Source: Ruminiclostridium papyrosolvens DSM 2782
Lineage (GTDB): Bacteria > Bacillota > Clostridia > Acetivibrionales > DSM-1351
NCBI RefSeq assembly: GCF_029318685.1
Contig: NZ_CP119677.1
Coordinates: forward strand, 1,364,001 to 1,428,000
DNA: 64,000 nt
Direction: 5' to 3'
The translations under genes and the position numbers were made by a program. The notes below the pieces were generated by a model. It had not been told where the DNA came from. It ran no database searches and was given only the letters and a program-made list of their open reading frames with translations. Positions 1 through 64,000 of the stretch are shown here, piece by piece (the first letter of the stretch is position 1; the number at the start of each line of letters is the position of its first letter).

Positions 1-2
1 AA

Positions 3-188
3 GTGTGGGATATAAATAGAACATACGAGGAAGCTTGTCAGTTCTATATAAATCGGGTAAAGCAAATAAAATTATTGGATAATAACGATATAGCAAAAGC
101 CAAGGATTACTTAAAATGTATTGAAAAAAACGGCAGGATATCAGAGTGTATAAATACATTAATAACAACAATCTTTTGGGAAAAATAA
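3..188 (+). CDS. C-terminal end of an unidentified protein (probably cut by window edge)
   Basis: The frame is open from the first bases of the window to a TAA at 186-188, about 61 residues. It can start at a GTG at position 3, but no ribosome binding site can be seen because the window begins there. It is most likely the tail of a longer gene. The peptide is charged and helical-looking, with Lys/Asp/Glu-rich stretches and a hydrophobic end. I recognise no family. It converges on argH; a GTATGGG / CCCATAC inverted repeat between them (near 224-257) may serve as a weak terminator. Confidence 0.4.
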   Translation: MWDINRTYEEACQFYINRVKQIKLLDNNDIAKAKDYLKCIEKNGRISECINTLITTIFWEK

Positions 189-281
189 TTCTTTTCATTT
201 GAATAAATTACTAAAATATTCGTATGGGCGTGCAACCTTTAAAGCAGTTAACCCATACAAATATCTTATATTACTTTTATG

Positions 282-1661
282 CTAAAGCAACGAACTTATA
301 AAGGCTTTTGCTTTTTCAAGGGCCTTTTCTTCAGTTTCTCGTGCAGGGCCTCCAACCAGCTTTCTGCCGGAAACACATTTTTCCAGACTTATCTCAGTGT
401 ATACGTCCTCCTGAATTTTATCTGAAAAGCTTTTGAATTCATCCATTGACATATCATCAATAGCCTTGTTATTTTCAATACAATAAAGAACCATCTTTCC
501 GATTATTTCATGGGCACTTCTAAAAGGTATACCCTTTTTTACAAGATAGTCTGCAATGTCTGTTGCATTTGTAAAACCACCCTGAGCAGCCTTGTACATA
601 TTAGCCTTGCGAACTTTCATGGTGTCAATCATATTTGAAAAAACAGGCAGACACATTTTTACGGTATCCACAGCATCAAATATTGCCTCTTTGTCCTCCT
701 GCATATCCTTGTTGTATGCCAGAGGCAGGGATTTCATTACAGTGAGCAAAGTCATGAGACTTCCGTAAACTCTGCCTGTCTTACCCCTTGCAAGCTCCGC
801 AACATCCGGGTTTTTCTTCTGGGGCATAATACTAGACCCTGTACTGTAGGCGTCATCCAGTTCAACAAAACTGAATTCATGTGAGGACCAGAGGATAATT
901 TCTTCGCTTAATCTGCTGAGATGCATCATAAGTATTGATAAACCGGAAGCAAGTTCAATAGCAAAGTCTCTGTCGCTGACACCGTCAAGACTGTTTTGAG
1001 TAACATCGTCAAAGCCCAATTCCTGAGCAACCATGTACCTGTCCAGAGGGTAAGTAGTTCCTGCAAGAGCACCCGAGCCAAGAGGGAGTATGTTCAATCT
1101 GGAATAGCAGTCACAAAGTCTTTGGTAATCCCTTTTGAACATCTCGAAATAAGCCATCATATGATGAGCCAGTGTAATTGGCTGGGCTCTTTGCAGATGA
1201 GTGTAACCCGGCATAATAGTGTCAAGATTTGCTTCCGAAATCTTGACAAGAGTACCTAGAAAAACCGCAACCATTTCTTTTATTGCAGTTATTTCGTCTC
1301 TCAGATACATACGGATATCCAAAGCAACCTGATCATTTCTGCTTCTTCCTGTGTGGAGCTTCTTTCCTGTGTCTCCGATTCTTGATATGAGAATTTTTTC
1401 AATATTCATATGAATATCTTCAGCATCAATCTCAAAATCAATTTTTCCGGCTTCTATATCAATTAAAATATCTTTAAGAGTACTTTGAATCAGACTGCTT
1501 TCATCAGCAGAAATAATTCCGCATTTTCCAAGCATATTTGCGTGGGCGATGCTGCCCAGAATATCGTGCCTGTACATTCTGCTGTCAAAGCGTATGGAAG
1601 AGTTAAAATCATCCACCAGTTTGTCTGTTCCTTTTGCAAATCTACCGCCCCAAAGTTTCAT
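282..1661 (-). CDS. argH: argininosuccinate lyase
   Basis: ArgH catalyses the last step of arginine synthesis, splitting argininosuccinate into arginine and fumarate in the cytoplasm as a homotetramer. The 459-residue product has the usual length. It begins [13 protein letters not shown], as in the family, and carries the fumarase/aspartase superfamily signature [12 protein letters not shown] around residues 275-290 with the catalytic serine, plus the HTGRSRNDQ motif near residue 105. The frame also opens at a TTG 15 bases upstream, but a GAGGTG ribosome binding site lies before the ATG at 1661, so that start is chosen. It lies downstream of argG on the same strand, separated by about 150 bases holding a hairpin. 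Confidence 0.97.
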
Positions 1662-1706
1662 AATTATACACCTCAATTAAAGTAGGATTAAAAATCTAAA
1701 ATATTA

Positions 1707-1773
1707 AACAAGGGCATACCTGCATAATCAAGAGGTCTTTTGAAACCCAATGGTCTACCGGTATGCCTTGTTC
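1707..1773 (-). terminator. hairpin between argG and argH
   Basis: AACAAGGGCATACC (1707-1720) pairs with GGTATGCCTTGTT (about 1759-1771) with one bulged base. The loop is about 40 bases. On the minus strand the second arm is followed by a T-rich run (TTTAATATTTT), so it can act as a partial terminator or attenuator after argG and before argH. The loop is long for a simple terminator and may itself fold. Confidence 0.55.
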
Positions 1774-1810
1774 TATGTGAATATTCTTTTATTACAAAAT
1801 ATTCTTAATT

Positions 1811-3025
1811 CTATTTGATATCTTTGTTTTGCAGCATTTGAGCCCTAACCTTCATCGGAAGACCAAAGAGGTTAATAAAGCCTTCTGCATCCTTTTGATT
1901 GTAAACTTCGTCTTTACTGAAGGTAGCAATTTCTTCACTGTACAGGGAGTATTCTGATTTAGCGCCTGCAGGCATACAATTACCTTTGTAAAGCTTCAGT
2001 CTTACAGTACCTGTAACAGTTTCCTGAGTCTTGTCAACAAAAGCTGACAAGGATTCACGAAGAGGAGTGTACCACTGTCCGAAGTATACGAGTTCTGCAA
2101 ATCTTTGTGCAATAACGTCCTTGTAATGGAGAGTATCTCTGTCAAGACAAAGCAGCTCAAGCTCTCTGTGAGCAGCATATAAGACTGTTCCCGCAGGGGT
2201 TTCATAAACACCTCTTGACTTCATACCTACAAGTCTGTTTTCAACCATGTCAACAATACCTACACCATTTTCTCCTGCAAGCTTGTTGAGAACATCCATC
2301 ATTTCAAGAGGACTGTATTCAACGCCGTTAACCTTTTTAGGAATACCCTTCTCGAAATAAATCTCAACATAGGTAGGTACGTCAGGAGCTTTTTCAGGAG
2401 AAACCATCAGTTTTAAAAGCTTTTCGTACTGCGGTTCGTTCCAAGGATCTTCCAAATCGGAGCCTTCATGACTTAAATGCCAAAGGTTTCTGTCCATGCT
2501 GTAGTTATCTTTTTTTGTTACGGGAATAGGAATATTTCTTGCTTCAGCATAATCTATGGCATCTTCTCTTGACTTAATATCCCAGATTCTCCAAGGTGCA
2601 ATTATTTTAAGATGTGGAGCCAAAGCCTTTACTGTAAGCTCAAACCTTACCTGATCGTTACCCTTGCCGGTAGCTCCGTGGCAGATAGCCGTACAGCCTT
2701 CTTTAATAGCTATTTCAACCATTCTCTTTGCTATAATAGGCCTTGCAAAAGATGTTCCAAGAAGATATTTTCCTTCGTAAATTGCACCTGCTTTTAAAGT
2801 AGGATATATAAAATCGGTTATAAATTCTTCTTTTAAATCCTCTATGTAAAGTTTTGATGCACCGGTTTTGATTGCTTTCTCATTTAATGGTTCAAGTTCT
2901 TCGCCCTGTCCCACATCTCCTGCCATGGCAATAACTTCATAACCGTAGTTTTCTTTAAGCCACGGAATAATTATGGAGGTGTCAAGTCCACCTGAATATG
3001 CTAATAAAACCTTTTCCTTACTCAT
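1811..3025 (-). CDS. argG: argininosuccinate synthase
   Basis: ArgG joins citrulline and aspartate with ATP to make argininosuccinate, the substrate of the adjacent argH product. The 404-residue protein has the family start [17 protein letters not shown], whose SGGLDTS is the PP-loop ATP-binding motif, and conserved segments such as [10 protein letters not shown] and [14 protein letters not shown]. The frame stays open 25 codons further upstream, but the motif-bearing start at 3025 has a GGGTGG-like ribosome binding site and matches the usual N-terminus. Transcription probably begins near 3188 from a promoter overlapped by an ARG-box-like palindrome, giving a leader of about 160 bases. argG and argH look co-regulated. 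Confidence 0.97.
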
Positions 3026-3194
3026 TTCAACCACCCTTTCCGCTGATTCTCCAGCAATAAAAACGAATATAAATGCAGATTTATTTCCCTTAAACAACAT
3101 ATTAAAAGTATGCTAAAATATATATGATTTGATTTAGTCAGTAAAAATCAATGTTCTAAGAAACAGCATTTTTGCTGACCTGTAGCTTGGGTTT

Positions 3195-3224
3195 ATTATA
3201 CAACAAACTGTATAAATATGCAAT
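3195..3224 (-). promoter_or_regulatory. argG promoter with ARG-box-like operator
   Basis: On the minus strand TTGCAT (3223-3218) and TATAAT (3200-3195) are separated by 17 bases. The 18-bp stretch 3207-3224, ACTGTATAAATATGCAAT, differs at only two places from the ArgR/AhrC ARG-box pattern (TGAAT, four A/T, ATTCA) and covers the -35 and spacer. Arginine-dependent repression of argGH is inferred. The same site lies about 60 bases upstream of ruvC. Confidence 0.6.
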
Positions 3225-3284
3225 ACTCATCTATAATTATACAAAAATTTATTAACAATATTAGTTTTGCGGAGGATATTTATT

Positions 3285-3785
3285 GTGATAATAATGGGGA
3301 TTGACCCTGGATTTGCAATTACAGGCTATGGTGTTGTAAAATATGAAGGGAACAAATTTTCGGTTTTGGATTACAGCGCCATTACTACCGGGGCGTCTAT
3401 GAAGTTCTCGGACAGACTTCTGGTACTGTATAACGAACTTGAAAAGCTGATAGATAAGTACAAGCCTGACGCAATATCCATAGAAGAACTGTTCTTCAAT
3501 AAGAATATTAAGACTGCACTTACGGTAGGACATGGCAGAGGAGTAGCTGTACTTGCCGCCGCCAAATCCGGAATAGATATATTTGAATACACTCCCCTAC
3601 AGGTTAAACAATCAGTTGTTGGCTACGGCAGGGCTGAGAAAGCACAGATACAGCAGATGGTTAAGGCTATATTGAATCTTCCGGCAATCCCAAAGCCCGA
3701 TGATGTAGCAGATGCTCTGGCTGTGGCAATATGCCACGGAAACTCTCACAGAATGGGTACATTGTTGGGAAATGGAAGGTTCTAA
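3285..3785 (+). CDS. ruvC: Holliday junction resolvase RuvC
   Basis: RuvC is the endonuclease that cuts Holliday junctions during recombinational repair, working with RuvAB. The 166-residue protein shows the RNase H-like fold motifs: GIDPG with the first acidic residue near residue 7, SIEELFF with the glutamate near residue 70, and the C-terminal [16 protein letters not shown] at 3285 is chosen because GGAGG at 3271-3275 lies 9 bases before it; an in-frame ATG follows at 3294. It heads a ruvC-ruvA-ruvB cluster, with 24 bases to ruvA. Confidence 0.95.
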
Positions 3786-3809
3786 AAATTATTTTTTGGA
3801 GAATAAAGA

Positions 3810-4415
3810 ATGTTTGCATACATAAAAGGAACGGTGGAAGTAAAAAACAACGACAGTATAATAGTAGAAGCCGGTGGAATAGGGTATAGAATATTTACCG
3901 CACTTTCTACAATAAATAATTTGGGACAAACCGGTACAACCGTAAAGATTTTTACTCACTATTATGTCAGGGAAGATATTGCAGCCCTCTACGGCTTCGG
4001 TACAATGGAAGAGCTTTCAATGTTTGAGATGCTTCTGGCAGTTTCAGGGGTAGGGCCAAAGGCAGCAATATCTCTGATTTCAACGCTGTCGCCATCAAGG
4101 TTTGCCTTGGCTGTAGTCTCTCAGGATACAAAGTCACTGACAAAAGCTCAGGGTATAGGAATGAAAATGGCTCAGCGAATTATACTGGAGCTAAAGGACA
4201 AAATATCAAAAGAGCAGCTTACAGCCTCTATTCCGACGGCCGGCTCGGAAAACAGCTTTGCTCCCGGAGATTCTGTGCTGTCGGAGGCTGTTAGTGCTTT
4301 GATGGTTCTGGGGTACGGCTCGGTTGAAGCATCCGGAATTATAACGGGTATTTATGAAGATGGAATGAGTGTAGAAGATTTAATAAAGAAGGCACTTAAA
4401 TCCCTTTCAAGATAA
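3810..4415 (+). CDS. ruvA: Holliday junction branch migration protein RuvA
   Basis: RuvA binds four-way junctions as a tetramer and loads the RuvB motor. The 201-residue length is typical. The N-terminal OB-fold (residues 1-63, MFAYIKGTVEV), tandem helix-hairpin-helix region (MLLAVSGVGPKAA and KAQGIGMKMAQRIILELK, about residues 70-130), and C-terminal RuvB-binding domain (about 150-201, ALMVLGYGSVEA) are all visible. A ribosome binding site (TTGGAG) precedes the ATG. A short hairpin, AACTTCC / GGAAGTT at 4414-4437, follows the stop before ruvB. Confidence 0.96.
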   Translation: MFAYIKGTVEVKNNDSIIVEAGGIGYRIFTALSTINNLGQTGTTVKIFTHYYVREDIAALYGFGTMEELSMFEMLLAVSGVGPKAAISLISTLSPSRFALAVVSQDTKSLTKAQGIGMKMAQRIILELKDKISKEQLTASIPTAGSENSFAPGDSVLSEAVSALMVLGYGSVEASGIITGIYEDGMSVEDLIKKALKSLSR

Positions 4416-4500
4416 CTTCCCTTATTAAAGGAAGTTATTGATGAGAGATGAAGTTTCAATATATTTTGGCAGCCGTAGCTAACGGCTCATGGAGGCTAAT

Positions 4501-5508
4501 ATGACGGATTTAACTGATGAGAGGCTTGTTGAGGCAGGTAACCGTTCTGATGATTTTGACGAGGTTAGTTTAAGGCCCAAAAGGTTCGATGAGTACATAG
4601 GACAGTCCAAGGCCAAGGGTAACCTGACAGTATTTATAGAGGCAGCAAAAAGAAGGAAAGAGGCACTGGATCATGTTTTACTTTATGGCCCTCCGGGACT
4701 GGGTAAGACTACTCTGGCAAGCATAATTTCATTGGAGATGGGTGTAAACTTAAGAATTACATCCGGGCCGGCAATAGAAAAAGCCGGTGACTTGGCTGCT
4801 ATACTTACAAACCTTGGTACTCACGATGTATTGTTTATAGATGAAATACACAGGCTCAACAGAAGTGTGGAAGAAATCCTTTACCCTGCTATGGAAGACT
4901 ATGCTTTGGATATAATTATCGGCAAGGGGCCAAGCGCCAGATCAATAAGACTGGATCTTCCTAAGTTCACCCTGATAGGTGCCACTACAAGAGCCGGGCT
5001 TTTGACTGCACCGCTGAGAGACAGGTTTGGTGTAATAAATAAGCTGGAAATGTATACTTCCGAAGAACTAAAGGAAATTGTAATACGTTCAGCAGGGATT
5101 CTTAATATCGGACTGGATCAAGAGGGTGCTTATGAGATTGCCAGAAGATCAAGAGGAACCCCCAGAATTGCAAACAGACTGCTAAAAAGAGTACGTGATT
5201 TTGCACAGGTAAAAGGAAGTGGTGTAATAGAGCTTGAACTGGCAAAACATGCCTTAGATGCACTTGAGGTTGATGAGATAGGATTGGACGGTGTCGACAG
5301 AAATATGCTCCTGAGCATAATCAATAAATTCGGAGGCGGCCCGGTAGGGCTGGATACACTGGCAGCTTCAATAGGGGAAGAATCAGGTACTATTGAGGAT
5401 GTGTACGAGCCATATCTTATACAATTAGGATTTATAAATAAAACACCAAGGGGAAGAATGGCTACAAAAAATGCTTATGCGCATTTTGGATTGGAGTATG
5501 ACGGGTAA
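4501..5508 (+). CDS. ruvB: Holliday junction branch migration ATPase RuvB
   Basis: RuvB is the hexameric AAA+ motor that drives branch migration on RuvA-bound junctions. The 335-residue protein has Walker [10 protein letters not shown] (about residues 60-70), Walker B FIDEIHR, sensor 1 GATTRAG, and the C-terminal winged-helix region ending in [10 protein letters not shown]. The frame is open from an ATG at 4489, but GGAGG at 4490-4494 sits 6 bases before the ATG at 4501, so that start is preferred. A small hairpin, AGCCGT / ACGGCT (about 4471-4487), lies immediately before the ribosome binding site and may affect translation. Confidence 0.96.
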
Positions 5509-5551
5509 GCAAAGCCGGAGTATATAATATAGAAGAAAGAGTGATAACACA

Positions 5552-6067
5552 ATGAAAGTACTATTGCACATGTGTTGTGGGCCATGTTCTACGTACCCTG
5601 TACAGGAACTTATGAATGAAGGTATTGACATACAGGGGTATTTTTACAATCCCAATATACATCCTATAGAAGAGCATAAAAAACGCAGGGAAAATGTTGA
5701 AAAGTTCAGCAAAATAAAAAATATTCCTGTAATATATGATGATGATTTCAGACAGTCTGAATGGGAAGAAATGAAGGATATGGGTGAAGCCAGATGTTTT
5801 CACTGTTATAGCGTAAGACTTGAAAATGCGGCAAAACTCGCTGTAGAGCAAGGGTGTGACGGATTTTCAACAACTCTGCTTGTAAGCCCGTACCAGAAGC
5901 ATGATTTAATAAAAGAACTTGGTGAAAAATACGCAGCACAGTACGGAACTGCATTTTTATACAGAGATTTCAGACCCGGATTCAGGCAGGGACAGCAGTT
6001 GGCAAGAGACATGGAATTATATCGTCAAAAATACTGCGGGTGTATTCTCTCCCTTCCTGTGAAATAG
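5552..6067 (+). CDS. queH: epoxyqueuosine reductase QueH
   Basis: QueH (formerly DUF208) reduces epoxyqueuosine to queuosine in the anticodon loop of tRNAs and replaces QueG in many clostridia. The 171-residue protein has the family's metal-binding cysteines: CCGPC at residues 8-12, CFHC in the middle, and YCGC near the C-terminus. The hallmark HMCCGPCSTYP start and the FSTTLLVSPYQKH segment support the call. It follows ruvB by 43 bases and may be co-transcribed with ruvCAB. Confidence 0.92.
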   Translation: MKVLLHMCCGPCSTYPVQELMNEGIDIQGYFYNPNIHPIEEHKKRRENVEKFSKIKNIPVIYDDDFRQSEWEEMKDMGEARCFHCYSVRLENAAKLAVEQGCDGFSTTLLVSPYQKHDLIKELGEKYAAQYGTAFLYRDFRPGFRQGQQLARDMELYRQKYCGCILSLPVK

Positions 6068-6219
6068 GTTTGAGCCAATTTTACCCAATATTTTGCCAGA
6101 ATTTTTACAATGAGGTTACATTTGCTTTAAAATGTCCAAAATTTTACCCTTTATTGTCAAAATAAAGATATAATAGTATTGAATAAAATAATGGTAAACT
6201 ATGAGGTGACAGAAGACAC

Positions 6220-7854
6220 ATGATGAAAAAAACGTATTTAAAGAGAATGCTGGCATGTATTTTGGGATGTTTTTTGGTATTAATACCTCAGTTTTCTGTG
6301 TTTGCAGCACAGACGCTGACTATGGATTATGATGGGAAGAAAGTGAAATATTCTGATGCCGTTTACAAAATCACAGTTGACGGTAAGGAATTAAAAACAG
6401 ATTTTCCCGGTATTATATTTAATAAAGTTACAATGCTTCCAGTCAGAGCAGTGTTTGAAAATTTGGGCGGCAAGGTTTTATGGAGCAGTAAAACACAGCT
6501 TATGGATGTTTCTTATAATGGATTAAAGCTCCAATTTAAAAATAATGACACAAATGCAAAAATTGACGGAAAGACCTATAAACTTACAACGCAGGCTAAA
6601 AAAATTAACGACAGACTTATAATACCTGTTGATTTCATAAAAAATATAAAAGGTATTTCTGCTACGGTAGACATTAAGAGCAAATCTATAAATATAAAAA
6701 CACTAAAAGTTATTCCTCCTAAAGGTGATAATCAGAATGTAACCCCTGAAAAGCCTACTGAACCGGTAAAGGAAAAGCCCACTGATGAACCCCAAAAATC
6801 ACTTGTAAAGAAAGTGTTTAATTCCTACCTTACATATATAGGCAATCAAGACAGGGTATACTTTGCTTTCAAAGGTATTGCATTAACAAGTACAAGTTCT
6901 ACTATAAAAAAATATTTTGCCGAAAATTATGATAAGGAAAACGGAAAATATACTATTACAGTACCTGCAACAGCAAAGTTGCAACTTGCAGAAAGCACAT
7001 ATAAAATTGATGACGACTATGTTGATTCTATAATCATTTCACAGGATAAGAAAACCTTGGCTACCAAATTTGATTTTATTGTCAAAAAAGAGTTTACATT
7101 TTTCACTTCATATAATAAAGATTTAAAACAAACAGAAGTAAATCTTCTCACACCAGCAAAAGAAGGGGAAAGGCTGGTTGTTATAGATGCGGGACATGGA
7201 GGTGTTGACCCGGGTGCTTCAGGTGGTTCTATCAACGAAAAGAATGTAAATCTGGATATTGCTCTAAAACTGGAAAAATTATTGAAGGCTAAAAAGATAA
7301 ATACCTTTATGTTAAGACAGGATGATACATTTGTAGGTCTTTACGACAGACCGTATATAGCAAATGCTTTAAATGCAACACTGTTTTTAAGTATACATAA
7401 TAATTCATTCGATAGAAGTACTGCAAACGGTACTGAAACCCTGTATTATCCTGAAAAAGCAGGAGATAAATCATTTACAGGTCAAAAATTTGCTCAATTA
7501 ATCCAGAATTCACTTATGAGCAGATTGGATACATATAATAGAAAAACTGTCTCAAGACCCGGCTTAGTTGTTCTCAAATATGCACATATGCCTTCTAGCC
7601 TGGCAGAAATCGGATTCCTGACAAATCCAGGTGACTTGCAAAGGCTTACTAATCAGAGTTTTCAGCAAAAGACTGCCGAGGCATTATGTGACGCCATAAT
7701 CAAGGGGCTTGAACAAATAAATAAAGAACAGGAAAGTAAGAAAGAAGAAGCTAAGAAAGAAGAAGCTAAGAAAGAAGAAGCTAAGAAAGAAGAAGCCCGA
7801 CAAACAGAAGATAATGAGCAAGAAAATAAGGAAGTACAAATTAACCAAAAATAA
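6220..7854 (+). CDS. secreted N-acetylmuramoyl-L-alanine amidase with stalk and AMIN-like domains
   Basis: This 544-residue secreted enzyme probably cleaves the amide bond between MurNAc and the stem peptide. A signal peptide spans residues 1-29 and ends FSVFAA. Residues 30-155 resemble the copper-amine-oxidase N-terminal (stalk) domain, with MLPVRAVFENLGGKVLW. A Pro/Lys/Glu linker (170-195) follows, then an AMIN-like beta region (about 195-300). The Amidase_3 catalytic domain (about 320-505) has the zinc ligands in DAGHGG, in NEKN and in LSIHNN, and the catalytic glutamate in LAEIGFLTN. The C-terminus is a charged low-complexity tail with four KKEEA repeats. The start is an ATG pair at 6220/6223 behind GAGGTG. 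Confidence 0.9.
   Translation: MMKKTYLKRMLACILGCFLVLIPQFSVFAAQTLTMDYDGKKVKYSDAVYKITVDGKELKTDFPGIIFNKVTMLPVRAVFENLGGKVLWSSKTQLMDVSYNGLKLQFKNNDTNAKIDGKTYKLTTQAKKINDRLIIPVDFIKNIKGISATVDIKSKSINIKTLKVIPPKGDNQNVTPEKPTEPVKEKPTDEPQKSLVKKVFNSYLTYIGNQDRVYFAFKGIALTSTSSTIKKYFAENYDKENGKYTITVPATAKLQLAESTYKIDDDYVDSIIISQDKKTLATKFDFIVKKEFTFFTSYNKDLKQTEVNLLTPAKEGERLVVIDAGHGGVDPGASGGSINEKNVNLDIALKLEKLLKAKKINTFMLRQDDTFVGLYDRPYIANALNATLFLSIHNNSFDRSTANGTETLYYPEKAGDKSFTGQKFAQLIQNSLMSRLDTYNRKTVSRPGLVVLKYAHMPSSLAEIGFLTNPGDLQRLTNQSFQQKTAEALCDAIIKGLEQINKEQESKKEEAKKEEAKKEEAKKEEARQTEDNEQENKEVQINQK
7738..7797 (+). repeat. four tandem 15-bp repeats in the amidase tail
   Basis: Four near-perfect copies of AAGAAAGAAGAAGCT encode four KKEEA units; the last copy ends GCC instead of GCT. 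The repeat sits after the amidase domain in a charged tail and could change copy number by slippage without shifting frame. Confidence 0.9.
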
Positions 7855-7949
7855 ACTATAAAATTACCAACATTTATGGGAAATAATAATTTTTGTGTAT
7901 ATAGTCTATAATTACCATATATTTCAAATTATTTGAAGGAGGACTATAT

Positions 7950-9140
7950 ATGAAAAAAATTATTAGTATTATGTTGGTAATTTTGCTTTTATCGACAGGA
8001 TGCTCTTTTATTGGTCACAAAGAAAAGCAGGAGCCCGGTGTTCAGGTGGCAAAGCAAACCCTTAATTCTTCTGCAACAAATACAGCTCAGAGTTCTAAAA
8101 CAGCTGCTTCCGCCACAGCCAGCAGTTCAAAGGGAATGGCAATGGCGGAAGGCACGTCAGCTCCCACGACAACAAGTTCTATGGTAAGCGGTAATTATTC
8201 CGGCAGCCAGATTAACAATCTTGTTATAGATAACGGGGCAGGTAAAGGTATGGTTCCTGCTTCTGATAAAACCAATCTTCTTATAACTTTATACTACAAA
8301 AACAAAAAGGGATTACTTGTACCTGTTACAAGAACAGTGAAAAAACAGGAAGGTCTTGCAAAAGCAGCAATCCTTGGTCTTGTAAATGAAGCTGTAACCA
8401 GAGAAAAGCTGGATTACTACGGACTTTACCCCGTACTGCCCAAAGGCACAAAGGTAAAAGGCATAAATATTAAGGACAAGGTAGCAGTAATTGACTTTTC
8501 CAAGGAGTTTTTAAACTTGTCAGGTAAGCAGGAAGAACAAGAGGCTGTAGCTTCCATTGTGTATACACTGACTGGTTTCTCAACAGTATCAGACGTCAGA
8601 TTTAGGGTTGAAGGGAAGGAAATAACAACTCTTGAAAATGGATTGGACTTATCAGCTCTCCGAAATAGAAGCAATACATTAATTAATTCAAGTGATACTC
8701 AAATTAAGGACGGTTGTGTGAAATGTGACTTATACTACGTATCAGATGACAGCAATAATCACAATTATCTTGTACCTGTATCTGTACAGATACCCCAGAG
8801 TGACCCTAACGGCATACCTGAACTAATATTTAACGAATTGAGTAAAAAGCCAAATGATACAACATACTTTACATCTATTCCGGAGGGTACAAAGCTTTTA
8901 TCCTTTGACAAACAGGGAAGCACTGCTGTTCTGGACTTTTCGAGTCAGATTTCAAATTATGGCGGTTCAGAAAAAGAGGATAGTCTTCTAAACCAAATAT
9001 ATTATACAATGAGCCAGATGAAAGGAATACACAAAATAAAACTCCTTATAAACGGTAAGGAAAAGCCTCTGCCGGAGGGCACAGAAGTGGCTTCAGCAAA
9101 GAGTGTTCCTGTAACCATTAACAAGGTAATAGATAACTAA
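7950..9140 (+). CDS. GerMN-domain lipoprotein
   Basis: The 396-residue protein has a lipoprotein signal peptide with the lipobox LSTGC (Cys18). A Ser/Thr/Ala-rich linker covers residues 30-95. Two tandem GerMN (sporulation/spore germination) domains follow, about residues 100-235 and 255-390, each with the pattern LYYKNKKG or LYYVSDDS, LVPVTR, then VIDFSKEF or VLDFSSQI. GerM proteins act at the spore-forming septum or envelope; that role is family knowledge, not shown here. The GGAGG at 7938-7942 lies before the ATG. It follows the amidase by about 95 bases and shares the cell-envelope theme. Confidence 0.85.
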   Translation: MKKIISIMLVILLLSTGCSFIGHKEKQEPGVQVAKQTLNSSATNTAQSSKTAASATASSSKGMAMAEGTSAPTTTSSMVSGNYSGSQINNLVIDNGAGKGMVPASDKTNLLITLYYKNKKGLLVPVTRTVKKQEGLAKAAILGLVNEAVTREKLDYYGLYPVLPKGTKVKGINIKDKVAVIDFSKEFLNLSGKQEEQEAVASIVYTLTGFSTVSDVRFRVEGKEITTLENGLDLSALRNRSNTLINSSDTQIKDGCVKCDLYYVSDDSNNHNYLVPVSVQIPQSDPNGIPELIFNELSKKPNDTTYFTSIPEGTKLLSFDKQGSTAVLDFSSQISNYGGSEKEDSLLNQIYYTMSQMKGIHKIKLLINGKEKPLPEGTEVASAKSVPVTINKVIDN

Positions 9141-9257
9141 ATTTATGTAAAGTATACAAAACATATAACATTAATGTTAATTATTTATCTAAATATGCGG
9201 ATGATTTTTTAGGATATTTGGGTTATTATTATTTTGTTTTTAAGATATGGAGGTAAT

Positions 9258-9980
9258 ATGTTGAGGCATGACGGAAGAAGCAATACACAATTGAGGCCGG
9301 TCAGGATTCTGAGAAATTACATTAAACATGCGGAGGGGTCAGTTCTCATAGAAGTTGGAGATACTAAAGTGATATGCACGGCTTCTGTTGAGGAGAGGAT
9401 TCCTCCTTTCAAAAAGGATTCAGGAGAAGGTTGGATAACTGCTGAATATTCTATGCTTCCCAGAGCTACAGCTGTAAGGAATCAAAGAGATATTTCAAAA
9501 TTAAAGCTTAATGGAAGAAGTTCTGAAATTCAGAGACTTATTGGAAGGTCACTGAGAACTATAGTTGACTTAAAACTCTTGGGTGAGAGAACCATAACCG
9601 TAGACTGTGATGTGATTCAGGCTGATGGCGGAACCAGAACCGCTTCTATTACAGGCGGATATGTTGCATTGGCAGATGCGTGCAGGACACTTGTTAAAAA
9701 CGGTTTAATTTCAAAAACGCCGATTATAGGAATTGTGGCTGCAACAAGCGTAGGAATTGTTAATGGTGAGGAACTTTTAGACCTGTGCTATATCGAGGAT
9801 AGTAATGCAGAGGTTGACATGAACGTCATAATGACGGATAAAGGTGAATTCATTGAATTACAGGCTACCGGTGAAAAATCAAGCTTTAGTAAGAAACAGC
9901 TTGATAAACTTCTAAATTTGGCTGAATCCGGAATACACGAGTTGATAAAGGCTCAGAATGAGGTCATATGGAAAGATTAA
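9258..9980 (+). CDS. rph: ribonuclease PH
   Basis: RNase PH trims tRNA 3' ends by phosphorolysis. The 240-residue protein has the usual length and motifs: [12 protein letters not shown] at the start, [15 protein letters not shown], and the [12 protein letters not shown] segment with active-site acidic residues. The frame is open from 9234, but GGAGG just before the ATG at 9258 fixes the start. Its last codons overlap the start of the next gene by 13 bases, so the two are translated together. Confidence 0.96.
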
Positions 9981-10561
9981 TTGTTGCTACAAAAAATAAG
10001 GGAAAAATAGTTGAAATCAAGCAGGTGTTATCAGGACTGCCACTCGAGGTTATATCAATGAATGAAGCAGGTATTGATATTGATGTAGTCGAGGATGGAG
10101 TGACTTTTGAAGAAAATTCTCTGAAAAAGGCTCTTGAAATAAATAAAGTGTCAAAAAGCATGGTTTTGGCGGATGATTCAGGTTTGGAAGTTGACTTTCT
10201 GGACGGAGCTCCGGGAATTTATTCAGCCAGATTTGGAGGACCTGAAGCAAGTGATGCCGATAGAAATAAAAAGTTATTGGAAATGTTAAAGGACGTACCT
10301 TTTGAAAAGAGAACTGCAAGGTTTGTATGTGCAATAGCGGTAGTATTTCCCGATGGCAGGCACTTTGTAGTCAGGGGAACCTGTGAGGGATTTGTAGATT
10401 TCGAATGTAAAGGCAGTAATGGCTTTGGTTACGACCCCCTTTTCTTTGTACAGCAATTTGATAAGACTATGGCTGAAATAGATGCGGATTTGAAAAACAA
10501 AATGAGCCATCGTGCAAAGGCGTTGGCATTAATGCAGGAAAAATTACAGAAATACTTATAA
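9968..10561 (+). CDS. rdgB: XTP/dITP diphosphatase (RdgB/HAM1 family)
   Basis: This house-cleaning enzyme removes dITP, XTP and ITP from the nucleotide pool. The 197-residue protein begins with [14 protein letters not shown], contains [22 protein letters not shown] (with the substrate-site aspartates) and [11 protein letters not shown], and ends with MSHRAKAL, all standard. It overlaps rph by 13 bases; the rph-rdgB pairing is common in Firmicutes. The next gene (YfcE type) follows about 40 bases later, completing a three-gene unit. Confidence 0.95.
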
Positions 10562-10603
10562 TAATCGTTTTAGCAGGTTTTGCTGTATGGGGGAATGTCG
10601 GTA

Positions 10604-11083
10604 ATGAAAGTACTTGTTATGAGTGATACTCACGGGTATCTCAACAATGCAATGAGGGCAATAGACAATAATCCGGATGTTGATATGATAATTCATCTGG
10701 GAGACTATTGCAGGGATGTAGCAGATCTTGAACAGCTATATCCGGATAAAAAGTTTGAGTATGTTTACGGAAACAGTGACTTTGGAGTTGGATTGGTTGA
10801 GGCTGAAAAGACTTTGGAAATTGAGGGCAGGAGAATATTTTTGACTCATGGTCATAAATACTCGGTAAAGTGGGACCTAGACCGTATAATTGCAAAGGCG
10901 GAGGTTGAAAATGCGCATATTGCTCTTTATGGGCATACTCATGTAGCATTGATTGACCAAACTTGTGATTGTATGGTTCTAAATCCGGGTAGCATAAGTG
11001 AATCCAGAAGTAATTTATCTGAGTCCTATGCAATTTTGGATATAACACCTGAAAAAGTAGATGCTGAATTCTTTTATATTTAG
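10604..11083 (+). CDS. YfcE/MJ0936-type metallophosphoesterase
   Basis: This 159-residue calcineurin-like phosphodiesterase has the motifs SDTHG (near the N-terminus), HLGDY, GNSD, LTHGH and YGHTH, which bind a two-metal centre. Relatives hydrolyse phosphodiesters in vitro; the cellular substrate is unknown. The frame opens earlier (10580), but the GGGGGA at 10589-10594 lies 9 bases before the ATG at 10604. It is the third gene of the rph-rdgB group, a conserved clostridial order. Confidence 0.88.
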   Translation: MKVLVMSDTHGYLNNAMRAIDNNPDVDMIIHLGDYCRDVADLEQLYPDKKFEYVYGNSDFGVGLVEAEKTLEIEGRRIFLTHGHKYSVKWDLDRIIAKAEVENAHIALYGHTHVALIDQTCDCMVLNPGSISESRSNLSESYAILDITPEKVDAEFFYI

Positions 11084-11128
11084 CTGAAAGTGAACATAAA
11101 AAACATTTAAAAAATTAATAATAAAATG

Positions 11129-11157
11129 TTGACAAAAGATAATGTACCTTGTATAAT
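11129..11157 (+). promoter_or_regulatory. consensus promoter for the tRNA pair
   Basis: TTGACA at 11129-11134 and TATAAT at 11152-11157 are both perfect and 17 bases apart, the strongest sigma-A-type promoter in the window. It is followed by about 45 bases of leader before tRNA-Gly. Confidence 0.85.
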
Positions 11158-11208
11158 AGTAAAAGTCAGCTGGGGGACACGTCCTAAAGGCTGAGAAAAC
11201 AAGGTGTT

Positions 11209-11282
11209 GCGGGTGTAGTTCAATGGTAGAACATCAGCCTTCCAAGCTGATTGCGCGGGTTCGATTCCCGCTACCCGCTCCA
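11209..11282 (+). tRNA. tRNA-Gly (anticodon TCC)
   Basis: Full cloverleaf: acceptor GCGGGTG pairs with TACCCGC, with a G-T closing pair. The D arm is GTTCAATGGTAGAAC, the anticodon stem TCAGC/GCTGA with loop CTTCCAA (anticodon TCC), and the T arm GCGGG TTCGATT CCCGC. The CCA end is encoded at 11280-11282. Confidence 0.97.
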
Positions 11283-11286
11283 ATAT

Positions 11287-11363
11287 GTGCCCATAGCTCA
11301 GCTGGATAGAGCAACGGCCTTCTAAGCCGTAGGTCTTGGGTTCGAATCCCCATGGGCACGCCA
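11287..11363 (+). tRNA. tRNA-Arg (anticodon TCT)
   Basis: Full cloverleaf: acceptor GTGCCCA/TGGGCAC, D arm GCTCAGCTGGATAGAGC, anticodon stem ACGGC/GCCGT with loop CTTCTAA (anticodon TCT), T loop TTCGAAT. Discriminator G and encoded CCA at 11361-11363. It lies 4 bases after tRNA-Gly in the same transcript. Confidence 0.97.
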
Positions 11364-11368
11364 TATTT

Positions 11369-11418
11369 AAAAGACATTAGATTACTACAGCTTATCTGTA
11401 GCCCATCTAATGTCTTTT
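11369..11418 (+). terminator. terminator after the tRNA pair
   Basis: AAAAGACATTAGAT (11369-11382) pairs perfectly with ATCTAATGTCTTTT (11405-11418). An inner helix CTACAG/CTGTAG (11385-11401) extends it. The 3' arm ends in TTTT. Confidence 0.85.
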
Positions 11419-11438
11419 GCTTTATATTGAGAACGAAT

Positions 11439-11459
11439 ACCACACGTTTTACGTGTGGT
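11439..11459. repeat. perfect 9-bp palindrome with 3-base loop
   Basis: ACCACACGT and ACGTGTGGT flank TTT. It sits between the tRNA terminator and the 3' end of the GH42 gene. It could be a hairpin or a protein-binding dyad; there is no T tract after it on either strand. Confidence 0.5.
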
Positions 11460-11550
11460 TATGACTGGTTGATGTTTTCAATATGCTCATTATAGGAAGT
11501 TGCTTCTCATATTTTAATTTTTTATCGCATTTATAAAGTAGACATTAATA

Positions 11551-11591
11551 ACTGCAGAGAAATCAACAATTTCTCTGCAGTATCTTTTTTC
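11551..11591 (+). terminator. terminator at the 3' end of the GH42 gene
   Basis: ACTGCAGAGAAAT (11551-11563) pairs with ATTTCTCTGCAGT (11569-11581), a 13-bp stem with a 5-base loop, followed by TATCTTTTTTC on the plus strand. It best fits termination of plus-strand transcription; the stem alone could also end the minus-strand GH42 transcript. Confidence 0.75.
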
Positions 11592-11593
11592 TT

Positions 11594-13597
11594 TTATTTG
11601 GTTTTAAAAACTGCGGTGCCATAAGGAGGCAGATTGATTTTACTGTCTACCAAGAATCTTTGACCTATTACTGGTTCCCAATTATAAGGTATATAAAAAA
11701 CTTCAGGTTTAGGATTATGGTTTAATATAAAGATATATTTTCCGTTCTTGGACGTTCTATTTGTTATTTCAACTCCTTTAGGAGTCTGAAGTATTGGTTG
11801 TATATTTGACTTTTTGACAACATAGCATATAAATTCCTTCATAATGTCATTTCCCAACTCTGTTCCTACATAGTATGTGATGCCTTGCTTATAAATGTTT
11901 TGTGTAATAGCTGGGGTGTCCTTGTAATAATCTTCAGCATAAAAAGCTAGTGCCTCTGCTCCGTCAAGAGTTATAATATCAGCCCATTTGCTTACTTGCT
12001 CCACTTTATCAAAAAGTTCCGAGGAGAACCAACGTATACTTTGAGAGACATCATTCAGACAATCATATTCCGATATTTTTATCCCCGCTATTGGAGCTAA
12101 ATCTCCGGGGAGTATCTTTGGTATCACAGTATTGTTCCAATTTTTAACTCCTGAACGCATAGTCAGAATTAAATGCCCACCGTCCGATACATATTTTTCA
12201 AGCTTTGAAGTCAGATCAGGTTTGCTGAGGAATAGAAGCGGGACCACTAAAAGCTTATATTTCATAAAATCTTGCTCATCGGATACCATGTCAACGGGTA
12301 TATTTGCTTCATAGAAGGCTTTATAGTATCCTAATAAATGGTTGATATAATTGAGATCATAATGATGGGGCTGAATTTGAAACGCCCATTCCTGATCATA
12401 GCTGAATAGTATACCCACATCTGAATCAGGCAATCCACCTTTAAACATCTCCATAACAGGACTTAATTCTCCGATGGTCTGTTTGATTTCCTCATAACGC
12501 CTTTCTGGTTCTCCGTGATGAGGAAGAATACCATGCCAGTATTCTTCTGTTCCAAACAGGCATGACCTCCAGCGAAAATATACGATTGTATCCGCTCCAT
12601 GGGCAATGGACTGATATGTCCAGAGTGCCAGCTGGCCTGGCCTAGGCGTGGGACTCATTGTTTCCCAGCCGGAAGGTCCTGACTGCTGCTCCATAATCCA
12701 AAATGGTTTTTGCTTCATTCCTCTCATTAAATCAAGAGTGGCGGCTAAACTATGCTTATGAGAGAGCATTTCTATGCTCTTTTTAAAATACATGGGATAT
12801 TGGTCATGTGAAATAAAATCCAGGTCTTTAGACAGATCGAAATAGTTGGTCTTATCAAAAAAACCCATAAAATTATGAGTAACAAAGTGATGGGGACACT
12901 CTTTACGTACTATGTTTAACTGATGCTTCTGAAAATCCACTATGAGGTCAGAGGAAAATCTTTTCCAATCAAGCAGGAGAGAAGGATTATGGGAATTTGG
13001 GGTGCGCAGGGGTACTGGAATCTGATCAAAGCTAGAGTAGGTCTGACTCCAGAAAGTAGTTCCCCATGTGTTATTTAAATTATCTATTGTTGTATATTTA
13101 TTTTGCAGCCATTGATGAAAGGCGGTGCGACAAGAGTCACACATACATAGCTGCTGATGGCTGTTTCCAAACTCATTGTCAATTTGCCAGCCTACAACAT
13201 CAGGATTATTGCTGAAATGTTTTGCCATGGAGGCAACAAACCGTTTAATATGGTTTCTATAGACCTGATTGGATTGACAGTTGTGATGCCGTCCTCCAAA
13301 GCTCAGCCTTATGCCTTCTTGGTTTACAGGCAAAATCTCAGGATTTTTCTCTATAATCCAGATAGGTGGGGTAGCTGTAGGAGTACCTAAAACCGTCTTA
13401 ATTCCTTCTTTGCCTAAAGTGGCGATAGCTTTGTCCAGCCAACTAAAGTCATAGGTACCTTCTTCAGGTTCCATTTTTGCCCAAGAAAACTCTGCCAGCC
13501 GGACAACTTCTATTCCGGCTTCCTTCATAAGCTTTGCGTCAACTGTCCATCTTTCTTCTGGCCAATGCTCAGGGTAATAATCAACACCGAATTTCAT
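11594..13597 (-). CDS. GH42 beta-galactosidase
   Basis: Glycoside hydrolase family 42 enzymes remove terminal beta-D-galactose (some act on alpha-L-arabinosides) from oligosaccharides, with retention. The 667-residue protein has the TIM-barrel start GVDYYPEHWPEERW, the acid/base glutamate E142 in QIDNEFGN, and the nucleophile E303 in FWIMEQQSGPSGW. A CMCDSC cysteine group (residues 151-156) is a known GH42 zinc site. A trimerisation domain (about 390-590) and a C-terminal beta domain follow. No signal peptide is seen, so it acts on imported sugars. AAGGAGG precedes the ATG. It diverges from the ABC transporter genes across a 780-base gap. Confidence 0.94.
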   Translation of the reverse strand: MKFGVDYYPEHWPEERWTVDAKLMKEAGIEVVRLAEFSWAKMEPEEGTYDFSWLDKAIATLGKEGIKTVLGTPTATPPIWIIEKNPEILPVNQEGIRLSFGGRHHNCQSNQVYRNHIKRFVASMAKHFSNNPDVVGWQIDNEFGNSHQQLCMCDSCRTAFHQWLQNKYTTIDNLNNTWGTTFWSQTYSSFDQIPVPLRTPNSHNPSLLLDWKRFSSDLIVDFQKHQLNIVRKECPHHFVTHNFMGFFDKTNYFDLSKDLDFISHDQYPMYFKKSIEMLSHKHSLAATLDLMRGMKQKPFWIMEQQSGPSGWETMSPTPRPGQLALWTYQSIAHGADTIVYFRWRSCLFGTEEYWHGILPHHGEPERRYEEIKQTIGELSPVMEMFKGGLPDSDVGILFSYDQEWAFQIQPHHYDLNYINHLLGYYKAFYEANIPVDMVSDEQDFMKYKLLVVPLLFLSKPDLTSKLEKYVSDGGHLILTMRSGVKNWNNTVIPKILPGDLAPIAGIKISEYDCLNDVSQSIRWFSSELFDKVEQVSKWADIITLDGAEALAFYAEDYYKDTPAITQNIYKQGITYYVGTELGNDIMKEFICYVVKKSNIQPILQTPKGVEITNRTSKNGKYIFILNHNPKPEVFYIPYNWEPVIGQRFLVDSKINLPPYGTAVFKTK

Positions 13598-14376
13598 TAG
13601 TATATTCCTCCTTAAAAATAAAAATATTATCGCAATTTATATGCCTTATTTATAAGACTTTTCATCCCTTTATTAAAAAAATCACCAATTACTTTGTTGG
13701 AACAATTGAAAAACAATCAAAAATTTGCAGCGAAGCCGATTAATTTAATTTATTTTTTCGACTTGGAGGCGATTTCTTTAGTACCCATTACTTGAGGTAA
13801 TCATGAACCTATAAAACACTTTAGTGTTGCAGTGATGATTGAAAATATAAATATGCATGTAGAACATCCCAAATACGTGAAAAGCAAGACAACAAATTAG
13901 AAGACAGCAAGCACTTATTTACTAATTTGTTGTTATGGCGTCGTGATGCATAAATAATGCCTTACGTGAGTACATTTCAACAAGTGCTTATAGCAATACA
14001 GATTACTATAGCATACATATTTAAAATATAGCCGGTGGTCTATTTTCATGCAAAACTTTTACTTACTTATAAAATAGTTATTATTTAATTTTTAATCTGT
14101 TTATACTAGAATTAGATTTTTGATTAGGTTTTTCTAATTCAGATAAATAATATATATTATTTATTATTATACATTTACATAAAATATAATTAATACATAT
14201 AAATCTAACTAAAATGTTTAAATAACCAACTTATCAACGAAAAACCTTTACTTTGATATAGAAGTTTGTTTTTTAAACATTTTGGTTTAATATTATTGTA
14301 TATATTGCTGAATTTTAAATTTATAATGTACACAAGTTGGTCAAGTTTCACAAAAATATGAGGAGGTTATATTTAA
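13598..14376. other. 780-base gap with hairpins and a pseudoknot-capable core
   Basis: No convincing gene is seen. Within about 13780-14010 there are several hairpins: ATTAC/GTAAT near 13790, AACAC/GTGTT near 13820, and GCAT/ATGC near 13950. The main one is the 12-bp stem ACAACAAATTAG (13889-13900) with CTAATTTGTTGT (13922-13933). Its loop holds AAGCACTT (13909-13916), which is complementary to AAGTGCTT at 13982-13989; together these make an H-type pseudoknot. From 14040 on the DNA is plain AT-rich and probably holds the promoter of the binding-protein gene. GGAGG lies before the next ATG. Confidence 0.5.
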
Positions 14377-15693
14377 ATGAAGAAGATTTTTACTGTACCT
14401 GTTGCTGCAATTCTAGCTGCAAGCCTTCTATTGGGAGGATGTGGAGGGCAAAGTGGAAAAACTAATCCGTCCGACCAGTCATCTTCCGCTGAAAAAGAGA
14501 AGATGGTCTTGGCTACCGTATCGGATCCTAGAAGTAAAGCAATTCTGGAGATGATCGATAAGAAGATCAAAACCTATGATCCTGACAACAAATTTAATGT
14601 AGAAATCCAGATGGAAACGTATGAGGTTGAGCAGTATAAAACCAAGATTACAACCCTAATGGCATCTAATTCTCAGCCAGATATCTTCTACACCTATGAG
14701 GCTGGCTTTATGAAGCCGTTTGTAGATGGTGGCAAGATATACCCCATAAGTGATACACTAGAAAAGGATACTGAATGGAAGGATAGGTTTCAAGATGGTG
14801 TATTCAAACCGTTGAGTTTTGATGGTAAAATCTATGGGATTCCTTTGACAAAGCAGCTTAGTGTTATGTTTTATAATAAAAAGCTGTTTAATGAGGCTGG
14901 AATAGCCGGTGCTCCAAAAACTTATGATGAGTTCCTAAAGGATATTGACGCCTTCAAAAAGAAAAATATTATTCCTGTCAGTCTTCCATCACAGAGGGCA
15001 TGGTTAGCCGGAGAATTAATGCAGCAATTGACAAACGGTGTGGGAGGAGAAGACTTATATAACAAGATTTGTGACGGTACGGCTAAATGGGATGATCCCC
15101 GGTTTATTGAGGCCGCTACTCTGTTCTCAGATCTTGTAAAAAAAGACTCCTTCCAAAAGGGTTTCCTTGGAATGTCTCAGGATGAAGGACGTGATCAATT
15201 TAGAAATGAAAAGGCTGCCATGTTCTATACTATTTCGTCAGATTTTGAAGCTTTGACAGCAGAAGATTCTCCTGTAGGAAAGAATCTAGATTTCTTTATG
15301 CTTCCTCCTGTAAAGACTGAAAATGGTGCACTCAATGTAGGCTCAATAGGTAATACCTTTGCCATAAGCATGACGGCAAAGAATATCCCGGCTGCAGCGG
15401 CACTTATTAAAACTTTTTCAGACAAAGATATGCAGGAAAATATTGCGTACACAGCTAAGCAGTTTATTGTTACAAAGCAGAAACTGGATGAGACGAAAAT
15501 GGCTCCTTTGGCGATCAAGTTCATTAATGCTACAAGCGATATAAAGGTTCTCACGCCGTGGTTTGACAGAATTTTTGGATCAGGAGAGGGTACTGAGTTT
15601 AATAATACTGCAGTAGCCATTGCTGCAGGAAAAGATCCTGCGGATCAGATGAAGAAACTGCAGAAATTTGCGGAAGATAATAAGAACAGATAA
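14377..15693 (+). CDS. sugar ABC transporter substrate-binding lipoprotein
   Basis: This 438-residue extracytoplasmic binding protein belongs to the family-1 (MalE/UgpB-like) solute-binding proteins. It has a lipoprotein signal with lipobox LLGGC (Cys22), then the characteristic N-terminal lobe (YKTKITTLMASNSQPDIFY), the hinge-region DGKIYGIPL and MFYNKKLFNEAGI, and the C-lobe. It heads a binding protein / permease / permease set without its own ATPase gene, so it likely shares a common MsmX-type ATPase. AGGAGG precedes the start. The sugar is not known; the adjacent GH42 suggests a beta-galactoside. Confidence 0.92.
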   Translation: MKKIFTVPVAAILAASLLLGGCGGQSGKTNPSDQSSSAEKEKMVLATVSDPRSKAILEMIDKKIKTYDPDNKFNVEIQMETYEVEQYKTKITTLMASNSQPDIFYTYEAGFMKPFVDGGKIYPISDTLEKDTEWKDRFQDGVFKPLSFDGKIYGIPLTKQLSVMFYNKKLFNEAGIAGAPKTYDEFLKDIDAFKKKNIIPVSLPSQRAWLAGELMQQLTNGVGGEDLYNKICDGTAKWDDPRFIEAATLFSDLVKKDSFQKGFLGMSQDEGRDQFRNEKAAMFYTISSDFEALTAEDSPVGKNLDFFMLPPVKTENGALNVGSIGNTFAISMTAKNIPAAAALIKTFSDKDMQENIAYTAKQFIVTKQKLDETKMAPLAIKFINATSDIKVLTPWFDRIFGSGEGTEFNNTAVAIAAGKDPADQMKKLQKFAEDNKNR

Positions 15694-15801
15694 TAAATTA
15701 GTCTAAATGCGAAACTGCCGCAACGGTTGTTTGGTGTGAATTTAGTTTCCAATAAACTCCGTTTATAGCGGCAGTCTAGCAAAAAATCAAGGAGTGAAGC
15801 A

Positions 15802-16683
15802 ATGAATAATGTTTTGAGTAACAAAAAATATATTGCTATATTTGTTCTGCCAGCATTCATTTTTTATACAGTATTTGTACTTTTTCCAATTGGCTATAAT
15901 GTGTATCTCAGCTTTTTCAGAACAAATCTCATGGGCAATTCGACCTTCATTGGAATAACAAACTATATTAATTTGATTAACGATCAGTTTTTTGTAATGG
16001 CCTTTAAAAACAATATCTTTTTGATGATTGGTTCTCTGCTGGCACATTTGCCGCTTGCTCTATTTTTTGCAAATGCTCTTTTTCAAAAAATAAAGGGAAG
16101 CAAGATTTTTCAATATGTGTTTTTTCTGCCTACAGTCATATGTGGTGTTGCTGTAGGTATGATGTTTAACTTTGTATATAACTCCGAATTCGGTATAGTA
16201 AACAAAATTCTTGACATTATTAATCTTGGCAATCTAAAAATGGGATGGTTGAATAATGAAAAAACCGTAATGTATGCATTGATCTTTGTAATTATGTGGA
16301 GGTTTGTCGGCTACCATATGGTTATTCAGTTAGCTGCAATGAAGTCTATCCCGGAAAGCCTTTATGAGAGCGCATCTCTCGAAGGTGCCACCCGTTGGCA
16401 ACAGTTCCGAAACATAACTTTTCCACTTATCAGAAATATACTTAAGATCGATACCATACTTATTATTACGGGCTCCATAAAGTATTATGATCTGGTTGCT
16501 GTTATGACTAAAGGTGGTCCTAATCATGCCAGCGAAGTTATGTCTACTTATATGTTTTATCAGGGATTTAGAACGATGAAATTCGGCTATGCTAGTGCTA
16601 TAGGAATAATTCTTCTGATTTTATGCCTTTTAGTTATTATGGGAGTGAATTATTTTGCAAAGACCGAGGATTACGAATATTAA
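15802..16683 (+). CDS. sugar ABC transporter permease (MalF/UgpA type)
   Basis: The 293-residue protein has six predicted membrane segments, beginning IAIFVLPAFIFYTVFVLFP. The inner-membrane permease EAA loop is seen as ESLYESASLEGATRWQQFRNI. It belongs to the carbohydrate-uptake-1 type. It follows the binding-protein gene by about 108 bases, which hold a weak dyad, and precedes the second permease. GGAG lies before the ATG. Confidence 0.92.
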   Translation: MNNVLSNKKYIAIFVLPAFIFYTVFVLFPIGYNVYLSFFRTNLMGNSTFIGITNYINLINDQFFVMAFKNNIFLMIGSLLAHLPLALFFANALFQKIKGSKIFQYVFFLPTVICGVAVGMMFNFVYNSEFGIVNKILDIINLGNLKMGWLNNEKTVMYALIFVIMWRFVGYHMVIQLAAMKSIPESLYESASLEGATRWQQFRNITFPLIRNILKIDTILIITGSIKYYDLVAVMTKGGPNHASEVMSTYMFYQGFRTMKFGYASAIGIILLILCLLVIMGVNYFAKTEDYEY

Positions 16684-16707
16684 TACTCTTTGGTAAAGGA
16701 GAAGAAC

Positions 16708-17541
16708 GTGAAAAAAAATAAAATCTCAATTAGTACGAATATTACATTTGCTGTACTTGTTCTATTTGCTTTGTTATGTATATATCCTATTTTCTGGCTG
16801 ATTTTAAATTCTTTTAAAGACAATAGTGAAATTTTTACCAACCCATGGGGATTACCTAAAACAATTTCCTTTGTAAATTATATTAGAGCTATTGAAGTAG
16901 GAAACGTAGGAATTAACTTTCTCAATTCTGTTTTTATCACAGTGGTATCCGTGTTTGTGGCTGTACTGCTTAGCTGCATGGCTTCTTATGGCATTGTGAG
17001 AATGAAATGGAAGATGTCTCGTTTTGTGTACTTTTTGTTTCTTATAGGTATGAGTATTCCTTCCTATTCGGCTATTGTGCCGCTGTTTAATATGTTTAAT
17101 AAAATGGGAATTATTAATAAATATCCGGCTATTATAATACCTCACATTGCTTTTGCACTTCCAATATCAATCTTTATCTTGTCAGGATTTTTCTCTAGCA
17201 TATTAAAGGAAATGGAGGAGGCTGCTATCATCGATGGATGCAGTATTATGGGAACTTTTTTCAAAATTATTATTCCCATCAGTATTTCATCTATCGTGAC
17301 GGTCACGGTAATAAATTTTATTAATATATGGAACGACCTTTTGTTTCCACAGATATTTTTGTCTGATAAGAATATGATGCCTCTTCCTGTGGGTCTGACT
17401 GCTTTTAGTGATCTTTACAGCACGGATTACTCGGGAATGATAGCGGCTGTTGTATTTACTATCATACCTACCATTGTCGTATACATATTCCTTCATAACA
17501 AAATCATGGAAGGTATGACTGCAGGGGCTGTTAAAGGCTAA
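16708..17541 (+). CDS. sugar ABC transporter permease (MalG/UgpE type)
   Basis: The 277-residue partner permease has six membrane segments and the EAA loop MEEAAIIDGCSIMGTFFKI. The C-terminal HNKIMEGMTAGAVKG is a standard ending of this family. The frame opens at 16690 (TTG), but AAAGGAG lies 6 bases before the GTG at 16708, so that start is chosen. With the previous two genes it makes a complete importer apart from the ATPase. Confidence 0.92.
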   Translation: MKKNKISISTNITFAVLVLFALLCIYPIFWLILNSFKDNSEIFTNPWGLPKTISFVNYIRAIEVGNVGINFLNSVFITVVSVFVAVLLSCMASYGIVRMKWKMSRFVYFLFLIGMSIPSYSAIVPLFNMFNKMGIINKYPAIIIPHIAFALPISIFILSGFFSSILKEMEEAAIIDGCSIMGTFFKIIIPISISSIVTVTVINFINIWNDLLFPQIFLSDKNMMPLPVGLTAFSDLYSTDYSGMIAAVVFTIIPTIVVYIFLHNKIMEGMTAGAVKG

Positions 17542-17583
17542 TTAAAGGAACAGCAGTCACACAAAACTAATTAATTAAAAGTC

Positions 17584-17622
17584 ACCTAAAATCATATAAA
17601 TACGTGGTTTTAGGTAATTTTT
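17584..17622 (+). terminator. terminator after the transporter genes
   Basis: ACCTAAAATCA (17584-17594) pairs with TGGTTTTAGGT (17605-17615) with one G-T pair, followed by AATTTTTATT. The two-component genes downstream are therefore likely transcribed separately. Confidence 0.7.
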
Positions 17623-17850
17623 ATTCAGAAACCGATGAAGTGACGAAAATTATTCATATTCCAACGGTGTAATTTAGAAACTGCTATAGTTTTGTTATTA
17701 TAGAATAAATTGACATGCAATAAGCAGGGAGAGCCTTGCATTGCTAATCAGACAGGATGTATAATTGTTATGTAAAGTTATTCTTGGTCCATTATGCTAG
17801 AAGATAGGTTTCATGACTACAATCACAAAACAAATAGGGGAAGTGTGCTG

Positions 17851-18702
17851 ATGAAGCTTTTAATAGTTGACGACGATCTCATGATAAGAAAAGGTCTTTT
17901 GTCATTGGATTGGAAGTCAATAGATATAACGTTGTGCGGAGCGGTTCAGAATGGAAATGAAGCGCTGGAAATAGCCAGACAGGTAAAACCGGACATTATT
18001 CTGTCTGACATCAGTATGCCAGCGATGGATGGCATTAGTCTTTCTCGTGAGCTTCTTGGACAAAACTCGGATTGCATAGTGATATTTCTGAGCGGTTATA
18101 GCGATTTTAAGTATGCAAAAGCAGCATTGTCCATGGGGGTATTTGATTATATACTAAAACCTACATCACCGGAAGAGATATTTGATTGTGTTCAGAGAGC
18201 CAGGGTGCGAATACTTAAGGAACGCAGCGAAAGAGTATCGCTGCATATCATGAGGACTGAGCTAGAGGTACATAAGATGGTTGGAAATCAAGAAATAAGA
18301 GGCTGTGAAGAAGTCTCAAATTCACGAAACTCTGAGGGCGTGGTAGATAAAATAATGAAATATATAGAAAGCAACTACATGAATGATATTTCACTTATAA
18401 CCCTGTCCGAAGAGATACATTTGAATTCTATTTATATAAGCCGCATTCTAAAAAGGAGCACAGGCTATACCTTCCTTGAAATCATCACTGCTGTGCGTAT
18501 GGTAAAGGCGGCGGAACTGCTGAGGAACTCTGGTTTTACCATAGCACAGGTATCCGAGTCTGTAGGGATAAACGACCAAAGGTATTTTAGTCAAGTGTTT
18601 AAAAAAATATTCAACCTCACTCCAAGAGAATTCAGGAATCTGAATAATGAAGATATTAAGCAGGATGTCTTTGACAAATTAAAAAAATGGATTGAATGTT
18701 AG
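17851..18702 (+). CDS. response regulator, YesN/AraC type
   Basis: The 283-residue cytoplasmic regulator has an N-terminal receiver domain (residues 1-120; MKLLIVDDD, phosphorylated Asp53 in LSDISMPAMDG, and lysine in YILKPTS). A C-terminal AraC-type double helix-turn-helix (about 185-270) includes IYISRILKRSTG and VGINDQRYFSQVFKK. The frame is open from 17794, but the receiver starts at the ATG at 17851, which has a GGGGAAG ribosome binding site. It is 3 bases upstream of the sensor kinase gene. It probably activates the adjacent sugar transporter genes. Confidence 0.92.
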   Translation: MKLLIVDDDLMIRKGLLSLDWKSIDITLCGAVQNGNEALEIARQVKPDIILSDISMPAMDGISLSRELLGQNSDCIVIFLSGYSDFKYAKAALSMGVFDYILKPTSPEEIFDCVQRARVRILKERSERVSLHIMRTELEVHKMVGNQEIRGCEEVSNSRNSEGVVDKIMKYIESNYMNDISLITLSEEIHLNSIYISRILKRSTGYTFLEIITAVRMVKAAELLRNSGFTIAQVSESVGINDQRYFSQVFKKIFNLTPREFRNLNNEDIKQDVFDKLKKWIEC

Positions 18703-18705
18703 CCT

Positions 18706-20487
18706 ATGAGAAGATTGAATTATTATATTAATAGCATATTTAGAAAGAGTATCAGCGGTAAGTTTGTCATTAGCATGACAGTATTAATCGTACTGTCTGT
18801 GTTTCTTGTGGGATACGGATCTTTTCAGGTTGCGGGGGATGTTGTTGAAAGAGAAACCCGAAATTATGTAGAGGATATTCTTCTGCAGACCGGAAAAAAT
18901 ATAGAAATGAGTCTTAAGAATGTATCGGATATTGTGTTCTATCTTCAGATAAATTCAGTACTACAGAGATCCATTACTCATGCGAAAGACAATGAAGAAG
19001 GCTTAGAAGCAATTCAAACCAGGGAAAACATCCGTAATACAATTTATCACTCTGTTCTTTACAATGATGAGATTGAGGCAGTGGAGCTGATTTCTGATTC
19101 GGGCAAGGTATTCGAGATTAATAAAACATTGGAAGAGCACTTTCTGAACCGAACAGGCAAAAAGGAAATATATGATGCTAAGGGCAGCAAACTGTGGGTG
19201 GCTACTGATCCTATAACGAGGACCTTTGCAATAGCTGCGGCAGTAAACAGCCTGAGAACTCAGAAGCCTCTGGGTTATATCAATTTCTACATCAAGGAAA
19301 GCTATATTAACAATATATTTTCCCAAATGAAGTTTTCAAATTCAGGAGAAATGTTCATAATGAACAGAGATGGGATAATTATCTCCCATAACGATAAATA
19401 TCTGTTGAATACGAAGATAAAACAGGACTATACCAAAGGAATATTCAATGGTAATAATAGAGGGTTTTTTCACTGTAAGATTAATAATGAGGAAAGCTAT
19501 GTAGCTTATCTGTACTTGAAGGAGCAGTCCTGGTATATTGTTTCCATAATTCCGGCTATTAAATACAGTCAGAAACTGTTACTAGTAAGGTTAGCTATTA
19601 TTATCATAGGTATTTGCGTAGTTGTTACAGCGATTTTTGCCGCTATTTTTATAACCAATAGGATATCAAGACCCATTAAAAAGCTAAAGGTAGCTATGAA
19701 GCAGTTTGGGGAAGGGGATATGTCTGTAAACTGCAGTGTCGAATCACAGGATGAAATAGGGCAGCTTAGCAGGGACTTTAATAAAATGGTTCAAAATATT
19801 AATGAGCTTATCCAGAGAGTATATGATGAAACACTTTTAAAACAGCAGGCAGAGCTTAAGTCGCTGCGCATGCAAATTAACCCGCATTTTTTTTATAATA
19901 CACTGGAAACAATCAATTGGATGGCTAGAATAAATGGCGTGACAGAAATTGGGGTAGTGGCTAAGGCAATGGGAGAGCTTATGCGACTAACGATAGGAGG
20001 TTCTGATTTTATTAAGATTTGTGATGAGCTTAAGTCAGTAAGCAATTATATAAGTATACAGAAGTATCGGTATGATGATAAATTATCCGTTTCTATGGAT
20101 ATTAATGAAGAACTCTATGAACTCTATATCCCCAAACTTATACTTCAGCCTATTATAGAAAATTCAATAGTACATGGTATTTTAAATAAAGCCAGTGGTG
20201 GACACATTGAGATTAGGGGAAGATTAATAAGCGACATAGTTGAGTTTACAGTCAATGACAATGGTGTAGGAATTCATCCAGAGCGTTTGAAAGACATTCT
20301 TGAAAATAAATTTGATACTTTTGAAGATGATCATACGCATGTGGGTGTAAACAATGTAGACAGACGACTAAAAATATACTATGGAGAGAAGTATGGAGTT
20401 CAAATAAAAAGCAGGGTAGGCGTAGGAACGGATGTAATCATTCGTTTTCCCGGCCTTAAATTTTTACCTGATGATAACACCAGATAA
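18706..20487 (+). CDS. YesM-type sensor histidine kinase
   Basis: The 593-residue membrane kinase has a first membrane segment (about 17-37), an extracellular sensor region of about 245 residues, and a second membrane segment (about 287-315). HAMP and coiled coil follow, then the His_kinase motif LRMQINPHFFYNTLETI with the phosphorylated histidine. The ATPase domain shows ENSIVHGIL and DNGVGI. YesM/YesN pairs usually sense sugars or binding-protein state and control a neighbouring carbohydrate ABC importer, which fits this location. Confidence 0.93.
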   Translation: MRRLNYYINSIFRKSISGKFVISMTVLIVLSVFLVGYGSFQVAGDVVERETRNYVEDILLQTGKNIEMSLKNVSDIVFYLQINSVLQRSITHAKDNEEGLEAIQTRENIRNTIYHSVLYNDEIEAVELISDSGKVFEINKTLEEHFLNRTGKKEIYDAKGSKLWVATDPITRTFAIAAAVNSLRTQKPLGYINFYIKESYINNIFSQMKFSNSGEMFIMNRDGIIISHNDKYLLNTKIKQDYTKGIFNGNNRGFFHCKINNEESYVAYLYLKEQSWYIVSIIPAIKYSQKLLLVRLAIIIIGICVVVTAIFAAIFITNRISRPIKKLKVAMKQFGEGDMSVNCSVESQDEIGQLSRDFNKMVQNINELIQRVYDETLLKQQAELKSLRMQINPHFFYNTLETINWMARINGVTEIGVVAKAMGELMRLTIGGSDFIKICDELKSVSNYISIQKYRYDDKLSVSMDINEELYELYIPKLILQPIIENSIVHGILNKASGGHIEIRGRLISDIVEFTVNDNGVGIHPERLKDILENKFDTFEDDHTHVGVNNVDRRLKIYYGEKYGVQIKSRVGVGTDVIIRFPGLKFLPDDNTR

Positions 20488-21183
20488 TTATACTGACTGG
20501 AGTAAATTAACAAGATATTAGAGTTAAGTTATAATCACGTTAGCGAACAACTCGATAACGAATATAATATTTTATAAAAATCTTTATGGTAACTAATGCA
20601 GTATTGCATAATAATAACGCAATTTCTTACTTTATTATTCGTGAATATCACACCTGCAATTAAGAAAATACCTGTCAGGAACTTACAATATACTGTTTCT
20701 TACAGATGTGATCGTCAGCGGGTAACGTTTTATATGTGTATAAAAATTAATCCCTAAGGTTATTACATTTAATGTTTTGAGGCTTTTAGTGTCTTACACT
20801 TTAAATTTGGCAAAACTATCAATTCACACATCTGTATGAACTGAGGATTAATTCTATTTTATAAATTAGAAAGACAAACTATTAAAAGTCAACAAAAAGA
20901 CCTGATGAATCAGGAAGATTGTACCTTGATAATGATATATAGTGGTTTGCCTTATTGTACATACGAAGTACCCTTCATGGGTCAACATCTAACTTATTCG
21001 CAAACTGTTTATAAGATAGAGGCATCAGTCTTTCAAGTTCGAGGTCTATGCCTCAAGGAAGGTACATGACACTCTATCTAATGAAACAAATTATACAGCT
21101 AAAAACCGTATAAATATACAATTATTAAGGGTTATAGGTTACCTTAATCAACCTAAATATATTATATAAAGGATGAACTTATT
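20488..21183. other. 700-base gap with several long-range inverted repeats
   Basis: No gene is recognised. Perfect complementary pairs are: TACAGATGTG (20701-20710) with CACATCTGTA (20827-20836); AATTAATCC (20745-20753) with GGATTAATT (20845-20853), crossing the first; TGTACCTT (20920-20927) with AAGGTACA (21059-21066); and AGATAGAG (21014-21021) with CTCTATCT (21072-21079), crossing the third. There are also GAGGCAT/ATGCCTC (21019-21025 and 21048-21054), the tight hairpin CCTGA-TGAA-TCAGG (20901-20914) and ATGCA/TGCAT near 20600. The density suggests a structured RNA or a complex regulatory region. The strand is unknown. Confidence 0.45.
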
Positions 21184-22365
21184 ATGAAAATTACAAAGAT
21201 TGATGTTATGCTGTTGGAAGGGGAAGGTAATCCATCTTGGCGTCCTATTGTATGTCGCATCTATACGGATGAGGGTATTTATGGAGATGGTGAGGCCGCC
21301 ATCGCTTATGCTGTGGGTGCACCTGCGGCTTACGGAATGGTTAAAGACTTGGGTAAAATGATTATAGGTATGGATCCGCTGGATAATGAGGTTATATGGG
21401 ACATTATGTACCGAAATACATTCTGGGGTCAAAACGGGGGGGCAATAGTTTTCTCAGGTATCAGTGCTTTGGATATTGCGCTTTGGGACATCAAAGCCAA
21501 ATATTTCGGTGTTCCGCTATATAAGCTGCTTGGAGGTAAAAAACGAAGTAAACTTCGCACTTACGCAAGCCAATTGCAGTTCGGCTGGAGCGACCACTAT
21601 GAGATAGCTGCAAAAACAGAGGATTATGTGGCTAATGCTAAAAAGGCTGTTGCGGAAGGATACGATGCTATCAAAATAGACTTTTTTATGTTTAATAAAG
21701 ATGGGGAACGTTTCCAGAATGATTTGGAGTCAGTAACACTGTTGAAGCCTTATTATGTTAATCTGATTGAGGAACGCCTTTCAGCAGTTCGAGAGGCAAT
21801 TGGACCGGATGTAGATATTATTATGGAAAACCACTCTTTTCTTGATACCAATTCTGCCATTCAGCTTGGTTTGATAGCACAGAAGTATAAAATTTTCTTT
21901 TTTGAAGAACCAAATACCCCAACACCTAAAACAACTAAATTCATTTGTGATAAGCTTCAGATGCCTATCGCTCACGGAGAACGTATCTATTCACGCTGGG
22001 AGTTTGCACCCTATTTTGAAAACCAATCGGTTCAACTCATTCAGCCAGACATCGGGAACTGCGGCGGTGTGACAGAGGCTAAAAAGATTTGTGATATGGC
22101 GCATGTCTATGACATATCAGTTCAGGCACATGTATGTGCAAGCCCTATTTCTACCGCTGTAGCATTGCACCTGGAAGCAGTTATACCCAATTTTTGCATC
22201 CATGAGCACCATGTATTCAATCTGCACCAGTATAATAAGAATTTTGGAAAATACGACTTGCAGCCGGTGAATGGTTATTTTAATGTACCTGAGACACCCG
22301 GAATCGGAAACGAGCTTTCTGATTTGTGCTTTGAGCAATATATTGAAAAAACCACCATTAAGTAG
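21184..22365 (+). CDS. enolase-superfamily sugar-acid dehydratase (mandelate racemase group)
   Basis: The 393-residue protein has the MR/MLE N-terminal capping domain (residues 1-120, MKITKIDVMLLEGEG) and the barrel. The second-strand base motif is KID (Lys164, Asp166). Metal-ligand candidates lie in IIMEN (Glu215), FFEEP (Glu241) and HGER (Glu266). A His/Asp dyad is seen as QPDIGNCGG (Asp289) and AHVC (His316). This pattern fits acid-sugar dehydratases such as galactonate or mannonate dehydratase rather than mandelate racemase itself; the exact substrate cannot be told. It lies between the two-component genes and a GntR regulator, and would process a sugar acid released in the same pathway. 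Confidence 0.82.
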   Translation: MKITKIDVMLLEGEGNPSWRPIVCRIYTDEGIYGDGEAAIAYAVGAPAAYGMVKDLGKMIIGMDPLDNEVIWDIMYRNTFWGQNGGAIVFSGISALDIALWDIKAKYFGVPLYKLLGGKKRSKLRTYASQLQFGWSDHYEIAAKTEDYVANAKKAVAEGYDAIKIDFFMFNKDGERFQNDLESVTLLKPYYVNLIEERLSAVREAIGPDVDIIMENHSFLDTNSAIQLGLIAQKYKIFFFEEPNTPTPKTTKFICDKLQMPIAHGERIYSRWEFAPYFENQSVQLIQPDIGNCGGVTEAKKICDMAHVYDISVQAHVCASPISTAVALHLEAVIPNFCIHEHHVFNLHQYNKNFGKYDLQPVNGYFNVPETPGIGNELSDLCFEQYIEKTTIK

Positions 22366-22452
22366 AGGTATTACTTAAGCAATAAGTTAATGTCTCTTAC
22401 TAAATACCCACTATTTTAGGTATTAGGGAGGAGTTTTTACAAGGCCGAGATA

Positions 22453-22503
22453 AACAAAACGGTTCAGCGTAGCATTGAGCATCGCTGAACCGTTTTGTTG
22501 TAA
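22453..22503 (+). terminator. strong terminator after the dehydratase
   Basis: AACAAAACGGTTCAGCG (22453-22469) pairs perfectly with CGCTGAACCGTTTTGTT (22483-22499), a 17-bp stem with a 13-base loop. The arms are A-rich and T-rich, so it can work on both strands. Confidence 0.9.
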
Positions 22504-22614
22504 CTAAAAAATTTATTTTAAAATATAACAATATTAATAAAGTAGACAAAATCAAGGGGATGACAAATAATACTTAATTTCGTATAATAAAAAAAGATAT
22601 ACATTATCTTTCTG

Positions 22615-22624
22615 TATGATCATA
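22615..22624. promoter_or_regulatory. candidate regulator half of the GntR leader: 10-bp palindrome
   Basis: TATGATCATA is a perfect palindrome about 160-260 bases before the GntR gene, in an otherwise AT-rich gap (22504-22780) with no gene. It is a possible autoregulatory site; this is inference only. Confidence 0.25.
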
Positions 22625-22881
22625 GATATTTTCCAATACTATTATGTATGAAAGACTTTTTTAGAAATATATAAAAAAGTATTTTTAAAAAGTACTTTGA
22701 GGAAATAATTGATATATTATTCCAAAAAATTAAATTGAGAAAATATGTAATCATATAGAATGGATTTATACTCTAAACTATGAGTAAACTTTTCGCTGAT
22801 AGAGAAGGGTTGAAGTATGGTGACTACAGTATGGATTCGATGTTTTTCTACAACTATATTTTACTAGATGGTAAATACAAA

Positions 22882-23637
22882 ATGGAAGAAAAAAAAATAA
22901 AGCGGTCGGTAGAAAAACCGAAAATAAACCGAGTTTCAGTTGTTGAGCAGATATGTTCACTAGTCAAGCAGGATATAGCTAATGGCGTATGGAATCCAGG
23001 AGACAAGTTGCCGACGGAAGCGAAGTTTTCAGAGATATTTGGGGTTAATCGTTTGAGTGTACGAATGGCCTTGCAAAAGCTTAGTACACTGGGTATTATT
23101 GAAACACGTGTAGGTGAGGGCTCATTTGTGAGAACATTTTCTTTGCGTCCGTTTTTAAGTGAGATTGCTGTTTTTTATGATGACGATGACAAATATAATG
23201 ATGTACAGCAGCTTAGAAATTTTCTTGAAGGTGAATGTATGAATCTTGCGATACTGTATGCATCACAGGAAGAAAAGGATGAACTGAAAGAGGTGCTTGA
23301 ACAGTACCATGAGAGTTTTAAAGAGTATAAAAAGGATATAGATAATGCTGAAAGTCTTGAGAAAATGGTAGACGCTGATTTTGAATTTCATTGTCAAGTG
23401 GTAAAAATGAGCCATAACAAATTGTATAATGATATTTATTATATAGTTCACCAACTTATTCGCCGACATATTACCAAATTGATTAGTACTCGAGCACATC
23501 GCAGAAGAGAAGCAGATATCTCTGATGACACACATGAGCGAATTTATCAAGGAATTATAACGGCGGATCGTGAAACAGTGAGAAAAGCCAGAGAGGAAGT
23601 TCTGGGAATAATTCCTATTCAAGGAGTGGATCTTTAG
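22882..23637 (+). CDS. GntR-family regulator, FadR/FCD type
   Basis: The protein has an N-terminal winged helix (VVEQICSLVKQDIANGVWNPGDKLPTE then LSVRMALQKLSTLGIIETRVGEG) and an all-helical FCD ligand domain, with VDADFEFHCQVVKMSHNKL supplying the usual Asp/His metal-binding residues. FCD ligands are often sugar acids, which fits the dehydratase next to it. The frame is open from an ATG at 22780; in-frame ATGs also occur at 22831 and 22882, none with a strong ribosome binding site. 22882 leaves a normal-length N-terminus of 251 residues, but the start is uncertain. Confidence 0.85.
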   Translation: MEEKKIKRSVEKPKINRVSVVEQICSLVKQDIANGVWNPGDKLPTEAKFSEIFGVNRLSVRMALQKLSTLGIIETRVGEGSFVRTFSLRPFLSEIAVFYDDDDKYNDVQQLRNFLEGECMNLAILYASQEEKDELKEVLEQYHESFKEYKKDIDNAESLEKMVDADFEFHCQVVKMSHNKLYNDIYYIVHQLIRRHITKLISTRAHRRREADISDDTHERIYQGIITADRETVRKAREEVLGIIPIQGVDL

Positions 23638-23673
23638 TAAAAGGTATGATTAAGGATAATACTCCTAATATAG

Positions 23674-23921
23674 CTTCTGCCTGAAATAGTTAAAAAGACA
23701 GGAGAGCACAAAAACTGAGATTCAATTGCCTGAGTTTGCAGAGAAAATTATTTTTCTTATAAAATGTGAATACGGAAAGATACTACCATGCGATAAAACA
23801 AATAGTTTATGATATAAAACATGAATATTGTAGATTATGCATAATCACAAATGGTGACTTTGAAACGAATGAAGTTGTACCGGCTTTGTATGTGAAAAAT
23901 TTACCTTTTCCTTTAAAATGA
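23674..23921 (+). pseudogene. decayed gene with at least two frameshifts
   Basis: Three consecutive stretches read like protein but in different frames: LLPEIVKKTGEHKN (from 23674), EIQLPEFAEKIIFLIKCEYG and on to CDKTN (from 23717), and YHAIKQIVYDIKHEYC through NEVVPALYVKNLPFPLK ending TGA at 23919-23921. Each has normal codon use, and none has its own start and ribosome binding site. I do not recognise the family. It lies between the GntR gene and the convergent DUF2971 gene. Confidence 0.45.
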
Positions 23922-23976
23922 GCCGCCGGAAACTCTTGCAAATAATGTTGGAAGCAATTGTTTTGTATCAGCCCTT

Positions 23977-24783
23977 TTATTGAGAATAATTCAAATTGTC
24001 ATAAATGTCAGAGTGTCGTATTGTAAAGTTCGTATTATTATTGTGATTTATAATATCGAGAAGTCTTCTGATTTCTTGTACCTCGTATTTCTTCATGTGA
24101 GGTGATGCCAGTATCTCTAAAATGATTTCAGAGGGGTCAACTTTAACTTTTATTCCTTCCTGTGGGAGATTTTCCAGTCCAAAATGAAATCTTTGGCTGA
24201 CTTTGTTCGCAAGGATAGTTTCATTTTGACAAGAGGGAACAGTGGTTGATTCTTTTCCTTCCTTATAAAGAATAATTCTGAATTCATTTTCGAAAATAAA
24301 TTCTTTTCTTTTATTTTTAAAAGGAAGAAGCTCGTTATAAATGTAGTCGGTATCGTTTTCTTTGTCAAAGTCAATATAGTTTACCTGAGACATTGTCATT
24401 TTGTAACCATGGGGAATAACCAATGAATTAGAAAGCCTTTGTGTTGTTGTATTGACTGCAATTCCAAAGCCTGCTTTCGCATACAATTCCCACATTGCCG
24501 CAGATTCAGTATCATTGATGTGCCAGCAGCTTATTGCAGCCTTTTTTCTTTTTTCATTGAAAATCTTTTGGAATTCGGTTATTACATCGGTTTTATTCTT
24601 GACAGTGCCGTAATCCCTGAAGTTCTCTATCATACTTTGAAAGGTCTGCTTTGGGATTGCGCCTTCATATTTGTCTTTGAAAGTATCAGCGCGGGCAAAA
24701 TATAATTCACCGTTAATTAGTGTCAGAAATTTTATTAAGTCGTAGTATCTCCACAGTTTTTGAGCTTTCACTTTACCCTCCAA
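23977..24783 (-). CDS. DUF2971-family protein
   Basis: The 268-residue soluble protein starts KLWRYYDLIKFLTLINGELYFARADTFKDKYEG and contains SCWHINDTESAAMWELYAKAG. This Leu/Tyr-rich opening and the W.....ES..MW..Y motif are the hallmark of DUF2971. The function is unknown; members are sporadically distributed and often sit alone or near mobile or defence genes, but nothing here indicates a role. Its start is preceded by GAGGGT. It is on the minus strand, after the terminator of gerQ, and is probably its own unit. Confidence 0.75.
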   Translation of the reverse strand: MEGKVKAQKLWRYYDLIKFLTLINGELYFARADTFKDKYEGAIPKQTFQSMIENFRDYGTVKNKTDVITEFQKIFNEKRKKAAISCWHINDTESAAMWELYAKAGFGIAVNTTTQRLSNSLVIPHGYKMTMSQVNYIDFDKENDTDYIYNELLPFKNKRKEFIFENEFRIILYKEGKESTTVPSCQNETILANKVSQRFHFGLENLPQEGIKVKVDPSEIILEILASPHMKKYEVQEIRRLLDIINHNNNTNFTIRHSDIYDNLNYSQ

Positions 24784-24847
24784 AAAGCATTTGTATATTC
24801 ATATAATTCCAATAACGAGCATTATAGATACATATAAAATAAAAGGC

Positions 24848-24887
24848 ACAAATTGTAAATTGAGTATGAATTAGCAATTTACAATTT
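24848..24887 (-). terminator. terminator of the cwlJ-gerQ unit
   Basis: CAAATTGTAAATTG (24848-24861) and CAATTTACAATTTG (24874-24887) form a perfect 14-bp stem with a 12-base loop. On the minus strand the stem is followed by TGCCTTTTATTTTAT. Confidence 0.8.
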
Positions 24888-24933
24888 GCACCCTTATTAA
24901 TCTAATCAATGAAGTAGAGTGTTCTTATTTAAA

Positions 24934-25419
24934 TCAAAGGTAGAAAGTGACAAATTTAATGGTAAAGAAATCACAAACTACAATGTCATCAGTTTCAGCC
25001 TGCCTTAAAACAAGATAGTTGGCACCTACGGCCAGAAGTTTTCCGAATTTATCTACAAGAGTCCCGGTTCCTATAAGAAATTCTACTCTAACGGTTTTAC
25101 CTATCTGTGTTCTTAGAAACCCGTTCATAAACTCAATGCTTTGAGTTGTCATGGGCTGGGGTTCGGTTGTAGGCGTAATGGGTGACAATGGATTCAACTG
25201 CTGATTCATATTCTGTGGTTGTGACATTGGCTGGTTTGGTGTCATAAACGGTACAGTCTGACCAACCGTTGAATTTCCCATTGGAAAGGCTGTAGAGCCA
25301 AAAGGGCCACCAGTAGGTATTCCGGTAGGAAAACTTTCCGGATTTATCATATTGTTATTTTGACGGTCGTCAAAATAGCAATCCGGTATGTTGTAATATG
25401 GAGTATGTGAGCTTTTCAT
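24934..25419 (-). CDS. gerQ: spore coat protein GerQ
   Basis: GerQ is a coat protein needed to place or activate the cortex hydrolase CwlJ in bacilli. The 161-residue protein has the GerQ layout: a Pro/Gln/Asn/Met-rich low-complexity first half (residues 1-95) and a conserved C-terminal domain (about 100-161). That domain has FMNGFLRTQIGKTVRVEFL, GANYLVLRQAETDD and FFTIKFVTFYL. It lies 33 bases downstream of a CwlJ-type gene, the same order as in Bacillus. AAAGGAAG precedes the start. The low-complexity part contains repeated GQ, NQ and MP motifs. Confidence 0.82.
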   Translation of the reverse strand: MKSSHTPYYNIPDCYFDDRQNNNMINPESFPTGIPTGGPFGSTAFPMGNSTVGQTVPFMTPNQPMSQPQNMNQQLNPLSPITPTTEPQPMTTQSIEFMNGFLRTQIGKTVRVEFLIGTGTLVDKFGKLLAVGANYLVLRQAETDDIVVCDFFTIKFVTFYL

Positions 25420-25452
25420 AATTTAGTCTTCCTTTCTTTAAAATACATTAAT

Positions 25453-25896
25453 TTAGGTACTTGCATACTTTTGAGTGGGGATATAATAACAGTGCTGTTT
25501 TAGCCTTGTCAAATATGTTCCGTTTTCACCGGGAGGAAAAAAGGATACACATGTAGGTTTAAACGGATTGAAATACCATAATGAGTTTGCTACAGCACCA
25601 AGAGTGTTGCCGGACATAGCCCAATCTGCAATGTCATAATGTATTTGTAAAGGAGTCATATTATATATATTTTGGGGGTTGTATTGGCCATTTACGACTT
25701 CCATTACACATGTAAACTGTCGTGGTTGGTATATTGCAGCTCTGATGTCACCATGAACCAATTTGAAAAACTCTCCATATGGAACATTTACCCGGTTCAT
25801 AACTACAGAGGCAACCCCTTTCATACCGTCGTACCCTTCACCATCGGCTTCACAGCGTAGTAATCTTGCAAGCAGTTCTCGGTCTGATAATGGCAT
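25453..25896 (-). CDS. cwlJ: spore cortex-lytic hydrolase CwlJ (SleB family)
   Basis: The 147-residue protein is a Hydrolase_2 (SleB/CwlJ) domain with no signal peptide, as expected for CwlJ, which is made in the mother cell and held in the coat by GerQ. Motifs include RLLRCEADGEGYDGMKGVASVVMNRV with the catalytic glutamate, the QFTCV segment, and a C-terminal SLWYFNP. It degrades spore-cortex peptidoglycan during germination. It is the first gene of a two-gene unit with gerQ. Confidence 0.88.
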   Translation of the reverse strand: MPLSDRELLARLLRCEADGEGYDGMKGVASVVMNRVNVPYGEFFKLVHGDIRAAIYQPRQFTCVMEVVNGQYNPQNIYNMTPLQIHYDIADWAMSGNTLGAVANSLWYFNPFKPTCVSFFPPGENGTYLTRLKQHCYYIPTQKYAST

Positions 25897-26084
25897 ATTA
25901 AATCACCTTAAAATAATTTTTTCTATTCACATTAATAGTATATTAAGATGAAGTGTTTAATGTTACATAATATTGAAGGATAATTAATTAAGAACTTATG
26001 TATTGTGTTGTATTGTAGTGGGATTTTAAGAAAGGAAATTACTTATGTAAATTATATACGTTAATTAATTTCTGAAAAAAGAGA

Positions 26085-26114
26085 AAACAAAAGCCGGTTT
26101 GACCCGGCTTTATT
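26085..26114 (-). terminator. terminator of mtnN
   Basis: AAAAGCCGG pairs with CCCGGCTTT across a short loop (about 26093-26112). On the minus strand a T-rich run follows (TTTTGTTTTC). Confidence 0.75.
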
Positions 26115-26876
26115 TTATGCTATTTCAGAAACAAAGTGTTCTACAATTCCACGTGTAAAATGTGAGGCGGCTTCTTCAATAAATTTGGGGAAGTTTATGT
26201 TTGCATGCTCGTCTGCTTTGTCGGAAATAACACGGAATATAATATAATCTATACCATGTTCATAACAAACCTGTGCTACGGCTGCACCTTCCATCTCAAT
26301 ACACTTTAGATTTTCTATTTCCCGTGTAAGGCTTAGAACCTTGCTGCTGTCCGCAACGAATTGGTCCCCGCTTGCCACTGTGCCTGTTACAATAGTAGGA
26401 GTACAGATATTAAACTCTTTTAAAATACTTTGGCTAACATCTGTATTCATGCAGCTGGACACATAAAACTCTGCAGATTTTTTACCCAGTGACACCATAT
26501 GAGAAGGAGCAACAAATGTTCCAACTCCCAAAAGAGGTATTTCGAATTTACTGAATCCCGGCAAGGGACTTGCATCCATATCGTGCTGCACCAGCTTGTC
26601 CGCAACAACTATATCGCCTATTTTTAAGTTTTTGTCAGCCCCACCGGCAACGCCTGTAAAAAGAACAATGTCAACATTGAAGGTTTCTATAAGTGTAGTA
26701 ACGGTTGAACCTGCTGCAACCTTGCCGCACTTTGCAAAAACCAGAACAACATCTTTACCAAATAGTTTGCCGATGTAATATTCACGCATAGCGATAGTTT
26801 TTGTTTCGTTTATCAGCATGCTCTCTGCCAACAGCTTTATTTCCTGTTCCATAGCTCCGATTATTCCTATAAGCAT
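26115..26876 (-). CDS. mtnN: 5'-methylthioadenosine/S-adenosylhomocysteine nucleosidase
   Basis: MTAN cleaves MTA and SAH to adenine and a thioribose product, recycling methionine and feeding the AI-2 route. The 253-residue protein starts IGIIGAMEQEIKLL, with the first catalytic glutamate. It also has CIEMEGAAVAQVC, with the ribose-binding Glu, and FRVISDKADEHAN, with the catalytic aspartate. It is a little longer than the usual 230 residues. It stands alone between the cwlJ unit and a ferredoxin gene. Confidence 0.93.
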   Translation of the reverse strand: MLIGIIGAMEQEIKLLAESMLINETKTIAMREYYIGKLFGKDVVLVFAKCGKVAAGSTVTTLIETFNVDIVLFTGVAGGADKNLKIGDIVVADKLVQHDMDASPLPGFSKFEIPLLGVGTFVAPSHMVSLGKKSAEFYVSSCMNTDVSQSILKEFNICTPTIVTGTVASGDQFVADSSKVLSLTREIENLKCIEMEGAAVAQVCYEHGIDYIIFRVISDKADEHANINFPKFIEEAASHFTRGIVEHFVSEIA

Positions 26877-26981
26877 AATAACCCTCCTGCTTTATATAAT
26901 TTAAAAGGCCTGCAGACATAAAGTGCCTACAGACCTATTATACTGGAAAAATTATTCAATTTAAACTACCAATTCCACTAA

Positions 26982-27713
26982 TTAGCTTTGCAATATTTCT
27001 CCGTCTGTACTTATTGTTACAATACTCCATGGCAGCATTTTTCCTGAATTAATCAAGGCGGTTTTAACTGCACTTACAATACCTCCACAGCAAGGAACTT
27101 CCATTCGGAGAACTTTTACACTGTTTATATTGTTGTTTGCAATAATTGCAGTAAGCTTTTCAGAATAATCACCTTCATCCAACTTAGGACATCCTATAAT
27201 AGTAATTCTGTTTTTCATAAAATCCTTGTGAATGTTTGCATATGCGTATGCAGTACAATCGGCTGCAATCAGCAGGTCACAGTTGTCAAAGTAGGGTGCA
27301 TTAACGGGAACCAGTTTGATTTGACATGGCCACTGCATAAGCTCTGACACCGCAGGAGCAGAAGGTGCAGACTCTTTAGCTTCCGATGTGGGAGTTTTCT
27401 TTATTGCCATTGCTCTTGAACCGGGACAGCCGCCATGTACGTGATGGTGTACAGGAGGAGTAGATGCGGCAGCTTTCATTTCTATGTTCTTCTTAACGAG
27501 TTCTTCATCGTATGCATCTGCTTCACGTTCCTCGATAGTTATAGCATTTGTAGGACACTCGGGTAGGCAATTTCCCAGACCGTCACAGTAGCTGTCTGAT
27601 ATAAGTTTTGCCTTGCCGTTTTCTATAACCAGCGCACCTTCATGACAGGCTGTTACACATAAGCCGCATCCATTGCATTTTTCTTCATCTATTCTTATAA
27701 TATTTCTCTTCAT
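26982..27713 (-). CDS. two-[4Fe-4S] ferredoxin-like protein with C-terminal extension
   Basis: The 243-residue protein carries two [4Fe-4S] motifs in residues 1-60: CNGCGLCVTACHEGA and CDGLGNCLPECPTNA. After a spacer with a His-rich PPVHHHVHGGC come the segments LIAADCTAYAY, IIGCPKLDEGDYSE and VPCCGGIV. The latter cysteines could bind another cluster or metal. In clostridia this architecture is typical of the ferredoxin gene that HcpR controls together with hcp. It is divergent from a Crp/Fnr-type gene here, supporting that link. Suggested role: electron transfer in nitric-oxide or nitrosative defence, by inference. Confidence 0.75.
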   Translation of the reverse strand: MKRNIIRIDEEKCNGCGLCVTACHEGALVIENGKAKLISDSYCDGLGNCLPECPTNAITIEEREADAYDEELVKKNIEMKAAASTPPVHHHVHGGCPGSRAMAIKKTPTSEAKESAPSAPAVSELMQWPCQIKLVPVNAPYFDNCDLLIAADCTAYAYANIHKDFMKNRITIIGCPKLDEGDYSEKLTAIIANNNINSVKVLRMEVPCCGGIVSAVKTALINSGKMLPWSIVTISTDGEILQS

Positions 27714-27798
27714 AATAACACTCCTTAAATATATATTTTATTTGTTTATCGTTTATATGATTATGTAATGATTATAAGGTATAATTATATTAAATTCG

Positions 27799-27812
27799 GT
27801 ATCTGGAGATAC
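27799..27812. promoter_or_regulatory. perfect 14-bp palindrome before the Crp/Fnr gene
   Basis: GTATCTGGAGATAC is a perfect dyad. It lies 14-27 bases after a TATAAT (27780-27785) that could be the -10 of the regulator and just before its AAAGGAGG. A Crp/Fnr-type protein could bind it for autoregulation. Confidence 0.4.
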
Positions 27813-27825
27813 AAAAGGAGGAAAT

Positions 27826-28539
27826 ATGAGATTAAACCAGGAGAAATTTAAGAATATAACAGAAGTTCTTCTCAAATGCGAACTCTTTGAGAACTTTGAC
27901 AATAAACAGATTATATCAATTATTGAATGCTTTAGCCCAAAGATATATAGCTTTAACAAGGGTGATTATATAGTAATGGCAGGGAGCAGGTATCAAGGGC
28001 TGGGGATTTTGCTTGAGGGCAACGGAGTCATAACTAAAGAAAATGCGGCAGGGAATCGTGTAATGATGAATCACATTAAGCCGGGAAGTATTTTTGGTGA
28101 GGTTATTGCATTTTCCGGTACGGAAAAATGGCCTTCTAACGTTCAGGCACAAACCAATTGCCAAGTAATGTTTATAGAAAACGAAATGATAATAAATCAA
28201 TGCAGTGATGCTTGCTCTCATCATTCACAGCTTATAAGGAATCTTTTAAAAAGCGTTTCAACAAGGGCAATTATGCTTAACAGAAGAGTTGAATATCTTT
28301 CAATGAAAGGAATTAACTCAAAGATTGCCTGTTTTTTGCTTGAATACATGGATAAGTCAGGCAGCAATACTTTCAGACTTCCCGTGAATAGAAATGAAAT
28401 GGCAGAATTTCTCAATATATCAAGACCTTCCTTATCAAGAGAAATGGGAGCAATGCGGGACATGGGTATCATTGAATTTCACAAGGAAGCTGTAAAAATA
28501 ATTGACGCTGATAAATTAAAGACTATGATTGAAGTATAA
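27826..28539 (+). CDS. Crp/Fnr-family transcription regulator (HcpR-like)
   Basis: The 237-residue protein has an N-terminal cyclic-nucleotide-binding-like domain (about 20-140; KGDYIVMAGSRYQGLGILLEG and GEVIAF). A C-terminal HTH_Crp domain follows (about 155-230; LPVNRNEMAEFLNISRPSLSREMGAMRDMGIIEF). The Cys-poor N-terminus argues against a classic Fnr iron-sulfur sensor. Together with the divergent ferredoxin gene this resembles the HcpR nitrosative-stress regulator of clostridia. A perfect palindrome lies in the intergenic region. AAAGGAGG precedes the start. Confidence 0.85.
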   Translation: MRLNQEKFKNITEVLLKCELFENFDNKQIISIIECFSPKIYSFNKGDYIVMAGSRYQGLGILLEGNGVITKENAAGNRVMMNHIKPGSIFGEVIAFSGTEKWPSNVQAQTNCQVMFIENEMIINQCSDACSHHSQLIRNLLKSVSTRAIMLNRRVEYLSMKGINSKIACFLLEYMDKSGSNTFRLPVNRNEMAEFLNISRPSLSREMGAMRDMGIIEFHKEAVKIIDADKLKTMIEV

Positions 28540-28566
28540 TTTTTATATGGAAAATGTTGAAATTAT

Positions 28567-28605
28567 AATATTAATATGATATCATTTAGATATCATATTA
28601 ATATT
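28567..28605 (+). terminator. AT-only terminator after the Crp/Fnr gene
   Basis: AATATTAATATGATATC (28567-28583) and GATATCATATTAATATT (28589-28605) form a 17-bp stem with loop ATTTA, followed by TATTTTTATTTATT. Confidence 0.75.
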
Positions 28606-28630
28606 TATTTTTATTTATTCGGGGAGGCTG

Positions 28631-29506
28631 ATGACTGTGAAAGAGATTGAGGGAAAAACCACTTCAGGTGGAAAGATACTTTTAGGTGCATTTTTACTAC
28701 TTATTTTAAGTGCAGTTATTTTTGGAATTGGTGTATACAAAGAATTTAATGTTTTAATTGTACTGGGAATTGTTTTATGTGTTGTATTTATATTTATTCT
28801 TCCCGGATTTTTTACTATTCAGCCTAATCAGGCTATGGTATTAATTCTTTTTGGAAAGTATACGGGAACTATAAAGAAGGAAGGCTGGCACTGGGCTAAT
28901 CCTTTTTATTCAAAGAAAAAGATTTCATTAAGGTCAAGAAATATCAACGGTGAAAAAATAAAGGTCAACGATGAAATGGGTAATCCAATTGAAATAGCAG
29001 CAGTAATTGTATGGAGAGTTGAAAATACCGTTGAGGCCATATTTGATGTTGATAATTATGTTGACTATGTAAATGTTCAGAGTGAGTCTGCTTTGAGACA
29101 TTTGGCAGGAATGTATCCATATGACAATACCGAAGATACTCATACAATCTCTTTGAGAGGAAGCACCGATGAGGTTGCAGAAGCACTTAAAAACGAACTT
29201 CAGCAAAGACTTGGAAAGGCAGGTGTAATTGTTGAAGAAGCAAGACTTTCTCATTTGGCATATGCACCTGAAATAGCTGCAGCAATGCTTCAAAGACAGC
29301 AGGCGGCTGCCATAATTGCAGCAAGACAAAAAATTGTTGAGGGTGCTGTTGGAATGGTTCAAATGGCTCTTACCAAGCTAAGTGAAAATGAAATAGTGGA
29401 GCTTGATGAGGAAAGAAAGGCTGCAATGGTCAGTAACTTATTAGTGGTACTATGTGGTGAGAGAAATACGCAACCGGTTATAAACACCGGAACATTGCAT
29501 AACTAA
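28631..29506 (+). CDS. SPFH/Band-7 membrane protein
   Basis: The 291-residue protein has a membrane hairpin near the N-terminus (residues about 18-60) followed by the Band-7/SPFH domain (about 60-240), with [21 protein letters not shown] and [42 protein letters not shown]. It looks like a stomatin-type scaffold that assembles at membranes. The start is uncertain: ATG at 28631 lies 3 bases after GGGGAGG, whereas GTG at 28637 is spaced 9. A ribbon-helix-helix gene follows after 15 bases and is likely co-translated. Confidence 0.85.
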
Positions 29507-29521
29507 AAAGGCGATGGTATT

Positions 29522-29707
29522 ATGGCGGAAAAAAAGACACTTTTACTTAGGCTCAGTCCCAAAATGTGGGAAGAAATATCTAAGTGGGCTGATGATGAAT
29601 TCAGGTCAGTAAATGGCCAAATAGAGTATCTGATAAGTGAAGCACTTCGTAAGCGAAATAAATCAGCCCCAATAACTGATTCCCACAAGGAAGAAGCGGA
29701 CGGGTGA
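29522..29707 (+). CDS. small ribbon-helix-helix (Arc-like) DNA-binding protein
   Basis: The 61-residue protein fits the ribbon-helix-helix fold: KKTLLLRLSPKMWEEISKWA is the strand and first helix, and FRSVNGQIEYLISEALRKRNK is the second helix with the usual VNGQI turn. It follows the SPFH gene by 15 bases. Such small Arc-like proteins repeatedly sit beside SPFH genes in clostridia, so a joint regulatory role is inferred. It could instead be an antitoxin-like protein, but no toxin gene is seen beside it. Confidence 0.75.
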   Translation: MAEKKTLLLRLSPKMWEEISKWADDEFRSVNGQIEYLISEALRKRNKSAPITDSHKEEADG

Positions 29708-29876
29708 TTTAATCGAGAAAAGACACGGCATAATCAAAAAATGCCGGGTCTTTTCCTGTTTAAGAATTTCTCTTATAAACTTTTACATTTCTTAATAAAT
29801 AGTTAAATATTTTATGCTATAATGTAGATTATGTTGCAGCAAAATATAAACAATATATTATGAAAGGAAGTTTGAT

Positions 29877-30491
29877 TTGGACAAAGACATGAAAATAGGT
29901 ATTTGTGGTGGTACCTTCGATCCTGTCCATGTTGCACATCTGGCAGTTGCCGAATTGGTCAGGGAAGAATTTGCACTGGATAAAGTATTATTTATACCGT
30001 CAGGAAAACCGCCGCACAAAGACCTTGCTTCAGTAACTGACCCTAATCACAGACTAAAAATGGTACAGTGTGCAGTCAGTAGCAATCCAAACTTTGAAGC
30101 GGTTTCTATTGAGGTAGAACGCCGGGGATACACATATACGGTAGATACACTTAAACAGCTGCAAGAGCTTTACCCTAAAGGCACGGAGTTTTATTATATA
30201 ATTGGTGCTGATGTAGTAATGGACCTTCTCAAATGGAAAAGTTCGGAGGAAGTATTTGCACTGACAAATTTTATAGCATTAATGCGACCGGGATTCCAAG
30301 ACGAAGAGTTTAAGACACGCTTAGCTTATTTAAAGAAGGAGTATGGCGCTAAAATTACGGGGTTTGAAGCACCCTTAATTGAAATTTCTTCAACCCTTAT
30401 CAGAGATAGATTAAAAAATGGTAAATCTGTTAAATATTTTATAACTGAGCCTGTTGAAGGATATATAAAGGAAAACAAATTGTATATTTAA
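29877..30491 (+). CDS. nadD: nicotinate-nucleotide adenylyltransferase
   Basis: NadD makes deamido-NAD from nicotinate mononucleotide and ATP. The 204-residue protein has GICGGTFDPVHVAHL (the nucleotidyltransferase HxGH-like motif) and ISSTLIRDRL. The TTG at 29877 lies 6 bases after AAAGGAAG at 29863-29870 and is preferred; ATG at 29889 is too far from it. The following genes yqeK, LytR_C and rsfS make a conserved Firmicutes order, and the product feeds NAD synthesis. Confidence 0.94.
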   Translation: MDKDMKIGICGGTFDPVHVAHLAVAELVREEFALDKVLFIPSGKPPHKDLASVTDPNHRLKMVQCAVSSNPNFEAVSIEVERRGYTYTVDTLKQLQELYPKGTEFYYIIGADVVMDLLKWKSSEEVFALTNFIALMRPGFQDEEFKTRLAYLKKEYGAKITGFEAPLIEISSTLIRDRLKNGKSVKYFITEPVEGYIKENKLYI

Positions 30492-30502
30492 GAGGATAGA
30501 AA

Positions 30503-31084
30503 ATGAATTTTAGTGAAATGGATATACTGTTAAAAAAGTCCCTGAAACCGGGAAGGTACATTCATTCTGTTAATACTATGAAAGTCGCTGTTGAATTGGC
30601 TGAACATTATGGTGAGGATGTAGAAAAAGCCAAAGTTGCAGGCCTTTTGCATGATTGTGCTAAGAACTTTGATGATAGAGAAACAAAGAGGTACTGTATT
30701 GAAAATCATATAGAACTCAGCCCTCTTGAGGAAAAGCAGTTATTCCTCATGCATGGAGCAGTAGGAGCTGTAGTGGCAAGACAAAAGTACTGTGTGGAGG
30801 ACCCGGACATACTAAATGCAATTAAGTACCATACTACCGGCTTTGCGGGAATGAGTACTATGGATAAAATAATATTTTTGGCTGATTACATTGAGCCTGG
30901 GAGAATCCACGGAGATGTACAGGAAACACGGAGTTTGGCATTCATTGATTTGAATCTTGCTTTAATAAGTGCTTTTAATAATGTACTGAAATACGTTATT
31001 AGCCAAAATGGTTTAATTCATCCATTTACTATTGAAGCTAGAAACTATATATTATTAATGACACAAAAAACCTATGAAAACTAG
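30503..31084 (+). CDS. yqeK: YqeK-type HD-domain Ap4A hydrolase
   Basis: The 193-residue protein has the HD signature RYIHSVNTMKVAVELAEHYG and GLLHDCAKNF, plus HGAVGAVVA and YHTTG (further metal ligands). The COG1713/YqeK family hydrolyses diadenosine tetraphosphate. It lies 11 bases after nadD and immediately precedes the LytR_C gene, in a standard order. Confidence 0.9.
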   Translation: MNFSEMDILLKKSLKPGRYIHSVNTMKVAVELAEHYGEDVEKAKVAGLLHDCAKNFDDRETKRYCIENHIELSPLEEKQLFLMHGAVGAVVARQKYCVEDPDILNAIKYHTTGFAGMSTMDKIIFLADYIEPGRIHGDVQETRSLAFIDLNLALISAFNNVLKYVISQNGLIHPFTIEARNYILLMTQKTYEN

Positions 31085-31100
31085 TTTTGGAGATAAAAAA

Positions 31101-31604
31101 ATGAATAAATTTCTTAAATTTATATTTTACGCAGTAGGAACATTTTTGCTGCTGTTTTCATCAATTATAGTAGGAGCAAATTTTTATAAAGATTCAGGCG
31201 TTTTTGACAAAAAAGTTGTTGAAGTAAAAAAGCAACCCGTTAAGCCTGCACCTGCATCAAAAACCCCCGGCAAAATAATAATAGACAGTAAACCTGTTGA
31301 GGAGACTACTAAAGACAAGGCGGAAACTACAAAGAAGAGCGGAAAGACCACGGTACTGGTTCTTAACTGTACAGGCAAAAAAGGCCTTGCAGGAGAGGTT
31401 AAATCTATGCTTGTGGCACAGGGGTTTGAGGCTAGTGCCGAAACGGGCAAAATTCAAAATGCTTCTCAGATAATTGTAAGGAAGAAAGGCGTAAAGGCAG
31501 GTGCAATAAGCAACATGTTGAAAATATCTAAGGTGTCAGAAGAAATACAGGCTGAACCTAATTATGATATTACAATAGTACTTGGAAATGATTATAATCC
31601 TTAA
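31101..31604 (+). CDS. membrane-anchored LytR_C-domain protein
   Basis: The 167-residue protein has one N-terminal membrane anchor (about 4-26; FLKFIFYAVGTFLLLFSSIIVGANF), a Lys/Pro/Thr linker, and a LytR/CpsA/Psr C-terminal domain (about 75-165), with VLVLNCTGKKGLAGEVKSML. The frame is open from 31074, but GGAG lies 9 bases before the ATG at 31101. Its place between yqeK and rsfS is common. It lacks the LCP transferase domain, so it is not a LytR enzyme itself. Confidence 0.82.
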   Translation: MNKFLKFIFYAVGTFLLLFSSIIVGANFYKDSGVFDKKVVEVKKQPVKPAPASKTPGKIIIDSKPVEETTKDKAETTKKSGKTTVLVLNCTGKKGLAGEVKSMLVAQGFEASAETGKIQNASQIIVRKKGVKAGAISNMLKISKVSEEIQAEPNYDITIVLGNDYNP

Positions 31605-31637
31605 TATAAAACAATCAGAAGATGAGGTGCAAAAATA

Positions 31638-31982
31638 TTGGATTCAAAAACATTAGTAGACAGAATTGTTGCGGCTATGGAAGATAAAAAGGCAAAGGAT
31701 ATAAGCATAATTGATATTCATAGTATTACTGTTATTGCCGATTATTTTGTTATATGCAGTGGTACATCCTCTACTCATATAAAGGCTATAGCTGATGAAG
31801 TAGATTTCAAACTGGCTGAAATGGGGCTGGAGGCACACCACAAGGAAGGTTACGATTCTGCAAAATGGATATTACTTGACTATGCTGATGTTGTAATTCA
31901 TGTTTTCCATCAGGAAGACAGAGGGTTCTACAATTTGGAAAGGTTATGGTCTGATGGGGAAATGACTAGTATTAGATATTGA
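31638..31982 (+). CDS. rsfS: ribosomal silencing factor RsfS
   Basis: RsfS binds ribosomal protein uL14 and blocks subunit joining when nutrients run low. The 114-residue protein has the family motifs DYFVICSGTSSTHIKAIADEV and GYDSAKWILLDYADVVIHVFHQEDRGFYNLERLW. TTG at 31638 is preceded by GAGGTG, so it is the likely start. A hairpin terminator (32014-32038) follows. Confidence 0.93.
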   Translation: MDSKTLVDRIVAAMEDKKAKDISIIDIHSITVIADYFVICSGTSSTHIKAIADEVDFKLAEMGLEAHHKEGYDSAKWILLDYADVVIHVFHQEDRGFYNLERLWSDGEMTSIRY

Positions 31983-32013
31983 ACATTGTAATAAGTTATG
32001 CTTTAATATATTG

Positions 32014-32042
32014 AGAAAAGCATTAATTAGGCTTTTCTTATT
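32014..32042 (+). terminator. terminator of the nadD-rsfS unit
   Basis: AGAAAAGC (32014-32021) and GCTTTTCT (32031-32038) form an 8-bp stem with a 9-base loop followed by TATTTTG. Confidence 0.75.
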
Positions 32043-32125
32043 TTGTGCTGTTTTGGACAAATAAAATAAACATTTAAATTTATTTAATATTTAATATAAA
32101 AGGATAGGATATTTAGTTATCCTGA

Positions 32126-33760
<1,635 letters not shown>

Positions 33761-33794
33761 TAATTAAATAGGAAATTATTATAATACAAATAAA

Positions 33795-33832
33795 TGTCCA
33801 AGGGTGAACTCAGCCTTTGGATATTTTTTTAC
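33795..33832 (+). terminator. terminator after the ABC-F gene
   Basis: TGTCCAAGG pairs with CCTTTGGATA around a short inner helix (about 33795-33822), followed by a run of T. Confidence 0.6.
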
Positions 33833-33929
33833 ATTAAATACATTAACAGCCTATTTTGTATTGTAATGTAAAATAAAAGCGATTATAATCAAATTATAAG
33901 AAAAATTAATAGATGAAATGGTGATGTTA

Positions 33930-34889
33930 ATGCGATACATTAAGGATTTAAAGCCATACAATAAATTCTGGGGAAACTGCATTGTAAATATGTTTCTTTC
34001 TATACTAACAAAAGTTGATTCCAGCTATGATCCCCTTGCATATTTGAATTATTATGAGTATACCTACTATCCTGATGAAATTTTCCATTTGGACTATACT
34101 AAAGAGTACTACAACTTTTTCGGAGATAATATTTTCAATTATGAAACATTTTATTTTAAAGATAAGAATAACTTTTTGCAGGAATTTAAAGATATTCTTA
34201 TGAATAACTTATATGCAACATTAAACGTTGATTTATATTACTGGAATAGTGCAGGGTATTATTTTAATAAAATACATACATCTCATTTAGCTTTTGTTAC
34301 TGGTTTTGACGAAGAAAAAGATGTCTTTTATGCATACGAAGATGATGTAAACTTGTCTTATGAAATAAGAGAGATTCCCACCAGCGAAGTAATTCAGGCC
34401 TATAATTCACCACGCAAACGTTTTAAAGGAGATTATAGAATTCTTTCCTTTAAAAATGACTTTATACCGCCATTTGAAATAGATATCAAGCAGTTCATAA
34501 AATGTACGGAACAGCTTATTTATAATTTAGATATGCTTTTTGATAATAGGGAAGTAGTAGATAAAAAACTTATTCTGGAAGACTCCTCAAAAATTTATTT
34601 TTACAGTAATGAGTTTACTAAGATATCAAACAGGCTAAAAGGGAACAAGCTGTTACTCTGTGCACTCAAGGATAAAGGACTATTGGATGAACACATAACC
34701 GATGAGTTAAATAGCGCATGGGAGGAGAACTGTACCACATGGAAAAATATTCAGGGTGTATATCTTAAACATTGTCTGAGAAATAACTTTGCAGAACTAG
34801 ATAGTATAGAAGATAAGATTGCAGATGCTTTTATGAGTGAAAAGGAAATTTGGGAAGAAGTTATTGAAAACCTAAAAAAGCCGGATTAA
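33930..34889 (+). CDS. BtrH_N-like cysteine-peptidase-fold protein
   Basis: The roughly 319-residue protein resembles the N-terminal domain of butirosin BtrH. It has an early cysteine in FWGNCIVNMFL (about residue 17) and later HTSHLAFVTGFDEEKDVFYAYEDD with a His/Asp pair. The second half (from about 170) is helical. BtrH_N proteins are thioester-handling acyltransferases or peptidase-like enzymes, usually in biosynthetic clusters, but here it stands alone. The start is uncertain among ATG/GTG codons at 33918-33930; GGTGAT before 33930 favours that one. The stop codon lies inside the stem of the following terminator. Confidence 0.6.
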   Translation: MRYIKDLKPYNKFWGNCIVNMFLSILTKVDSSYDPLAYLNYYEYTYYPDEIFHLDYTKEYYNFFGDNIFNYETFYFKDKNNFLQEFKDILMNNLYATLNVDLYYWNSAGYYFNKIHTSHLAFVTGFDEEKDVFYAYEDDVNLSYEIREIPTSEVIQAYNSPRKRFKGDYRILSFKNDFIPPFEIDIKQFIKCTEQLIYNLDMLFDNREVVDKKLILEDSSKIYFYSNEFTKISNRLKGNKLLLCALKDKGLLDEHITDELNSAWEENCTTWKNIQGVYLKHCLRNNFAELDSIEDKIADAFMSEKEIWEEVIENLKKPD

Positions 34890-34926
34890 TAGATTTTTAT
34901 AAAATCTATTAATCCGGCTTTTTGTT
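34875..34926. terminator. bidirectional terminator with a 23-bp stem
   Basis: A perfect stem runs 34875-34897 to 34901-34923 with a 3-base loop. Its arms start AAAAAGCCGG and end CCGGCTTTTT. It separates the convergent BtrH_N-like and acyl-CoA synthetase genes. The stop codon of the former (34887-34889) is within the 5' arm. Confidence 0.92.
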
Positions 34927-34941
34927 TATATATTTATGTAC

Positions 34942-36660
34942 TTAACCAACATTTTCAACATATCTCTTTATTTTTTTAGTTGTAGTTTTTACAAACTCTT
35001 CTTCACGAATAGTAAAGTCCTTTATTCGCTTATAAAGCGGCATTAGCTTGTTTATCTCCTTTATTTCCCCATGAATAACCTTGTGTATTTCATCAGTTGA
35101 AACAATATTAAGATTAAGCTTAGCCTTTATCTCATCAACGTCAGGTAAAATCTGTGCATTAACTTCAGTTTCGCCGGTTTCTTCATCAAATCTGCCCCAA
35201 ACAAGACTCTCCTTTACAAACCTGCTCTTTGAAAGATATGCTTCAACTTCTTCAGGGAAGATGTTTTTACCGTTCTTTGTAACAATGACGTTTTTCTTTC
35301 TTCCTGTAATATAAAGATAGCCTTCATCATCAATATATCCTAAGTCACCGGTATATAGTCGTCCGTTTTTTAATACATTTCGTGTTGCTGACGGATTTTC
35401 GAAATAACCCATCATTACGCAATCGCCTGATATAACAAATTCTCCAATACCATCCTCACCGATATTCTCTAGCTGAACATCTACACCTGCAAGTGGCTTT
35501 CCGGCGGAATCATGTCTGAAACCCCGGTCGTTGTTTACTGCGACTATAGGTGAAAACTCAGTAAGTCCATATCCTTGGACAATTCTTATACCCATAGCAC
35601 ATAAATCATTTGAAACATCCGGATTTACCGCAGCAGCACCGGAAATAACCAGTCTTACTCTGCCTCCAAAGGTGTTGAGAACCTGCTTGAATAATTTTTT
35701 GCGTATATCTATTTTTAAGAAATTATATAAAAAATTGCTTATTTCAATTGCAGTATTAAATTTGACTTTACCCATCCGTGTTTTGGATGCCTGCTTTGCT
35801 ATCTTCTTATGCATGTTTTCAAGAATCAGAGGAACCAACATAAGGATTGTAGGTTTTGTCTCCTGCAAGTTCTTAACTATATGCTTTAGCCCCTCATTAA
35901 ATGACATACAACATCCGCTGTACATCATTACCAAAAAACCTGCGGTACATTCATAGGTGTGGTGAAGCGGCAAAATAGAAAGAACACTATCGTTCTCGTC
36001 AATGTAGAGCATTGATACAACAGCTCTTACGTTGGAGGCAAGGTTCTTGCTTGACAGCATAACCCCTTTAGCCAAATCTGTTGTCCCTGACGTAAAAATA
36101 AGGGCACACATGGCATCCGGGTCTATCTTTGCATCCACATAACTTCTGTTGCCTTTTTTCATTAACTCTTTGCCCTTTTCAATCAAACATGAATAGGATA
36201 AAAATCCATCTGCTACCTCTTCTGTTTGATCAATGTCTATGTAATATTCAACCCCTGAATTCTGGGATAATTTCAACATATCACTGCGGTATTTTGATGA
36301 AAAAACAATTGCACTGACACCAGCTCGTGAAATAAGATTTTCAACCTCATTAAAAGGAAGCTCCTTATCTAAAGGGACTACAACACCCACTCCCCCTGTT
36401 ATTGTCAGGTAAGAGGTACACCATTGTGCGCTGTTCTGGGACAAAATAGCAATCTTTTTGTCTTTTAAGCCTAAACTTATCAATGCCGTACCAAAAGCGT
36501 CTATATCGCTTTTGAGTTCAGTATATGTCTTTCCGTAGTACTCGTCATTTTTATCCTTAATGTAAAATGCATTTCTATCTCCGAATAATTTTGCACTTTG
36601 AACCATGAGATCTTTGAGATCAGTGATTTTCCTAGTCTGGTAAATCGGTTCGGTTCTCAT
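34942..36660 (-). CDS. AMP-forming long-chain acyl-CoA synthetase-like protein
   Basis: The 572-residue protein belongs to the ANL adenylating superfamily. It has the P-loop IFTSGTTDLAKGVMLS (about residue 190), VQGYGLTEFSPIVA, YTGDLGYIDDEGYLYITGR and the catalytic lysine near the C-terminus (KNGKNIFPEE). It activates a carboxylic acid as acyl-AMP and then acyl-CoA or a related thioester; the substrate is not known. GGAGTGTA precedes the start. It is alone on the minus strand between the bidirectional terminator and dacF. Confidence 0.85.
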   Translation of the reverse strand: MRTEPIYQTRKITDLKDLMVQSAKLFGDRNAFYIKDKNDEYYGKTYTELKSDIDAFGTALISLGLKDKKIAILSQNSAQWCTSYLTITGGVGVVVPLDKELPFNEVENLISRAGVSAIVFSSKYRSDMLKLSQNSGVEYYIDIDQTEEVADGFLSYSCLIEKGKELMKKGNRSYVDAKIDPDAMCALIFTSGTTDLAKGVMLSSKNLASNVRAVVSMLYIDENDSVLSILPLHHTYECTAGFLVMMYSGCCMSFNEGLKHIVKNLQETKPTILMLVPLILENMHKKIAKQASKTRMGKVKFNTAIEISNFLYNFLKIDIRKKLFKQVLNTFGGRVRLVISGAAAVNPDVSNDLCAMGIRIVQGYGLTEFSPIVAVNNDRGFRHDSAGKPLAGVDVQLENIGEDGIGEFVISGDCVMMGYFENPSATRNVLKNGRLYTGDLGYIDDEGYLYITGRKKNVIVTKNGKNIFPEEVEAYLSKSRFVKESLVWGRFDEETGETEVNAQILPDVDEIKAKLNLNIVSTDEIHKVIHGEIKEINKLMPLYKRIKDFTIREEEFVKTTTKKIKRYVENVG

Positions 36661-36790
36661 TGACTACACTCCTTTTAAAAAAGCCAATAGTATTTTTCAG
36701 TTACCACTGCATACAAACATATACTATAATATAAGTATATTTAAATTAAATCAATATATGAGGCAAATAAAAACATAAAAAGTCATATTA

Positions 36791-38113
36791 TTAATTGAAG
36801 TTTCTTAATTTATATTTTCTCTTTCTGGATATTTTTCTTAATATAAATCTTAAAATAAAAAAGCAAATTACTAAAATAACTCCGATTACAATGTATTTAA
36901 AGAGGCTGGTGCTTGTTATGCCCTTTACATAGTCCTTTGATTTGGATTTTAGTGTTTGTTCAACGGTTCTTGATGAAACGATATCTACTTTTCCCAGGGA
37001 TACGCCTTCCCTTGTATACTCAATACTCCCAAGCACTGTCCCTTTTTTAACAGGAGCTTTTACATCCTGCCTGATATTAATTTTTTTATCAAGCTGCCAT
37101 TGGGTTTTATCATTAGGTAAAAGTGCCTCAATTACTCCGTTGGTTATAAGATCAACCTTGTCTCCGTCAGCGGCATCCTTTACGGTGATTTCCTGAATCT
37201 TTGTGGAACGGTCAATAATCATCTGTCTTGAATAGTTTTCGTAGCCTGCCTTTAAAAGGGTTTTTGTAAAATCAAATACACTTCTGTTGGGTTTATTATT
37301 TACACCAAGTACAACGGAAATCAATTCAAGGCCATCCTTATTTACCGCACTGGAAATAAAATTTGCACCTGCTCTTGAGGTGGAGCCAGTTTTTAGGCCT
37401 GTAATAGTATACTGGTTTCTGTCGTCACCTGTTTCAGGTCCATACTTAAAGGATTTTCCCAGTAGTTTATTAGTGTTGTTAAGAATATTCCATGTTTTAT
37501 GCTTATTTGTGGCAGGCAGCGTGCTAAGCTGCTTTTGGCCTATGATTTCACGAAATAAAGGGTATTTTAAACACTCTTTTGCAATAAGTGCCAAATCTCT
37601 TGCAGAGGAAAAGTGGTCTGCGTCCTTTTCATATTCATCAATTCCGCAGGGATTTGTAAAAGTTGTATTTTTTGCTCCTGCATCTGCAGCAAACTTATTC
37701 ATTTCAGCTAAAAACTTAGTTTTATCATTAAAAAGGTTCTCGGAGATTATGTTGGCAGTCTCATTTGCCGAAACTATCAAAAGAGCGTGAAGCAGATTAT
37801 TTAAAGACATCTGTTCTCCGGGCATGATACCGATATTCATACCGCCTACGCCTATATCGCTAACCGCCTCATTACTGGCAGTCATCATCTGGTCCAGTTT
37901 ACCTTCCTTAAGAGCTACTAAAGCAGTTGCTATTTTGGTAGTGCTGGCAGGACGCCATTTCAGATCCGGCTTATATTCGTACAAAACACTTCCTGTTTTT
38001 GCATCCATTAATATGTATGAGGCAGCATCAATGTCGAGATTTGCACAAAATGCAGGTGTGACTTGAAATAGTAAAATAAATGATACGATTAGTGTTGCCA
38101 GTACTTTCTTCAT
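36791..38113 (-). CDS. dacF: D-alanyl-D-alanine carboxypeptidase (DacF/PBP5 type)
   Basis: The 440-residue membrane-attached enzyme trims stem peptides of peptidoglycan. It has a signal peptide (residues 1-23), the S11 peptidase motifs STTK, SAN and KTG (as KTGSTS), a C-terminal PBP5-type domain (about 290-395), and a C-terminal membrane anchor followed by a basic tail (RKISRKRKYKLRNFN). It is divergent from comEA across about 300 AT-rich bases. Confidence 0.9.
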   Translation of the reverse strand: MKKVLATLIVSFILLFQVTPAFCANLDIDAASYILMDAKTGSVLYEYKPDLKWRPASTTKIATALVALKEGKLDQMMTASNEAVSDIGVGGMNIGIMPGEQMSLNNLLHALLIVSANETANIISENLFNDKTKFLAEMNKFAADAGAKNTTFTNPCGIDEYEKDADHFSSARDLALIAKECLKYPLFREIIGQKQLSTLPATNKHKTWNILNNTNKLLGKSFKYGPETGDDRNQYTITGLKTGSTSRAGANFISSAVNKDGLELISVVLGVNNKPNRSVFDFTKTLLKAGYENYSRQMIIDRSTKIQEITVKDAADGDKVDLITNGVIEALLPNDKTQWQLDKKINIRQDVKAPVKKGTVLGSIEYTREGVSLGKVDIVSSRTVEQTLKSKSKDYVKGITSTSLFKYIVIGVILVICFFILRFILRKISRKRKYKLRNFN

Positions 38114-38410
38114 AACTCCTCCTGTGAATAAGTAGATATATTATAAGTATAAAGCAAGAATTCACTTTTTTAAACTTTTTTATAAGATTTATTTAAATAA
38201 TATGGTAAAATGTTAAAATATATAATATAATATCTATGAATCATTTCTGTTTTTTCTTATTTCTTTTCACAGTATAGATTATAAAGATAAATTTTCAAAG
38301 TATTATTGGTTGGCAGATGTGGAAATAAATTTATAAATTTACACGGTTTTTTCTTATTTATTCCAAAAACATTTTATTTTTTTAAAACTTAACATAATTG
38401 GAGGTACTCT
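38114..38410. other. AT-rich divergent gap between dacF and comEA
   Basis: Nothing gene-like is seen in this stretch. It presumably holds the divergent promoters, but no clear -35/-10 pair stands out. GGAG (38400-38403) precedes the comEA start. Confidence 0.5.
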
Positions 38411-39166
38411 ATGGAAATATCTGTTTTAGGCAAAAAGATATTTTTAAGTAAAATTCATGTAGTGTGTATTATTGCAGTTCTGGTATTAGGTGCGGGCGTT
38501 TTAGGTTTTATACTAAAGCAGGTTTATCATCCCCTTGAAATACCAATTCTTGAAGAAAAAAATACCTCAATGGTATCAAAGGAGGCAGAGCCTTCTAAAG
38601 AACAGGCAGAGGAAGAAAAAGTCCCCGATATAAAAGTTTATGTTACAGGTTGTGTAAACAAACCGGGAGTTGTAACAATAAAGAAGGGGCAAATCATTGA
38701 AGATGCCATAAAAAACGCCGGTGGTGCTACAAAACAAGCTGATCTTGATAATATAAATCTTGCATACCCTTTAAATGAAAATACTATGTTAAGAGTTAAA
38801 GCTAAGGGAACTGAAAAAGCAGCAAGTACAGGTAAAACAGGGAATCAGCCTCAAGCAGTAAAAACTGCCGATGGGAGTACTTCAAACAACAGCGGTGTTG
38901 ATATTATAAATGACAGCTTGGGAGCTGATATGGGAGAGAAAGAGAGCAATTCTTCCGATGGCTCAAAAAATAAACTACTGAATATCAACAAAGCATCTCA
39001 GGCAGAGCTTGAAGGGCTTCCCAATGTAGGCCCGTCAACTGCAAAAGCTATCATAGAATACAGAGAGCAAAAGGGTAGTTTTGCAAAGCTGACTGATATT
39101 ATGAAAATAACGGGAATTAAGCAAAAGACCTTTGACAGAATAAAAAATTACATATGCATTGATTGA
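38411..39166 (+). CDS. comEA: ComEA-like competence DNA-binding membrane protein
   Basis: The 251-residue protein has one N-terminal membrane anchor (about 16-35), an SLBB-type domain (about 75-140; IKVYVTGCVNKPGVVTI and INLAYPLNENTML), a Ser/Gly/Asn linker, and a C-terminal helix-hairpin-helix DNA-binding module (about 190-251), with LLNINKASQAELEGLPNVGPSTAKAIIEY. This is the standard ComEA layout for DNA binding at the cell surface. A short hairpin follows the stop. No other competence gene lies next to it in this window. Confidence 0.88.
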   Translation: MEISVLGKKIFLSKIHVVCIIAVLVLGAGVLGFILKQVYHPLEIPILEEKNTSMVSKEAEPSKEQAEEEKVPDIKVYVTGCVNKPGVVTIKKGQIIEDAIKNAGGATKQADLDNINLAYPLNENTMLRVKAKGTEKAASTGKTGNQPQAVKTADGSTSNNSGVDIINDSLGADMGEKESNSSDGSKNKLLNINKASQAELEGLPNVGPSTAKAIIEYREQKGSFAKLTDIMKITGIKQKTFDRIKNYICID

Positions 39167-39190
39167 TTATTATAGAAACACAAAACAAGA

Positions 39191-39220
39191 AACCGGCCAT
39201 TTTCAGCCGGTTCAAAATAA
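39191..39220 (+). terminator. weak terminator after comEA
   Basis: AACCGGC (39191-39197) pairs with GCCGGTT (39206-39212), with a short loop and an AT-rich tail but no long T run. Confidence 0.5.
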
Positions 39221-39344
39221 TTTAAAGGAGGAAAATATAATTTAATCCATGCACTTATTATATTATTATACTTAGCTATTTCAAATAGTATTAATATACG
39301 ATTTTCTTACAATAAAGAACCAAAATGATATGCAATATTAACAA

Positions 39345-39494
39345 TTACTTGACATATAACGGCATAATAAACACTAAAAAGGATATATAAACTAGTAGTC
39401 CTGACAATGCCGGCAGTACGAAACCTAAAAGTAATAGTTTTAAATATCTCTTTCTTCTGTCTCTCTTATAACGTATAACCCTCTTGTTTCTCAA
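39345..39494 (-). CDS. 49-residue membrane protein with TTG start
   Basis: On the minus strand a TTG at 39494 lies 5 bases after a perfect GGAGGG and opens a 49-codon frame ending TAA at 39345-39347. The peptide has a strongly basic head (LRNKRVIRYKRDRRKR) and then a hydrophobic segment (YLKLLLLGFVLPALSGLL and on to VFIMPLYVK). It looks like a type of single-pass small membrane protein. It is too short and has too unusual a start for routine gene finders. It lies divergent to the T-box leader, alone between comEA and thrS. Confidence 0.6.
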   Translation of the reverse strand: MRNKRVIRYKRDRRKRYLKLLLLGFVLPALSGLLVYISFLVFIMPLYVK

Positions 39495-39595
39495 TCTTGC
39501 CCTCCTGCTTTATATTATGTATTAATGATACTAATAGTTATATTATTTACATATAATAGTAAATTTAATATTAAATTCAAACATTTTATGAAGTA

Positions 39596-39625
39596 TTGAC
39601 ATATAAAAACAGTAAGGAATATAAT
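39596..39625 (+). promoter_or_regulatory. promoter of the thrS T-box transcript
   Basis: TTGACA (39596-39601) and TATAAT (39620-39625) are 18 bases apart and precede the T-box leader by a short distance. Confidence 0.75.
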
Positions 39626-39644
39626 AAATAAATAGATATTTTAA

Positions 39645-39859
39645 TATCGACAAAGGCGTTGACGAGAAGAGTAAGTAAAAGCTGGGGTTTCAGAGATTGG
39701 ATATTATTAGCTGAAAGTATCCAAACCTGCACTTTACCGAAGACCACCTCCGAGCTGTATCGGTGATAACGTTATAATCAGCGTAAATTTACGCACTGAG
39801 TAAAAAAGTAGGGTGGAACCGCGAGATAACTCTCGTCCTTATATGAGGACGGGAGTTTT
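39645..39859 (+). promoter_or_regulatory. T-box leader for threonyl-tRNA synthetase
   Basis: The core T-box GGGTGGAACCGCG (39811-39823) is present, with a terminator stem made of ACTCTCGTCCT and AGGACGGGAGT (39829-39856) followed by TTTTTT. Stem I lies upstream (GAAGAGTAAGT near 39665). A candidate specifier ACC (Thr) is at 39743-39745. When uncharged tRNA-Thr binds, an antiterminator would form and let both thrS genes be read. Confidence 0.9.
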
Positions 39860-39897
39860 TTATGTCTAAAACTATTGCCAGAAGGAGGTTTTTGTTC

Positions 39898-41805
39898 ATG
39901 ATAAAGATAACATTAAAAGACGGTATTATAAAAAAATATCAGGAGGGCGTCACAGTCCGTGAAGTTGCAGAGAGCATAAGTGCAGGACTGGCCAGAGCAG
40001 CATTAGCCGGAGAAGTTGACGGCAGAGTAACGGAACTTGATTCTAAACTGGAAAGCAATTGCAGGTTAAATCTTTTAACCTTTGATGATGAAGGAGGAAG
40101 GCTTGTTTACAGACACACCGCCTCCCATGTGTTGGCTCAGGCTGTGAAAAGACTATACCCTGATGTAAAGCTGGCAATAGGACCGGCAATAGATTCAGGA
40201 TATTATTATGATTTTGAGAGAGAAAAACCATTTTCCATAGATGAACTTGAGAGTATTGAAAAGGAAATGGAGAAAATAATAAAAGAGGATTTAAAGCTGG
40301 AGCGATTCTCTCTTCCAAGAAACGAGGCAATAAAGTTCATGGAAGAAAAGGCAGAATCCTATAAGGTAGAGCTTATAAAGGATCTTCCGGAAGGCGAAGA
40401 AATATCCTTTTATAAACAAGGCGACTTTACAGACCTTTGTGCAGGGCCTCATTTATCCGGGACAGTAAAATTAAAGGCCATAAAATTACTTTCTGTTGCG
40501 GGTGCTTATTGGAGAGGCAATGAGAAGAATAAAATGCTCCAGAGAATATATGGCACAGCCTTCCCAAAGAAAAGTCAGCTTGATGAATACCTTTTCAGAA
40601 TGGAAGAGGCAAAAAAGCGTGACCACAGAAAGCTGGGAAGGGAGCTGGATTTATTTGATATACTGGACGAAGGCCCCGGCTTCCCGTTCTTTATGCCAAA
40701 AGGTATGGTGCTTCGCAATCTTCTTGAAGATTTCTGGCGTTCCGAGCACAAAAAAGCCGGCTATCAGGAGATTAAAACACCTGTTATACTGAACAAGGAA
40801 CTCTGGTTGAGATCAGGACACTGGGATACTTATAAAGAGAATATGTATACAGTTGATATTGATGAACAGGAGTATGCCATAAAACCCATGAACTGTCCCG
40901 GAGGAATTCTTGTATTTAAACGTAAACTTCATTCCTACAGGGATTTACCCCAAAGAATGGGTGAGTTGGGGTTGGTACACAGGCATGAGCTTTCAGGGGC
41001 ACTACACGGATTGATGAGAGTAAGGTGCTTTACACAGGATGATGCACACATTTTTATGACACCTGAACAGATAACTGATGAAATTGTTGGTGTTATAAAT
41101 TTAATTGATGACTTTTACAAAGTTTTTGGTTTCAAATATAATGTAGAATTATCCACAAGACCGGAAAATTCAATTGGTTCTGATGAAATGTGGGAATTAT
41201 CTACACAGGGACTTAGAAAAGCATTGGATTTAAAAGGTATTAAGTACACTGTGAATGAAGGCGACGGAGCTTTCTACGGGCCTAAGATAGATTTTCATCT
41301 GGAGGATTCCATAGGCCGTACATGGCAATGCGGAACTATTCAGCTGGATATGAACCTTCCGGAAAGATTTGACTTAAGTTATATTGGCCCGGACGGTGAA
41401 AAGCACAGGCCTGTTATGATTCACAGAGTTGTTTTCGGAAGCATAGAAAGATTTATAGCCATTTTAACAGAGCATTTTGCAGGTGCGTTTCCGGCATGGC
41501 TGAGTCCCGTTCAGGTTAAAATACTGCCTTTGGTTGACAAACATCACGATTATGCTTTTGAGGTTAAAAAGCTTCTGGAAGCTGAAAATGTCAGGGTTGA
41601 GGTAGACAGCAGAAACGAAAAGATAGGTTATAAGATTCGTGAGGCTCAGATGGATAAGACCCCATATATGCTCGTAATCGGAGACAAGGAATTAGAGGGC
41701 AGGCTGGTTTCGGTAAGGTCAAGGAGAGACGGTGACTTAGGCGCTATTTCACCTGAACAGTTTGCAGAAAAAATATTGGATGAAATAAAAAATAAGCTGA
41801 AATAA
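39898..41805 (+). CDS. thrS: threonyl-tRNA synthetase, first copy
   Basis: The 635-residue enzyme charges tRNA-Thr. It has the TGS domain (1-60), the editing domain (about 65-225; HTASH at residues about 72-76 and DLCAGPH), the class II core with zinc ligands in MNCPGG, DDAHIF and IHRVVFG, and the C-terminal anticodon-binding domain. The frame also opens at 39862, but that ATG lies in the T-box terminator; AGAAGGAGG before 39898 fixes the start. Its core follows the classic type (HGLMRVRCFTQDDAHIF). The T-box controls it and the paralogue that follows. Confidence 0.96.
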   Translation: MIKITLKDGIIKKYQEGVTVREVAESISAGLARAALAGEVDGRVTELDSKLESNCRLNLLTFDDEGGRLVYRHTASHVLAQAVKRLYPDVKLAIGPAIDSGYYYDFEREKPFSIDELESIEKEMEKIIKEDLKLERFSLPRNEAIKFMEEKAESYKVELIKDLPEGEEISFYKQGDFTDLCAGPHLSGTVKLKAIKLLSVAGAYWRGNEKNKMLQRIYGTAFPKKSQLDEYLFRMEEAKKRDHRKLGRELDLFDILDEGPGFPFFMPKGMVLRNLLEDFWRSEHKKAGYQEIKTPVILNKELWLRSGHWDTYKENMYTVDIDEQEYAIKPMNCPGGILVFKRKLHSYRDLPQRMGELGLVHRHELSGALHGLMRVRCFTQDDAHIFMTPEQITDEIVGVINLIDDFYKVFGFKYNVELSTRPENSIGSDEMWELSTQGLRKALDLKGIKYTVNEGDGAFYGPKIDFHLEDSIGRTWQCGTIQLDMNLPERFDLSYIGPDGEKHRPVMIHRVVFGSIERFIAILTEHFAGAFPAWLSPVQVKILPLVDKHHDYAFEVKKLLEAENVRVEVDSRNEKIGYKIREAQMDKTPYMLVIGDKELEGRLVSVRSRRDGDLGAISPEQFAEKILDEIKNKLK

Positions 41806-41833
41806 GCAGTTAATAATAAACGGAGGCAAAAAA

Positions 41834-43771
41834 ATGATTAAGGTTACATTAAAGGACGGAAGCAGTAAGGAATATCAGAGCGGTATAACAATCAAAGAAG
41901 TTGCTGAAAGCATCAGTGCAGGGCTTGCAAGAGCAGCTCTTGCAGGAGAAGTTGACGGAAGGGTTAAGGAACTGGATTTCAAGTTGGAGAACGACTGTGC
42001 ATTGAGCCTTTTGACATTTGCTGATGAAGGAGGAAGACTTGCGTACAGACACACTGCATCACATGTTCTTGCACAAGCTGTAAAAAGGTTATTCCCAAAT
42101 ATCAAGCTTGCAATAGGTCCGGCTATAGAAAACGGCTTCTATTATGACTTTGATACTGAAAAGAACTTTGCACCGGAGGATTTGGCAAAGATTGAAAAGG
42201 AAATGGAGAAAATCATTAAAGAAGATATTTCTCTTGAACGATTTACATTGCCAAGAGAAGAGGCAATCAAATTTATGGAAGACAAGGGCGAACCCTACAA
42301 GGTTGAGCTAATAAAGGATTTACCCGAAGGCGAGGAAATATCTTTTTACAAACAGGGTGACTTTGTTGACCTTTGTGCCGGCCCCCATCTTCTGTCAACA
42401 GGAAAGCTCAAGGCTGTAAAGCTTATGAGTGCTGCAGGTGCTTACTGGAGAGGCAATGAAAAAAACAAGATGCTCCAGAGAATTTATGGTACAGCCTTCC
42501 CTAAAAAGAGTGAACTGGAAGAATATGTAACAAAACTTGAAGAGGCAAAGAAAAGAGACCATAACAAACTGGGAAGAGAACTTGAACTATTCACTACAGT
42601 TGAAGAAATAGGACAGGGGCTACCTTTACTAATGCCAAAAGGAGCCAGAATTGTTCAGACTCTGCAAAGGTTTGTTGAGGACGAAGAAGAGAGAAGAGGC
42701 TATGTGCTGACAAAGACTCCATTTATGGCAAAGAGTGACTTATATAAGCTATCAGGACACTGGCAGCACTATAAGGACGGAATGTTCCTGCTGGGAGATG
42801 AGGAAAAGGACGAGGAAGTAATGGCATTAAGGCCTATGACCTGTCCCTTCCAGTTTATGATATATAACACAAAGCTGCACAGCTACCGTGATTTGCCTAT
42901 AAGATACGGCGAAACTTCCACCCTGTTCAGAAACGAGGCATCAGGGGAAATGCACGGTCTTATACGTGTTCGTCAGTTTACAATTTCAGAGGGACACTTG
43001 GTTTGTACTCCTGAACAGTTAGAAGACGAGTTCAAGGGAGTTGTTGACCTGATTAAATTTATGATGGAGACTTTGGGAATAGAGGAGGATGTAACCTACA
43101 GATTCTCAAAATGGGACCCTAAGAACAAGGAAAAATATATCGGAAACGAAGAAGACTGGGAAAATGTTCAGGGACAGATGAGAACTATTCTGGATCACTT
43201 GAAGCTTGATTACAAAGAAGCAGAAGGTGAAGCAGCTTTCTACGGACCAAAGCTTGACATCCAGTGCAAGAATGTTCACGGAAAGGAAGATACCATTATT
43301 ACAGTGCAGGTTGACTTTGCTCTTGCAGAGAGACTTAGCATGGTTTACGTTGATAAAAACAATGAAAAGAAGCATCCATATATAATTCACAGAACATCAA
43401 TAGGCTGTTATGAAAGAACACTTGCAATGCTTATTGAAAAATACGCAGGAGCGTTCCCTACCTGGCTATGTCCTGTTCAGGCAAAGATTCTTCCTTTGGT
43501 TGACAAGCATCATGATTTTGCGCAGAAGGTTGCACAAATGCTCAGAGACAAGGGAGTAAAGGTTGAAGTTGACACTAGAAATGAGAAGATTGGCTACAAG
43601 ATTAGAGAAGCCCAAATGGAGAAAATACCTTACATGCTTGTAATAGGTGACAAGGAAATGGAAAGCAATGCTGTTTCGGTACGTTCCAGAAAAGAAGGCG
43701 ATCTGGGAGCAATGTCAGCAGAACAGTTTGTTGACAAAATAGTTGAAGAAATCAGAACCCGTGCAAAATAA
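41834..43771 (+). CDS. threonyl-tRNA synthetase, second copy with a divergent core
   Basis: This 645-residue paralogue lies 28 bases after the first copy with its own CGGAGG site. The TGS, editing (HTASH, DLCAGPH) and anticodon-binding domains resemble copy one closely, while the class II core is clearly different (HGLIRVRQFTISEGHLV in place of the usual TQDDAHIF form). Catalytic and zinc residues remain (TCPFQF, EGHL, IIHRTSIG), so it is probably active. No T-box of its own is seen, so it depends on read-through. Such a second-type ThrRS can give resistance to inhibitors in some bacteria; here that is only a suggestion. Confidence 0.93.
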   Translation: MIKVTLKDGSSKEYQSGITIKEVAESISAGLARAALAGEVDGRVKELDFKLENDCALSLLTFADEGGRLAYRHTASHVLAQAVKRLFPNIKLAIGPAIENGFYYDFDTEKNFAPEDLAKIEKEMEKIIKEDISLERFTLPREEAIKFMEDKGEPYKVELIKDLPEGEEISFYKQGDFVDLCAGPHLLSTGKLKAVKLMSAAGAYWRGNEKNKMLQRIYGTAFPKKSELEEYVTKLEEAKKRDHNKLGRELELFTTVEEIGQGLPLLMPKGARIVQTLQRFVEDEEERRGYVLTKTPFMAKSDLYKLSGHWQHYKDGMFLLGDEEKDEEVMALRPMTCPFQFMIYNTKLHSYRDLPIRYGETSTLFRNEASGEMHGLIRVRQFTISEGHLVCTPEQLEDEFKGVVDLIKFMMETLGIEEDVTYRFSKWDPKNKEKYIGNEEDWENVQGQMRTILDHLKLDYKEAEGEAAFYGPKLDIQCKNVHGKEDTIITVQVDFALAERLSMVYVDKNNEKKHPYIIHRTSIGCYERTLAMLIEKYAGAFPTWLCPVQAKILPLVDKHHDFAQKVAQMLRDKGVKVEVDTRNEKIGYKIREAQMEKIPYMLVIGDKEMESNAVSVRSRKEGDLGAMSAEQFVDKIVEEIRTRAK

Positions 43772-43840
43772 TTGAGCTATATAAAAAAACAAGGTGTGAA
43801 TACGATTTATGTAGTGAACCCCAAATATTAGACAGTTTAT

Positions 43841-44650
43841 TCAAGCAACTTCTAGGGACTGGATTCGGTATTGTACTGGACTCAGTCCTTTTAGTTTGCA
43901 CTTAATTCTTTTGTTATTGTAATAGTCTATGTAATCATCTAGTTCCCTGTGAAAATGCTCTATTGAATTGAACTCTTGCAAATAGAGCAATTCTGATTTT
44001 AGTAGGCCAAAGAAATTCTCCATTACAGAATTATCTAAACAATTTCCTTTGCGTGACATACTCTGGATAATGCCTTTCTGTTGAAGTCGGTGTTGATATT
44101 GTTTCATTTGATACTGCCATCCCTGATCTGAATGGAAAATTAACCTTGTATTATCAGGTATCTTTTTAAATGCTTTATCAAGCATATCCATAATTTGGTG
44201 GAACGTTGGTCTCTCCGATACGTTGTAACTCACAATTTCACCATTGAATAGATCAAGTATTGGCGAAAGGTATAACTTTGTCCCGAAAAGTGAAAATTCA
44301 GTAACATCAGTAACCCATTTCTGATTAGGCTTATCTGCTTTAAAATCACGTTTCAGAACATTTTCTGCCACCTTGCCTACTTCTCCTTTATAAGAACGGT
44401 ATTTACGTATCCTTACCTGGCACTTAATATTGCACTCTTTCATTAGCTTTAAGACGGTCTTATGGTTGATGCCATACCCTCTATTGCGCAGTTCCATAGT
44501 GATTCTGCGATAACCATATCTACCCTTATTTGCGTGATATATTTCCTTAATTACTTCTTTAACTTCTATATATTTATCAGGCTTACTCATCTGTTTTAAA
44601 TAATAGTAATATGTACTTCTAGGAAGACCTGCAATCTGGAGTAGATCCAT
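43841..44650 (-). CDS. IS3-family transposase OrfB (DDE integrase)
   Basis: The 269-residue rve-domain transposase has the DDE residues in WVTDVTEFSLFG, FHSDQGWQY and VMENFFGLLKSE. Its frame is -1 relative to OrfA and stays open back through the OrfA stop, so an OrfAB fusion could be made by frameshifting near the GGGAAAAAG at the end of OrfA. The ATG shown is an internal one; the active form is probably the fusion. No stop interrupts the frame, so the element may be active. Confidence 0.93.
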   Translation of the reverse strand: MDLLQIAGLPRSTYYYYLKQMSKPDKYIEVKEVIKEIYHANKGRYGYRRITMELRNRGYGINHKTVLKLMKECNIKCQVRIRKYRSYKGEVGKVAENVLKRDFKADKPNQKWVTDVTEFSLFGTKLYLSPILDLFNGEIVSYNVSERPTFHQIMDMLDKAFKKIPDNTRLIFHSDQGWQYQMKQYQHRLQQKGIIQSMSRKGNCLDNSVMENFFGLLKSELLYLQEFNSIEHFHRELDDYIDYYNNKRIKCKLKGLSPVQYRIQSLEVA

Positions 44651-44685
44651 CAGTTTAAATTTATGCCTTAATTCGCTGATGGTAA

Positions 44686-45213
44686 TTACTTTTTCCCATT
44701 CTCTCGGACAATTCTTTCCTGAACTAAGGCATTCAATTTTTTTAGATATTCATTCTCCATACGAAGTCTTTGAACTTCTGATATTAGGTCTTCTTCTACT
44801 TGATTGGCAGACTGTATTTTACCTGTTGAGTTTTCTTTTATTTTCCTATCAGATTGCATATTTTTCTTTCGACCACGATTATTTCTATAGAGAGCCTGTG
44901 GTCCCTCCTCATAATATAAGCGCTCCCAGTTAGCAACAGTAGTGCCGTTAGGTATTCCAAACAGGGCAGCTGTTACAAAAAGTGATAAATTCTTCTCATG
45001 CATATATTCTACGACATGTTGTTTGAATTCTCCAGAGTATGTTCCATGTTTTAAAATTATTCCTTCTACCCCAAACTGTTCATAACTCTTAACCCAACGT
45101 CGAACTAGTGTTTCTCCACATCCTAGTTGTTTCCCAATAGAATTACAGGACATATGGTTTTCAACAACCTCTAAAACTGCTTTCATTCGTTGTTCGTGAG
45201 TAAATTTTGTCAT
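44686..45213 (-). CDS. IS3-family transposase OrfA (helix-turn-helix)
   Basis: The 175-residue protein has two helix-turn-helix regions (residues about 1-55, VVENHMSCNSIGKQLGCGETLVRRWVKSY; and about 65-115) and a C-terminal leucine-rich coiled coil, EDLISEVQRLRMENEYLKKL. It binds the terminal repeats. It ends with GGGAAAAAGTAA, where -1 slippage would join the OrfB frame. GGAGGTG lies before the ATG. Confidence 0.9.
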   Translation of the reverse strand: MTKFTHEQRMKAVLEVVENHMSCNSIGKQLGCGETLVRRWVKSYEQFGVEGIILKHGTYSGEFKQHVVEYMHEKNLSLFVTAALFGIPNGTTVANWERLYYEEGPQALYRNNRGRKKNMQSDRKIKENSTGKIQSANQVEEDLISEVQRLRMENEYLKKLNALVQERIVRENGKK

Positions 45214-45314
45214 AAAAAACTACACCTCCAAATGTAAGTTTATTTCGTCTAACATTTGGGGTGCAGTTCATTACAGGTGTTCATACCTTGTTTTTATTTA
45301 TAATAAAAATAGTA

Positions 45315-45905
45315 TTATCTTGGGTTAAGTCTTAGTTCCATCCAGTCAAAGCCTATCCAATCGTTTTGACCGGCAGTTGAAGTATTTACTATTGTAACTC
45401 TGTTGTTTCTTCTAAAATTAGGTACATTAAAGGTTAGTTCTCTCCAGTTGTCAAACATTCTTCCGGCAGGTACTCCATGCTGCAAAGGCACAGGGCCGTT
45501 ATGAACAACAGTACCGTTTATTGTAATTCTGGCAGAATAGCGGTTAACAGGCACATTTGAATGGTCATCAAGAACCGACCTTATAATAATTTGTGCTCTC
45601 TGGTTTCCCGGTACAACTAAAAAAGCAGGAGAATCAAAAGTCCATGTTCCCTGATTACCCGTATAAAGTATATCAGCATTTCTGCTTGGATTCCCATAAT
45701 TTGGGTAGCCTGTTAGCTGTTTAAATAGTACTATATTTGTAGTGACAGGATTATTGCTTAAAGCCGGCGGTGGATCACCGGGGCGTCTGCCGGTGTAGTC
45801 ATCTGTATACTGGTAAGTATCATACTGAGATTGTACAGAATAATATGGTTGTTCCTGCATTATTTCTGGCTGCTGGCTTACGAAAGGATATCTGATATTA
45901 TACAT
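45315..45905 (-). CDS. hypothetical coat/surface-like beta-sandwich protein
   Basis: The 196-residue protein has a Gln/Tyr-rich first 50 residues (QPEIMQEQPYYSVQSQYDTY) and a beta-rich remainder ending NDWIGFDWMELRLNPR. The ending resembles carbohydrate-binding-like sandwiches in which the final strand includes DWMEL. There is no signal peptide. The low-complexity head plus compact domain resembles spore-coat proteins, but I do not recognise a family. AGGAGG precedes the start. It is on the minus strand right after the IS, facing the thrS terminator. Confidence 0.6.
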   Translation of the reverse strand: MYNIRYPFVSQQPEIMQEQPYYSVQSQYDTYQYTDDYTGRRPGDPPPALSNNPVTTNIVLFKQLTGYPNYGNPSRNADILYTGNQGTWTFDSPAFLVVPGNQRAQIIIRSVLDDHSNVPVNRYSARITINGTVVHNGPVPLQHGVPAGRMFDNWRELTFNVPNFRRNNRVTIVNTSTAGQNDWIGFDWMELRLNPR

Positions 45906-46139
45906 AAATCCTCCTCCTATAATATTATATTTACATAATATTCGATAATTTGTTTTATGTTACCACGCTATAAATTATATAGTTTTCAAGTTTTTTAAAG
46001 GATAAGGTTTAAATTGAATTCATAAAGGTAATAAGATAAAATTAACTTATAGGCTTGCTTTGGATTTAATTTCATTAGTCAAGTATACATAAAGTTGATA
46101 TTATTATTTCGAGGGTTAATTTATATTTAGAGGTGACAT

Positions 46140-47834
46140 ATGCAAAAAAGAATGACAGGTAATTTACTTAAAACAGTAACTGCGGTTTTGATTGCAGGGA
46201 ATATGGTTTTGGGCTCAGCTTCTGTTCAGGCGGCTGGAGTAAGTGATTTGAGCAAAAGTTCAACGTATGCCAAAGAAGCCATTCGATGGATGGCAAACAA
46301 TAGTATCATTAGCGGTGATAAGCAAGGAAACTTTTATCCGCGTCAAAGCATAACAAGAGCTGAACTTGTAACTCTGCTGGTAAAGGCTTTAAACATTGAT
46401 ACTTCCAATCTCCCTTCTGCAGCTACTTTTTCCGATGTACCTGCAAGTCATTGGGCTTTCAAGTATGTTGAAGCTGCCAACAGGGCGGGTATTACAAGTG
46501 GTACGGGAAACGGTAAGTTCGGCATTGGCAGCCTTACTACAAGAGAACAGATTACAACAATGCTTTTAAACTATCTTTCAGTATCAAAGGAAGCTATTGT
46601 AGCTGAGCTCGGCTTGGATGATCTTTTAAAATTCAAGGATTCAGGAAAAATGTCTGATTGGGCAAAACCGTCAATCAAGTTTGCAGTTTCAAATAATATT
46701 ATGAGCGGAGTAAGTGCTGATTCATTTTCTCCCACAGGAAAAGCGACAAAAGAACAGATAGCTGTTATTTTATACAAGTTTTTGAATTCAAAAACTAGTA
46801 TTGAGCAAAATGCAGCAACACTAAAGAAAGTGGTTGTTACTTACAATAATGACCTGATTAAACTTAAAACACCGGCTAAAGTTATTGATAATGACATAAT
46901 GCTTCCGGCAGAGGTTTTTTCAAAAACAGGGGCAAAGGTTGATTTTGACAATCAGGCAGGGACAGTAACCATTAAGAGTCTGACAGCTCAGGACAAAATG
47001 ATTACTCTAAATGATGTACATGAGCAAATAGACGGAGCAGTTCTTGTTCCTGCGAAGGCAGTAGTTGAGGCGCTTGGTTTTACAATGGATTGGAATGATA
47101 AAATCAACCTTCTGAAAATTAAGGATAGTACTATTCCTAAAAATCCACAGTTGTACAATGCAATAAAGAGTATGCTGGATTATAAGGGTGAGTATGAAAA
47201 CAACATGATAATCAATGCAAAAGAGTATAGCTCTAATATGAATATTGGAATGACGATGTCAATAAAAGGCGCTGTAAACGGTAATAATTCAACATCAAAC
47301 TCCAAGATTACAATTTCAATTGACGGGGAACAGGAAGATTTAATGGATTATCAAACCATAAATATCGGAGACAAGATATACGTAAAAAATCCGGATACGG
47401 GTTCATGGGAAACTTACACCAGAAGTCAGGCAGAAGATGAAGGTATCCTGTATACTGATATTGAAGCTGATAGAAATGAAAGCCTTAGAGTGTTGGACGT
47501 TTATGGAAAAATGAACATAACTGATGAAGGAAAAACATTACTAAATGGAGAAGAAGTATCAAAATATCAGGTTAGGCTGAACATGGAATTACTGCAGGGG
47601 CTGACGTCAGCAAATATGCTGGAATATGGCTTAGGACTTGAAGATATATACAATAATGGCCTTGATACAAAAATGTATATATATGTAAATTCTCAAGGAC
47701 AGCTGGTAAAGCAGTCCATTGTTATCTATGGCTCAATGGTTAAGGATGGTACTAAAGCAGATATTAATATGACCGTCAATAGCATGTATACCAATATCGG
47801 AAAAGAAATAGAGATTGTAAGTCCCATAAAATAG
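46140..47834 (+). CDS. SLH-domain surface protein with stalk and lipoprotein-like domain
   Basis: The 564-residue protein has a signal peptide (1-31), three SLH repeats (about 36-210; IRWMANNSIISGDKQGNFYP, VEAANRAGITSGTGNGKFG and IKFAVSNNIMSGVSADSFSP) that anchor it to cell-wall polymers, a copper-amine-oxidase-like stalk (about 225-330), and a long beta-rich C-terminus (about 340-564) resembling lipid-binding LppX/DUF6612-type domains. GAGGTG precedes the start. Its role on the surface is not known. Confidence 0.85.
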   Translation: MQKRMTGNLLKTVTAVLIAGNMVLGSASVQAAGVSDLSKSSTYAKEAIRWMANNSIISGDKQGNFYPRQSITRAELVTLLVKALNIDTSNLPSAATFSDVPASHWAFKYVEAANRAGITSGTGNGKFGIGSLTTREQITTMLLNYLSVSKEAIVAELGLDDLLKFKDSGKMSDWAKPSIKFAVSNNIMSGVSADSFSPTGKATKEQIAVILYKFLNSKTSIEQNAATLKKVVVTYNNDLIKLKTPAKVIDNDIMLPAEVFSKTGAKVDFDNQAGTVTIKSLTAQDKMITLNDVHEQIDGAVLVPAKAVVEALGFTMDWNDKINLLKIKDSTIPKNPQLYNAIKSMLDYKGEYENNMIINAKEYSSNMNIGMTMSIKGAVNGNNSTSNSKITISIDGEQEDLMDYQTINIGDKIYVKNPDTGSWETYTRSQAEDEGILYTDIEADRNESLRVLDVYGKMNITDEGKTLLNGEEVSKYQVRLNMELLQGLTSANMLEYGLGLEDIYNNGLDTKMYIYVNSQGQLVKQSIVIYGSMVKDGTKADINMTVNSMYTNIGKEIEIVSPIK

Positions 47835-47930
47835 TATAATTGTATTAAAAATATTATGGAACTTTTTTCATTCCTTGGAGTCAAATAAACTAAAGCAGTT
47901 TACAATTACTAAAATATGGAGTGAGAAAAC

Positions 47931-48602
47931 ATGGGATTTAAATCAAAATTAATTTGTGTATCAGTAACCGCCGCTATGCTTCTGTCAATGACTGTATCAA
48001 GTATTGCCGCTGTGAGCGGGTTTAATGATTTAAAGGAAGTAGAGGCAAAGGAGAAAATACTAGCGTTAAAGGATAAAGGAATTGTAACCGGTACAGGCAA
48101 AGGAAATTTCTCTCCCAATACTCAGGTTACTGCGGTTCAAGGAGTACAACTCATAGTAAATGCATTTAACCTGAACCTGAATTTTGTAAAATTTGCAAAG
48201 GAGCCCAAGGCCACCGACTATTTTATAAAGGCGGACAATAATGCATGGTACGCCAAAGGATTAATTATTGCAGCAGTAAATAGCATGCAGTTGCCCGGTG
48301 ACCTTGAGCCGACTAAAAAATGGACAAGGGAAGAGTTTACTCACTGGTTGATTCAGACTATGGAGAATCACTATTACCTTCCTACTGTTAAAATTGCATA
48401 CAGGGAGATTGCCGATAATAAAGACATCACACCTGAATTTGAAGGTCAGATACAAAGAGCAATTTTATATAAGGTTGTCAGTTTAGACAGTAAAGGACAG
48501 TTTAAGCCAAAAGCGGAAATAACACGTGCAGAGGCTGCAGAAGAGATATTTAATGCTCTTGAATATATTGATTCACATGCTGTTAATAAGCCACAGCAAT
48601 AA
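47931..48602 (+). CDS. small SLH-domain surface protein
   Basis: The 223-residue protein has a signal peptide (about 1-25, ending in SSIAA) and two or three SLH-like repeats (VSGFNDLKEVEAKEKILALKDKGIVTGTGKGNFSPNTQ, and KAEITRAEAAEEIFNAL near the end). It lies about 100 bases after the larger SLH gene. Its short length suggests it is almost entirely an anchor. The last part has a Gln-rich end. Confidence 0.82.
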   Translation: MGFKSKLICVSVTAAMLLSMTVSSIAAVSGFNDLKEVEAKEKILALKDKGIVTGTGKGNFSPNTQVTAVQGVQLIVNAFNLNLNFVKFAKEPKATDYFIKADNNAWYAKGLIIAAVNSMQLPGDLEPTKKWTREEFTHWLIQTMENHYYLPTVKIAYREIADNKDITPEFEGQIQRAILYKVVSLDSKGQFKPKAEITRAEAAEEIFNALEYIDSHAVNKPQQ

Positions 48603-48672
48603 GATATTAAACTAAAGGATATAAATATAATGAAGAGGGTCTTTTAAAAACTATAAAAGCTCTCTTTTTTTC

Positions 48673-48725
48673 TTGACAAAATATATCAGAGTGATATAAT
48701 CCAATGTATCACTCTGATATATTTT
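48673..48725. promoter_or_regulatory. PadR promoter with two 13-bp dyads forming a 19-bp inverted repeat
   Basis: TTGACA (48673-48678) and TATAAT (48695-48700) are 16 apart. A perfect 19-bp inverted repeat (48678-48696 and 48707-48725) contains two palindromes TATCAnnnTGATA, centred 23 bp apart and covering the promoter. This is a strong candidate for autoregulation by the PadR protein encoded next. Confidence 0.7.
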
Positions 48726-48736
48726 AGGAGGTTAAA

Positions 48737-49294
48737 ATGAAAAACAGTAAGACCAAATATGCTGTATTGGGAGTAATAAGTCTATTAGGCCCCATGTCAG
48801 GCTATGATATAAAGATGTTTTGCGATAAGGCTATATCTTTTTTCTGGAACGAGAATTTTGGACACTTATACCCTGTACTTGCCCAGTTGGAGTCCAATGG
48901 TTTAATATGCAGAAGTGATTTGGAGGAAGGTACAAGGAAGAAGTCGTACGTTATAACGGAAAAAGGACGTATAGAGCTTGAAGAATGGCTTGTAGGGCCG
49001 GTAGAGTATCAACCTGAGAGATCGGAATTATTACTTAAATTGTCCTTTGGAAACCAAATGCAGGGGAAAGATATTATTTCGATGTTGGAAGCAACCAAAG
49101 CAAGGAATCAGCTAAAGTTTGACCGCTTAAACAATATATACGACCAATATATAAATAATGACGAGGCAATGAAAAAACCCCAGTATCCATACTGGATTGT
49201 AACTCTTCGATACGGGATTACCTCACTGGAGGCATCATTGAAATGGTGTGATGACACAATTGAGTTCTTAAACAAATATAATGGGGGAAAATAG
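48737..49294 (+). CDS. PadR-family transcription regulator
   Basis: The 185-residue protein has the PadR winged helix (YAVLGVISLLGPMSGYDIKMF, FWNENFGHLYPVLAQLESNGLI and KKSYVITEKGRIELEEWL) and a C-terminal helical domain (Vir_act_alpha_C) for dimerisation. AGGAGG precedes the start. The next gene's ATG follows the stop after 1 base, so they form an operon. The promoter region carries twin dyads. Confidence 0.92.
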   Translation: MKNSKTKYAVLGVISLLGPMSGYDIKMFCDKAISFFWNENFGHLYPVLAQLESNGLICRSDLEEGTRKKSYVITEKGRIELEEWLVGPVEYQPERSELLLKLSFGNQMQGKDIISMLEATKARNQLKFDRLNNIYDQYINNDEAMKKPQYPYWIVTLRYGITSLEASLKWCDDTIEFLNKYNGGK

Positions 49295-49295
49295 G

Positions 49296-50063
49296 ATGAA
49301 AATATCAGAAGGACTGGCCATGTTGGAGTTGAAGTCAAATGTTCCAAATGTAGAAGGAATAATGTATCCCGTAATCATATGGGATGAAAAGGAGCTTGTA
49401 TTAATAGACACGGGTTTGCCCGGACAGGGAACCACCATTTTAGACCTTATTGAAAAAGAAGGGGTGTCACCTCAAAAACTGACAAAGATTATAATTACAC
49501 ACCACGACATGGACCACGTCGGCGGTCTAACAGAAATAATTAAAAAAGTTGAGGCCGTTAGCGGTAAAAAGGTGGAAGTTTTGTCTCACGAAACTGAAAA
49601 GCCTTATATTCAGGGGGACTTAATGCCCTTGAAGTTTACAAAGGATAAGTTGGATGAACTGAAAAAACAGATGGAGGCTCTGTCAGCAGAAAAACGCCAG
49701 CAATATCAAAGCTTGTTTTCCTCCAATAAACCCGTTGTGACTGAAACGCTGTCGGATAACCAGCAGCTTCCTTACTGTGGAGGTATGACAATAATACATA
49801 CACCTGGTCACACAAAAGGACACATATGTGTTTACCTGAACAGGTACAAAACGCTGGTAGCAGGAGACAGTATGAACTTTGAAATCAATTCAGAAGGTGA
49901 ACTGAGACTTACAGGGCCTAACCCCCATTTTACGTATAATATGAATGAAGCTGTAGAGTCAATGGGAAAGTTCAGAGCATGCAATATTCATGAAATAATC
50001 TGTTATCACTGCGGTAAGATGGGGAATAATGTGACAGAGCAAATAAACGAACTTTTGAAATAG
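49296..50063 (+). CDS. metallo-beta-lactamase-fold hydrolase
   Basis: The 255-residue protein has the MBL motifs THHDMDHVGG, HTPGHTKGH and AGDSM, with binuclear metal ligands. It is a stand-alone glyoxalase-II-like hydrolase of unknown substrate. GGGGGA lies before the ATG at 49296, which overlaps the end of PadR by spacing of one base. The PadR pair suggests induction by an unknown compound. Confidence 0.88.
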   Translation: MKISEGLAMLELKSNVPNVEGIMYPVIIWDEKELVLIDTGLPGQGTTILDLIEKEGVSPQKLTKIIITHHDMDHVGGLTEIIKKVEAVSGKKVEVLSHETEKPYIQGDLMPLKFTKDKLDELKKQMEALSAEKRQQYQSLFSSNKPVVTETLSDNQQLPYCGGMTIIHTPGHTKGHICVYLNRYKTLVAGDSMNFEINSEGELRLTGPNPHFTYNMNEAVESMGKFRACNIHEIICYHCGKMGNNVTEQINELLK

Positions 50064-50094
50064 TAGTAACTTTCCAAAAATAAAAGGAGCCTTT

Positions 50095-50598
50095 ATGCAT
50101 AACAACTTTAACAATGCTTATCCTGCTGACAAGAAAGAAATGTATAAACTATTAGCTTCACAAATGAAAGCACTTCTTGAGGGAGAAACAAATACTACAG
50201 CAAACCTGGCAAATGCTTCAGCATTAATAAATGAAGCACTTAGTGGAATTAACTGGGCCGGGTTTTACCTTATGGATAATGAAGAGCTTGTACTTGGCCC
50301 GTTTCAGGGAAAGGTAGCATGTGTGCGCATTCCTGTAGGAAGAGGTGTTTGCGGTACGGCAGTAAAGGAAAATGCAACTCAATTGGTTATGGATGTTCAC
50401 AATTTTCCGGGACATATTGCTTGTGACAGTGCGTCTAAATCAGAGCTGGTAATACCCCTTCGCCATGAAGGCGTGGCAATGGGTGTTCTGGATATTGACA
50501 GTCCACAAATAGGCAGGTTTGACAATACGGACGCCGAGGAACTTGAAAAAATAGCACGTATTATTGAGGAAGCTTGCCAGTGGAAAGGCAATAGGTAA
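50095..50598 (+). CDS. free methionine-(R)-sulfoxide reductase (GAF-type)
   Basis: The 167-residue GAF protein has the fRMsr motif: INWAGFYLM and the three cysteines in KVACVRI, GRGVCGTAV and HIACDSASKSELV, matching the catalytic and resolving Cys set of E. coli YebR. It reduces free methionine sulfoxide with thioredoxin. AAAGGAG precedes the start. An inverted repeat (50609-50621 with 50646-50658, GCATGAACTTGTA) lies between it and the convergent small gene. Confidence 0.9.
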   Translation: MHNNFNNAYPADKKEMYKLLASQMKALLEGETNTTANLANASALINEALSGINWAGFYLMDNEELVLGPFQGKVACVRIPVGRGVCGTAVKENATQLVMDVHNFPGHIACDSASKSELVIPLRHEGVAMGVLDIDSPQIGRFDNTDAEELEKIARIIEEACQWKGNR

Positions 50599-50667
50599 AG
50601 TGTTGTAAGCATGAACTTGTAGCATAGTAGTTAATAAAACCTTGGTACAAGTTCATGCACATGTATA

Positions 50668-50883
50668 TTATTTGTTTGTTTTCCAAGAGCCTTCTTCCGT
50701 ACAAACTGACTTCAAACCGTTTTCAGTAGTTATTTTTGAACCTACTGCATGTCTCTCGTGGTTGTATACGCAGAATGGGTCTTTTCCTGCATTTCCAGTA
50801 CCTTTATTTGTTGCTTTCCTTATTTCATTTTCCTGACTTATGTTATCAACGGAGATACTGTCTTGTTGTTTTCTATTCTGCAT
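50668..50883 (-). CDS. small DUF1496-like protein
   Basis: The 71-residue protein starts MQNRKQQDSISVDN and ends FCVYNHERHAVGSKI then VCTEEGSWKTNK. The C-x-Y-n-x-x-x-h-x-x-G-S-x-I pattern followed by a second Cys and W resembles DUF1496-type domains. The frame continues upstream 22 codons, but an AAAGGA site precedes the ATG at 50883. It is convergent to the fRMsr gene. Confidence 0.55.
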   Translation of the reverse strand: MQNRKQQDSISVDNISQENEIRKATNKGTGNAGKDPFCVYNHERHAVGSKITTENGLKSVCTEEGSWKTNK

Positions 50884-51086
50884 AGTATCAAATCCTTTCG
50901 TTTGTTTGCTAATAAAGCCTTCTATATAAATATGTGTAAAAATAATCAAAATGATTCCATGAAAAATCAGGCAGGATAAATGTTATGAAAATTTAACTTT
51001 ATCATCATACTTTTTTAATTAATTATCAGTACAATGTTTATGCAGGGATATTTAGGGTATATATATTTTGAAAGGGGTGTGTAGCT

Positions 51087-51338
51087 TTGTTGGATTCCAG
51101 AAAGTGTTTGGAGATTTATGAATTTTGTCAGAGTCAGTATAAAAAACTTGAGAAAAAGACCGGATATTATAGTCCTAAGCATGATAAGGTTGTCATGGAA
51201 CTTGCGTCAAAAGAGTTTCAGATGAGTGAGGCTACCATTAATAATGCCTTTGATTTAGCTGCTCAAACATTAAGCAAAAACAATAAAAGCAAGTCTGAAA
51301 AAATAATTAGAAACAAGCTTATCCACGGAATTTTCTAA
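51087..51338 (+). CDS. small conserved-looking protein, function unknown
   Basis: The 83-residue protein (TTG start at 51087 or 51090, after AAAGGGG) reads CLEIYEFCQSQYKKLEKKTGYYSPKHDKVVMELASKEFQMSEATINNAFDLAAQTLSK. The helical pattern, with a basic end, looks like a small DNA-binding-type fold, but no family is recognised. A separate terminator-like AT region follows. Confidence 0.55.
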   Translation: MLDSRKCLEIYEFCQSQYKKLEKKTGYYSPKHDKVVMELASKEFQMSEATINNAFDLAAQTLSKNNKSKSEKIIRNKLIHGIF

Positions 51339-51555
51339 TCAATATATAAAACATATAAAAAATTAAGGCATGGGCATTAAAAGTCTGTGCTTTTTTTATA
51401 TATATAAAAAACAGATATAGAGTAAAATTGTATCAATTACAAAATAATTACATTATTACAATGTTATTATCAATTATTGAGAATAATTGGTTTGTAGGAT
51501 ATAATCTATCTAAGATTATACTTAGTTAGTACAATCTATAATTGGGGGGTGTATT

Positions 51556-52227
51556 ATGTATCACTTTTATACAACGGTTTTTTTGGTAGGGGTTTTTTAC
51601 ACCATTATTTCTTTAATTATAAGTGGTATATCAGGAGTCTTTCATGCAAATGGGGACTTTGGCGGCTCCCATATGCACGGACATGGAGGAGACTGCGGGC
51701 ATATACCGGGACATGTTCATGCCGATGGGGGAAGCATCGATGGAAGTCACTCGCTGGATGGGTCTCAAGGTGTTGAAGGGACTGATATGTCAAGCAGCAT
51801 TCTTTCGTGGCTGGGATTGTTATTCAATCCGCTGATAGCAGTTTCTTTCCTGACAGTTTTTGGGGGAATAGGAATTACCAGTACTAAATTCTTCAGTTGG
51901 AATTGGATTGTGGTATTAATAGCAGCATTAGGTTCTGGCATAATTATTTCAACAATTCTATACAACTTGGTTGCAAAGCCTCTTTACAGGAGTGAAAATT
52001 CTTCTGGTGTTTCAAGAGAAGAACTTTTGGGAATTCAGGCAGAGGTGACAACTGACATTATTGAAAATGGCTTTGGTACTATCAAGTACACTGTTAATTC
52101 AATTAAGTATACCGCACCTGCAAGACATGTTGAAAATAAACTTGTAAAACAAGGTGAAAAGGTATTTATATGTAAAATAGAGAATAATACATTCTTTATT
52201 AGTGAGTTGTCAAAAGTAATAATTTAG
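51556..52227 (+). CDS. NfeD-like membrane protein with a His/Gly-rich insert
   Basis: The 223-residue protein has a first membrane segment (about 5-27), then a His/Gly/Asp-rich stretch (about residues 35-75, with GSHMHGHGGDCGH and HADGG), two more membrane segments (about 80-140), and a C-terminal OB-type domain (about 150-223). The OB domain plus membrane arrangement resembles YuaF/NfeD1b, the partner of flotillin. GGGGGGTG precedes the ATG. A flotillin gene lies 86 bases downstream, fitting a membrane-domain pair. The His-rich insert could bind metal. Confidence 0.75.
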   Translation: MYHFYTTVFLVGVFYTIISLIISGISGVFHANGDFGGSHMHGHGGDCGHIPGHVHADGGSIDGSHSLDGSQGVEGTDMSSSILSWLGLLFNPLIAVSFLTVFGGIGITSTKFFSWNWIVVLIAALGSGIIISTILYNLVAKPLYRSENSSGVSREELLGIQAEVTTDIIENGFGTIKYTVNSIKYTAPARHVENKLVKQGEKVFICKIENNTFFISELSKVII

Positions 52228-52312
52228 AAAACAGCTTTTATTATCCAAATAAATTAAAACTTTATATGGATAATTAAAGGTTGAAATATATAAATCACAA
52301 AGGAGTGTTAAA

Positions 52313-53740
52313 ATGTTGGATTCAGTTTATTTTGTGCCGGGAGTAATAATAGTTGTACTATTTATATTGATTCTTACCTTTGTTTCAATGTACAAGAAGG
52401 TGCCTCAGGACAAAGCTTTGGTAGTAACGGGATTCAGAGGAAGAAGAGTTATAACCGGCGGCGGTGGGATTGTAATTCCTATGCTTGAAAGAACAGACAT
52501 CATTTCACTGGAAAACATGCAGATAGACATCAGAATTGATGGGGCTTTGACATCTCAGGGAGTTGGCATAGTAGCTGATGGAGTTGCGGTAGTTAAAGTT
52601 AAGTCCGACAAGGAGTCCATCCTGTCGGCTGCCGAACAGTTCAATACTTCAAAGGGACTTGACTACATGCTGGGGATAATAGCTAAAACTACTCAGCAGG
52701 TTCTGGAAGGTAAGCTCCGTGAAATAGTTTCAAAAATGACTGTAGAAGAAATATACAAAGACAGGGAAACCTTTGCATCACACGTTCAAGGTGTTGCAGC
52801 AACAGAGCTTCAAAACATGGGGCTTGAATTGAAGGTTCTTACTATTAAGGATATAGCAGATAAAAACGGTTATTTGGAAGCTCTCGGAAAACCTAGAATT
52901 GCTGAAGTAAAGAGAGATGCTCAGATAGCAGAAGCAAATGCAACAAAGGAAACGAAGGTTAAAACCGCTGAGGCTAACAGAGAGGGTGAAGCAGCCAGAA
53001 TTCAGGCTGAAACTCAGATAGCTGAGGCAAACAAGAATAAGGAGCTGAAGGTTCAGTCTTATAACAAGGATCAGCAGACAGCTAAGGCAGAAGCTGACCT
53101 GGCATACGATATTAAAGCCAATATCGTAAAGAAGGAAGTTGCAGAAACTGCAATGCAGGTAGAAATTGTTAAGAAACAAAAGGAAATTGAACTTGCAGAG
53201 CAGGAAGCAATGAGAAGAGAAAAGGAACTGGAAGCTACTGTAAAGAAGCAGGCTGATGCTGAAAACTATCAGGCTACAAAGGTAGCTGATGCCAGCAAGT
53301 ATAGAGAGGTTGCAGCAGCTGAAGCAAGATCACGTGCCATTGAGATGGAAGGTGAAGCTAAAGCTAAAGCTAAGAGAGCAGAAGGTATGGCGGAAGTTGA
53401 AATCATTAAAGCAAAGGGTGAAGCTGAGGCTCTTGCAATGGCAAAAAAGGCTGAAGCCTTTAAAATGTACAATGATGCAGCCGTTACACAGATGATTATA
53501 GAAAAACTTCCTGAAATAGCAAATGCGGTAGCTAGTCCGCTTTCAAAGACTGAGAAGATAGTTATAGTAGATAATGGGGGACAAGGAAAAGGTGCCTCCA
53601 AGGTAACAGGATATGTAACAGATATAATAGCTCAATTACCTGAAACCGTGGAAGCACTTACCGGAATGAACGTACTGGATTTTCTTAAAAAGAATACAGT
53701 TCAGGCCCAGAATGAAAACATTGAGGAAGACGTAGAATAG
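52313..53740 (+). CDS. floT: flotillin-like SPFH protein
   Basis: The 475-residue protein has an N-terminal membrane hairpin, the SPFH domain (about 30-190), and a long Glu/Ala-rich coiled coil (about 195-395) with repeated EAN, KAKR, EAK motifs. A C-terminal segment with IVIVDNGGQGKGASKV follows. This is the flotillin layout, which scaffolds membrane microdomains. AAAGGAGTG precedes the ATG. A terminator hairpin follows. Confidence 0.9.
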   Translation: MLDSVYFVPGVIIVVLFILILTFVSMYKKVPQDKALVVTGFRGRRVITGGGGIVIPMLERTDIISLENMQIDIRIDGALTSQGVGIVADGVAVVKVKSDKESILSAAEQFNTSKGLDYMLGIIAKTTQQVLEGKLREIVSKMTVEEIYKDRETFASHVQGVAATELQNMGLELKVLTIKDIADKNGYLEALGKPRIAEVKRDAQIAEANATKETKVKTAEANREGEAARIQAETQIAEANKNKELKVQSYNKDQQTAKAEADLAYDIKANIVKKEVAETAMQVEIVKKQKEIELAEQEAMRREKELEATVKKQADAENYQATKVADASKYREVAAAEARSRAIEMEGEAKAKAKRAEGMAEVEIIKAKGEAEALAMAKKAEAFKMYNDAAVTQMIIEKLPEIANAVASPLSKTEKIVIVDNGGQGKGASKVTGYVTDIIAQLPETVEALTGMNVLDFLKKNTVQAQNENIEEDVE

Positions 53741-53749
53741 AGTAAGATA

Positions 53750-53792
53750 AAAACAGCCCTTGCATATTATTTTGCAAAGGGCTGTTTTTTTG
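53750..53792 (+). terminator. terminator of the flotillin operon
   Basis: AAAACAGCCCTT (53750-53761) pairs with AAGGGCTGTTTT (53777-53788), followed by TTT. Confidence 0.85.
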
Positions 53793-53979
53793 TACAAAAA
53801 ACAACAATATGTAAATTTTACATATTTTATATTGTAATAATGCACATAATATTTTAGTATATATAGTCAAGATTCAGCAATTAAATGAAAATATTACATT
53901 TTCATGGCTGAAATTGACATGCATATTATATCTGGTTTACAATTTAAATGTCTCAAAATATGAATAGTAGAGGTGTAAT

Positions 53980-55695
53980 ATGTTTAAAAACCTAAAGATA
54001 GCGCATAAAATAATTAATCTATCCGTTGTTTTGCTTTTGCTTATAGTTATTGTAGGTTTTACAGGGTACTATTTTATTAATAGCTCCCATATAGGAGTGG
54101 GAAGTATGTACCAAGACAGGTTAATGCCCATAGATTGGTTAAGCGACAGTATAAGTAAAACAAGTGAAAATGAGAACTATATACTCTATTTAATATTGTA
54201 CGGCAATGATAGTCAGTTACAAAAACAGTTTGTTAAAAATATTGAAAATAATTCAAAAATAATAGACGATAATTGGGAAAAATACAAAAAAACAAAGTTG
54301 GACAAATTTGAGTCCGATAGTATTGCTGTATTTGAGAAAAACAAAAGTGATTTCAGGGCTGCCAGGGATAAAATCATAGCCGCAGCCTGTGAGGGCAATC
54401 GAGAAAAAGCCCTTGAGCTGCTAAATAGTAATGTTAGTTATTTACGAGGTGAGCAAAAAACACTGGACGATTTAGCTGAATACTGCAGAAATGTTGCAAA
54501 TAACATCAATACACAGAATAATAAGGATTTTATATTTGCATTGGAAATCATGATTTCATTAATCGTTTTTGCTCTGATAATAGGATTGGTGTTTAGTATA
54601 CTGATTGCAAAGGGGATAATCAAGCCTATAGAAGTACTTAAGAAAGAACTTAACTTATTAGTTGAAACAGGGGGAGATCTCACTCAAAGGATAGATATTA
54701 AGCGCAAAGATGAGGTAGGACAGCTTGCAGAATCCGTTAATCAATTTTTGGCTAATCTGAGAACTATTGTAAGCGGTATAATTAAAGAATCCTCAGTTGT
54801 TGAGAACTCCATAGCCTTGGTAGAACAGAAAATGGAGGATTTAGATGCATTTGTTGAAAATGTGTCAGCGACTACCGAAGAAATTTCTGCCGGCATGGAA
54901 GAAACTGCTGCTGCAACTGAACAAGTAAATGCATCATCACAGGATATTGAATCCGTAATAGAAGTAATGAATGAAAAGGCACAGAAGGGTTCAACGGAAG
55001 CACAAGAGATAGGAAATAGAGCCATTAGATTAAGAGACAGTTCAATAATGTCGGAAAAAACAGCATATGATATTTACGAAAGCACAACAAATAAATTATT
55101 AACTGCATTAGAGAATTCAAAAGCAGTAGAACATATTAATGTTTTAACCGGAACAATATTGCAAATATCCGAGCAGACTAATCTTCTCGCACTAAATGCG
55201 GCAATAGAAGCAGCAAGAGCAGGAGAGGCAGGAAAAGGCTTTGCAGTTGTAGCCGACGAAATCAGAAAACTGGCTGAGGAATCCAAGACAGCAGTAAATG
55301 AGATACAAAGGGTTACAAAGGAAGTTATTTCTGCAGTTTCAGACCTTTCTGAAGGCTCCAGAACAGTATTGGATTTTCTTGATACTACAGTAAGACCTGA
55401 CTATGCTAGTATGGTGAAAACAGGAGAATATTATAACAATGATGCGGCATTTGTTTTTGAACTTATTTCTGATTTTAGTGCAACATCACAAGAACTCGCA
55501 GCTTCAGCAGAAGGAATAATTCGTGCTATTAATGACGTAACCAAAACAGTAAATGAGGGTGCGGCGGGAACACAAAGTATAGCTGAGCAGAATATTGAAA
55601 TTGTTGACATGGTAAATAGGGTTAAAACTGAAATGGAAATTAGCAACAGAAGTACTCAGAAACTAAAGGAAATTGTCGGCAAATTTACAGTATAG
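53980..55695 (+). CDS. methyl-accepting chemotaxis protein
   Basis: The 571-residue receptor has a first membrane segment (about 11-32), a four-helix-bundle-type periplasmic sensor (about 33-185), a second membrane segment (about 188-212), HAMP (about 213-265), and a cytoplasmic signalling domain with the hairpin tip [47 protein letters not shown] precedes the start. No che genes are nearby, so it signals to chemotaxis proteins elsewhere. Confidence 0.93.
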
Positions 55696-55771
55696 ATTTC
55701 TATGGACTAAAGCCATTATTATAAGTTATACTAGTTCTTGCGCATAGTATATTTTTTATCAGAGGTACAAA

Positions 55772-57328
55772 ATGAGTATATTAAATGTAGAGAATGTAAG
55801 TCATGGCTTTGGAGCCAGAAAAATATTGGAAGAAGTTTCTTTCAGGCTGTTAAAGGGAGAGCATGTAGGACTTGTCGGTGCTAATGGTGAAGGAAAATCC
55901 ACTTTTTTAAATATTATAACCGGAAAGCTTATGCCTGATGAGGGCAAGGTGGAATGGTGCAACAGAATAACAACGGGATATCTTGACCAACATACGGTTC
56001 TTACCCCGGGAAAGACTATCAGAGAAGCACTTCGAGAAGCTTTTCAGTATATGTTTGATTTAGAAAAAGAAATGCTGGAGATATACGAAAAAATGGGTGA
56101 TGCTTCAGAGAGTGAAATTAACTCAATGATGGAAGACGTAGGGGATATACAGAACGTACTGGAGCATAACGGCTTCTATGTATTGGATTCTAAGATAGAA
56201 GAAGTGGCAAACGGTCTGGGGCTTGGGGATATAGGTCTTGAAACAGATGTAGCAAACCTGAGCGGAGGACAGAGGGCAAAGGTACTTCTTACAAAACTGC
56301 TTCTGCAAAGCCCTATGATATTAATACTGGACGAGCCTACCAACTTTTTGGATGAAAATCATATTAACTGGCTGAAGAACTATTTGAAAAACTACGAAAA
56401 TGCATTCATCCTTGTTTCACATGACATTCCGTTTTTGAATGAGGTTGTAAATGTAATTTATCATGTTGAGAATGCTGTGCTTACAAGATATGCAGGAAAT
56501 TATGATGAATTCCAGAGAATGTATCAATTGGCAAAACAGCAGACTCAGCAGGCGTATGAGAAGCAACAGAAGGAAATTGAGAAGCTTGAGGATTTTATAG
56601 CCAGAAATAAGGCCCGAGTGGCAACAACAAATATGGCAAAGAGCAGGCAGAAAAAGCTGGACAAGATGGATATTATCGAGAAGGTTAAGGAAAAGGCTAA
56701 ACCGATTTTTAAGTTTAGAGAGGCAAGGGCTCCGGGTAGGTACATTTTCCAGACTGAAAACCTTGTAATCGGCTATGAAGAGCCTTTGTCAAGTCAGCTG
56801 AATATCTCCTTGGAGAGAGGCCAAAAAGTAGCTGTAAAGGGAGTAAACGGTCTTGGTAAATCTACGCTGATGAAAACCCTTTTAGGCGTACAAAAGCCAT
56901 TTTCAGGAGGCGTAAAGCTGGATGATTATCTGTACCCGGGTTACTTTGAACAAGAATCTGAACGTTATAACACTAATACTGCATTAGAAGAGGTGTGGAA
57001 CGATTATCCCGGTATGAGCAATGCTGAGGTACGAGGGGCTTTGGCCAAATGCGGCTTGACTACGGAGCACATAACAAGTCAGATGATGGTACTGAGCGGA
57101 GGAGAAAACGCAAAAGTCAGACTGTGTAAGCTAATGTTGAAGGATGTTAACTGGCTTATACTGGATGAGCCTACAAACCATCTGGACGTTGATGCAAAAG
57201 ATGAGCTAAAAAGAGCATTGAGAGAGTTTAAAGGCACAGTACTGTTGGTATGCCACGAACCTGAATTCTATGAGGATTGGGTTACTGATGTGTGGAATGT
57301 TGAGGAATGGACAACAAAAATAGTATAA
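55772..57328 (+). CDS. ABC-F ATPase, second copy
   Basis: The 518-residue protein has two intact ATPase domains: Walker A GANGEGKST and GVNGLGKST, signatures LSGGQRAKVLL and LSGGENAKVRL, and the LDEPTN Walker B twins. A linker with MAKSRQKKLDKMD lies between. Unlike the first ABC-F gene at 32144, neither Walker A is altered. It may protect ribosomes or affect translation. It is a single gene followed by a strong terminator. Confidence 0.92.
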   Translation: MSILNVENVSHGFGARKILEEVSFRLLKGEHVGLVGANGEGKSTFLNIITGKLMPDEGKVEWCNRITTGYLDQHTVLTPGKTIREALREAFQYMFDLEKEMLEIYEKMGDASESEINSMMEDVGDIQNVLEHNGFYVLDSKIEEVANGLGLGDIGLETDVANLSGGQRAKVLLTKLLLQSPMILILDEPTNFLDENHINWLKNYLKNYENAFILVSHDIPFLNEVVNVIYHVENAVLTRYAGNYDEFQRMYQLAKQQTQQAYEKQQKEIEKLEDFIARNKARVATTNMAKSRQKKLDKMDIIEKVKEKAKPIFKFREARAPGRYIFQTENLVIGYEEPLSSQLNISLERGQKVAVKGVNGLGKSTLMKTLLGVQKPFSGGVKLDDYLYPGYFEQESERYNTNTALEEVWNDYPGMSNAEVRGALAKCGLTTEHITSQMMVLSGGENAKVRLCKLMLKDVNWLILDEPTNHLDVDAKDELKRALREFKGTVLLVCHEPEFYEDWVTDVWNVEEWTTKIV

Positions 57329-57348
57329 ATGTTTCATGTGTTTGAAGT

Positions 57349-57385
57349 AAAAGCACTTATCTTTTTTTAAGATAAGTGCTTTTTT
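57349..57385 (+). terminator. terminator after the second ABC-F gene
   Basis: AAAAGCACTTATCTT (57349-57363) and AAGATAAGTGCTTTT (57369-57383) form a 15-bp stem with a 5-base T loop, followed by TT. Confidence 0.88.
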
Positions 57386-57399
57386 GACCAGTAAAACTA

Positions 57400-57449
57400 T
57401 TGACTTTTAAAAACTGATTTGATACTATAAATACAGTTAAACGTTTCGC
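57400..57449 (+). promoter_or_regulatory. lacI promoter with downstream operator-like palindrome
   Basis: TTGACT (57400-57405) and TACTAT (57423-57428) are 17 apart. TAAACGTTTCGC (57438-57449) lies a few bases after the likely start point. The same sequence, inverted, lies before the kinase gene. Confidence 0.6.
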
Positions 57450-57477
57450 GAATGAAGGTGATTATATCTCTGCTACA

Positions 57478-58473
57478 ATGAAGGATGTTGCCAGGAAATC
57501 CGGGCTATCAATAGCAACAATTTCAAAATATATAAATGGCGGCAATGTTCTGGAAGAAAATCGTGTTGTTATTGACAAAGCAATAAAAGAGTTGGGTTTT
57601 GAAGTTAATGAGATTGCAAGAGGGCTAAAAACTAATAAAACAATGACAATCGGACTATTAATTCCAAGCCTTGAGAATATATTTTTTACAAGTATAGTTT
57701 CAAATATAGAAAGTATTTTAATTAAAAATGGGTATAGTACCATAATTTGTGACTATAAGGAAGATAAAAGCCTTGAGAAACAAAAGCTTGATTTTTTAGT
57801 TAAAAAAATGGTGGATGGGATTATTACTATGCCGATGGGATGTGATTTAGAGGTTATCAATTCGGTTATTAACAGAAATATTCCGGTTGTACTTATTGAT
57901 AGGGCTCTCAAGGGCGTAGAGTGTGATACAGTATTGGTAGATAATCTGAATGCTTCTTATAATGCAGTGGAACAATTGATAATACTGGGTCATAAAAGAA
58001 TTGGGATTATCTGTGGACCGGAGGATATATACACGGCTCAGGAACGTCTGAAGGGTTATGAAAGAGTACATGAAGATTATGATATGACCATAGAGAGCGA
58101 ACTTATAAAAAAAGGTGATTATCAGGTAGAAAGCGGATATAGGCTTCTGTTGGAATTAATAGAAATGGAGGAACCTCCAACTGCTGTTCTGGTTACAAAC
58201 TATGAAATGACTCTCGGTGCCGTAATGGCTATAAACGAAAGTGATATAAAAGTACCGGACGATATATCCATTATAGGTTTTGATAATTTACAGCTGGCAA
58301 AAGTAGTAAAGCCTCCATTATCCATAGTAATTCAGCCTGTTAAGCAAATTGGTGAAGTAGCGGCAAACATGATATTAAGACGGCTAAAAGGTGACAATTC
58401 AAATTTTCCGTCAATGATTAGGCTTAAAACAGAGTTGATGTTAAAGGATTCTATAAAAAAGGTAGAAAATTAG
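57478..58473 (+). CDS. LacI-family transcription regulator
   Basis: The 331-residue protein has a LacI helix-turn-helix (MKDVARKSGLSIATISKYINGG, with a hinge helix EIARGLKTNKT) and a periplasmic-binding-type ligand domain (IGLLIPSLENIFFTSIVSNIES and IIGFDNLQLAKVVKPPLSI). It probably represses the operon downstream. The ATG at 57478 has no close ribosome binding site, and the upstream GAAGGTG is 18 bases away, so a few more N-terminal residues are possible. Confidence 0.9.
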   Translation: MKDVARKSGLSIATISKYINGGNVLEENRVVIDKAIKELGFEVNEIARGLKTNKTMTIGLLIPSLENIFFTSIVSNIESILIKNGYSTIICDYKEDKSLEKQKLDFLVKKMVDGIITMPMGCDLEVINSVINRNIPVVLIDRALKGVECDTVLVDNLNASYNAVEQLIILGHKRIGIICGPEDIYTAQERLKGYERVHEDYDMTIESELIKKGDYQVESGYRLLLELIEMEEPPTAVLVTNYEMTLGAVMAINESDIKVPDDISIIGFDNLQLAKVVKPPLSIVIQPVKQIGEVAANMILRRLKGDNSNFPSMIRLKTELMLKDSIKKVEN

Positions 58474-58544
58474 TTAAATAAATTGTTTTATTAAAAGTAT
58501 ACGAGAAGTGAATGTATTTTACTTCTCAAATATTTTAAAGTAAA

Positions 58545-58556
58545 GCGAAACGTTTA
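58545..58556. promoter_or_regulatory. LacI-type operator before the kinase operon
   Basis: GCGAAACGTTTA contains the palindrome AAACGTTT. It is the inverted copy of the 12-bp site at 57438-57449 and lies 46 bases before the kinase ATG. Confidence 0.6.
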
Positions 58557-58601
58557 GCTGAAAAAACATAGAAGTGCAAATAACGTAACGGGGTAAACAA
58601 T

Positions 58602-60113
58602 ATGGAAAAACTATTACTGGGAATTGATATAGGAACCTCTGCCTGTAAAGTAGCAGTATTTAACCTTCAAGGTAAAGTATTATCACAATCTTCAAAGGAG
58701 TATAGGGTATATTATCCTCATTCAGGGTTTGTAGAGCAAAACCCGAATGAATGGTGGGAAAGTGTATGCACTGCGATTAAAGAGACAATTGCTTCTTCCA
58801 AAATAAACCCGAGTCAAATAGCAGGAATAGGTATTGACGGGCAGAGCTGGTCTGCTATACCCATAGACAAGAAGGGTAATGTTCTTTGCAATACACCAAT
58901 ATGGATGGATACAAGAGCAGATGATATATGTAAAGAGACTATAAATAGAATTGGATTTGACAGAATTTTTATGTTAAGTGGTAATTCATTTGAACCTACA
59001 TATTCAACACCTAAAATACTTTGGTTTAAGAAAAACATGCCGGATGTTTACAACTCAACATATAAGTTTTTACAAAGCAACAGTTTTATAGCTTTCAAAC
59101 TGACAGGTCAAATATCTCAGGATTTATCACAGGGTTATGGTATACATTCTTTTAATATGAAAGAGGGCAAATGGGATGATAGCTTTTGTGAGGAGCTAGG
59201 ATTTGATAGGGATAAGCTTCCGGAGATTTTTCAATGTCATGATGTAATTGGTGAAGTAACGGGTGTGGCTGCTGCTCAAACCGGGTTAGTTAAGGGTACT
59301 CCTGTTGTTGCCGGTGGATTGGATGCATCTTGTGGAACTCTTGGTGCCGGAGTTATAAAAGTGGGTCAAACTCAGGAACAAGGAGGGCAAGCCGGAGGAA
59401 TGAGTATATGTCTGGATTCGGCAATTGCACATCAGAAGCTTATTTTAAGCTTCCACGTTATACCAGAACTTTGGCTTTTGCAGGGAGGAACTGTTGGCGG
59501 AGGCGGAGCGATAAAGTGGTTTAAACAGGAACTTGGGGCTTTTGAGGAAATAGAAGCCAAGGCAAAGGGGTCAAATCCCTTTAAAGTTATGGATGAAGAA
59601 GCTGAAAAAATACCTGTGGGATCAGATGGGTTGATATTTTTACCGTACATGGCTGGAGAAAGGTCTCCGTTATGGGACAAGAAAGCAAAGGGAGTTTTTT
59701 TCGGACTGGGTTATAACAAAACCAGAGCTCATATTATCAGAGCTATTATGGAAGGTTGTGCATTTGCATTACAGCACAATCTGAAAACAGCAGAGGAAAT
59801 TGGTGTTGGCACAGATAAGCTGGTCGCAATGGGGGGAGCTGCCAACAGCAGACTCTGGACGCAAATGAAGGCTGACATAACGGGTAAAACCATCAATGTT
59901 CCAACTTCAGATACAGCTACAACACTGGGAGCTGCAATTCTGGCTGGTGTCGGAACAGGATTGTATAAAAGCTTTGATCAGGCGGTAGAAAATACCATTG
60001 TAATTACACGTACACATGAACCTGATTTGCAGGCTCATGCCAGATATAAAAATAATTACGAGATTTACCTTGAACTATATGAAAAACTGAAGGACACAAT
60101 GCAGAAAGTTTAA
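58602..60113 (+). CDS. FGGY-family carbohydrate kinase (xylulokinase-like)
   Basis: The 503-residue protein has the FGGY/actin-type fold: LLLGIDIGTSACKVAVFNLQGK (phosphate 1), GIGIDGQSWSAI, VVAGGLDASCGTLGAG (phosphate 2), and VAMGGAANSRLWTQMKADITG (adenosine). The family phosphorylates ketoses or polyols such as xylulose. Here the neighbours suggest a hexulose such as tagatose or sorbose; this is inferred. It is the first gene after the LacI operator. Confidence 0.9.
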   Translation: MEKLLLGIDIGTSACKVAVFNLQGKVLSQSSKEYRVYYPHSGFVEQNPNEWWESVCTAIKETIASSKINPSQIAGIGIDGQSWSAIPIDKKGNVLCNTPIWMDTRADDICKETINRIGFDRIFMLSGNSFEPTYSTPKILWFKKNMPDVYNSTYKFLQSNSFIAFKLTGQISQDLSQGYGIHSFNMKEGKWDDSFCEELGFDRDKLPEIFQCHDVIGEVTGVAAAQTGLVKGTPVVAGGLDASCGTLGAGVIKVGQTQEQGGQAGGMSICLDSAIAHQKLILSFHVIPELWLLQGGTVGGGGAIKWFKQELGAFEEIEAKAKGSNPFKVMDEEAEKIPVGSDGLIFLPYMAGERSPLWDKKAKGVFFGLGYNKTRAHIIRAIMEGCAFALQHNLKTAEEIGVGTDKLVAMGGAANSRLWTQMKADITGKTINVPTSDTATTLGAAILAGVGTGLYKSFDQAVENTIVITRTHEPDLQAHARYKNNYEIYLELYEKLKDTMQKV

Positions 60114-60173
60114 GGTGCCAGTTGGAAATTCTTAAATAATTGACAGCGTGAGAACGCATAAAAGGAGGTAACG

Positions 60174-61220
60174 ATGAAAGCAGGAGTATTACATGCAAAA
60201 GATGATATTCGTTATGAGGAGATAGCTACCCCTGTGGCTTTAAAGGGAGAAGTTCTGGTAAAGGTGATGGCTACCGGTATATGTGGATCAGATCTTCCCA
60301 GAGTTCTTGGTGATGGAGCACATTTTTTCCCGATAGTGCTGGGTCATGAGTTTTCAGGAGAAGTAGCAGAAATAGGCGAAGGGGTGACTTCAGTAAAGGT
60401 CGGCGACAGAGTTGCCGGTGTACCCTTAGTTCCATGTCTGAAGTGTGATGACTGCCAGAAAGGTGATTATTCACTATGTAAGCACTATAGCTTTATTGGC
60501 TCAAGAGAGCAGGGAAGCTTTTCTGAATATGTGAAAATGCCTGAAAAAAATGTTGTAAAGTTTGATGATAGTGTACCTTTTGAGCAGGGAGCATTTTTTG
60601 AGCCTGCCACAGTAGCGCTTCACGGTTTACTTTGTGCTGATTATCGGGCAGGAGAAGATGTTGCCATCCTTGGTGGTGGAACGGTAGGCATGTTTACGGC
60701 ACAGTGGGCAAAAATATTTGGTGCAAAAAGAGTATTTGTGTTTGATATTGATAATGACAGATTAGCACTTGCAAAAAGATTGGGTGCTGATGAGACTATT
60801 AATACTCTTGATAAGGATTTTAGACAGCAAATAGACAGGCTTACTAATAATAAGGGGTTTGGCTTTGTCTATGAAACCGCAGGTGTTGACGTAACGATGA
60901 AGCTGGCTTTTGAAATAGCAGGAAATAAGGCTTCTGTATGTTTTATTGGTACACCGACTAAGGATTTGGTATTTACTCCAAAACTATTTGAAAATATGAA
61001 TAGAAAAGAGTTTAAGCTTACCGGCTCATGGATGTCATACAGTGCACCATTTCCGGGTAAAGAGTGGGCTCTTACGGCGCATTACTTTTCAACCGGAGCA
61101 CTGCAGTTTGATTCCAGTTTTATATTCAAAAAAGTTCCTCTTAGTAATATTAAGGACGCTTTTGATATGTTCAAGGTTCCCGGAACTGTTAAGGGAAAAG
61201 TGCTTATAGTTAATGACTAA
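60174..61220 (+). CDS. zinc-dependent polyol/sugar dehydrogenase (galactitol-phosphate-dehydrogenase-like)
   Basis: The 348-residue medium-chain dehydrogenase has the catalytic-zinc motif ATGICGSDLPRV and GHEFSGEVAEIGEGV, the structural-zinc cysteines in CLKCDDCQKGDYSLC, and the NAD motif ILGGGTVGMFTAQW. It belongs to the sorbitol/galactitol-type branch. It would oxidise a polyol to a ketose, NAD-linked. AAAGGAGG precedes the ATG. It is in the same direction as the kinase and GatZ-like genes. Confidence 0.88.
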   Translation: MKAGVLHAKDDIRYEEIATPVALKGEVLVKVMATGICGSDLPRVLGDGAHFFPIVLGHEFSGEVAEIGEGVTSVKVGDRVAGVPLVPCLKCDDCQKGDYSLCKHYSFIGSREQGSFSEYVKMPEKNVVKFDDSVPFEQGAFFEPATVALHGLLCADYRAGEDVAILGGGTVGMFTAQWAKIFGAKRVFVFDIDNDRLALAKRLGADETINTLDKDFRQQIDRLTNNKGFGFVYETAGVDVTMKLAFEIAGNKASVCFIGTPTKDLVFTPKLFENMNRKEFKLTGSWMSYSAPFPGKEWALTAHYFSTGALQFDSSFIFKKVPLSNIKDAFDMFKVPGTVKGKVLIVND

Positions 61221-61261
61221 GTAAAATAAACAGATTTTCTGAATTTAGGGGGGTAGTAACA

Positions 61262-62587
61262 ATGACAGATTTGCATCCATTGAAGGAATTAGTTGCAAAG
61301 CAGAAACAGGGAGTACCTGTTGGAGTATATTCTGCCTGCAGCGCAAATGAATACGTTATTGAGGCAGCTATGGAGAGAGCTTTAAAATCAGGTAGCTATG
61401 TATTAATCGAAGCAACCGCAAATCAGGTTAATCAGTTTGGGGGCTACACCGGTATGAAACCGGCAGATTTTAAAGAATTTGTATATGATATTGCCAGGAA
61501 AGTTCAATTTCCTGTAGATAAAATAATACTTGGCGGGGATCATCTGGGACCACTTACATGGAAAAATGAAAAATCTGATACAGCAATGGAAAAATCCTGT
61601 GAATTATTAAAACAGTATGTCTCGGCAGGCTTTACAAAAATACATATTGATACAAGTATGCACCTTGCAGATGATAATATCAACGAGAAGCTGGATACAG
61701 GTGTTATTGCTGAAAGAGGAGCTTTACTGTGCAAAGTTGCCGAAGAGGCATATGCGGAACTTGTTGAAAGAGATAAAAATACCGTGCAGCCTGTATATGT
61801 TGTGGGAAGTGAAGTACCTATTCCCGGAGGAAGTCAGGAAGAGGACGAAGGCATCCTTGTTACAAAGGTTAGCGATTTTGAAACAACCGTAGCAACCTTT
61901 AAACAGGCATTTTATAAGCTGGGGCTTCAGAAGGCTTGGGACAATGTTATTGCTGTTGTAGTTCAGCCGGGTGTTGAATTTGGTGATGAGACTATTCATG
62001 AATATAACCGTGAAGCAGCTAAGGAATTATGCCAGGCACTTAAGAAATATCCTAACCTTGTTTTTGAGGGCCATTCCACCGATTATCAGACTCGAACAGG
62101 ACTCAGAGAAATGGTTGAGGACGGAATAGCTATTTTAAAGGTAGGCCCTGCATTAACTTTTGCATTGAGAGAGGGACTGTTTGCTCTTAGCTTGATTGAA
62201 GAAGAAATGTTCAGATACAATCCTGATATTCATCTATCAAACCTTGTTAATGCATTTGATGAGGCTATGCTTCAAAATCCCGATAATTGGAGGAAGCATT
62301 ACCATGGCAATGGAGAGAAGCTCAGGTTTGCCAGAAAATACAGTTTCTCTGACAGATGCAGATACTATCTGCCCGATCCTAATGTACAGAAATCAATTGA
62401 GAGGATGTTACAAAACCTTAATACGGCAACAATACCACTATCCTTATTAAGTGAATACTTGCCTATTCAATACAGTAAAGTCAGAAATGGCAAACTATCC
62501 AACGATCCTATAAGTCTATTAAAAGACAGAGTTGTAAACTGTATTGATGACTATTTATATGCTACAGAAGCAAAATGTTTTGTTTAA
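61262..62587 (+). CDS. GatZ/KbaZ-like tagatose-1,6-bisphosphate aldolase subunit family protein
   Basis: The 441-residue barrel protein has LIEATANQVNQFGGYTGM, LGGDHLGPLTW, GFTKIHIDTSMHLADD, VYVVGSEVPIPGGSQ and VGPALTFALREGLFALS, all hallmarks of GatZ/KbaZ. In enteric bacteria this subunit assists the aldolase GatY; some relatives alone epimerise fructose-6-phosphate and tagatose-6-phosphate. No GatY gene is in the visible operon. GGGGGG precedes the ATG. Confidence 0.87.
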   Translation: MTDLHPLKELVAKQKQGVPVGVYSACSANEYVIEAAMERALKSGSYVLIEATANQVNQFGGYTGMKPADFKEFVYDIARKVQFPVDKIILGGDHLGPLTWKNEKSDTAMEKSCELLKQYVSAGFTKIHIDTSMHLADDNINEKLDTGVIAERGALLCKVAEEAYAELVERDKNTVQPVYVVGSEVPIPGGSQEEDEGILVTKVSDFETTVATFKQAFYKLGLQKAWDNVIAVVVQPGVEFGDETIHEYNREAAKELCQALKKYPNLVFEGHSTDYQTRTGLREMVEDGIAILKVGPALTFALREGLFALSLIEEEMFRYNPDIHLSNLVNAFDEAMLQNPDNWRKHYHGNGEKLRFARKYSFSDRCRYYLPDPNVQKSIERMLQNLNTATIPLSLLSEYLPIQYSKVRNGKLSNDPISLLKDRVVNCIDDYLYATEAKCFV

Positions 62588-62666
62588 AAACAGTTTTTAT
62601 ACCCGAAATATGAGAATTGCCGAATTATTAAGATAAATAATATAAAATAAAAAGGAGATGTATTTT

Positions 62667-63680
62667 ATGAGTAATGATATTATAAATCCAAGTTTAGTGC
62701 CTCAGAGAGTATTACGTGGAGGAGACAAGATGCCCGGTATTGGTATGGGCACTTTTGGTTCAGACAGATTCTCTGCCGAAGACATTGCAGCTGCCGTAAA
62801 AGGTGCCGCTGAGGTGGGTTTCAGATTGTTTGACTGTGCATCAGTTTATGGAAATGAACATTTAATCGGAGATGTTTTTCAAGATATTATGAAGTCAGGT
62901 ATAAGCAGGGAAGAACTTTTTATTACTTCTAAGGTTTGGAATGATATGCATGGAAAAGGGGATGTTTTACTATCCTGTGCAAAAACCTTAAAGGATTTAA
63001 AACTTGACTACATAGACTTATATTTTGTACACTGGCCTTTCAGAAACTTCCATCCAAAGGGAGCTGCCCCTGATTACCATAATAAGGATGCAAGACCATT
63101 CTCAATTGAACAGTATATGGAAACATGGTACCAGATGGAAAGGTTACAGAAAGCAGGTTATGTTAAACATATAGGAGCATCAAATATGACTGTACCTAAA
63201 TTAAAGGAATTGATTAAGTACTGTACAATCATGCCTTCAGCTATTGAAATGGAGCTTCATCCATGCTTCCAACAGCCTGAGCAATTCAAATTTGTTCTCG
63301 AACATGGCATACAGCCGATTGGATTTTGCCCTATAGGTTCTCCAACCAGACCGGATCGTGATAAAACTTCTGAGGATTATGTTGATATTCAGGAACCTGT
63401 AATTGTTGAGATAGCTAAAGCGCACAATGTTCATCCTGCTGTTATTTGTATCAAATGGGCTGTACAGAGAGGCCAGACTCCAATCCCATTCTCAATTTTT
63501 AGAAACGAATATGCAAGTAATCTTCGTTGTGCAGTTGAAGATCCATTAACTGAAGAAGAAATGAAAAAAATTGAAAGTGTTGATAAAAACTGTAGATTAA
63601 TAAAAGGACAAGTATTCCTCTGGGATGGAGCAAAGGATTGGACGGATTTATGGGATTTGAACGGAGAAATAACAAAATAA
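62667..63680 (+). CDS. aldo/keto reductase
   Basis: The 337-residue protein starts PGIGMGTFG and has the AKR tetrad in FDCASVYGNE (Asp, Tyr), TSKVWND (Lys) and LYFVHWPF (His). It likely reduces an aldose or aldehyde with NAD(P)H. The frame opens at 62658, but AAGGAGATG before the ATG at 62667 fixes the start. It is the fourth gene of the operon. Confidence 0.9.
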   Translation: MSNDIINPSLVPQRVLRGGDKMPGIGMGTFGSDRFSAEDIAAAVKGAAEVGFRLFDCASVYGNEHLIGDVFQDIMKSGISREELFITSKVWNDMHGKGDVLLSCAKTLKDLKLDYIDLYFVHWPFRNFHPKGAAPDYHNKDARPFSIEQYMETWYQMERLQKAGYVKHIGASNMTVPKLKELIKYCTIMPSAIEMELHPCFQQPEQFKFVLEHGIQPIGFCPIGSPTRPDRDKTSEDYVDIQEPVIVEIAKAHNVHPAVICIKWAVQRGQTPIPFSIFRNEYASNLRCAVEDPLTEEEMKKIESVDKNCRLIKGQVFLWDGAKDWTDLWDLNGEITK

Positions 63681-63711
63681 CTACGACGTTAAATACGGAT
63701 TTGGAGGTTTT

Positions 63712-64000
63712 ATGTTAAAAGGAATTCCTTCTATTTTAACCCCTGAACTACTCAAGACACTTATGGAGATGGGGCATAGTGATGAAATAGTAATAGCAGA
63801 TGGAAATTTCCCGTCAGGTACCTTTGGGAAAAAGGTGATTAGGCTGGATGGACATGGAGTACCAGAGGTGTTGGATGCAATACTAAAGTTCTTCCCCCTT
63901 GATCCTTATGTTGAAAAGCCTGTGGCATTAATGGAAGTAGTACCCGGAGATGCTGTAGAAACACCAATATGGGAAGTTTATAAAGAAATAATTAACAAAC
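63712..64000 (+). CDS. RbsD/FucU-family sugar mutarotase, cut by window end
   Basis: The frame opens at an ATG with GGAGG before it and runs off the window: MLKGIPSILTPELLKTLMEM, GHSDEIVIADGNFP, and LEVVPGDAVETPIW-like segments. It matches the RbsD/FucU fold, which interconverts sugar anomers or pyranose forms. About 96 residues are visible, so it is nearly complete. It is the fifth gene of the LacI operon. Confidence 0.85.
   Translation, partial: MLKGIPSILTPELLKTLMEMGHSDEIVIADGNFPSGTFGKKVIRLDGHGVPEVLDAILKFFPLDPYVEKPVALMEVVPGDAVETPIWEVYKEIINK

Follow-up and report, generated by a model that had tools for sequence, protein, structure and literature searches.

A six-gene cassette at the end of the window

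The window, the whole 64,000-nucleotide stretch of the Ruminiclostridium papyrosolvens DSM 2782 genome that we analysed, carries from position 57478 onwards six genes that all lie on the (+) strand, in the order lacI, FGGY kinase, zinc MDR (GatD-like), GatZ/KbaZ-like protein, aldo-keto reductase (AKR) and RbsD/FucU-type mutarotase (Table 1). This is the order read by the first-pass annotation, which had also remarked on the lack of the usual PTS genes and GatY; we found neither a PTS gene, galactitol GatABC included, nor gatY among the operon and downstream genes, and R. cellulolyticum has no active PTS according to PMC12542651. Gaps of 31–128 bp separate the six genes, which appear to form one operon. 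The mutarotase gene is truncated by the window end and complete in the genome, where an MFS transporter gene follows directly, in the region beyond 64000 that had been singled out for a transporter search. Further along the genome sequence lie a two-component pair, an ABC transporter, GH36-like and GH31 genes and galT-galK-galE. We treat this stretch, from the two-component pair to the Leloir genes, as a putative unit separate from the cassette, because it lacks an operator site and does not adjoin the cassette in R. cellulolyticum or R. cellobioparum.

Table 1. Genes and predicted operator sites of the cassette (window positions)
Feature	Position	Strand	Basis or location
Predicted LacI-type palindromic operator GTTAAACGTTTCGC	57436..57449	+	28 bp ahead of lacI start
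LacI-family repressor, 331 aa	57478..58473	+	Pfam LacI and Peripla_BP_3
Predicted LacI-type operator GCGAAACGTTTAGC	58545..58558	+	upstream of FGGY kinase
FGGY sugar kinase, 503 aa, nearest XylB model	58602..60113	+	TIGR01312, 367 bits (cut-off 380)
Zinc MDR, GatD-like, 348 aa	60174..61220	+	PRK10309, 325 bits
GatZ/KbaZ-like protein, 441 aa	61262..62587	+	PF08013, 617 bits
Aldo-keto reductase (AKR), 340 aa	62658..63680	+	PF00248
FucU-type mutarotase, 144 aa	63712..64000, on to window-equivalent 64146	+	model scores, PDB match

The operator sequence GYKAAACGTTTMRC has just two exact matches in the 5.03-Mb genome, the sites before lacI and the FGGY kinase gene, and this exact-match scan found none ahead of the GH36 or Leloir genes. 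The same motif occurs at lacI in other cassettes, whether these carry GatZ or the PfkB/aldolase variant described below. In genome G003 a second operator site precedes a GH43/GH141 operon with a dockerin, and the background rate of about 0.3 per genome allows chance as an explanation for it.

The protein sequences suggest a function for each enzyme. The MDR is closer to E. coli GatD (40% identity, 262 bits) than to LgoD (29%, 114 bits), has the Rossmann motif GGGTVG...VFDID with its Asp, and is proposed to oxidize galactitol to D-tagatose with NAD+. The GatZ-like protein, the sole copy in the whole genome, is 47% identical to E. coli GatZ and retains all the polar columns that are invariant across the sampled GatZ family, the E. 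coli protein included; we propose that it acts as a D-tagatose-6-phosphate 4-epimerase yielding fructose-6-phosphate. The AKR has the catalytic tetrad (Asp/Tyr/Lys/His motifs) and the coenzyme motif IPFS, and would reduce L-galactose to galactitol, probably with NADH. For the FGGY kinase we infer a substrate that would make it a D-tagatose 6-kinase or a galactitol kinase. The mutarotase is FucU-like rather than RbsD-like, scoring 137 bits against the L-fucose mutarotase model (cut-off 141) versus 45 bits against the RbsD model, with 3mvk (FucU) as its best PDB match. The cassette thus holds the genes expected of a PF08013 4-epimerase route, namely PF08013 without GatY plus a dehydrogenase and a putative ketose kinase. 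It also shows the clustering expected of an oxidoreductive aldose pathway: reductase, polyol dehydrogenase and kinase are co-conserved and, judging by synteny and the common operator motif, are predicted to share a single regulator.

Missing partners and a module swap

The R. papyrosolvens genome contains no GatY/KbaY. Its sole PF01116 aldolase is a 311-aa protein of the glycolytic Fba type encoded beside a phosphofructokinase gene, and a classic GatZ-GatY tagatose-bisphosphate aldolase was therefore ruled out. L-fucose isomerase (FucI, PF07881) likewise has no match in this genome (G000), nor in G002, G003 and G006, and the standard L-fucose isomerase pathway was rejected for the source genome on this ground. 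A GatY partner and adjacent genes for a standard fucose or other pathway were the findings named in advance as speaking against the scheme of the first-pass annotation, in which an aldose passes through polyol, ketose and ketose phosphate to fructose-6-phosphate; that scheme gains support from the single GatZ, the missing GatY and the arrangement of sister cassettes.

Six Ruminiclostridium genomes keep the block in synteny, one of them with the block truncated at a contig end, and in other families AKR, MDR, FGGY and FucU genes are again found together, so the linkage is more than chance. R. cellulolyticum is among the carriers (locus L024). LacI orthologues share 63–98% identity in GatZ-type cassettes and 45–68% in most others. 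In other Clostridia and on a fusobacterial plasmid, GatZ is replaced by a PfkB of the LacC/1-PFK type (tagatose-6-phosphate-kinase type) plus a GatY-type aldolase; the plasmid, pZRK30-3, has FGGY, AKR, GatD, TBP aldolase, 1PFK and FucU genes in one run. That a kinase and a GatY-type aldolase stand in GatZ's place points to D-tagatose-6-phosphate as the likely intermediate. Two observations weigh against the L-galactose reading given below: the AKR tree places the GatZ-type cassettes in a single group, so that the swap may have been a single event, and some AKR relatives are located outside any cassette.

These gene functions can be assembled into a route. The FucU-type mutarotase would equilibrate the sugar anomers, and the AKR would reduce open-chain L-galactose to galactitol, a meso compound in which the handedness of the sugar is lost. 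The GatD-like dehydrogenase would then oxidize galactitol at the position that yields D-tagatose, and the FGGY kinase would form D-tagatose-6-phosphate; these two steps may be swapped, with a galactitol kinase acting first and a GatD-type oxidation of galactitol-1-phosphate following. GatZ without GatY would epimerize C4 to give fructose-6-phosphate, which enters glycolysis, and in the relatives PfkB kinase and GatY-type aldolase would instead deliver DHAP and GAP. The reduction and the oxidation probably make up a closed NADH/NAD+ loop.

L-galactose as the probable substrate, and its rivals

We give a probability of roughly 0.7 to the reading that the cassette is a self-contained operon under LacI control that catabolizes L-galactose via galactitol. 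This consumer of plant fibre would obtain the sugar from the alpha-L-galactosyl caps that plant walls carry, those of grass glucuronoarabinoxylan for example, once GH95 or GH29 had released it. In relatives, GH29 genes adjoin the AKR gene, and their products are closest to BpGH29, a proven exo-alpha-L-galactosidase (PMC12316285), with 464 vs 257 bits and 303 vs 185 bits for BpGH29 versus the best fucosidase. Across 391 genomes, AKR and BpGH29-type GH29 occur together in 14 versus 3.0 expected (Fisher p 6e-8), within 5 kb of each other in 8 of the 14. For fucose isomerase, BpGH29-type GH29 shows no association (10 genomes observed, 10.8 expected). Against the reading, the AKR is present in just 14 of the 34 genomes with a BpGH29-like GH29, and where it is missing the GH29 neighbourhoods show no common alternative pathway. 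Linkage to GH29 of the alpha-L-galactosidase type is thus seen in relatives; it also counts against the reading that the source genome has no GH29 and that neither of its two GH95 genes is near the operon. In both R. cellulolyticum and R. cellobioparum a GH95 gene is found some 17 kb away from the cassette, and R. cellulolyticum H10 has a cytoplasmic GH95 (L129, 7973-10249). The Thr/His rule for GH95 (PMC4491172) was tried as a discriminator and dropped: of the GH95 proteins in which this motif could be located, almost all have Thr, and so has 7kmq, the PDB chain nearest to them; a signature this common decides nothing.

Galactose via galactitol had been the earlier candidate. With D-galactose or galactitol itself as substrate, the cassette would be the bacterial equivalent of oxidoreductive galactose use in fungi, and might serve as a side route when galactose is in excess. 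D-galactose would give identical intermediates; downstream of the cassette there are GH36-like, GH31 and Leloir genes, a GH36 orthologue is near the cassette in G326, and a LacZ-type GH2 is near it in R. cellulolyticum. However, the nearby Leloir genes also count against D-galactose, a galactokinase mutant of the cassette-bearing R. cellulolyticum fails to grow on galactose, for which galactokinase is thus genetically required (PMC8576529), and no operator site precedes the GH36 and Leloir genes. A pathway for galactitol only would need neither AKR nor mutarotase. L-galactose fits better than D-galactose because the mutarotase is of the L-fucose type and the AKR-linked GH29 of relatives are closest to BpGH29, and because meso-galactitol converts an L-sugar into D-tagatose. 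On the mutant phenotype, the FucU type and the GH29 type we rejected D-galactose as main substrate and regard this whole alternative as unlikely.

The FucU-type mutarotase and the GH29/GH95 neighbours would also suit L-fucose, or D-arabinose with the same C2–C4 configuration, metabolized via fucitol or arabinitol, and the AKR does co-occur with fucose isomerase (21 genomes vs 11.1 expected among the 391). Yet FucI is missing from 14 AKR genomes and present in 21, which is not how a FucI substitute would behave, and the linked GH29 resemble an L-galactosidase. L-galactose again fits better, because L-fucose isomerase is absent from the source genome and 6-deoxy sugars, like pentoses, cannot form the hexulose 1,6-bisphosphate implied by PfkB and TBP aldolase. 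Conversion of D-arabinose to xylulose-5-phosphate was rejected, as GatZ or PfkB plus aldolase would be superfluous for it. In R. cellulolyticum, growth on xylose is lost when xylulokinase (Ccel_3431) is mutated (PMC12542651), so the cassette kinase is no stand-in for xylulokinase. We consider these two sugars improbable substrates.

Little probability attaches, too, to a broad aldose-scavenging cassette or to some other rare sugar, aldose or ketose, from which D-tagatose can be reached (D-talose, D-altrose, L-tagatose). Promiscuity is common among AKRs of this class, and a PF00107 enzyme of Agrobacterium is said to convert D-altritol to D-tagatose, but the linked L-galactosidase-type hydrolases of the fucosidase superfamily and L-fucose-type mutarotase favour a single L-galacto sugar. 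An oxidative L-galactonate route was also rejected: the MDR resembles GatD rather than LgoD, and such a route would leave the kinase, PfkB and aldolase without a use.

Beyond R. papyrosolvens, we judge it probable, with somewhat more reserve, that several clostridial families and a fusobacterial plasmid have a handedness-erasing L-galactose pathway, in several of them beside alpha-L-galactosidase-type hydrolases, running through meso-galactitol and D-tagatose into glycolysis by a lone GatZ 4-epimerase or a LacC-type kinase and GatY-type aldolase.

Implications and relation to known systems

In corn and other cereals, side chains of glucuronoarabinoxylan are capped with L-galactose, whose release was of no help to Thermoanaerobacterium, an organism unable to use the L-isomer (PMC7176698). 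If our reading is true, fermentative anaerobes would be well served by a reductive route that crosses a meso polyol and is redox-neutral, the orphan FucU and GatZ genes of clostridia would be explained, cassette-linked GH29 and GH95 proteins now named fucosidases would become testable alpha-L-galactosidases, and an enzyme set would be at hand for turning an L-sugar into D-tagatose. R. cellulolyticum H10, which carries the cassette and allows gene knock-out by ClosTron (PMC8576529), offers a direct test of the idea.

The literature we searched held no reductive L-galactose route; the L-galactose routes found there are oxidative, via L-galactonate. Such catabolism in Phocaeicola vulgatus (BVU_0219/0222) and Luteolibacter LG18 (lgu cluster) (PMC12632266) shares with the cassette the substrate proposed here and, early on, a step that depends on NAD(P), but converts L-galactose to L-galactonate, D-tagaturonate and then KDG, whereas the cassette is proposed to begin with a reduction and to pass through a tagatose phosphate. 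The E. coli gat system (GatABC PTS, GatD, GatZ, GatY) has homologous GatD and GatZ and a tagatose-6-phosphate intermediate; unlike it, the cassette has no PTS and no GatY, has an FGGY kinase in place of PTS phosphorylation, and would begin at the aldose with AKR and mutarotase. A galactitol/D-altritol pathway with a PF08013 tagatose-6-phosphate 4-epimerase was reportedly described in Agrobacterium tumefaciens by Wichelecki et al. in 2015. It is said to run, like the proposed route, from galactitol through D-tagatose and tagatose-6-phosphate to fructose-6-phosphate by dehydrogenase, kinase and PF08013 epimerase, with polyol uptake and a PfkB tagatose kinase where the cassette has an FGGY kinase, with AKR and FucU in front. 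The fungal oxidoreductive D-galactose and L-arabinose pathways follow a reductase-dehydrogenase logic, and the L-arabinose route turns an L-sugar into D-series compounds through the meso polyol xylitol. The cassette would share this logic and the use of a meso polyol, and differs in its sugar, in its organization as a bacterial operon and in its tagatose-6-phosphate/fructose-6-phosphate end, by GatZ or by PfkB and GatY.

The operon and its neighbourhood

The end of the window falls within an operon, whose FucU-type mutarotase gene extends 146 bases further into the single contig of 5,027,861 bases. The first-pass annotation had proposed an oxidoreductive hexose route here, with galactose via galactitol and tagatose as one candidate, and had pointed downstream for a transporter; an MFS gene is indeed present there. 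We favour a route from L-galactose through galactitol, D-tagatose and tagatose-6-phosphate to fructose-6-phosphate.

Features of the operon (cassette) and related loci; window-equivalent coordinates are counted on past the window end (64000) in the same genome
Feature	Position	Strand
lacI, FGGY kinase, zinc MDR, GatZ/KbaZ-like, AKR, FucU-type mutarotase (in this order)		+
MFS gene, after FucU	window-equivalent 64187-65572	
Two-component pair, ABC sugar transporter, GH36-like gene, GH31, galT-galK-galE (in this order, after MFS)	window-equivalent 65666-81588 (L002 9666-18654 + L003 980-7588)	
galT-galK-galE	window-equivalent ~77.8-81.6 kb	
50% orthologue of the GH36-like protein, G326	L214 9719-11821	
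Second operator-motif copy, G003	L212 7603	
DsbD/CcdA-like proteins	L129 4174-5730; L130 13914-15470; L062 9692-10612; L068 7377-8855	

Judged by its GatZ, the genome has its closest named relatives in Ruminiclostridium papyrosolvens C7, at 94% identity, and R. cellobioparum, at 84%. Six genomes of the genus share the lacI-FGGY-MDR-GatZ-AKR-FucU block in synteny, the copy in G008 being cut by a contig end. The MFS gene is retained in four of these and is not beside the cassette in G003 or G002 (4,068,724 bases; taken to be R. cellulolyticum H10). Flanks differ between genomes; those in G002 and G001 carry GH31, GH43, AraC, GH2 and ABC transporter genes, and a GH95 of cytoplasmic type lies approximately 17 kb from the cassette. 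The GH36-like protein that follows the cassette in the window's genome has its orthologue near the cassette in G326, and that genome, which includes locus L061, also holds a second cassette copy, lacI-FGGY-MDR-GatZ-FucU (C83, L213).

A LacI-type palindrome, GYKAAACGTTTMRC, precedes both lacI and the FGGY kinase gene, and these are its only exact matches in the 5.03 Mb genome (0.36 expected from base composition). Many cassettes of other families also have the motif, upstream of lacI and of the first structural gene, whichever of the two downstream modules described below they carry. Because it was not found before the ABC, GH36, GH31 or Leloir genes of the window's genome, we treated these as a separate unit. 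The second motif copy in G003 lies upstream of a GH43-CBM6-dockerin / GH141-like-CBM6-dockerin operon; it is either a possible link between the regulator and xylan degradation or a chance occurrence.

Cofactors and the GatZ module

The AKR retains the Asp-Tyr-Lys-His tetrad. Where its relatives bind the NADPH 2'-phosphate with Lys and Arg, it has Phe and Glu or another residue (IPFS motif), and the MDR carries the Asp typical of NAD+-binding Rossmann folds. Together these residues suggest that the two enzymes may run a closed NADH loop. The FGGY kinase would phosphorylate D-tagatose, or galactitol before oxidation, giving tagatose-6-phosphate either way.

Relatives of the AKR were present in 35 of 391 genomes of the class. 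Among 31 loci read outside the genus, we found the FGGY kinase in 14, the GatD-like MDR in 16 and FucU in 12. GatZ occurred in three; ten instead had a class II aldolase of GatY type, accompanied at eight loci by a PfkB kinase scoring on 1-phosphofructokinase and LacC models, and none of the 31 combined the two modules. A stand-alone GatZ replacing kinase and aldolase would be the expected behaviour of a tagatose-6-phosphate 4-epimerase, an activity reportedly found in an Agrobacterium PF08013 protein. Since one change in the AKR tree can explain the GatZ type, the swap may be one replacement rather than many independent ones. The earlier claim that GatZ lacks a GatY partner holds genome-wide: GatZ is the sole copy, GatY was not found, and the single PF01116 protein (311 aa) reads as the glycolytic Fba type and is encoded beside a phosphofructokinase gene.

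On the cold-seep fusobacterium plasmid pZRK30-3 (CP102408.1; L183/L184), FGGY, AKR and FucU lie in one run with genes annotated 'galactitol-1-phosphate 5-dehydrogenase', 'tagatose bisphosphate family class II aldolase' and '1-phosphofructokinase family hexose kinase'. This cassette adjoins sulfatases, a sulfatase maturase and a CBM_4_9 protein; the plasmid is possibly one for sulfated L-galactan utilisation. Other GatZ proteins, 55-60% identical, stand alongside SIS-domain sugar isomerases and PfkB kinases (L028, L029), probably in amino-sugar (GalNAc-type) pathways.

The probable sugar and candidate glycosidases

D-galactose is an unlikely substrate, as the window's genome has Leloir genes and an R. 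cellulolyticum galactokinase mutant loses growth on galactose (PMC8576529) even though R. cellulolyticum (G002) carries the six-gene cassette. L-fucose is also unlikely. A standard fucose pathway had been named as evidence against the proposal, yet we found no L-fucose isomerase in the window's genome, G002, G003 or G006, and a 6-deoxy sugar cannot yield a 1,6-bisphosphate. L-galactose satisfies all these constraints. The best PDB match of the mutarotase is a FucU, which L-galactose fits because it shares its ring stereochemistry with L-fucose. Reduction of L-galactose gives galactitol, a meso compound from which D-tagatose can follow directly.

In several families GH29 genes adjoin the AKR. 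Those of G275 and G306 score 464 and 303 bits against BpGH29 (7LJJ, 7SNK), compared with 257 and 185 for the best fucosidase; most of the remaining GH29s in these genomes give much lower BpGH29 scores. BpGH29, from Bacteroides plebeius, is an exo-alpha-L-galactosidase (activity described in PMC12316285). With relatedness ignored, a BpGH29-type GH29 and the AKR occur together in 14 of the 391 genomes, where 3.0 would be expected (p 6e-8); in eight of these the two genes lie within 5 kb of each other. The association stands whether or not a genome has fucose isomerase. BpGH29-type GH29 has no association with fucose isomerase in this set (10 against 10.8 expected). The AKR does (21 against 11.1, relatedness again ignored), as expected if both sugars derive from similar glycans. 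The GH29s linked to the AKR in relatives would lend independent support to L-galactose. At L080, L081 and L082 the AKR is paired with FucU, together with a BpGH29-type GH29 and an MDR of another kind (~25% identical), but FGGY, GatZ and aldolase were not found nearby.

Ruminiclostridium mostly lacks GH29, and its GH95 enzymes are candidate sources of L-galactose; the family includes proven alpha-L-galactosidases active on corn xylan (PMC4491172, PMC7176698). G002 has two full-length GH95 genes, of which one has a secreted, longer form and the other does not; they match the pair reported for H10 (PMC4780118). The published Thr/His residue rule fails to separate the GH95s of these genomes. Membrane proteins resembling DsbD/CcdA, some of them containing thioredoxin-like parts, are repeatedly encoded beside these GH95/GH29 loci.

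Relation to known routes

The text of a recent R. cellulolyticum metabolic model contains neither tagatose nor galactitol, and we found no L-galactose route through galactitol in the open-access literature, though one may have been reported elsewhere. The published L-galactose routes that we found oxidise the sugar (PMC12632266), whereas the cassette is proposed to go through galactitol. Its enzyme families are all known; what is new, as far as we could see, is their combination, along with the proposed substrate and the linkage.
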